Positions 1 to 32,078 of a stretch of DNA of 32,078 bases are shown piece by piece. Origin of the DNA: Geobacter sp. (GTDB lineage: Bacteria; Desulfobacterota; Desulfuromonadia; Geobacterales; Pseudopelobacteraceae); contig VFJM01000238.1 of assembly GCA_009886055.1 (NCBI GenBank), positions 1 through 32,078 of the forward strand. Direction: 5' to 3'. Numbering within the stretch: position 1 is the first letter of the stretch; every line of letters begins with the position of its first letter. The position numbers and the translations under genes were made by a program. The notes beneath the pieces are model-generated. The model had not been told where the DNA came from. It made no database searches and worked only from the letters and a program-made list of their open reading frames with translations.

Positions 1-229
1 GGTACAAGCTTGCAATTCAAGCATGGCAGCGGTTGCCATTGATGTTAACGAATCTTCTGGGGCCGCATATTGTGCGCTGCATACCGTAGAAATTAATACG
101 AGCGTTTTTCAACCCCGTTCCGGCTTGACACGAAAAGACACCATTCAAGTAGTACAACACCGGCTTCTTGTTTCAGGCTGCCATTTCATAAGGTTTTTTG
201 TCCAATCAGATTGAGTGAAATACGTTCAA
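1..229. other. Gap upstream of bioB, no gene supported
   Basis: No convincing gene lies here. A + strand frame at 23-214 has no recognisable motif and no good ribosome binding site. On the - strand a frame open to the window edge (about 108 to 1) reads KTLVLISTVCSAQYAA, which resembles the core of a secretion signal. However, a TGA lies directly before it and the first ATG in that frame (37-39) has no ribosome binding site. It would be a gene only if there were a frameshift in the A5 run near 106-110. Confidence 0.4.
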
Positions 230-261
230 TTGTTAACCTGCGGATTACGGCAGGTTGACAA
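230..261 (+). promoter_or_regulatory. BirA (biotin repressor) operator upstream of bioB
   Basis: TTGTTAACC (230-238), a 14-base spacer, then GGTTGACAA (253-261). The half-sites are inverted and match at 8 of 9 positions. This is the known architecture of BirA operators (TTGTAAACC / GGTTTACAA with about 14-16 bases between). It lies 39 bases before the bioB start, where bound BirA-biotinyl-AMP would block transcription of bioB-bioD. The exact -10/-35 hexamers are not clear. Position and symmetry make the assignment strong; regulation itself is inferred. Confidence 0.85.
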
Positions 262-300
262 TGCGCGCGTGCTGTGCTATCGAAAGCCCGGAGGTAGCAC

Positions 301-2024
<1,724 letters not shown>

Positions 2025-2026
2025 AC

Positions 2027-2095
2027 AAATCCCCCCTGGCCCCCCTTTAAAAAGTTGGGGATTTTAAAGCCTCCCCCTATCCAAAGGGGGGGAGG
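2027..2095. repeat. C/G-rich double palindrome at the bioD/sulP convergent junction
   Basis: Two inverted repeats lie side by side. The first pairs AAATCCCC (2027-2034) with GGGGATTT (2057-2064). The second pairs CCTCCCCC (2070-2077) with GGGGGAGG (2088-2095). The style (blocks of C, a short TTTAAAAA or CCAAA centre, blocks of G) is that of short dispersed palindromes I remember from several bacterial genomes, including Geobacter relatives. That recollection was not checked. The second palindrome lies inside the 3' end of the SulP gene. The first ends in TTTT and could serve as a weak terminator for bioD. Confidence 0.6.
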
Positions 2096-3779
2096 CTTCC
2101 CGTTCAAAATCCTCAACGATATCTGCAAGCGCCGTATGTCTGCTGACCCCACCCAATGATTCACTGATGCCGGTTGCACGCAGGATCTCACGCACCTCTG
2201 CATGCGCTTCGGCGACTCTGAACTGGATTCCTTCCCGTTCCAGTTCTTCTTCAAGCTGCTGCAGCATTCTGGCGCCGGCCGCATCGATATACGGCGATGT
2301 CGAAAGGTCGCAAACTGCCAGCCTGACGGCTGTTCTCTCACGGTGAATCGCCTCTAGCACGGTTGAATTGACGGCATCAACGTTGAAATAGAGCAGGGGC
2401 GCCTCAATCCGGAACACAAACAGCCCGGGGAATCGCTCGTTGCTGGTATGACGCTCCGCGTCGCTGAATCGTGAGCTGCCGGGTATCCTGCCGAGTACGG
2501 CAACATGCGGTTTGGCCATCATCCGGAGCAGGAAGAGGATCGAGGCAATTGCTGAAACCGTGACCCCCTTCAAAATTCCGAGCAGCAGCACTCCCGTAAA
2601 TGCGACCAGAGCAACGTTGAACTCAAGCCTGCTGATTCGCCACAAACGCTTGAAATCATCTATTTTGACAAAACTTGACACCGCCACCAGAATTATAGCG
2701 GCAAGGACGGTATCGGGAAGGTTGCGGAGCAGATCGGTCAGAAAGAAGAGCACCATTACGAGTGTGATCGACGCGAAGATCAGCGAAAGCGGTGTCCGTG
2801 CGCCTGCCTTTTCATTAACCGCCGACTGCGATAATCCCCCCGCAACCGGGTAGCCGTGTCCGAGCGCCGCGATCAGATTTGCGGCCCCCAACCCCAGAAG
2901 TTCCTGGCGGGGATCGACGGTGTAGAAGTGTTTTGCGGCAAATGTGCGTGCCGCAGCGATGCTCTCGACGTATGAGAGCAGAAAACAGGCAAAAGCCAGT
3001 TCAAGCAAACCTTCTATATGCTCGACATGAAAGGAGGGTACCCCAAGGGACGGTAATTCTGATGGAATGGGTCCCACGACGCTGACACCCAGTTCAGCCA
3101 GTCCGAAAATTGAAACGATGCCGGTTGAGAATATGACGACGGCCAATGCCACCGGTCGGCCCGGCAACAGCCTGTTTCCGGCAAACAGCAGCAGGAGTGA
3201 GCCGGCCCCGAGGGCCATAACCGTTGTATTTGCGCTCCCCAGTTGTTGAACGATGACGATCAGCCGCTCTGAAAAACTCCCCCCCCCTCCGGTTATCCCA
3301 AGCAGTATGGGAAGTTGCATGGAGGCGATGCTTAACGCCGCTCCGGCTTTGAATCCCAGCAGGATGGATTCTGAAATGAAATTGACGAATGAACTGAGGC
3401 GCATGATCCAGGCCAGAATGCAGAAAACTGCCACCATGCCGGCGGTCATGGCGGCTATGGCGGCATAACTGGAAGGGTCACCAGCCGCCATTCCTCCGAC
3501 AACGCTGGCAACCATGACTGAGATTGCAGCAGTCGGGCCGATTGACAGATGACGCGACGAGGCGAACGGCGCGTAGGCTATGCCGCTGAATATATAGCAG
3601 TAGAGCCCCGCCTGCGGGGTCAGTCCGGCCAGTGTGGAGTACGCCATCGCAACCGGCACGGCATACGCCGCAACGGTTACCCCGGCAATAACGTCCGGCC
3701 AGAGCCAGGCGATCTGATAGCGAGGCAGCCAGTCAAGAACAGGGATCAGTTGCTTCAGCCGTCGTAGCCTGCTTTTCAT
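2064..3779 (-). CDS. SulP-family anion transporter with STAS domain
   Basis: Inner-membrane transporter of the SulP/SLC26 family. Known members carry sulfate, bicarbonate or other anions, and the substrate cannot be read from sequence. Of 571 residues, about 25-410 are strongly hydrophobic with many membrane spans. They include the family signature region near 41-90 (PVAMAYSTLAGLTPQAGLY, then SSRHLSIGPTAAIS). Residues about 440-555 form a cytoplasmic STAS domain (AVCDLSTSPYIDAAGARML). The ATG at 3779 has only a weak upstream AGG. The last residues (PPLDRGRL) are encoded by a C/G-rich palindrome and may be an acquired tail. The gene is divergent from the sulfhydrylase gene at 4031, so a sulfur role is possible, but this is inference. 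A structured repeat lies just upstream in the same orientation. Confidence 0.92.
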   Translation of the reverse strand: MKSRLRRLKQLIPVLDWLPRYQIAWLWPDVIAGVTVAAYAVPVAMAYSTLAGLTPQAGLYCYIFSGIAYAPFASSRHLSIGPTAAISVMVASVVGGMAAGDPSSYAAIAAMTAGMVAVFCILAWIMRLSSFVNFISESILLGFKAGAALSIASMQLPILLGITGGGGSFSERLIVIVQQLGSANTTVMALGAGSLLLLFAGNRLLPGRPVALAVVIFSTGIVSIFGLAELGVSVVGPIPSELPSLGVPSFHVEHIEGLLELAFACFLLSYVESIAAARTFAAKHFYTVDPRQELLGLGAANLIAALGHGYPVAGGLSQSAVNEKAGARTPLSLIFASITLVMVLFFLTDLLRNLPDTVLAAIILVAVSSFVKIDDFKRLWRISRLEFNVALVAFTGVLLLGILKGVTVSAIASILFLLRMMAKPHVAVLGRIPGSSRFSDAERHTSNERFPGLFVFRIEAPLLYFNVDAVNSTVLEAIHRERTAVRLAVCDLSTSPYIDAAGARMLQQLEEELEREGIQFRVAEAHAEVREILRATGISESLGGVSRHTALADIVEDFEREASPPLDRGRL

Positions 3780-3801
3780 GGTTCATGGCCTATCATCGTT
3801 T

Positions 3802-3876
3802 TAGTAAGTTAGAAGTTATTTTCTGCGCTTTTCCTGCAGAAAACAACTTCGTTAGCACTTATCCTGTTTATAAGGG
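3802..3876 (-). repeat. Structured intergenic repeat, copy 1
   Basis: Read on the - strand: 5' hairpin CCTTATAAACAGG, then ATAAGTGCTAACG, then a stem GAAGTTGTTTTCTGC / GCAGAAAATAACTTC separated by AGGAAAAGC, and the end TAACTTACTA. The stem pairs at 14 of 15 positions, and the remaining position is a G-U. It is the same family as the copies at 9289, 29283, 29362, 30590, 31825 and 31899. It ends 22 bases before the SulP start codon, in the sense orientation of that gene. Confidence 0.85.
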
Positions 3877-3963
3877 TTAGGGGAGTTAGTCAATGGCAGA
3901 GTGCCTCCAGGATTCAGAAGCGTGAGGCGCTGCTGTCGCTTCGTATCGCTGAAAGAAATGATC

Positions 3964-3993
3964 TTGACTCCTTTACGTGTAAACAGGTATTGT
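3964..3993 (+). promoter_or_regulatory. Candidate sigma-70 promoter for the sulfhydrylase gene
   Basis: TTGACT at 3964-3969, an 18-base spacer and TATTGT at 3988-3993, leaving a leader of about 30 bases before the ATG at 4031. The leader is too short for a SAM riboswitch and shows no such fold. The match is reasonable but untested. Confidence 0.5.
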
Positions 3994-4009
3994 CTTTATA
4001 TAAATATAG

Positions 4010-5317
<1,308 letters not shown>

Positions 5318-5341
5318 TTCAGCTTCTTTTTTCTCGAATGC

Positions 5342-5372
5342 ATGGGCAACCCTTGTGGTTGCCCATTTTTTT
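5342..5372 (+). terminator. Rho-independent terminator after the MetY-type gene
   Basis: ATGGGCAACC (5342-5351), a five-base loop, GGTTGCCCAT (5357-5366), then a run of seven T. Perfect ten-base stem. Confidence 0.93.
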
Positions 5373-5400
5373 GTGTAGTATTGCCCGGAAATATCTTGAA

Positions 5401-5439
5401 GCTGATGCCGATCAGCAATCGGAATTGTTTTCTGATCAG
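5401..5439 (+). promoter_or_regulatory. Possible alternating hairpins in the queD leader
   Basis: GCTGAT-GCCG-ATCAGC (5401-5416) is a six-base stem with a four-base loop. CTGATCAG (5432-5439) is a palindrome that could pair with either arm and runs into the ribosome binding site GAGGAG. No preQ1 riboswitch consensus is visible. A regulatory role is only a suggestion. Confidence 0.3.
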
Positions 5440-5453
5440 AGGAGTCGTTAAAA

Positions 5454-5822
5454 ATGTACATGCTGACGATACGTACCAGTTTTGCCGCTGCGCATAACCT
5501 GAAAAATTATCAGGGGGATTGCGAAAATCTGCATGGCCATAACTGGAAAGTCGAGGTAGCGGTCACGGCGGTGGAATTGGACAAGGCCGGTCTGGGTATA
5601 GATTTCAAGGTGCTGAAGCGTGAAGCCGGCGCGATAATAAACGAACTCGATCATAAATATCTTAATGACAATCCTGCCTTCCGTGATATTTCCCCGTCAT
5701 CGGAGCATATCTCGAAATATCTCTATCAGCGCATCTCCGAGCGCCTGAATAACGACAACATCAAAGTCGATTCAATTACCGTCTGGGAGTCTGACAACGC
5801 ATCCGCACGCTATTATGAGTGA
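5454..5822 (+). CDS. queD: 6-carboxy-tetrahydropterin synthase QueD
   Basis: Converts dihydroneopterin triphosphate to 6-carboxy-5,6,7,8-tetrahydropterin, the second step of queuosine (7-deazaguanine) synthesis. The protein has 122 residues, typical for bacterial QueD. Zinc histidines are His14 (SFAAAHNL), His27 and His29 (CENLHGH); the catalytic cysteine is Cys23. ELDHKYLND near residue 61 and the C-terminal WES glutamate are also present. The ATG has GAGGAG upstream. It overlaps queE by eight bases, so the two are translationally coupled. queC and queF are not in the window. Confidence 0.94.
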   Translation: MYMLTIRTSFAAAHNLKNYQGDCENLHGHNWKVEVAVTAVELDKAGLGIDFKVLKREAGAIINELDHKYLNDNPAFRDISPSSEHISKYLYQRISERLNNDNIKVDSITVWESDNASARYYE

Positions 5823-6564
5823 TCCGGTATATGTCAGTGAAATATTTTCATCCATCCAGGGCGAAGGGATGCTGGCGGGGCGCAGACAGATTTTTGTGCG
5901 TCTGATGGAATGTAATCTTGACTGCCGCTATTGCGACACCAACTTTAAAAAATCAGATATCTGCCGTCTGGAATCGAAGCCCGGTTCAGGCACATTCCTT
6001 GATCTTCCGCAGCCGATGCCGCTGCATAAAATGTCCGCCATAGTAAAGGACTGGCTCTTGCAGCTGCCGGGTGCGCATCATTCGATAAGTTTTACGGGGG
6101 GGGAGCCGCTTCTGTATGCGGATACTCTTGCAGAGTGGTTTCCTGAAATAAGAAAATTGCTTCCGATTCACCTTGAAACAAACGGCACCATGCACATCGC
6201 TCTTCAGCGTGTAAAACAGCACGTAGACTATATCAGCATGGACATGAAGCTTCCATCGACCGCCGGTTGCACTGAGCAGTTGTGGGACCTGCATGCCCTT
6301 TTTCTACGCGAGGCGCACGGTAGCGCTGTTTCCGTAAAAATTGTGGTGGGTGAGTTGACATCTGATCCTGAAATTCAGCAGGTGTGCGATACGATATCTT
6401 CGGTTAACGCGGCACTGCCGCTCTTCCTGCAGCCGTTGTCGTTGCCGGACGGCACTGTCGGAATTACCGCTGCCCATATTTTCCATCTTCAGGAACTGGC
6501 ATCGTCCCGTCTGCCTGATGTGCGGGTAATTCCTCAAATGCATAAGTTGCTGGGCGCGCTTTGA
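5815..6564 (+). CDS. queE: 7-carboxy-7-deazaguanine synthase QueE
   Basis: Radical SAM enzyme that rearranges 6-carboxytetrahydropterin, the product of QueD, to 7-carboxy-7-deazaguanine. The protein has 249 residues. The N-terminal VSEIFSSIQGEGMLAGRRQIFVRL is the QueE hallmark, followed by the cluster motif CNLDCRYC at Cys33, Cys37 and Cys40. FTGGEPLLY near 94 is the SAM-binding GGE motif. The ATG at 5815 lies inside the end of queD. The gene ends in TGA overlapping the TTG start of the next gene. Confidence 0.94.
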   Translation: MSDPVYVSEIFSSIQGEGMLAGRRQIFVRLMECNLDCRYCDTNFKKSDICRLESKPGSGTFLDLPQPMPLHKMSAIVKDWLLQLPGAHHSISFTGGEPLLYADTLAEWFPEIRKLLPIHLETNGTMHIALQRVKQHVDYISMDMKLPSTAGCTEQLWDLHALFLREAHGSAVSVKIVVGELTSDPEIQQVCDTISSVNAALPLFLQPLSLPDGTVGITAAHIFHLQELASSRLPDVRVIPQMHKLLGAL

Positions 6565-6941
6565 TTATTGAAACGATTACACTGGATTCAGGTCTCTGCA
6601 TTACGCTGATTGATCAAACCCGGCACTATTTTGGCGGCTATTTTCATGTCAAAGTGCTTGCATATTGTGATATTCCACTGCAGCAGAGCTATTTTGAAAA
6701 TGATGCCGAATTCAGCCGTGCCGTAGATAAAATAGGAACGTCTGTAAGGTTTGAACGGGTTCTCGAAAAAATGGCCGTTCCCGAATCCGGAATAGAATCA
6801 GTCCGGAGTCAGTTGACTCAGGCCTTTCATGAAACGAGCAGAAGCTATCTATCAATCCCCGATTTTGCTCCCCGTTTTGTTCGGAGCGAGTATCGGAAGC
6901 GAGTAAAAAAATCCCCCGACATTCGAAGTTCACGAGTGTAA
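6561..6941 (+). CDS. Small protein of unknown function between queE and rlmD
   Basis: I do not recognise the family. It has 126 residues, is soluble, with no signal peptide, membrane span or metal motif. It has a hydrophobic beta-rich start (ETITLDSGLCITLID) and conserved-looking stretches HYFGGYFHVKVLAYCDIPL and MAVPESGIESVR, and a basic tail. The only in-frame start near the beginning is the TTG at 6561, which overlaps the queE stop (TTGA). There is no clear ribosome binding site, so coupled translation is likely. The stop at 6939-6941 lies one base before the GTG of the next gene. Full overlap on both sides argues that it is real and part of the same transcript. Confidence 0.75.
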   Translation: MIIETITLDSGLCITLIDQTRHYFGGYFHVKVLAYCDIPLQQSYFENDAEFSRAVDKIGTSVRFERVLEKMAVPESGIESVRSQLTQAFHETSRSYLSIPDFAPRFVRSEYRKRVKKSPDIRSSRV

Positions 6942-6942
6942 T

Positions 6943-8256
6943 GTGCCATTACCCATAGCAACTATTGATAAACTTGCCTTTGGTGGCAATGGTGTATGCC
7001 GGATTGACGGCAAAGTCTGTTTTGTCCCATTCAGTTGTCCGGGAGATGAAGTATCGCTTCGAGTAACGGCCCAGAAAAAATCGTATTGCACGGCTTCAAT
7101 ATCCGAGATAATACACCCTTCTCCTTTTAGAACCGTTCCGGTATGTTCAATATTTGGCGCTTGTGGAGGCTGCAACTGGCAACATGTCAGCTATCCTGCC
7201 CAGCTTGAGCAGAAACGGAGTATCCTGGCTGAAACCATCTGGAGAGGGGCTCGCGTCCCGGCAGATTTGATCGATGATGTTGTGCCGGCATCATCGCAGT
7301 ATGGCTACCGGAGTCGCCTTCAGTTCAAGGTTTCTGCCGGTAATGGAAAGCTTCGCATCGGCTTTTACCGTCAAGGTTCGCATAAGGTGGAGGATGCAGC
7401 AGAGGGGTGCCCCATAGCCGCTCCCGTCATCAATCAGGTGCTGGCATGTTGCAGATCCGTACTCCAGTCTTATCCCGGGGTTGAGTCGATCTCTCAGCTC
7501 AGTATTGATGCCGGTGACAGCGGGGTGGTTGTCGTCATACATCATGACGGGAGAGCGGCTTCGAAGCACAGGAGCTATTTTATCGATCGCTCCGGCGATT
7601 TTGGACCATGCACGGGACTTTTTCTTAAAACGGATAATCAGCCGAACGGTGAAAAATTGTGGGGCAGCTCCGAAATATCCTATCGCATGAACCGGGCTGA
7701 CGCTGAGCAGAATCAGGTGGTGCTTACGTATCCACCCGGCGGATTTGCGCAGGTGCATCAACTGCAGAATATTTCCATGCTGTCCGTTGTCAGGCGACTG
7801 GGGGGGTTTACCTCTACTGATCATCTCCTTGATCTGTATTGCGGCAATGGTAATTTTTCGATTCCTCTGGCCACCGAAGTCGCCTCAGTGGTTGGAATTG
7901 AGGGGAATGCCGATTCAATTCGGGCCGCTGAATTTAACAGGGAACTCAACAAGGTTGCAAATGCCGGGTTTTTTTGTGATGATGTCGCTTCCGGTGTTCG
8001 TCGTCTTGTTGACCAGGGCCGAAGTTTTGACGCTGTGTTGCTTGATCCGCCACGCTCCGGCGCCGGAGATGCAGTTTCCGGCATTGTTCGTCTGCAACCG
8101 AATAAAATTATCTATGCTTCGTGTGATCCGAGTACACTTGCGCGGGATTGCGGGTTGCTGTCCGGTTGCGGCTACAGCGTTGTCAGGTCCGTTCCGATCG
8201 ATATGTTTCCCCAGACCTACCATATTGAAAGCGTTACATTGCTCAGCAGATCATAG
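6943..8256 (+). CDS. rlmD: 23S rRNA (uracil-5-)-methyltransferase, RlmD/RumA type
   Basis: SAM-dependent methylation of a uridine in 23S rRNA. Of 437 residues, about 1-55 form a TRAM domain. The [4Fe-4S] cysteines are Cys68, Cys74 and Cys77 (CSIFGACGGC) and Cys156. The SAM motif LDLYCGNGNFSIPLA is at about 296-310, LLDPPRSGAG at about 366-375, and the catalytic cysteine Cys394 is in YASCDPSTLARDC. The iron-sulfur cysteines separate it from TrmA. The start is GTG at 6943, one base after the preceding stop, without a strong ribosome binding site. Whether it methylates U1939 or another uridine cannot be told from sequence. Confidence 0.92.
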   Translation: MPLPIATIDKLAFGGNGVCRIDGKVCFVPFSCPGDEVSLRVTAQKKSYCTASISEIIHPSPFRTVPVCSIFGACGGCNWQHVSYPAQLEQKRSILAETIWRGARVPADLIDDVVPASSQYGYRSRLQFKVSAGNGKLRIGFYRQGSHKVEDAAEGCPIAAPVINQVLACCRSVLQSYPGVESISQLSIDAGDSGVVVVIHHDGRAASKHRSYFIDRSGDFGPCTGLFLKTDNQPNGEKLWGSSEISYRMNRADAEQNQVVLTYPPGGFAQVHQLQNISMLSVVRRLGGFTSTDHLLDLYCGNGNFSIPLATEVASVVGIEGNADSIRAAEFNRELNKVANAGFFCDDVASGVRRLVDQGRSFDAVLLDPPRSGAGDAVSGIVRLQPNKIIYASCDPSTLARDCGLLSGCGYSVVRSVPIDMFPQTYHIESVTLLSRS

Positions 8257-8268
8257 AAAGGCACTCTT

Positions 8269-9291
8269 GTGAATTTTATCAGCCGGCTGTTTTCAAAGTC
8301 CCCATCCGATTTATTGGCCAAGGGCGACAAATATATGGAGTCAGAAAGTTTTTTTGAAGCCAGAACGTCCTATGAGGATGGCTTGAAGCTCTGTTCCGGC
8401 GAAGCCGGTGGAGGCGATCTGAAAATTCTTTTTTCAGAGAAAATAGATGCCGCCAATCGGAGGCTGGCCGAGCGTAATCTTCATGAAGCCGAGTCTGCAT
8501 ATTCGCGTGGGGATGCAGACAAGGCGATTGACCATCTTGAGCTTGTAAAAACACTGACTTATGATCCGGATTTACGGGAAAAGGCGGAGATATTACTTCT
8601 CAATTTTTCGCAGTCGGACAGTGCTCACGGTGAGCAGGTCAATACCTCGTCATGCGCGTCGTGCGCCGGCTCTCCCGGGGGTGAATGTGCTGACAGCTTG
8701 TTTTCGGATGATTCCCTGCCACCGCTGGAATATTATGAACTACTTATCCATCAATTGCCTGCCGATCAGTATCAGCGCTATGCTGAATTAGGAGAGGATT
8801 TTGCATATGCGTTCGTCGCTGCCAGTCGGGACGAGCATCAAGAGGCGTTGAACGGCTTTGAAAAATGTTCCGATACTCTGCCGCAAGATATCTACCGGTA
8901 TGAAAAAGGGAAAGTTCTTCACCGGCTTGGAAATGATCGTGAGGCAGAACAGCATCTTCGCACAGCAATTCAGCTGAATAGTACTAATTCGCTTGCCTGG
9001 TTTACTCTGGCACTTGTGCTGCGGGAGAGCAATCGTTTTCAGGATGCCCTGATGACAGTAGAAACAATGGTTGCAGAGAATATAATGCCCGAACAGGCTC
9101 TGTTGCTGCGTGCCGATATATGTGAGGCGACCGGGGATCATGAAAGTGCCGTGAATCAGTATGTTGAGTTGCTGCAGACACCGTATGCACGTGCTGCAGC
9201 CGAAAAACTGTATGGAATTCTTCTTGAAATCGGTCGTCCGAATGATGCCGCCGTCATTTATAAAAAATATTTGAATAAATCCTGTCATTAG
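8269..9291 (+). CDS. Tetratricopeptide-repeat protein
   Basis: A 340-residue soluble protein with helical TPR-like repeats in two blocks: residues about 12-105 (DLLAKGDKYMESESFFEART) and about 175-335 (AEQHLRTAIQLNSTNSLAWF). Between them is a linker with a cysteine cluster (CASCAGSPGGEC, near residue 129) that could bind metal. There is no signal peptide, so it is probably cytoplasmic. The GTG at 8269 follows AGAAAGGC 12 bases after the rlmD stop, so it may belong to the same transcript. The TAG stop is the first three bases of a structured repeat copy. TPR proteins are scaffolds; the partner is unknown. Confidence 0.85.
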   Translation: MNFISRLFSKSPSDLLAKGDKYMESESFFEARTSYEDGLKLCSGEAGGGDLKILFSEKIDAANRRLAERNLHEAESAYSRGDADKAIDHLELVKTLTYDPDLREKAEILLLNFSQSDSAHGEQVNTSSCASCAGSPGGECADSLFSDDSLPPLEYYELLIHQLPADQYQRYAELGEDFAYAFVAASRDEHQEALNGFEKCSDTLPQDIYRYEKGKVLHRLGNDREAEQHLRTAIQLNSTNSLAWFTLALVLRESNRFQDALMTVETMVAENIMPEQALLLRADICEATGDHESAVNQYVELLQTPYARAAAEKLYGILLEIGRPNDAAVIYKKYLNKSCH

Positions 9292-9362
9292 TAAGTCAAA
9301 ATTATTAGCTGTGTTGTTTTGCAGAGAATAATTTTGTTAACGCAGGTTCCAGTTTATCAGGG
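9289..9362 (-). repeat. Structured intergenic repeat, copy 2 (decayed)
   Basis: Read on the - strand: CCTGATAAACTGG, then a diverged AACC, then TGCGTTAAC, stem AAAATTATTCTCTG / CAGCTAATAATTTT around an A-rich loop, and the end GACTTACTA. The stem sequence differs completely from copy 1 yet still pairs at 12 of 14 positions. The copy provides the stop codon of the TPR gene and lies 57 bases before the IHF-like gene, in reverse orientation to both. Confidence 0.7.
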
Positions 9363-9419
9363 TCAAGATTGTCCATCGTTGTATTATCAGCCGGTACTTC
9401 TACGAATATGGGGGGGTCT

Positions 9420-9695
9420 ATGAATAAATCAGAGCTTATTGAACAGTTGGCCGTGAAAAAAGATTTACCGATCAAACGGGCAGAAGAGCTTGTCAATCTG
9501 GTTTTCTCTTCTATGGGCGAGGCAATGGTACAGGGTGAACGTATCGAAATTCGTGGCCTGGGTAGTTTTGTTATCAAAGAGTACGGAACGTATACCGGCC
9601 GAAATCCTAAAACAGGTGAGCCGATCAAGGTTAGTCCCAAAAAGCTCCCTTTTTTCAAGGTCGGTAAAGAATTGAAAGAAATGGTACTCGGGTAA
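9420..9695 (+). CDS. Integration host factor beta-like DNA-binding protein (HU/IHF family)
   Basis: Small nucleoid protein that bends DNA; IHF works as an alpha/beta heterodimer and HU as a homo- or heterodimer. The 91 residues are the family length. The start MNKSELIEQLAVKKDLP, the core GERIEIRGLGSFVIKEY, the DNA-intercalating arm with GRNPKTGEPI, and the end FFKVGKELKEMV fit IHF-beta better than HU. The ATG at 9420 with GGGGGGT just upstream is chosen over an earlier ATG at 9369, which lacks a ribosome binding site and would add unrelated residues. No partner gene is nearby. Confidence 0.9.
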   Translation: MNKSELIEQLAVKKDLPIKRAEELVNLVFSSMGEAMVQGERIEIRGLGSFVIKEYGTYTGRNPKTGEPIKVSPKKLPFFKVGKELKEMVLG

Positions 9696-9750
9696 CCACC
9701 CCATGGCTGTATGTTTTCTTGGATTAATAACTACGTCGTTAGGCTGATCA

Positions 9751-11361
9751 GTGATCAATTTTATTGTTGCGTTCATAGTCGTCTGCCTGATCCCGGTCTG
9801 GGCGAGTGCCAATCCAGGCCAATCGGGCTCAAGTGGACTGCTCAATGTTTCTTCTGCTGAGACTCTTGATGCCGGCAATATCTGTGTCGGGGTCTGGTCG
9901 TGCTATGGAGAAAACAAGAGCTTTTCACAAAAAAGTTCTCTGATCATGCCTGTTACCATAACGATGGGAATTGGTACGTTCTGGGAAGTCTATGGGGCGT
10001 ATCCCAATATTTTCTTTAATGGCGATGATGACATATCAGGCAGAGGTACGCTGGACTTAGGGACAAAATTGCGATTTTTGGGCGGGCGCTCCTCTGATTT
10101 AAAGATGGCTTTCGATCTGCTCGGTCAACGTCATATTTCTGAAAGCAGAAAAATCGACGGTGTGACCGATCTGTCCGCCAAGTTGGTGGCATCCTATAAC
10201 AAGAATGATTTCGGAATACATGTTACCGCCGGGTATCTGAAGCCGGGAGCTGTTGCCGGAGTCAATCTTGAAAGTGAATATATTTTCGGCGCCGGTGTAG
10301 AGTATATGCTTATGCCGCGCCTGAAGATTCTTGGTGAAGTAACTGCCGGTACGAATAGGTATTACGTCGAAGACAACAAGTCCTGGACATCTCCCCGTAT
10401 TCTCTCCGAATATAGTGTTGAAGCATCTGTCGGAGCACAGTATTTTCTCTCCCCGCATCTTACCCTGAATACGTCGTTTGGTACCGGATATGGTGCCAAT
10501 GATTCTGATATGAAAATCCTTTTTGGGATTAGCTCCTGCCAGGGGGTTGGCACATATGTGAAGCCGATCCCATCGGTTGGTCGTCGTAATGCTGCAAAGG
10601 ATAAAACCAAAGAGGCCCTTAAGCCGTTAAAAATCATTCCGATTTCCAGTCTGCTGCTTAAAGCGTCAGCTCCTCAATCATCACCTGTAAGCAAACTTGA
10701 AGTCGAACTTGAGACCGATAAAGAAGAAATCCTGATTAAACCATATGGACAGATTGTCATCTCTCCGCAACAGGCCTCCTCCAACCTCACTTCGCCGGTG
10801 ATACCTGTAGAAATCCCGCTGAAAGTGCGCGACGAGGAGATTGCTCTGCAGCCCCTTAAAACTTCAAACCCCGAAGCACGCGCAATTGACTACATCCAGA
10901 ATCGAATTCGCGGCGTTACGCCGCTGTTCGGCGTTGATGTAAAAGGATCCCAGGCTGCTCTCCCCGCTTCCGCAGAGCTTCCGGAACGGATGACAGTCTA
11001 CAGAAAATTCGTGTTTTCCGATAAGGTATTCGATTATGATCAACGGACACCCTCAAGCAGTGGTAAAAAAATGCTTTCAGAGGTAGCAGAGCAGATCAGG
11101 AACGATAAAAAATGGCTCTATATAAAAATAGACGGGCATACTGACGGCATCGGTTCATTGTCATACAATATGGACCTGTCGTTAAAACGCGCAATAGCTG
11201 CGGCAACATATCTTATAAGTCATGAAGGTATTAACCCGTCAAAAATTTTTATCAAGGGTTTTGGCAAGTCATTACCCATAGCCGAAAACGACACTGCCGT
11301 CGGGCGTAGCAAAAACCGACGCACAGAAATTTTGCTTCTGGTTTCCAAGGAAGGGCAGTAG
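9751..11361 (+). CDS. Outer membrane protein with beta-barrel and C-terminal OmpA domain
   Basis: A 536-residue exported protein. Residues 1-20 are a signal peptide (cut after WASA). Residues about 25-265 alternate as outer-membrane beta strands with many aromatic and glycine residues. A proline-rich linker (about 270-425) follows, and then an OmpA/MotB-type peptidoglycan-binding domain from about 425. That domain contains IDGHTDGIGSLSYNMDLSLKRA and the end GRSKNRRTEILL, with the conserved Asp and Arg residues that bind diaminopimelate. It probably ties the outer membrane to the cell wall. The start is GTG at 9751, with a weak AGG upstream. A small exported gene begins one base after its stop. 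Confidence 0.88.
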   Translation: MINFIVAFIVVCLIPVWASANPGQSGSSGLLNVSSAETLDAGNICVGVWSCYGENKSFSQKSSLIMPVTITMGIGTFWEVYGAYPNIFFNGDDDISGRGTLDLGTKLRFLGGRSSDLKMAFDLLGQRHISESRKIDGVTDLSAKLVASYNKNDFGIHVTAGYLKPGAVAGVNLESEYIFGAGVEYMLMPRLKILGEVTAGTNRYYVEDNKSWTSPRILSEYSVEASVGAQYFLSPHLTLNTSFGTGYGANDSDMKILFGISSCQGVGTYVKPIPSVGRRNAAKDKTKEALKPLKIIPISSLLLKASAPQSSPVSKLEVELETDKEEILIKPYGQIVISPQQASSNLTSPVIPVEIPLKVRDEEIALQPLKTSNPEARAIDYIQNRIRGVTPLFGVDVKGSQAALPASAELPERMTVYRKFVFSDKVFDYDQRTPSSSGKKMLSEVAEQIRNDKKWLYIKIDGHTDGIGSLSYNMDLSLKRAIAAATYLISHEGINPSKIFIKGFGKSLPIAENDTAVGRSKNRRTEILLLVSKEGQ

Positions 11362-11362
11362 T

Positions 11363-11761
11363 ATGAGGCTGTCAGCCGTTCTCAACGCTATCGTTTCAGG
11401 GGTGATTATTGTGCTCCTGTATGGGTATGCGCTGGCAGATGAGCCGGGTCCGGATGCGTCAAAAATGCTTGCAGTGGTCCCGGTTAAGAAGGGGAATGTC
11501 GATCAAAGTGTGTATCGACAGTTTGATCGGCTTGTTCCCGAATTGAGAAAAATTGCTACAAGCAAGATAATCAAGCTTGAGTGTCGTTATTCCGGGCGAT
11601 CAGATAGGGAACAGGATGTTGAGGATGCATATAAAATTGCCGCTCGTGTAGAAAAATATTTGCGAGTACGCCATAAGCTTGATCTTGATATGTGGATAGC
11701 AATTGAGATCACGGCAAAGTCCTCAAGGATTTCGCCCGTACTGACGCTCTCAGTTTTTTAA
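11363..11761 (+). CDS. Small exported protein, possibly a degenerate OmpA-like domain
   Basis: A 132-residue protein with an N-terminal signal (residues about 1-25, LNAIVSGVIIVLLYGYALA). The ATG follows GGAAGGG and starts one base after the upstream stop, so it shares a transcript with the OmpA-domain gene. The mature part (about 68-118) has the spacing of an OmpA C-terminal domain: IIKLECRYSGRSDREQD corresponds to the hydrophobic strand and HTD region, and AYKIAARVEKYLRVRHKLD to the conserved helix. However, the peptidoglycan-binding Asp/Arg residues are missing. Function unknown; accessory to the neighbouring OmpA protein is an inference. Confidence 0.7.
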   Translation: MRLSAVLNAIVSGVIIVLLYGYALADEPGPDASKMLAVVPVKKGNVDQSVYRQFDRLVPELRKIATSKIIKLECRYSGRSDREQDVEDAYKIAARVEKYLRVRHKLDLDMWIAIEITAKSSRISPVLTLSVF

Positions 11762-11805
11762 GACGGCCCAAGAAAATGATTTCCAGCCTACCAAAGGAGA
11801 CGGTT

Positions 11806-12447
11806 ATGAAGCATAGTCTCATCCTGATGTCACTTATTGCCATGCTGCTTGTCGGTTGTTCTTCTGTCAAGGTCGTTCCCGAGCCGGCAGGTAACGGCCG
11901 TGTCAATGCCGCAGATAATTCTCAAACCATTTTATCCAATGGTGTCGAGGTGACGGCACGGGTTGATGAAACGGACATCAATTCGTACAACCTTGAAAGT
12001 ACAGTTACAGCATTTCACATCAGCATCAGGAACACCACCGACAGTGAAGTCGCTTTTGGCGATGATTCGTATCTGCTTGTAGATGAAAGCGGTCTGCAAT
12101 ACTCATTGCTGACACCTGAAAATGTTCGTGCAATGCTGAAAAAAGACTCCTATTATCTTGTTCCATATCCATACGTTGGGTTCTATTATCTGGAAGACTA
12201 TGAAAAAACAAACGCTTACAACCGAACCAATTCAGCTCTGCCCTATTATTATGACCTGTATCCTCAGGATATTTTTACCAAGGCTTTGCAGCCGACAACG
12301 GTCATTCCCGGGATGAAAGTCGAGGGATTGGCCTACTTTAAAATAGATCCCGCTTCTCATAAGCACTTTAAGCTGCTGGTCTTTCGTAAAGGGGCTTCAA
12401 AATCCTCTTCCCCGGACTTTTCATTTCCCTTCAAAACTGTTAAATAA
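11806..12447 (+). CDS. Outer membrane lipoprotein of unknown function
   Basis: A 213-residue protein. The signal peptide MKHSLILMSLIAMLLVGC has a lipobox (LVGC) with the lipidated cysteine at residue 18, followed by SS, which favours outer-membrane sorting. The mature part has beta-strand character: VEVTARVDETDINSYNLEST, then FHISIRNTTDSEVAFGDDSYLLVDESG. This resembles an immunoglobulin-like fold often seen in envelope lipoproteins, with a tyrosine-rich stretch near residues 108-155. The ATG at 11806 is preceded by AAGGAGA; an upstream ATG at 11776 has none. It follows the OmpA pair with a 44-base gap and probably shares their transcript. Confidence 0.82.
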   Translation: MKHSLILMSLIAMLLVGCSSVKVVPEPAGNGRVNAADNSQTILSNGVEVTARVDETDINSYNLESTVTAFHISIRNTTDSEVAFGDDSYLLVDESGLQYSLLTPENVRAMLKKDSYYLVPYPYVGFYYLEDYEKTNAYNRTNSALPYYYDLYPQDIFTKALQPTTVIPGMKVEGLAYFKIDPASHKHFKLLVFRKGASKSSSPDFSFPFKTVK

Positions 12448-12476
12448 TCACACGAGTACGAAACTGATGCACCTCT

Positions 12477-12525
12477 CTTCCTGTTGGAATACACGGGATA
12501 GTGGTGTATTGCTTCAACAGGGAAG
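12477..12525 (+). promoter_or_regulatory. Hairpin covering the ribosome binding site of the Ppx/GppA gene
   Basis: CTTCCTGTTG (12477-12486) pairs with CAACAGGGAAG (12515-12525, one bulged G). AATACAC (12488-12494) pairs with GTGTATT (12504-12510). The 3' arm ends in GGAAG, the likely Shine-Dalgarno six bases before the ATG at 12532. There is no T run, so it is not a classical terminator. It could lower or regulate translation; this is inference. Confidence 0.55.
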
Positions 12526-12531
12526 CATTGA

Positions 12532-13470
12532 ATGAATGATTATTGTGCCGCTATTGATTTCGGGACAAATACCGCCCGTTTACTCATTGCCGTGCGTTCG
12601 CCTGCCGGGATTACTCCCGTCCGTGTCGAGCGGGAGATTGTGCGTCTTGGCGGTGGTTTTACCGATGAGTGCGGCTTGTCTGCTGAAGCCAGTGAACGCG
12701 GGTTGGCCTGTCTGCATAGATTTGCAAAAATCATTTCAGACTACGGAGTGAAACAGGTTCGGGCTTCAGCAACAAGTGCGGTACGGGATGCCGTCAATGG
12801 GCGCGCGTTCGTTGATAAAGTCCTTCAAGAAACCGGCATCAATCTTGTTGTCATTGATGGAGACACGGAAGCACGTTTGACGCTCAAGGGGGTCTTGTCC
12901 GGACTGGATTCTGAAAGTGGTACGCTTGTAGTGCTTGATGCAGGCGGGGGAAGTACCGAGTTTACTCTATCATCTCACGGATCTCCTGCTTTTATCAAAA
13001 GTATGCCGATCGGTGTGGTACGACTTACGGAAGATTTCCGTACGAGTATCGAAATGATTGAACGTGTACGGACTGTGATCGATCAGCTTGAGAAAGATCT
13101 CTCCTCAGCTGGAATCACTGTTTCCGGAAATACCGAGCTGGTCGGAACGGCCGGCACCGCGACAACCATTGCAGCAATCAAGTTGGAGATGGTTGAATAC
13201 GACTATCGAAAGGTTAACAACTTCACCGTGAGCAGGGGAGATATCGCAGAAATCTTTCAGCGCTTGTCATCGCTGAACCCTCAGGAACGACTGGCAATCA
13301 AAGGGCTTGAAAAAGGACGTGAAGATTTGATTATTGCCGGTCTGGTAATCATTACTTCAGTTATGGATCGGTTTGGCTTCAATCGGTTGAAGGTGAGTGA
13401 TTTCGGGCTGCTGGAAGGATTGGCGCTCTCCGGCAGCGAATCGGGTGATTTGACTGTCAGGCAGTTGTAG
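12532..13470 (+). CDS. Ppx/GppA-family phosphatase
   Basis: Exopolyphosphatase or guanosine pentaphosphate phosphatase family (actin-like ATPase fold), acting on polyphosphate or pppGpp in the cytoplasm. It has 312 residues, the single-module size without the C-terminal HD part of E. coli Ppx/GppA. Motifs: AAIDFGTNTARLLIA at 6-20, ATSAVRDAVNG at about 80-90, VVLDAGGGSTEF at about 133-144, and the adenosine-type motif ELVGTAGTATTIAAI near 203. The ATG at 12532 has GGAAG six bases upstream. It may be co-transcribed with malQ, which starts 29 bases after its stop. Substrate preference is not visible. Confidence 0.9.
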   Translation: MNDYCAAIDFGTNTARLLIAVRSPAGITPVRVEREIVRLGGGFTDECGLSAEASERGLACLHRFAKIISDYGVKQVRASATSAVRDAVNGRAFVDKVLQETGINLVVIDGDTEARLTLKGVLSGLDSESGTLVVLDAGGGSTEFTLSSHGSPAFIKSMPIGVVRLTEDFRTSIEMIERVRTVIDQLEKDLSSAGITVSGNTELVGTAGTATTIAAIKLEMVEYDYRKVNNFTVSRGDIAEIFQRLSSLNPQERLAIKGLEKGREDLIIAGLVIITSVMDRFGFNRLKVSDFGLLEGLALSGSESGDLTVRQL

Positions 13471-13499
13471 CTTCAAATCTAGGTACATCGGGGTGAGAG

Positions 13500-14993
13500 A
13501 TGCTGGGTAAGCGGGGTTGCGGAGTACTGTTGCATCCTACATCATTACCCGGACCGGGCGGTATCGGTTCGCTGGGCAAGGATGCCCGACGATTTGTTGA
13601 TCTGCTGGTGGCCATGGGGATGTCATATTGGCAGGTGCTCCCGCTCACGCCGCCGGCGTGCGGCAACTCACCCTATTCAGCTTTTTCGGCTTTTGCAGGA
13701 AATCCGCTTCTGATCGATCTTGATCAGATTGCGTTCGATGGTGATCTTCCTGCCATATGCTACGAAGACAGTCCTGATGATGCCTGCGTCGACTTTGAAG
13801 CGGTTTCCGGGAAGAAAATGAAACTGCTGCAGGCAGCGGGCGCCAGTTTTTTAGCGAACGAAACTGCGCCGCGCAAACAAGAATTCTGGGATTTTTGCAA
13901 CAGGACTCCCTGGCTTCATAACTACGCACTTTTTATGGCGCTGAAACATCGATACAAGGGTCGGTCCTGGGAAAAATGGCCGACTGAACTGGCTCTTCTG
14001 TCGCCGGATATGTATGAAAAAGCTTCGGTTGAGCTGAGTCCTGAGATAGGCGTCCAAAAATATATCCAGTGGCAGTTTTTCAGACAGTGGAGGGGATTAC
14101 GAGCGTATGCAGCCGGCAAAGGAATCGCAATTATTGGTGATATCCCTATTTTTGTCGGCTACGATTCCGTTGATGTCTGGAGTCATCGTGAACTGTTTCT
14201 TCTCGACTCGAAGGGAAAGCCGACCGTTGTCGCAGGAGTGCCCCCCGATTATTTCAGCGAAACAGGGCAGTTATGGGGCAATCCTCTGTACGACTGGGAA
14301 ATGATGGGGCGTCAGAAGTTCACGTGGTGGATCGAGCGCTTTCAGTCACTGTTTGAACTCTTTGATATCATTCGTGTTGACCATTTCCGGGGGTTTGAAG
14401 CTGCCTGGCATGTGCCGGCCGGAGAAAAAACAGCTATCAACGGCACCTGGACCAAGGCTCCAGGAGCTGTTCTGTTTGACGCGATATTCGCCGCCCTCGG
14501 AAAATTACCGGTTATTGCAGAAGATTTGGGTGTTATTACGCCAGAGGTCGTAGCTCTACGTGATCGCTATGACTTTCCCGGGATGAAAATAGTGCAGTTT
14601 GCATTTGATTCAGGACCCTCAAATCCATATCTGCCGCATAATCATCAAAAAAAATCCGTGGTTTACACCGGGACCCATGACAATGACACTACAGTCGGCT
14701 GGTATCATTCACTTTCTGATGCTCAGCGCAGTCGAGTGAGTCACTATATGGGAAGCAGGGGGGATGGCACGGTCGGAGCCATAATTCGCACGGTGCTTAT
14801 GTCAGTCGCAGATACCGTAATTCTACCCCTTCAGGATTTGCTCCGGGCGGGAAGCGAGGCCCGCATGAATGTTCCCGGCACCGCATTCGGGAATTGGGGG
14901 TGGCGATTTACCTGGGACATGGTAGCTCGTGATCTTGCCGGTCACGTTCGAGATCAAATAGAATGTTATGGCAGGAGTAATCCGAAGTGTTAG
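13500..14993 (+). CDS. malQ: 4-alpha-glucanotransferase (amylomaltase) MalQ
   Basis: Glycoside hydrolase family 77 enzyme that moves maltooligosaccharide segments between glucans in glycogen and maltodextrin metabolism. Its 497 residues match the compact amylomaltase type without an N-terminal extension. By position against the Thermus enzyme, the nucleophile is Asp294 (IRVDHFRGFE), the acid/base is Glu341 (VIAEDLG) and the third acid is Asp394 (GTHDNDTTVGW). The N-terminal LHPTSLPGPGGIGSLG and the loop PDYFSETGQLWGNPLYDW are also diagnostic. The ATG has a modest GGGGTGAGAG upstream. No other glycogen genes are in the window. Confidence 0.95.
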   Translation: MLGKRGCGVLLHPTSLPGPGGIGSLGKDARRFVDLLVAMGMSYWQVLPLTPPACGNSPYSAFSAFAGNPLLIDLDQIAFDGDLPAICYEDSPDDACVDFEAVSGKKMKLLQAAGASFLANETAPRKQEFWDFCNRTPWLHNYALFMALKHRYKGRSWEKWPTELALLSPDMYEKASVELSPEIGVQKYIQWQFFRQWRGLRAYAAGKGIAIIGDIPIFVGYDSVDVWSHRELFLLDSKGKPTVVAGVPPDYFSETGQLWGNPLYDWEMMGRQKFTWWIERFQSLFELFDIIRVDHFRGFEAAWHVPAGEKTAINGTWTKAPGAVLFDAIFAALGKLPVIAEDLGVITPEVVALRDRYDFPGMKIVQFAFDSGPSNPYLPHNHQKKSVVYTGTHDNDTTVGWYHSLSDAQRSRVSHYMGSRGDGTVGAIIRTVLMSVADTVILPLQDLLRAGSEARMNVPGTAFGNWGWRFTWDMVARDLAGHVRDQIECYGRSNPKC

Positions 14994-15001
14994 CAAATTT
15001 C

Positions 15002-15029
15002 TTGACAATTCAGGCATATTCTCTATACT
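15002..15029 (+). promoter_or_regulatory. Sigma-70 promoter of the fatty-acid gene cluster
   Basis: TTGACA (15002-15007), a 16-base spacer and TATACT (15024-15029), very close to consensus. It lies 35 bases before the first gene of the yceD-rpmF-plsX-fab run. No FapR- or FabR-type palindrome is obvious around it. Confidence 0.82.
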
Positions 15030-15064
15030 GACTTGCTTTAAATTTATATTGCTCTGATCTGCGG

Positions 15065-15619
15065 ATGGTGAATGTGAAAATCGTTGTAGACCACATCAAA
15101 GACACGCCTATTGCACTGCATATTGACGAGCCTGTTGAGACGTTTCCTCTTCTCGCGGGCATGCAGAGTGACAAGAACTGTTGCATTACCGGTAATATTC
15201 AAGGGGATATTACTGTCATTCGTGAGTATGACAACATACGAGTAACCGGCAGGATAACTGCGCCTCTGGCTCTTTCCTGTTCACGTTGCCTCGCAGATTA
15301 TACTTCGTTTGTAGACACCAGCTTCACAATCTTTTTTCGGAAAGAGAACGCAGCCACAGCCTCCATCGAAGATGAGCTTGAGCTTGGCGAAATGGACCTG
15401 CTTTCTTCCTCGTACTCCGGCGACGAAATTGATTTAACTCATGAAATCGAAGAGCAGGTTGCGATGGAGATTCCGTTAAAACCTCTCTGTAATGATGGCT
15501 GCAAGGGGCTGTGTCATGAGTGCGGCATCGATTTGAATATCTCCAGCTGTTCATGCAGTAAAGAACCTGTAAGTCTCACGTTCAGTGCGCTGAAGAATTT
15601 TACAGTAACCAAAAAATAG
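15065..15619 (+). CDS. YceD/DUF177 family protein
   Basis: A 184-residue member of the DUF177 (YceD) family, which is nearly always encoded immediately before rpmF, as here. Members are linked in the literature to 23S rRNA processing or ribosome assembly. Seen here: LALSCSRCLADYTSFVDTSF near residue 77, an acidic middle (DELELGEMDLL), and a C-terminal cysteine cluster CNDGCKGLCHECG plus CSCS that could bind zinc. The start is uncertain: ATG at 15065 or GTG at 15068 or 15074, none with a strong ribosome binding site. A near-consensus promoter lies just upstream. Confidence 0.88.
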   Translation: MVNVKIVVDHIKDTPIALHIDEPVETFPLLAGMQSDKNCCITGNIQGDITVIREYDNIRVTGRITAPLALSCSRCLADYTSFVDTSFTIFFRKENAATASIEDELELGEMDLLSSSYSGDEIDLTHEIEEQVAMEIPLKPLCNDGCKGLCHECGIDLNISSCSCSKEPVSLTFSALKNFTVTKK

Positions 15620-15664
15620 AACGGTGGCACGAGAACGTGTATCACCAGAAAAAGGAGAAACACC

Positions 15665-15853
15665 ATGGCTGTACCCAAGAAAAAAACATCCAAATCACGC
15701 AAGAATATGAGAAGGGCCCATGATTTTTTAACTACCCCGTCACTGTCCATCTGTCCTCAATGCAAAGCTGCAAAGCTGCCGCATCGTACTTGTCTTGCCT
15801 GTGGAACGTACAAGGGTAAAGAGGTTATCGACCTTTCCTCAGCACAAGCCTAG
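15665..15853 (+). CDS. rpmF: Ribosomal protein bL32
   Basis: Large-subunit ribosomal protein of 62 residues. Start [20 protein letters not shown] is diagnostic. Four cysteines in two pairs (CPQC and CLAC, residues about 37-52) form the zinc ribbon, so this is the zinc-binding (C+) form. The ATG has AAAAGGAGAAACACC upstream. The rpmF-plsX-fab order is a widely conserved link between ribosome and phospholipid synthesis. Confidence 0.97.
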
Positions 15854-15881
15854 AGAACAATCTGTGTCACTTCCGAAACAG

Positions 15882-16919
15882 ATGAGAGTTGCCGTTGACG
15901 CAATGGGTGGCGACAATGCGCCTGTTATTGAAGTTGAAGGTGCTGTTGCTGCCTGTCGCGAATTCGGGTTGTCGGTAACGCTGGTCGGTGATCGTGTCCG
16001 TTTGGAGGCTGAGCTCGCTAAACACACCGTCAGTGGACTTGATATCGATGTATTTCATGCAAGTGAAGTCGTCGGTATGCATGATTCCGCTTCAGATGCG
16101 GTGCGGAAGAAGCGTGACTCATCCGTCCGTCAGGCCTTCGAGCTCGTCAAGGACGGCAAGGCGTGCGCTGCGGTAAGTGCCGGAAACTCCGGTGCGACCA
16201 TGGCGTCCGGCATGTTTGTTCTGAAGCGGATCAAAGGGATCGAACGTCCGGCTATTGCCCAGTTATTCCCTACACTGAAAGGGCAAACGTTGGTTCTGGA
16301 TGTTGGCGGCAATGTAGACTGCAAGCCGCTCCATCTTGTCCAATTCGCCATTATGGGGGAGGTCTATGCCCGATATGCGATGGGAATACTCTCGCCGAGA
16401 GTCGGCCTGCTTTCCAACGGTGAAGAGGATTCAAAAGGGAATGAACTGACCAGAGAAACGAACGCTATCCTGCGCAAGACATCGCTTAATTATTGTGGAT
16501 ATATTGAGGGCCGGGATATTTTCGCCGGTGCAGTTGACGTAGTCGTTTGTGATGGCTTTGTTGGAAATATTGTATTAAAACTTTCCGAGGGGCTTGCGGA
16601 TGCCGCCGGCAGGATGCTGAAAAGGGAGATCGTTAAGAGTTGGGTGTCCAAGGTCGGTTATCTGTTTGTGCGTGGTGCTTTCGGCCGTTTCAAGAAGATT
16701 GTCGACTATGCGGAATACGGCGGTGCACCGCTGCTGGGAATCAACGGTGTCGGCATGATCTGTCATGGCGGCTCCAACGTCAAGGCGATCAAAAATGCGA
16801 TACGGTTCGCTCACGAGTATGCCAAAAACGGTGTGTCGGAGCATGTCGCCGAAAAGTTATCCGAAAATTATTCGGTCTCGATACGAAGGGATACCCTGCC
16901 TCTTACCCCTGCAGAGTAA
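15882..16919 (+). CDS. plsX: Phosphate acyltransferase PlsX
   Basis: Peripheral membrane enzyme that makes acyl-phosphate from acyl-ACP, the first step of phospholipid synthesis in the PlsX/PlsY pathway. It has 345 residues from the ATG at 15882. Motifs: [12 protein letters not shown] at the N terminus, [19 protein letters not shown] near residue 102, [12 protein letters not shown] near 137, and [13 protein letters not shown] near 222. The start may be the GTG at 15864, which adds six residues and has a weak AGAGAA upstream. I prefer the ATG because family members usually begin directly at this [11 protein letters not shown] motif. It is 28 bases after rpmF, in the same operon. Confidence 0.93.
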
Positions 16920-16932
16920 TGGAGATTCAATC

Positions 16933-17913
16933 GTGAATGTCAGAATTACTGGAACCGGCTCTTCCTTGCCCGGGAAAATTCTCACCAATGCTGAACTTGA
17001 ACAGTTGATCGATACCACTGATGAATGGATTACTACGAGAACCGGGATTAAAGAGCGGCGCATTGCGGCTGATGGAGAATACACATCAACCTTTGCCGCC
17101 GAAGCCGGCCGTCGTGCTCTGGAAATGGCTGGGGTCCAGCCTGAAGAAATTGATCTGATCATACTTAGCACCGTTACTCCCGATTTCCCGTTTCCTTCGA
17201 CCGCCTGCATTGTTCAGGATCTTCTGGGTGCCAAGAATGCTACAGCTTTTGATATTTCGGCAGCGTGTGCCGGTTTTATTTATGGTTTATCAGTCGCTGA
17301 AAAATATCTTCGCACAGGTGCTGCTAAAAAAATACTTGTAATCGGGTCTGAAACATTGTCACGTATCGTAGACTGGAAGGATCGCAATACCTGCGTTCTG
17401 TTCGGTGATGGAGCTGGTGCTGTTGTTCTCGAAGCTTCTGAAGGTGATCATTCCCTGCTTTCGACCCACACGTTCAGTAACGGATCATACTGGAATCTTC
17501 TCTACCAGCCGGGGAGCGGCAGTCGTAATCCGGCGTCTGCCAGTCGTACGATCGATGAGCGGCTGATCTATGTAACGATGGAAGGGAATGAAGTATTCAA
17601 GCATGCTGTCCGTTCCATGGAGGAGGCTGCTGTTAAAGCCCTCGATGCCAACGGCCTGTCCCAATCCGATATTTCTCTGTTGATACCTCATCAGGCTAAT
17701 CGTCGTATAATTGATGCAACTGCAAAACGCCTCGGAGTTGGTTCCGATCGGCTGTTTATCAATCTCCATCGTTACGGCAATACCTCTTCTGCATCTATTC
17801 CGATTGCTCTGGATGAGGCGAACCATCAAGAGATTCTCAAGCATGGTGGCAAGATACTTTTGGTGGCTTTTGGGGGCGGCTTCGCCTACGGGTCTGCCCT
17901 CGTAGAGTGGTAA
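16933..17913 (+). CDS. fabH: 3-oxoacyl-ACP synthase III FabH
   Basis: Starts fatty-acid chains by condensing acetyl-CoA with malonyl-ACP. It has 326 residues from the GTG at 16933, which has GGAG at 16921-16924; longer upstream frames lie inside plsX. The catalytic triad is visible: Cys112 (DISAACAGFIYGL), His253 (PHQANRRI) and Asn283 (RYGNTSSASIP). The FabH N-terminal pattern (TDEWITTRTGIKERRIA) is at about 29-45. Stop of plsX and start of fabH are separated by 13 bases, so they are co-transcribed. Confidence 0.96.
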   Translation: MNVRITGTGSSLPGKILTNAELEQLIDTTDEWITTRTGIKERRIAADGEYTSTFAAEAGRRALEMAGVQPEEIDLIILSTVTPDFPFPSTACIVQDLLGAKNATAFDISAACAGFIYGLSVAEKYLRTGAAKKILVIGSETLSRIVDWKDRNTCVLFGDGAGAVVLEASEGDHSLLSTHTFSNGSYWNLLYQPGSGSRNPASASRTIDERLIYVTMEGNEVFKHAVRSMEEAAVKALDANGLSQSDISLLIPHQANRRIIDATAKRLGVGSDRLFINLHRYGNTSSASIPIALDEANHQEILKHGGKILLVAFGGGFAYGSALVEW

Positions 17914-17951
17914 CTGAAGTTAAACGCTAATAAGAGATAAGGGTATCTACT

Positions 17952-18887
17952 ATGTCTAAAACTGCATTCATTTTTCCCGGTCAAGGTTCGCAGTATCCCG
18001 GAATGGGGAAAGAACTCGCAGATACGTATACTATTGCGCGTCAACTTTTTGAGGAGGCCGATGATGTTCTTGGCTTTAAATTATCTTCTCTCTGTTTCGC
18101 AGGGAGTGATGCCGACCTCAAGCTGACCGCCAACACACAGCCGGCTATTTTGACAGCCAGTATTGCGGTATTGAAAGTAGTTGAACAGGAGACCGGTCTG
18201 AAGGCTGATTATGTGGCCGGTCATTCACTTGGTGAATATTCGGCGCTGGTCTGCTCAGGAGCTTTATCTTTCGCTGATGCTGTCAGAACGGTGCGTGCCC
18301 GGGGAACATTTATGCAGGAAGCGGTTCCGGTTGGCACCGGAACAATGGCTGCTATGCTTGGTGTCGAGCGCGATGTTCTTGAGGAAATCTGCCGTGAAGC
18401 CGCTGAAGGAGAGGTTGTTTCACCCGCCAACTTTAATTCTCCCGGTCAGATTGTTATCGCCGGATCGGTAGCAGCTGTCGCTCGTGCCATTGAAATTGCG
18501 AAGGGTCGCGGCTTTAGAAAAGCCATGCTGCTGCCGGTCAGCGCCCCCTTTCATTGTGCATTGATGCAGCCGGCTGCGGATCGGCTTGCAGCAATGCTGG
18601 ATACGATAACGGTACATGAGATGAACGTACCTGTTATTGCAAATGCTGACGCTGAACCTAACAGCCTCAAAGATCGGGTAAAGCCTCTGCTCGTTGCGCA
18701 GGTCTGTTCTCCTGTATTGTGGGAACAGTCGGTGAATACCATGAGCGCACTGGGTGTGACAAAATATATCGAGCTCGGTCCAGGCAAAGTGTTAAGCGGA
18801 TTGGTGAAAAGGATCAACAAGGAGGCGGTTCTGGTTAACATTGAAGATGTTGCCGGGATAAAAACTGCCGGGGAGAATATTCGATGA
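17952..18887 (+). CDS. fabD: Malonyl-CoA:ACP transacylase FabD
   Basis: Transfers malonyl from CoA to ACP, providing the extender unit for FabH and FabF. It has 311 residues. FPGQGSQYPGMG is at 8-19, the nucleophilic Ser92 is in AGHSLGEYSAL, and the catalytic His201 is in SAPFHCALM, both at the E. coli positions. The ATG lies 38 bases after fabH with AGAGATAAGGG upstream. Its end overlaps fabG by four bases (ATGA). Confidence 0.96.
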   Translation: MSKTAFIFPGQGSQYPGMGKELADTYTIARQLFEEADDVLGFKLSSLCFAGSDADLKLTANTQPAILTASIAVLKVVEQETGLKADYVAGHSLGEYSALVCSGALSFADAVRTVRARGTFMQEAVPVGTGTMAAMLGVERDVLEEICREAAEGEVVSPANFNSPGQIVIAGSVAAVARAIEIAKGRGFRKAMLLPVSAPFHCALMQPAADRLAAMLDTITVHEMNVPVIANADAEPNSLKDRVKPLLVAQVCSPVLWEQSVNTMSALGVTKYIELGPGKVLSGLVKRINKEAVLVNIEDVAGIKTAGENIR

Positions 18888-19618
18888 AAGGTCAGGTTGC
18901 TCTGGTAACGGGAGCTTCACGGGGGATCGGGCAGGCAATCTCCCTTAAGCTTGCTGCCGAAGGAGTTTTTGTCGTTGCGACTGCAACCTCAGAGGCAGGT
19001 GCAGAAGCGACTGTGGCCGCCATCGTTGCACAGGGGGGATCCGCCCAAGCGGTCAAGCTCGATGTTACAAACTCTTCCGAAGTTGAAGCGCTTTTTAAAA
19101 AAATTATTTCCGAACAAGGTCGACTTGATATTCTGGTGAATAATGCCGGCATAACTAAAGATGGCCTCATGATGCGCATGAAGGACAGCGACTGGGATTC
19201 CGTGCTCGATACGAATCTCAAAGGTTCCTTCAACTGCCTGCGTGAAGCATCCAAAATCATGACCAAGGCCCGATACGGGCGCGTTGTCAATATCAGTTCT
19301 GTAGTTGGAGAAATGGGCAATCCCGGTCAGGTAAACTATTGCGCCAGTAAAGCGGGGCTGTTCGGCTTGACAAAATCAGCCGCTCGTGAACTGGCAAGGC
19401 GCAATATTACGATAAATGCTGTGGCACCCGGTTTTATTGAAACTGATATGACCACCGTTCTTCCTGAAAAGGGACGTGAAGCGCTCCTGCAAAATATCCC
19501 GATGGAACGGCTTGGCTCAGTTGACGATGTTGCGTATGCCGTTTTATTTCTGGTTTCTCCGCAGGCGGGCTATATTACCGGGCAGGTTTTGTCGGTAAAT
19601 GGCGGGATGTATATGTAG
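18884..19618 (+). CDS. fabG: 3-oxoacyl-ACP reductase FabG
   Basis: NADPH-dependent reduction of beta-ketoacyl-ACP; short-chain dehydrogenase fold. It has 244 residues. The cofactor motif TGASRGIG is at 9-16 and NNAG at 86-89. The catalytic residues are Asn111, Ser138 (NISSV), Tyr152 and Lys156 (YCASK). The C-terminal GQVLSVNGGMYM is typical. ATGA overlap with fabD indicates coupled translation. Confidence 0.96.
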   Translation: MKGQVALVTGASRGIGQAISLKLAAEGVFVVATATSEAGAEATVAAIVAQGGSAQAVKLDVTNSSEVEALFKKIISEQGRLDILVNNAGITKDGLMMRMKDSDWDSVLDTNLKGSFNCLREASKIMTKARYGRVVNISSVVGEMGNPGQVNYCASKAGLFGLTKSAARELARRNITINAVAPGFIETDMTTVLPEKGREALLQNIPMERLGSVDDVAYAVLFLVSPQAGYITGQVLSVNGGMYM

Positions 19619-19639
19619 TCCCTGATGTAGAAATATCGA

Positions 19640-19668
19640 TTGACTTTTAAAGATTTCATGCTTAATTA
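19640..19668 (+). promoter_or_regulatory. Candidate internal promoter for acpP
   Basis: TTGACT (19640-19645), a 17-base spacer and TAATTA (19663-19668), 57 bases before the acpP start. A separate promoter would fit the high demand for acyl carrier protein. Good spacing, moderate -10 match. Confidence 0.5.
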
Positions 19669-19725
19669 AGCACACAGCATTACACACGAAACCTGCAAAG
19701 GTTTAAAATCACATGGAGGTGAAAG

Positions 19726-19959
19726 ATGTCTGATATTGCAAAGCGGGTGAAGGAAATTGTTGCAGAGCAGCTTGGGGTAGAAGAAGCACAGGTTTTAACT
19801 GAATCTTCTTTTATGGATGACCTTGGAGCCGATTCTCTTGACACAGTTGAATTGGTTATGGCTCTTGAAGAAGAGTTTGATATCGAAATACCTGATGAAG
19901 ATGCCGAAAAAATCCAGACGGTAAATGACGCCATCGAATACATCACCGAGCACAGCTGA
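19726..19959 (+). CDS. acpP: Acyl carrier protein
   Basis: Carries the growing acyl chain on a 4'-phosphopantetheine arm attached to Ser37 ([20 protein letters not shown]). It has 77 residues, acidic, the standard length. GGAGGTGAAAG precedes the ATG, one of the best ribosome binding sites in the window. It sits between fabG and fabF and is followed at once by a strong terminator, so it can be expressed as a short separate transcript. Confidence 0.98.
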
Positions 19960-19975
19960 GATCGCACAACCGGGG

Positions 19976-20003
19976 GAGGGGCGATAAGCCCCTCTCTTTT
20001 TAT
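19976..20003 (+). terminator. Rho-independent terminator between acpP and fabF
   Basis: GAGGGGC (19976-19982), a five-base loop, GCCCCTC (19988-19994), then TCTTTTTATTTT. Seven G/C-rich pairs followed by a T run. It lies inside the fab gene order and should reduce read-through to fabF. Confidence 0.88.
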
Positions 20004-20044
20004 TTTGCCATAACAGAAGTCACTGCTATATGGAGCCATTTATC

Positions 20045-21277
20045 ATGAGAAGAGTTGTAATTACTGGTGTTGGAGCTGTTTCACCACTCGGGTGCGGGAA
20101 TGCTAAAAACTGGGACGCGCTCACTTCAGGTAAGTCCGGAATCGGGCTGATTACCCGTTTTGATGCGAGCGACATGTCGGTCAAAATTGCCGGAGAGGTT
20201 CCTGATTTTAATGCTGAAGAGTATATTGACAAAAAAGAGATCAAGAAGATGGATCTTTTTATCCAGTATGCTCTGGCAGCGTCTCATTTTGCCATGGAAG
20301 ACTCCGGTCTGGTGATCGATGATGAAAATGCCGAGCGGGTTGGGGTTCTCGTTGGTGCCGGACTTGGTGGCTTGCCGACGATTGAAAAATACCATACTCT
20401 GGTGGCTGAAGGTGGCTACAAAAAGATTTCTCCCTTTTTCATCCCGATGCTGATCATTAATCTCGCTCCAGGCCATATTTCCATCAAATATGGTGCCAAA
20501 GGTCCAAATATTTCTTCCGTCTCTGCGTGCGCGACCAGTACCCATTCAATTGGCGATGCGTATCATATTATTAAACGAGGCGATGCAGACGCCATGATCG
20601 CAGGTGGGACAGAGTCGGTCATCACTCCGCTCGGCATTGGCGGCTTTGCAGCCATGAAGGCGCTATCAGACAGAAATGACGATCCGACAGCCGCATCTCG
20701 CCCCTTTGACAAGAACCGTGACGGCTTTATCATGGGTGAAGGTGCCGGGATTGTCGTTCTTGAAGAGTACGAATCCGCCAGGGCGCGGGGAGCCAAGATT
20801 TATGCCGAGGTCGTAGGGTATGGTATGACCGGAGACGCGTATCACCTGACCGCACCGGCACCGGGTGGAGAAGGGGGTGCGCGTGCAATGAAAATGGCGC
20901 TCAAAAATGCCGGAGTTACTCCTGAACAGGTCTCCTACATCAATGCGCATGGTACATCTACTCCGATGGGTGACTTGTACGAAACCATGGCGATCAAAAG
21001 CGTTTTCGGCGATCACGCCAGGAAAATGATGGTCTCTTCAACTAAATCCATGACCGGTCATCTTCTAGGAGCAGCCGGTGGTATTGAAGCAGTTTATACC
21101 CTCATGGCAATGGAGAAGGGGATAGTTCCTCCCACAATCAATTACACCGATCCGGATCCCGAATGCGATCTTGATTATGTACCTAATACTGCACGGGAGG
21201 CTAAACTTGAATACGCCATGAGCAATAACTTCGGTTTTGGCGGTACGAACGCGACCCTTCTGTTTAAAAAACTATAG
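20045..21277 (+). CDS. fabF: 3-oxoacyl-ACP synthase II FabF
   Basis: Elongating condensing enzyme of fatty-acid synthesis. It has 410 residues from the ATG at 20045, chosen because GGAG lies at 20033-20036. An ATG at 20030 would add five residues and overlaps that site. The catalytic triad is Cys162 ([13 protein letters not shown]), His302 ([11 protein letters not shown]) and His339 ([15 protein letters not shown], with Lys334). The C-terminal [14 protein letters not shown] is typical. rpiB starts 13 bases downstream. Confidence 0.96.
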
Positions 21278-21290
21278 TGCGGTACGACCA

Positions 21291-21734
21291 ATGATCATTA
21301 TCGGAAGCGATCATGGGGGATTAACCCTCAAAACTGCCCTGGACAGTTATCTGAAGCGCAGAGGTTTCGATGTTGCCGATGCGGGGACTAACGGCGATGC
21401 TTCGGTTGATTATCCGGATTTCGGCCAGAAAGTTGCCGAAGCTGTGATTTCAGGGGAGGCTGAGCTGGGGATCCTGATCTGTGGAACCGGTATCGGAATG
21501 TCGATCGCCGCCAACAAAATCCCCGGAATTCGCGCCGCTCTGGTGACCGATGTTTTTATGGCCCGCATGGCTAAAGAGCATAATAATGCCAATGTACTGG
21601 TGCTTGGCGGTCGTGTCCTTGATGAACAGAAAGCCTGTGATCTCGTCGGCGCATGGCTTGATGCAACGTTTGAAGGTGGGCGCCATCAGGCGCGTCTCGA
21701 CAAGATAACGGCACTTGAAAAGAAGTATTCCTAG
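21291..21734 (+). CDS. rpiB: Ribose-5-phosphate isomerase B
   Basis: Interconverts ribose 5-phosphate and ribulose 5-phosphate in the pentose phosphate pathway; RpiB/LacAB fold. It has 147 residues from the ATG at 21291; a longer frame from 21237 lies inside fabF. GSDHGG is at 5-10, the active-site Cys64 is in ILICGTGIGMSIAANK, and EHNNANVLVLGGR follows near 95. The ribosome binding site is weak, so translation may depend on the upstream fabF. The fabF-rpiB-glyA order is one I associate with Geobacter-type genomes. Confidence 0.94.
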   Translation: MIIIGSDHGGLTLKTALDSYLKRRGFDVADAGTNGDASVDYPDFGQKVAEAVISGEAELGILICGTGIGMSIAANKIPGIRAALVTDVFMARMAKEHNNANVLVLGGRVLDEQKACDLVGAWLDATFEGGRHQARLDKITALEKKYS

Positions 21735-21764
21735 CTGATAAGAATTTACATCACCTCCCACAGG

Positions 21765-21806
21765 CGGGACCTGCTACGGCATGTGTCCCGTTTGTTGTTT
21801 TAATTT
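21765..21806 (+). terminator. Possible weak terminator between rpiB and glyA
   Basis: CGGGAC (21765-21770) pairs with GTCCCG (21785-21790) across a 14-base loop, followed by TTTGTTGTTTTAATTT. Short stem and a broken T run make this uncertain. Confidence 0.4.
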
Positions 21807-21842
21807 GAATCATGAATAGAACTTTTATATTAAGGAGAACCA

Positions 21843-23090
21843 ATGTCTGCCCTTTCCCAATTTGATCCACAGGTAGCCGATGCCATTCGCCATGAAGCGG
21901 AGCGTCAGGAATATAATCTGGAGTTAATTGCTTCAGAAAACTTTGTGTCGGAAGCGGTTCTGGAGGCACAGGGTTCGATCCTGACCAACAAGTACGCCGA
22001 GGGGTATCCCGGAAAGCGGTATTATGGCGGTTGTGAGCACGTTGATGTTGTTGAGCAGCTTGCTATAGATCGAGCCAAAGAACTTTTCGGCGCCGACCAC
22101 GCCAATGTCCAGCCACACGCGGGGTCCCAGGCTAATATGGCGGTATATTTTGCCGCATGTAAACCGGGAGATACAATTCTTGGGATGAATCTTGCGCATG
22201 GGGGACATCTTACTCACGGAAGTCCGGTTAATTTTTCCGGCAAGCTGTTTACTATTGTTCCATACGGAGTTTCACAAGAGACCGAAACCATTGATTATGA
22301 AGAGGTTGAGCGTCTGGCCGCTCTACATAAACCTGCAATGATAGTGGTCGGTGCCAGCGCCTATCCAAGAACCATCGATTTTCCCGCTTTCCGTGCGATA
22401 GCTGATAAAGTCGGGGCGAAGGTCATGGTCGATATGGCTCATATCGCCGGTTTGGTTGCCGCCGGCGTTCACCCCAGCCCGGTTCCGTATGCCGAATTCG
22501 TTACTACGACTACTCACAAAACGCTGCGTGGTCCTCGTGGAGGCATGATTCTCTGCCGTGAAGAGTATGCAAAAACTATTAACTCACAGATTTTCCCCGG
22601 TATTCAGGGTGGACCGCTCATGCACGTTATCGCCGCCAAGGCGGTCGCGTTCAAAGAAGCGCTGCAGCCTGAGTTTAAAGCATATCAGCTGCAGATCGTC
22701 AAAAATGCCAAGGCGCTTGCAGAGGCACTCACAAAACGTGGCTTCAAGCTGACGAGCGGCGGCACTGATAACCACCTCATGCTGATCAACTTCTCGGGAA
22801 CGGAGATAACCGGCAAGGCGGCTGAAGAGGCGCTGGACAAGGCCGGCATCACGGTCAACAAGAACACCGTGCCGTTTGAAACCCGCTCTCCGTTTGTTAC
22901 TTCCGGCATCCGGGTCGGAACGCCGGCCTGCACGTCTCACGGGCTGAAAGAATCTGAAATGGATCAGGTAGCCGCCTTCATTGCCGATGCGGTGGCGCAT
23001 ATCGGCAATGACCAGAAACTGGAAGCGATAAAGGGTCAGGTAAACGGCATGATGAAGAAATTCCCCCTCTACGCCGGCAGGCTTGCCTAA
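21843..23090 (+). CDS. glyA: Serine hydroxymethyltransferase GlyA
   Basis: PLP enzyme that interconverts serine and glycine and supplies 5,10-methylene-tetrahydrofolate. It has 415 residues. The PLP lysine is Lys226 in [15 protein letters not shown]. Other signatures are [18 protein letters not shown] near 28, [20 protein letters not shown] near 49, and [20 protein letters not shown] near 196. The ATG follows AAGGAGAACC. No glycine or folate riboswitch is visible in the 108-base gap before it. A terminator follows, so the transcript ends here. Confidence 0.97.
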
Positions 23091-23112
23091 TTATCAAATA
23101 TCACGTAGTAAC

Positions 23113-23147
23113 GAGACCCACTGGACGTATTCCGGCGGGTCTTTTTT
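23113..23147 (+). terminator. Rho-independent terminator after glyA
   Basis: AGACCC (23114-23119) pairs with GGGTCT (23137-23142), with an inner CTGGA / TTCCGG extension, followed by TTTTTT. It separates glyA from bioA. Confidence 0.85.
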
Positions 23148-23187
23148 ATACGCGTGATAATCACTCATGCGACAGAGGAAACAACGT

Positions 23188-24552
23188 ATGTCTGGAACGA
23201 ACTCCATAACAACCGAACAACTGCGCTTGTGGGACAAACGCCACGTCTGGCACCCGTTTACACAGATGCAGGAATGGGAACGTGACGAGCAGATTATCAT
23301 CGTGAAAGGAGAGGGGTGCTGGCTGATTGACACGGATGGCAGACGCTACCTTGATGGTGTGGCCTCTATGTGGACCAACGTCCATGGACACTGCCGCCGG
23401 GAGTTGAACGATGCCCTGAAGGAACAGGTCGACCGCCTTGAACATTCCACACTGTTGGGTCTGGCCAGCGAACAGAGTATTATTCTGGCGGCACGGCTGG
23501 CCGAAATTACACCTCCCGGGCTGGACCGGTTCTTCTATTCGGATAACGGTTCCACCGCCATGGAAGTTGCGGTCAAGATGGCCTATCAATATCAGGTCCA
23601 TTCAGGACGACCGGAACGGAGCAGATTTATAACATTCAGGCATGCCTATCATGGTGATACTCTTGGTGCGGTGAGTGTAGGAGGAATCGGTATTTATCAT
23701 ACGACCTTCAAGCCGCTCATGTTTGAGACAATTCAGGCGCCGGCTCCCTACTGCTACCGTTGTGAGATGGGCTGCAGCAGAACCTCCTGCAGTATGGAGT
23801 GTATTGACGCACTTGAAGCGCTGATGGAAGGCAACGCAGGCCTGGTCGCCGGGCTTGTGATTGAGCCTCTTGTTCAGGGTGCCGGAGGGATGATCGTTCA
23901 ACCCGCGGGTTTTTTAAAACGTGTTAGAAATCTGTGCGACCGGTATGATATATTGATGATTGTTGATGAAGTTGCTACCGGCTTTGGCAGGACCGGTAAA
24001 ATGTTTGCCTGCAACCATGAGGGTGTGGTACCCGATATCATGGCCCTTTCAAAGGGAATCGCCGCAGGATATCTTCCTCTGGCGGCAACCGTGATGATTG
24101 ATAAAGTCTACTCAGCCTTTTTAGGTTCTTATTCGGAGCTGAAGACCTTTTTTCATGGTCATACGTTCACCGGGAACCCGCTAGCCTGTGCCGTCGCCCT
24201 GAAAAGCCTGCAGCTTTTTCAGCAGGACAATCTGCTGGCAGAGCTGCAGCCTAAAATAGCCTGGCTGACACAGCGTCTGGGTGATTTCGAATCAATGCCG
24301 CACGTTGGTGATGTTCGGCAGTGCGGTCTGGCTGCCGGCATAGAACTTGTTGAAAACAGGGAAACCGGCGCTCCGTACCCGTGGGAGCTTAAGGTTGGAA
24401 TGAGGGTGTGTCTTGAAGCGCGCAAGCGGGGGGTTTTTTCTCGCCCTTTGGGAAATACAATCGTCATCTTTCCCCCCCTGGTTATCTCGAATAGCGAGTT
24501 GGAAATACTTTTGAATGTACTCCAGGAATCAATACGAGTCGTTACTGAATGA
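23188..24552 (+). CDS. bioA: Adenosylmethionine-8-amino-7-oxononanoate aminotransferase BioA
   Basis: PLP enzyme that makes 7,8-diaminopelargonic acid, the substrate of BioD, using SAM as amino donor in most family members. It has 454 residues from the ATG at 23188 (GAGGA at 23175-23179). The N-terminal RHVWHPFTQMQEW is diagnostic of BioA. Asp260 (IVDEVATGFGRTG) and the PLP lysine Lys289 (ALSKGIAAGYLPLAA) are present. A Cys-rich insert (YCYRCEMGCSRTSCSMEC, Cys189, 192, 196, 201, 205) is notable. It is separated from bioB-bioD by 21 kb, and no BirA operator is visible upstream. The regulator at 24574 starts 21 bases after it. Confidence 0.94.
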   Translation: MSGTNSITTEQLRLWDKRHVWHPFTQMQEWERDEQIIIVKGEGCWLIDTDGRRYLDGVASMWTNVHGHCRRELNDALKEQVDRLEHSTLLGLASEQSIILAARLAEITPPGLDRFFYSDNGSTAMEVAVKMAYQYQVHSGRPERSRFITFRHAYHGDTLGAVSVGGIGIYHTTFKPLMFETIQAPAPYCYRCEMGCSRTSCSMECIDALEALMEGNAGLVAGLVIEPLVQGAGGMIVQPAGFLKRVRNLCDRYDILMIVDEVATGFGRTGKMFACNHEGVVPDIMALSKGIAAGYLPLAATVMIDKVYSAFLGSYSELKTFFHGHTFTGNPLACAVALKSLQLFQQDNLLAELQPKIAWLTQRLGDFESMPHVGDVRQCGLAAGIELVENRETGAPYPWELKVGMRVCLEARKRGVFSRPLGNTIVIFPPLVISNSELEILLNVLQESIRVVTE

Positions 24553-24573
24553 CCGATGGTCTGAGGCCCCTAC

Positions 24574-25953
24574 ATGGATGATAAAATAAAAATTCTGGTG
24601 ATTGATGATGATGACTCTGGCCGCGAAGCTCTGACCATGTTGTTGCAGTCGGCCGGGTATGAAGTCACTTCAGCGGCAACAGGTGAGAGTGCACTGGATC
24701 TGATCGATCGTGAACAGTATCAGGTCATTGTTTCCGATCTGTTCCTGCCCGATAAAAGCGGGCTCGATATCCTGCAGAATGTACAGAAAATATCACCTGC
24801 TACCGAAGTTATCGTTGTGACCGGCCATGCTTCGGCTCAAACCGCCGTTCGAGCAATGAAAGAGGGGGCTTTTGACTATATCACCAAGCCGATAGATTTT
24901 GATGAGCTGAAAATAGTTGTTTTAAAGGCACTGGAAAAACAGAAGCTTCTGTCAGAAAACATGTATCTGCGCAGGCAGCTCCAGGGACGCTTTGAATTCA
25001 ATAATATTATCGGCAGCTCTCCGGCAATGAACCTCGTGTTTGAACGCATGAACCGCATTGTAAAAACAGACTCGGCGATCCTTGTCAGCGGTGAATCAGG
25101 AACCGGCAAAGAGCTGGTCGCCAGGGCGTTGCACTATAATGGCACACGCAAGGACCGACCTTTTGTTGCGGTAAACTGCAGCGCAATCCCGGAGACGTTG
25201 CTGGAAAGCGAGCTTTTTGGCCATGTCCGGGGGGCATTTACCGGAGCTATCAAGGATAAACCGGGGAAATTCGAGGCAGCAAATCATGGTACTATTTTTC
25301 TTGATGAAATCGGTACGCTGCCTCTTCACCTGCAGGCTAAGCTGTTGCGGGTTCTGCAGGAACACGAAGTAGAGAGAGTGGGTTCCAACAAGACGGTAAA
25401 ACTCCATGTCAGAGTGATTTCCGCAACCAATGCAGATCTTGAACATATGGTGAAACGGGGCACATTCAGAGAAGATCTTTACTACCGTTTGAACGTCATT
25501 CCCCTTCATCTCCCCCCCTTGCGCGAGCGGCAACAGGATATTGTGTACCTGACAGCGTTTTTTCTGGAGAAGCAGTGCCGTCTGATGGGTCGCGCACCAT
25601 GCAGTATCAATAAACAGGCACTTGAGGCGTTGGAACAGTATTCCTGGCCGGGAAATGTGCGTGAACTGGAAAATCTGATCGAGAGAATGATCGTTTTGAC
25701 AGATGCACCAGTTATAACGTTAGAGGATGTTCCGGCTAAAATAATTGGCGAGAAGCCCGCTGGAGAAGCCCGTTATAACAAAATGCCGCGCGAGGGAGTA
25801 GATCTGGTCGCAACGATCTCCCGGTACGAACACTCTTTAATATCAGAGGCACTGGAATCTGCGGGGGGTATCAAGGCAAAGGCTGCGGCTCTGTTGGGAA
25901 TAAACCGGACAACTCTGGTGGAAAAGATTAAAAGGCTGAAAATGGAAAAATGA
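24574..25953 (+). CDS. Sigma-54-dependent response regulator, NtrC family
   Basis: Transcription activator that works with RNA polymerase sigma-54 after phosphorylation. It has 459 residues. The receiver domain spans about 5-120, with the acidic pocket DDDD at 11-14, the phospho-acceptor Asp55 and Lys105. The AAA+ domain spans about 143-370, with Walker A GESGTGKE at 173-180, the sigma-54 contact loop GAFTGA at 220-225, and Walker B GTIFLDEIG at 239-247. A Fis-type helix-turn-helix lies at the C terminus (IKAKAAALLGINRTTLVEKIKRL). No sensor kinase gene is adjacent, so the input is unknown. It begins 21 bases after bioA with a poor ribosome binding site (TGAGG). Confidence 0.94.
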   Translation: MDDKIKILVIDDDDSGREALTMLLQSAGYEVTSAATGESALDLIDREQYQVIVSDLFLPDKSGLDILQNVQKISPATEVIVVTGHASAQTAVRAMKEGAFDYITKPIDFDELKIVVLKALEKQKLLSENMYLRRQLQGRFEFNNIIGSSPAMNLVFERMNRIVKTDSAILVSGESGTGKELVARALHYNGTRKDRPFVAVNCSAIPETLLESELFGHVRGAFTGAIKDKPGKFEAANHGTIFLDEIGTLPLHLQAKLLRVLQEHEVERVGSNKTVKLHVRVISATNADLEHMVKRGTFREDLYYRLNVIPLHLPPLRERQQDIVYLTAFFLEKQCRLMGRAPCSINKQALEALEQYSWPGNVRELENLIERMIVLTDAPVITLEDVPAKIIGEKPAGEARYNKMPREGVDLVATISRYEHSLISEALESAGGIKAKAAALLGINRTTLVEKIKRLKMEK

Positions 25954-26107
25954 AACAAGCCGACCGGCTCATCAACCCGGGGCCGGAAGGTGGCGACGGC
26001 AGGAGGGCGAGATCATCGTCGTCGGTACATCGGAACAGGTGACCACGATTACCAGTTCCCCTACCAGTGAGTTTTACGAAAGATGCTCTCATATTTTGGA
26101 GGTTAAG

Positions 26108-26560
26108 ATGGATCCGGAAACGGGCGCTATTGCCCAAAAGGAATTCGATCGGGCACAACAGGAACTTGACCGGAACAATGTCTTGGCTGCACTCGCCTGT
26201 CTGGAACGGGCACTCAGTATCTGGGACGATCCTCTCTGGCATTCCCGTCTCGGGTTTTGTATCGCCAAGCAGCGAGGTCATCTCACCAGGGCATTCGAAC
26301 TGTGCCGCACTGCGATTGAACACGATCCGGACAATCCTCTCCACCACCTGTATCTCGGCAAAGTCTATCTTGTCGCTGGAAATACGTATGAAGCACTTCA
26401 AGCCTTCAGGCAGGGCATGGTACTTGGTGGGAGTCCGGAGCTCGAGCGGATGCTCGATGCCATTGGGACCAGGAAATCTCCGGTCATACCTTTTCTTTCT
26501 CGTGACGCCCTGTTGAACAAATATCTGGGAATCATTCTTGGTCGTTTTGGATTGAGATAG
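26108..26560 (+). CDS. Small tetratricopeptide-repeat protein
   Basis: A 150-residue protein with about three TPR units: AQQELDRNNVLAALACLERAL, then LWHSRLGFCIAKQRGHLTRA, then PLHHLYLGKVYLVAGNTYEA. The tail PVIPFLSRDALLNKYLGIIL may be amphipathic. I chose the ATG at 26108 because GGAGG (26098-26102) lies five bases before it. The same frame is open further upstream. A GTG at 26039 would add 23 residues, and the frame reads on to EIIVVGTSEQVTTI without a normal start codon, so the true N terminus may be longer. It probably shares a transcript with the sigma-54 regulator. Partner unknown. Confidence 0.8.
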   Translation: MDPETGAIAQKEFDRAQQELDRNNVLAALACLERALSIWDDPLWHSRLGFCIAKQRGHLTRAFELCRTAIEHDPDNPLHHLYLGKVYLVAGNTYEALQAFRQGMVLGGSPELERMLDAIGTRKSPVIPFLSRDALLNKYLGIILGRFGLR

Positions 26561-26637
26561 GAGGGACTATGCAATCGGTGTGAGTGCTACAACGTGGATA
26601 TCCATAGGACGGCTTGCAGTCAGAAGCGTATAAAAAC

Positions 26638-26669
26638 AAAAAAGGCGCCATTTCAGGCGCCTTTTTTTT
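26638..26669. terminator. Bidirectional rho-independent terminator
   Basis: AAAAAA, GGCGCC (26644-26649), a six-base loop, GGCGCC (26656-26661), then eight T. The A run and T run on the two sides allow it to stop the + strand TPR transcript and the - strand tRNA/RNR side. Confidence 0.88.
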
Positions 26670-26672
26670 ATA

Positions 26673-26749
26673 TGGCGGGGTTGACGGGGCTCGAACCCGC
26701 GACTTCCAGCGTGACAGGCTGGCACTCTAACCAACTGAGCTACAACCCC
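26673..26749 (-). tRNA. tRNA-Asp (anticodon GTC)
   Basis: 77 bases on the - strand. The acceptor stem GGGGTTG / CAACCCC is perfect, the 3' CCA is encoded, the D-loop region is AGCTCAGTTGGTTAGAG, and the T arm is CGGGTTCGAGCCCCG. The anticodon stem CCAGC / GCTGG encloses CTGTCAC, so the anticodon is GTC (plus-strand positions 26713-26715), reading Asp codons. Confidence 0.97.
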
Positions 26750-26778
26750 AAGGTAAGCAGTTCAATTTAACTCAGCAC

Positions 26779-26807
26779 AAATAACATACAAAGTAGCTGT
26801 TTGTCAA
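26779..26807 (-). promoter_or_regulatory. Promoter of tRNA-Asp
   Basis: On the - strand TTGACA (26807-26802), a 17-base spacer and TTATTT (26784-26779), about 30 bases before the tRNA 5' end. Perfect -35 hexamer. The tRNA can therefore be expressed apart from the upstream RNR gene. Confidence 0.7.
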
Positions 26808-26836
26808 GCAACGTGTACAAAATTTATAAAAAACGT

Positions 26837-29074
26837 TTACGCGCACTCCGAATAACCGCAGACATGGCAGACTGAGCAGCCGCCCTCATGCTCGACGATA
26901 CCGCCGCACTCCGGGCAGGCTCCGCGTTCATGCCGCGTAGACTCGTTATCGATATCATATCCGCTGTCTACCAGATGGTTCTGGATCGCTTTTGCAACTG
27001 CATCGGCGCAGGAAAGCACCCGGTTATCACCGAAGCCGGAAGGGCAGTGGCAGGAGATTCCCTGCAGCTGTTTCACCACCTGACGGGCCTGAACGCCACT
27101 GCGCCAGGCGAGTGATACCATGCGCCCTATTGCCTCACTCTGGGAAGCGGCGCATCCGCCGGCCTTGCCCATCGTGGTGAAAAGCTCAAACAAGCCGTTT
27201 TTATCTTCATTGATCGTGATGTAGAGCGGGCCGCAACCAGTCTGCATCTGATGGGTACACCCTTTAAGCGCTTTGGGGCGCTCCCGTTTGACAGCTTTTT
27301 TGTCTTCATCGACCGGTGTGGCGGCAGCTGTTACCTGCTCTTCTTTTTTGCCGGTTGAGAGTACCTGCTCGTCTCTGGAGCCGTCCCGGTAAATGGTGAC
27401 ACCCTTGCAGCCCGTTTCATAGGCGAGCATGTACACTTTTTCAACATCTTCGATGGTGGCCGAATTTGAAAAATTCACCGTTTTAGAAACGGCATTGTCA
27501 GTGTAGAGCTGGAAGCCAGCCTGCATCTGAATATGGTATTCGGGAGATATTTCGTGGGAGGTCACAAACACGTCGCGGATATCTGCCGGAATTTCGACGA
27601 TGCCGGCGACGGTGCCATGCTCGGCTATTTTCTGCATAAGCGCTTCCGAGTAGAAACCACGCTCCTTTGCTATGTTCTCAAAAATCGGGTTGACCTCAAC
27701 CAGGACGTTATTGTCCATGACGGTGCGGATGTAGGAAACGGCAAAGAGCGGCTCAACACCGGAAGATGCGTTGGCGATGATCGAAATGGTTCCTGTTGGA
27801 GCGATTGTTGTGACGGTTGCATTTCTTTGCGGAGCCGCCCCATTTTTGTCAAAAATCGAGCCTTTGAAGTTGGGAAACGAACCCCGCTTTTTACCAAGCT
27901 CCTGGGATGCCAGGTGCCCTTCGTCATTGATGAATTTCATCACTTTCTTACCGAGCTTCACCGCCTCTTCAGAACAGTAGGGGATTCCCAGAAGAATCAG
28001 CATATCGGCCCACCCCATGACGCCCAGCCCGATTTTGCGGTTGGAGTGAGTCATGTCGTGGATCTGCTGAAGCGGATAGTTGTTAGCTTCAATTACGTTA
28101 TCAAGAAAGTGGACGGCGTTGTGAATAGTTTCTCGCAGCTTTTTCCAGTCTACCGCGCCGTCTTTGATAAAGATACCAAGGTTGATAGAGCCAAGGTTGC
28201 AGGATTCATACGGCAGGAGAGGCTGCTCACCACAGGGGTTGGTAGATTCAATCTCGCCAACCAGCGGTGTCGGGTTGTCGCGATTCAGGCGGTCGAGAAA
28301 GATAATCCCAGGTTCGCCGTTTTCCCATGCCTGCTTGACGATGCGCTGGAATACCTTGCGGGCATTAAGGTTGCCGCAGACCTTTTTGTCACGGGGGTTG
28401 ACTAGATTGTATTCCTCATCACGCTCGACAGCCTGCATGAACTTTTCGGTGAGGCCGACTGATATGTTGAAATTGTTGAGCTGCTTCTGGTCGGCCTTGC
28501 ACATGATGAAATCCATCACGTTAGGGTGATCGACCCTTAAAATTGCCATGTTTGCGCCGCGTCTGGTACCACCCTGTTTTATGGTTTCCGTGGCAACATC
28601 AAACACGCGCATAAATGAGAGCGGTCCGCTGGATATGCCGGTGGTGGTGCTGACGACGTCGTTGGCAGGTCTCAGACGAGAAAATGAAAAACCGGTACCG
28701 CCGCCCGATTTGTGAATCAGGGCGGTATATTTGACAGCATCAAAGATCTCTTCCATGGAGTCGCCCACCGGCAGAACAAAGCAGGCAGAAAGCTGCCCCA
28801 GCGGGCGTCCGGCATTCATCAGGGTAGGCGAGTTGGGGAGGAACTCAAAGGTGGTCATCATGCGATAAAAGGTGTCTGATACGTTCTTTACATCGGCTTT
28901 CTTGTCAAATATTTTATCGGCTGCCGCAATTGTGTCCGCTACCCGTCGGAACATGTCGGCCGGCGTTTCAAGAACCTTGCCGGTTTCATCACGGCGCAGA
29001 TATCGTTTTTCCAACACGGTGGCAGCGTTTTTTGTCAGTCCGGAGATGGTGTCGGGTGCGGAACTTTTTTTCAT
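26837..29074 (-). CDS. nrdJ: Adenosylcobalamin-dependent ribonucleotide reductase (class II)
   Basis: Reduces ribonucleotides to deoxyribonucleotides with a radical generated from vitamin B12, so it works with or without oxygen. It has 745 residues from the ATG at 29074, chosen because AAGGAG lies just upstream; a longer frame to 29254 would start inside the promoter. By analogy with the Thermotoga enzyme, Cys281 in NPCGEQPL is the thiyl radical site with Glu283. Cys98 (LSACFVLPV) and Cys292 (ESCNLGSINL) are the redox pair. The C terminus ends in a CPECGG...CSVCHVCGYSEC cluster, probably zinc-binding. NrdR-like boxes overlap the promoter. No B12 riboswitch is visible. Confidence 0.95.
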   Translation of the reverse strand: MKKSSAPDTISGLTKNAATVLEKRYLRRDETGKVLETPADMFRRVADTIAAADKIFDKKADVKNVSDTFYRMMTTFEFLPNSPTLMNAGRPLGQLSACFVLPVGDSMEEIFDAVKYTALIHKSGGGTGFSFSRLRPANDVVSTTTGISSGPLSFMRVFDVATETIKQGGTRRGANMAILRVDHPNVMDFIMCKADQKQLNNFNISVGLTEKFMQAVERDEEYNLVNPRDKKVCGNLNARKVFQRIVKQAWENGEPGIIFLDRLNRDNPTPLVGEIESTNPCGEQPLLPYESCNLGSINLGIFIKDGAVDWKKLRETIHNAVHFLDNVIEANNYPLQQIHDMTHSNRKIGLGVMGWADMLILLGIPYCSEEAVKLGKKVMKFINDEGHLASQELGKKRGSFPNFKGSIFDKNGAAPQRNATVTTIAPTGTISIIANASSGVEPLFAVSYIRTVMDNNVLVEVNPIFENIAKERGFYSEALMQKIAEHGTVAGIVEIPADIRDVFVTSHEISPEYHIQMQAGFQLYTDNAVSKTVNFSNSATIEDVEKVYMLAYETGCKGVTIYRDGSRDEQVLSTGKKEEQVTAAATPVDEDKKAVKRERPKALKGCTHQMQTGCGPLYITINEDKNGLFELFTTMGKAGGCAASQSEAIGRMVSLAWRSGVQARQVVKQLQGISCHCPSGFGDNRVLSCADAVAKAIQNHLVDSGYDIDNESTRHERGACPECGGIVEHEGGCSVCHVCGYSECA

Positions 29075-29148
29075 AACGGAACTCCTTATTTTGAATGTTA
29101 ACTTATGATTTATAATGAATTGAATGGGGTGTGGATGGAAACCTAAAA

Positions 29149-29164
29149 CCACAATATTTTGTGG
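29149..29164. promoter_or_regulatory. NrdR-like box 1
   Basis: CCACAATATTTTGTGG, a 16-base near-palindrome close to the NrdR consensus ACACWATATAWTGTGT. It lies just downstream of the -10 of the RNR promoter. Confidence 0.75.
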
Positions 29165-29174
29165 AAGGTGATGA

Positions 29175-29203
29175 AATAAACCACAACATATATATGCTGT
29201 CAA
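29175..29203 (-). promoter_or_regulatory. Promoter of the class II RNR gene
   Basis: On the - strand TTGACA (29203-29198), a 17-base spacer and TTTATT (29180-29175), about 100 bases before the ATG. The -35 and spacer are covered by NrdR-like box 2, and box 1 follows the -10, which is the arrangement expected for repression by NrdR-(d)ATP. Confidence 0.72.
29183..29200. promoter_or_regulatory. NrdR-like box 2
   Basis: ACAACATATATATGCTGT is a palindrome with one mismatched pair, centred about 35 bases from box 1, roughly three helical turns. Tandem boxes with this spacing are characteristic of NrdR control of RNR genes. The match is somewhat weaker than box 1. Confidence 0.65.
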
Positions 29204-29282
29204 CAAATATATTTTATAAAAATATAACACCTTGAAAGGACTTGAAAAGCTCAATATCCAGAAACATTGTTCGATATTTTAA
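29204..29282. other. Spacer between RNR promoter and repeat pair
   Basis: Part of the 438-base gene-free stretch 29075-29512. That stretch holds the RNR promoter, the NrdR boxes, repeat copies 3 and 4 and the leader of the beta-helix gene. In 29204-29282 I see only AT-rich sequence and a weak AATATC / GATATT inverted repeat (about 29255-29279). Confidence 0.4.
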
Positions 29283-29359
29283 CCCTCACAAACTGGATAA
29301 GTGCGTTAACGAATTCAATATCTAGCAAAATATCGCAAAAAATGACTTCTAACTTACTA
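29283..29359 (+). repeat. Structured intergenic repeat, copy 3
   Basis: Starts with a degenerate first hairpin (CCCTCACAAACTGG), then ATAAGTGCGTTAACG, a poorly paired stem (AATTCAATATCTAGC against GCAAAAAATGACTT), and the conserved end TTCTAACTTACTA. It forms a tandem pair with the next copy, 79 bases apart. Confidence 0.85.
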
Positions 29360-29361
29360 GT

Positions 29362-29437
29362 CCCGATAAATCGGGATAAGTGCGTTAACGAATTCATTCT
29401 CTGCAAAATAACGCAGAAAATGATTTCTAACTTACTA
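29362..29437 (+). repeat. Structured intergenic repeat, copy 4
   Basis: Hairpin CCCGATAAATCGGG, ATAAGTGCGTTAACG, stem GAATTCATTCTCTGC / GCAGAAAATGATTTC around AAAATAAC, end TAACTTACTA. The best-preserved two-hairpin version together with copy 7. It ends 76 bases before the start codon of the beta-helix gene. Confidence 0.92.
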
Positions 29438-29512
29438 ATGAGAAAACAACATTGAATTTACAGTTTGGATGAATCATGGTAATGGTTCAGTACTATTGTA
29501 AGGAGCTCACGA

Positions 29513-30589
29513 GTGAAAACTCTTTTTGCAGCCTGTCTCTTTTTCTGCATGACAGCAATCTCACTGGCGGACGAACAGGGTACAGCGGTATATGACGGGG
29601 TGGTGCTGACCGAAGATGTGACCTGGCGTGGTTCAATACTCGTCCGCGGGTTCGTTGTTGTAGCTCCTCACGCGACCTTGCGTATCGATCCGGGAACGGT
29701 GGTGCGTTTTGCGGCGTCTGCCGCTCAGCAGCTTCCGAACCTGGTTATTCAAGGTCGTCTCCAAGCAACGGGAACCTCAGAAAAACCTGTTGTGCTGACG
29801 TCTGACCGGTCCAGGCCTCAGCGCGCCTCCTGGGGGGGCATCGTCCTCCTCTCGACTGAAAAACGTAATCTGCTCGAGCACTGCCGCATTGAGTACGCTG
29901 AGACCGGAATAGATGTCCGGTTTTCCACGGTCACTCTGAAGTCGGTTTCAATTGTGCAGGCCCAGACCGCTCTGCTGTCACATGACGGGATTGTACAGAT
30001 GACCGGCAGTACTGTTTCGGATTCAGAAACCGGCATTGAGATTTATGACAGTGAATTTGAAGGGAGGGATACGACGATCTCCTCCTGTCAGCGTGGCTGT
30101 CTGTTGAGCAGGTCAGCAGTGGTACTTGCATCGTCGAAGATTATGAACAATCAGCTCACCGGACTTGAAACCGATGACTGCCGGATCAAAATTACCGGAG
30201 GAGAGTTTTCCGGAAATGTGTACGGGGCCCGCATAAAGGGTGGAGAAGGACAGATTGGCATGTCCCGCTTTCTACAAAACAAGCAGACAGCCCTGCATCT
30301 TCTCGGTTCACGTATTAAAATTCAACGCTGTCTGTTTGCCGAGAACCTTCAGGATGCGCTTCGTACTGAAGATGGTCGGGCGCTTCTTTTGAATAATGCC
30401 TTCAGCTTAAATGGTGGGTTTAATCTGTACAACGCCGGGAGTGAAGTTGTCGGTGCCCGGCAAAACTGGTGGGGTGCTGCAGATCAGTCGCTGATCAGTC
30501 AAAAGATTCATGATGCCACTCGTAATAAGGATACCGGTGCTGTCCATATCTTTCCGTGGTTGAACGAGAAGCCGCAGTTGATGCCATAA
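29513..30589 (+). CDS. Exported parallel beta-helix protein (NosD/pectate-lyase-like fold)
   Basis: A 358-residue secreted protein. The signal peptide is residues 1-19 (LFAACLFFCMTAISLA, cut before DEQ). The rest shows regular short repeats typical of a right-handed beta-helix: GTSEKPVVLTSDR, SWGGIVLLS, LEHCRIEYAETGID, GSTVSDSETGIEIYDSEF, then GGEFSGNVYGARIKGGEG. The end NNAFSLNGGFNLYNAG is followed by NWWGAADQ, a motif common in copper-binding-repeat (NosD-type) and related helix proteins. No catalytic residues are evident, so a binding or surface role is as likely as an enzyme. The start is GTG with AAGGAG upstream. The stop is followed immediately by repeat copy 5. Confidence 0.85.
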   Translation: MKTLFAACLFFCMTAISLADEQGTAVYDGVVLTEDVTWRGSILVRGFVVVAPHATLRIDPGTVVRFAASAAQQLPNLVIQGRLQATGTSEKPVVLTSDRSRPQRASWGGIVLLSTEKRNLLEHCRIEYAETGIDVRFSTVTLKSVSIVQAQTALLSHDGIVQMTGSTVSDSETGIEIYDSEFEGRDTTISSCQRGCLLSRSAVVLASSKIMNNQLTGLETDDCRIKITGGEFSGNVYGARIKGGEGQIGMSRFLQNKQTALHLLGSRIKIQRCLFAENLQDALRTEDGRALLLNNAFSLNGGFNLYNAGSEVVGARQNWWGAADQSLISQKIHDATRNKDTGAVHIFPWLNEKPQLMP

Positions 30590-30665
30590 CCCTGATAAAC
30601 AGGATATGTGCGCTAATTAAATCATTCTCTGCAAAATACCGCAGAAAATAATTTCTGACGTACTA
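30590..30665 (+). repeat. Structured intergenic repeat, copy 5
   Basis: Hairpin CCCTGATAAACAGG starts on the base after the upstream TAA stop. Then ATATGTGCGCTAATT, stem AAATCATTCTCTGC / GCAGAAAATAATTT around AAAATACC, and the end CTGACGTACTA. The next bases are AAGGA, the ribosome binding site of the following gene. The copy fills almost the whole gap. Confidence 0.9.
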
Positions 30666-30677
30666 AAGGAACATTCA

Positions 30678-31829
30678 GTGTATCTCGATAATGCTGCTAC
30701 TTCATACCCCAAGCCGGAGAAAGTGTATGAAGCCGTGATTCATGCAATGCGTGATGTAGGCGCTTCTCCCGGTCGAGGGGGATATCGCCGATCTCTGGAG
30801 GCCGGGCGCATTCTTTTTCAGGCACGTGAAGCAGCGGCCAGTTTTTTTTCGATTTCCGATTCGGCGCGGATCATCTTTACGCTTAATGCTACCGGAGCGC
30901 TTAATCTGGCTCTGCAGGGCACCCTGGTCGCCGGCGACCATGTCGTTACCACATCCATGGAACATAACTCTCTGCTCAGGCCGCTGTATGCGCTTCGAAA
31001 CAAGGGTGTCGAACTGTCGATCGTGCCGGCCGGGCCTGACGGAGTGGTCTCTGTTGAAGATATTCGCCGCGCCGTGCGGGTGAATACGCGAATGATCGCT
31101 GTCAGCCATGTTTCGAATGTCTGCGGTGCCATTCAGCCGATAAGGCAGTTGGCGGAACTCTGCCGCGAAGCCGGAGCACTATTTTTGGTTGATGCGGCTC
31201 AGTCAGCCGGGTATCTGCCGATTGACGTTGAACGTTTTGCTATCGATCTGTTGGCAGTTCCCGGCCATAAGGGGTTGCTCGGGCCGGGCGGAACGGGGCT
31301 ACTGTATGTGGCGCCTCACGTACCGCTCAAACCGGTTATTCAGGGTGGAACCGGAAGTCATTCAACTGCTGAAGAACAACCGCTCGTCATGCCGGACAGT
31401 TTTGAGGCCGGTACTCATAATCTCCCCGGAATCGCCGGATTGCAGGCCGGAATAGAGTTTTTACGTGAACGGGGACTTTCATCGGTCTTTCAGCATGAGC
31501 ATAAGCTGCTTAATCAGGCGGATCGTGCACTGAGAGATATTCCTGGGGTAACTATCTACGGCCCGGAAGATTCGTCCGCCCGTTGCTCGGTACTCTCTTT
31601 TACCGCTTCCGGTGTTGATTCGGCGCTGCTGGCTGCAGAGCTAGATCATGGTTTTGATATCGCTGTTCGGGCCGGGCTTCATTGTGCCCCCCTGGCCCAC
31701 CGTACGCTGGGAACGCTGCCGGGCGGCACGGTGCGTGTGAGCCCCGGCTGGTCCACGACAAGTGAAGAGATTGCTTTCTTTTCTGATGCCGTTGTACAAT
31801 GCATCGGGAAAATCCGAACATCAGCATGA
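30678..31829 (+). CDS. Class V aminotransferase, cysteine desulfurase type
   Basis: PLP-dependent enzyme that in known relatives takes sulfur from cysteine onto an active-site cysteine. It has 383 residues. MYLDNAATSYPKPEKV starts the fold directly at residue 1, SPGRGGYRRS is near 31, and the PLP lysine Lys198 is in VPGHKGLLGPGGTG. The likely persulfide cysteine Cys335 is in RAGLHCAPLAHRTLG, the SufS/CsdA-style arrangement. No iron-sulfur scaffold gene is adjacent, so its acceptor is unknown. The start is GTG at 30678 behind AAAGGA, between repeat copies 5 and 6. Confidence 0.9.
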   Translation: MYLDNAATSYPKPEKVYEAVIHAMRDVGASPGRGGYRRSLEAGRILFQAREAAASFFSISDSARIIFTLNATGALNLALQGTLVAGDHVVTTSMEHNSLLRPLYALRNKGVELSIVPAGPDGVVSVEDIRRAVRVNTRMIAVSHVSNVCGAIQPIRQLAELCREAGALFLVDAAQSAGYLPIDVERFAIDLLAVPGHKGLLGPGGTGLLYVAPHVPLKPVIQGGTGSHSTAEEQPLVMPDSFEAGTHNLPGIAGLQAGIEFLRERGLSSVFQHEHKLLNQADRALRDIPGVTIYGPEDSSARCSVLSFTASGVDSALLAAELDHGFDIAVRAGLHCAPLAHRTLGTLPGGTVRVSPGWSTTSEEIAFFSDAVVQCIGKIRTSA

Positions 31830-31896
31830 ATGCATGATTAAGTGCGTTAACGAAATATTTTCTGCAAAAAAACGCAGAAATATTTCCAACTTACTA
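31825..31896 (+). repeat. Structured intergenic repeat, copy 6
   Basis: The first hairpin is reduced (CATG-AATG-CATG) and overlaps the stop codon of the upstream gene. Then ATTAAGTGCGTTAACG, stem AAATATTTTCTGC / GCAGAAATATTT with one bulge, end CCAACTTACTA. Tandem with copy 7, 75 bases apart. Confidence 0.88.
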
Positions 31897-31898
31897 GC

Positions 31899-31969
31899 CC
31901 CGATAAATCGGGATAAGTGCGTTAACGAAATATTTTCTGCAAAAACGCAGAAAAATTTCTAACTTACTA
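31899..31969 (+). repeat. Structured intergenic repeat, copy 7
   Basis: Hairpin CCCGATAAATCGGG, ATAAGTGCGTTAACG, stem AAATATTTTCTGC / GCAGAAAAATTT around AAAAAC, end TAACTTACTA. AAAGGAG, the ribosome binding site of the next gene, follows directly. Confidence 0.92.
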
Positions 31970-31983
31970 AAAGGAGTTCTGAC

Positions 31984-32078
31984 ATGAAATCATTGTCAGC
32001 ATTGTTTCTGGTTCTGTGTATATCCGCGGCCTGCTCGCTCCCTCCTGAAAAGCCGTTTACCAAAGATCAACTCTACAA
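31984..32078 (+). CDS. Lipoprotein, N-terminal part only (runs off the window)
   Basis: MKSLSALFLVLCISAAC is a lipoprotein signal with the lipobox ISAAC and the lipidated cysteine at residue 17. SLPPEKPFTKDQLY follows before the window ends. The serine after the cysteine favours outer-membrane sorting. The ATG has AAAGGAG eight bases upstream, right after repeat copy 7. Family cannot be assigned from 31 residues. Confidence 0.75.
   Translation, partial: MKSLSALFLVLCISAACSLPPEKPFTKDQLY

Follow-up and report, generated by a model that had tools for sequence, protein, structure and literature searches.

A ~78-bp two-hairpin repeat of Desulfobacterota that probably inserts as a non-autonomous mobile element

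Introduction

Classical REPs are defined by a GTAG tag, and enterobacterial ERIC and BOX-type modular repeats are short palindromes between genes that take up internal insertions at a constant position. The repeats that we describe here, from a 32,078-nucleotide stretch of Geobacter sp. DNA (“the window”, i.e., the whole of that stretch), are likewise small, palindromic and intergenic with fixed-place internal insertions, but they occur in other taxa than ERIC and BOX, a comparison made by description only. With the REPs and REPINs moved by RAYTs they share intergenic hairpins that number from dozens to hundreds in a genome, a bulge or mismatch in the stem, and clustering; unlike these, they have neither a GTAG/GTGG tag nor a linked RAYT, and they combine two different hairpins per unit, direct rather than inverted tandems, and a fixed target motif. 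In E. coli, REP activity requires a bulge (PMC8266576). CGTC-tagged palindromic repeats (PMC3733652) are also palindromic and apparently without a dedicated transposase, but our element lacks the CGTC tag and differs in size and plan. Multicopy sequences of Geobacter and Pelobacter (PMC2700814, PMC2996986, PMC3543383) form intergenic palindromic families in related bacteria too, a likeness drawn from their descriptions only.

The closest parallel in anatomy is the IS200/IS605 family, whose members have no inverted ends and make no target duplication, carry imperfect subterminal hairpins, insert 3' of a fixed short motif, and end in a fixed short right-end motif (PMC6006769 and general knowledge). 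The element agrees in all of this, having subterminal hairpins and a motif at both the left flank and the right end. It differs in that its left hairpin starts directly at the insertion point and in being only ~78 nt long. Membership fails on the transposase: no tnpA with the element's ends was found among 34 Y1_Tnp loci.

We conclude that the repeats are a mobile DNA element of ~78 bp that is non-autonomous and inserts site-specifically, a reading to which we give a probability of about 0.72. The family is apparently a new and unnamed one of Desulfobacterota; the searchable literature on Geobacter repeats and on the element's sequence words holds no name for it, and the supplementary tables of earlier Geobacter papers may list it unnamed. 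With its clear empty sites, its target motif and its apparently recent movement, such a widespread mobile repeat makes the mobiliser of a transposase-less palindromic repeat findable, and compensatory changes in repeated hairpins need not signify a regulatory RNA.

Anatomy of the element

A sequence-only reading of the window had aligned seven copies of the repeat by eye. All seven are present where it placed them and belong to one family, aligned over 73–79 nt; a probable eighth is a remnant. Bit scores are for covariance model R1.

3802-3877, minus strand: copy 1, full, 85 bits
9289-9363, minus strand: copy 2, full, 65.5 bits
29282-29359, plus strand: copy 3, decayed full copy, first member of a tandem pair, 72 bits, fold z −1.0
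29360-29437, plus strand: copy 4, full, second member of that pair, 95.9 bits, fold z −7.4
30589-30665, plus strand: copy 5, full, 80 bits
31823-31896, plus strand: copy 6, 5' hairpin altered, first member of a second tandem pair, 55.9 bits
31897-31969, plus strand: copy 7, full, second member of the second pair, 84 bits
~11769-11793, plus strand: probable 3' remnant (eighth copy), AAGAAAATGATTTCCAGCCTACCAA, then AGGAG...ATG

The remnant is 71–83% identical to the 3' end of three copies and is missed by the covariance model. The unit of ~78 bp runs from [A/G]CCC through a small hairpin (CCCTGATAAACAGG and variants), ATAAG and a long bulged hairpin to CTTACTA, with CTAACTTACTA as its terminus; its ends are asymmetric. 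The second stem pairs AGTG.C.GTTA[AC]GAA... with ...TTC TAAC.T.TACT and has three fixed features, namely a G.T pair, a C/T mismatch, and an AC bulge on the left arm. Beyond the bulge lie 15 partly variable pairs and then an A-rich loop. The common plan proposed earlier (small hairpin, long bulged stem, A-rich loop) is thus seen in the copies. Single-strand folds beat dinucleotide shuffles in six of the seven window copies (z −2.5 to −7.4); the exception is copy 29282-29359, rightly described before as decayed, which folds no better than its shuffles.

Two familiar kinds of hairpin were considered and rejected. The outer boxes of integron attC sites read 5' RYYYAAC ... GTTRRRY 3'; in the repeat the polarity is reversed (GTTA ... 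TAAC) on both strands of the consensus. A terminator does not fit a stem with no T-run after it, in copies that lie between co-directional genes.

Variants of the plan occur elsewhere. At L208:3116-3254, copies in another taxon carry a small hairpin of very different sequence (CTTGCTACGCAAG) in this position, which is one more compensatory change. Some distant genomes have modular arrays, in which the small hairpin is doubled and the long hairpin is repeated without the small one (L204:392-515, L238:6498-6699, L282:7095-7297).

Covariation in the two hairpins

The sequence-only reading had claimed that stem changes are compensatory. We examined 129 copies in a structure-blind alignment, against a null in which substitutions were re-dealt on the tree. 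The four column pairs that covary most all lie inside the two predicted helices, with scores of 71–133 against 30 for the next best pair. Pair 5-13 of H1 has E<0.025 and stem pair 33-64 E ~0.025, whereas stem pairs 35-62 (E 0.2) and 34-63 (E 0.7) are not significant individually, the null being heavy-tailed. Covariation in both hairpins therefore exceeds the tree-based null, and the claim stands.

The further claim, that the fold itself has been maintained, needs more caution: when DNA is replicated, templated correction of a palindrome's arms would likewise change both of them jointly. With the fixed G.T pair left out, stem A.C mismatches outnumber G.U pairs 57 to 19 in copies from other genomes and ~140 to ~120 in the source genome (i.e., the genome to which the window belongs), and the complementary strand folds slightly better than the plus strand in 141 of 202 copies. 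Neither observation fits long selection on a plus-strand RNA.

Copy number and distribution

The exact core pattern (GTGCGTTAACGAA, 20 to 50 nucleotides, CTAACTTACTA) occurs 11 times in the 3.5-Mb source genome and not at all in a reversed control, so the repeats are not due to chance. A covariance model built from 14 copies finds at least 132 matches in that genome at E<=10 and at least ~99 at E<=0.001. By the model search, copies per genome range within the genus from 0 to at least ~100. The element is present in 45 of 141 genomes of the order (10 of 29 genera), and the exact core pattern is found in Syntrophaceae, Smithellaceae, Desulfobulbaceae, Desulfobacterales, and Geobacteraceae MAGs; the family is present in several classes of Desulfobacterota. 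Searches of plasmid, phage and viral collections gave no element match.

Insertion and decay

At copy 30589, the junction is clean: the source genome reads ATGCCATA/element/AAGGAACATTCAGTG, and the empty site in L184 reads ATGCCATA/AAAAAGGAC. This copy and the pair 31823-31969 are missing around the counterparts of gene 30678-31829 in the 29 congeneric loci listed, the tandem pair being missing in L166 and L173. The site of copy 3802 is empty in three congeneric loci (L308, L310, L311), with CCCTTA/AACGATGATAGGCC in L308 against CCCCTA/element/AAACGATGATAGGCC in the source genome. At two empty sites in congeneric genomes, then, insertion was clean and target duplication is absent. Two identical copies also lie at unrelated sites of one genome (L327 and L328). 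Besides exactly abutting tandems, copies nested in a loop are seen.

Once inserted, copies decay in place, as three loci at the site orthologous to copy 3802 show: in L314 the element is complete but unfolded (MFE −7.1 versus −22.6 kcal/mol for the window copy), and L309 and L315 have truncated remnants.

These sites also bear on the possibility that the repeats are old passive palindromes, spread by recombination, whose arms are kept alike through templated (quasipalindrome) correction and not by selection or transposition. Such a history would explain the compensatory changes without selection on the fold and is compatible with the covariation result, but an insertion mechanism is needed to account for the clean empty sites and the strict target motif, and we hold this history to be very improbable. 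On mobility, the earlier suggestion of a REP-like mobile palindrome fares well, given the empty sites, identical copies, patchy copy number and target motif, but no transposase could be linked and the GTAG tag is absent.

Target motif and placement

Insertion takes place 3' of C-C/T-T-A and before A. Among 91 copies from other genomes, the left flank has C at −4 in 62, C at −3 in 58, T at −2 in 66, and A at −1 in 66; the source genome shows a looser C-Y-R there. On the right, the element closes with TTACTA and is followed by A; this end is almost always CTA. Because the left flank varies and the right end is constant, the two are not a target duplication. This matters for a DDE-type MITE (e.g., a TA-duplicating IS630 derivative), a reading suggested by the TA often found at both the left flank and the right end: a variable CTA-like flank and a nearly invariant CTA end are not copies of one target, and GCCCTGATAAA and CTAACTTACTA do not form a terminal inverted repeat, which leaves this reading with hardly any credibility.

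The element's own end, TTACTA, resembles the target, and exact tandems are therefore expected; tandem copies abut as TTACTA/GCCC, and the window pair 29282-29359 and 29360-29437 abuts exactly at TTACTA/GTCCCG.

Taken together, the target (C-C/T-T-A/A) and the element's end (TTACTA/A) explain why copies lie at stop codons and ahead of Shine-Dalgarno sequences. CTCCTA complements a Shine-Dalgarno sequence, and C-TA/A-AGGAG is a stop codon followed by one. A Shine-Dalgarno sequence lies within 12 nt downstream of 25 of 111 and 22 of 91 copies, versus 3–6% in controls. The window offers several examples. Copy 30589-30665 lies between the stop codon of gene 29513-30589, whose last A is base 1 of the copy, and the Shine-Dalgarno sequence of gene 30678-31829. 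Copy 31897-31969 is directly followed by AAAAGGAG...ATG of the next gene, copy 3802-3877 (minus strand) lies a short way upstream of where a SulP sulfate permease gene (2064-3779, minus strand) begins, and the end of copy 9289-9363 provides the TPR gene 8269-9291 with its TAG stop codon (9289-9291), as read directly. In codirectional gene pairs the element end probably often supplies the upstream gene's stop codon, as a median distance of −4 suggests.

Four short copies (L070:245-305, L073:1001-1062, L081:1001-1062, L017:425-487) have similar flanks on both sides (..ACATA/GCCCTGAAAAACAGG...TTACTAA/AAGTGCTTCACATTACTCC..) and are apparently embedded in a larger unit that is itself repeated.

The position of several copies immediately upstream of a Shine-Dalgarno sequence, in sense orientation, together with covariation in both helices, could speak for a cis-acting RNA, one of the two options of the sequence-only reading; such an RNA would be a leader, stabiliser or riboregulator with a fold kept for the sake of gene regulation. 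Orientation is mixed, however: copies are opposite to both neighbours in 33 contexts of the source genome and 35 others, and the same as both in 23 and 18. The neighbouring genes share no function; over 141 and 147 neighbouring proteins there are 196 and 236 Pfam families, no family is shared by more than 4 of 141 and 4 of 147, and neither a regulon nor transposases are enriched. In the stem, A.C mismatches equal or exceed G.U pairs in number, with no G.U excess, the orthologous copy in L314 has lost its pairing, and congeneric genomes have empty sites. Nor do the repeats match a named Rfam family, which had been a possibility: only tRNA reached the gathering score in the window, and a relaxed threshold gave nothing meaningful. 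We consider a cis-acting RNA extremely unlikely.

Search for a mobilising enzyme

The source genome encodes five Y1_Tnp proteins. Around these and 29 Y1_Tnp genes of relatives, no complete element was found within ~1.5 kb; two of the 34 loci contain only a weak resemblance to the right end, and one Y1 gene, on contig C315, has a copy ~2.5 kb away. The repeats that flank the source genome's own Y1 genes differ from the element. Elements are present without a Y1 match in two genomes (G019, G030), and a third (G012) has at least 55 elements and one Y1, so Y1 presence does not track element presence. No autonomous version, with a gene between element halves, was found in 307 loci scanned.

These results weigh on a classical REP/BIME mobilised by a RAYT (TnpA-REP) of the source genome. 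High copy number, intergenic position, the bulged hairpin, tandems and the five Y1_Tnp proteins all agree with it, but in the consensus of 129 copies the foot of the hairpin reads TAAGTG (other strand, TTAGTAAG) and bears none of the tags GTAG, GTGG or CGTC; the source genome's Y1 genes have no element within 1.5 kb; the palindrome that flanks the Y1 gene on C144 is a different one, containing CTAC (GTAG on the complementary strand); and Y1 presence does not track element presence in the three genomes just named. We regard this origin as improbable.

Other repeat systems were seen beside Y1 genes. At L012 (G000:C144:18731-22075), a gene for a 165-aa Y1 transposase is flanked by CTAC/GTAG-type palindromes of its own (GGCTACAGGCATTCTG) and represents a REP system distinct from the element. 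Longer Y1_Tnp proteins are encoded at L014 and L015 (327 and 319 aa), where GGGGTCAGGCTTG and CCTGACCCC repeats adjoin the gene.

Possible mechanism

For the mobile element favoured here, anatomy suggests an IS200/IS605-like mechanism, with rules for guides and cleavage motifs taken from PMC6006769 and PMC8266576. The hairpins may be read as folded single-stranded DNA by a trans-acting enzyme, in the manner of IS200/IS605 and REPs, and the left-flank and right-end motifs would be the two cleavage sites. TAAG between the hairpins is complementary to CTTA and is a candidate guide; it pairs imperfectly with the target at −3, a position at which C predominates, and copies vary little in a test of guide–target covariation. 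GC skew on the element strand, a weak test of strand bias such as the lagging-strand template preference of IS200/IS605 elements, does not differ from zero (p 0.13–0.28), and the slightly better pairing of the complementary strand does not favour the plus strand as the single strand read. Placement at stop codons and before Shine-Dalgarno sequences could reflect the target motif together with the survival of insertions that spare proteins. A fuller picture, in which a phylum-wide family of single-strand hairpins is moved by a non-Y1 enzyme to a TAAG-guided target and follows a safe-site strategy (stop codon regenerated, Shine-Dalgarno sequence intact), is speculative and, taken whole, unlikely.

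Composite copies

A second form, subtype B (GTACGTTCACGAAAT...ATTTCTATCGTACTAA), sits mostly inside the loop of the first, subtype A, after TGCC[A/G] or similar and in the same orientation in every case seen. Six copies pass a strict two-sided test of nesting, and one half is seen in a further eight of subtype B. The nested composites are ~150 nt long (L022:1350-1530, L053, L074, L075, L084, L098, L106, and others). Either subtype B repeatedly inserts into the subtype A loop, or the composite moves as a unit.
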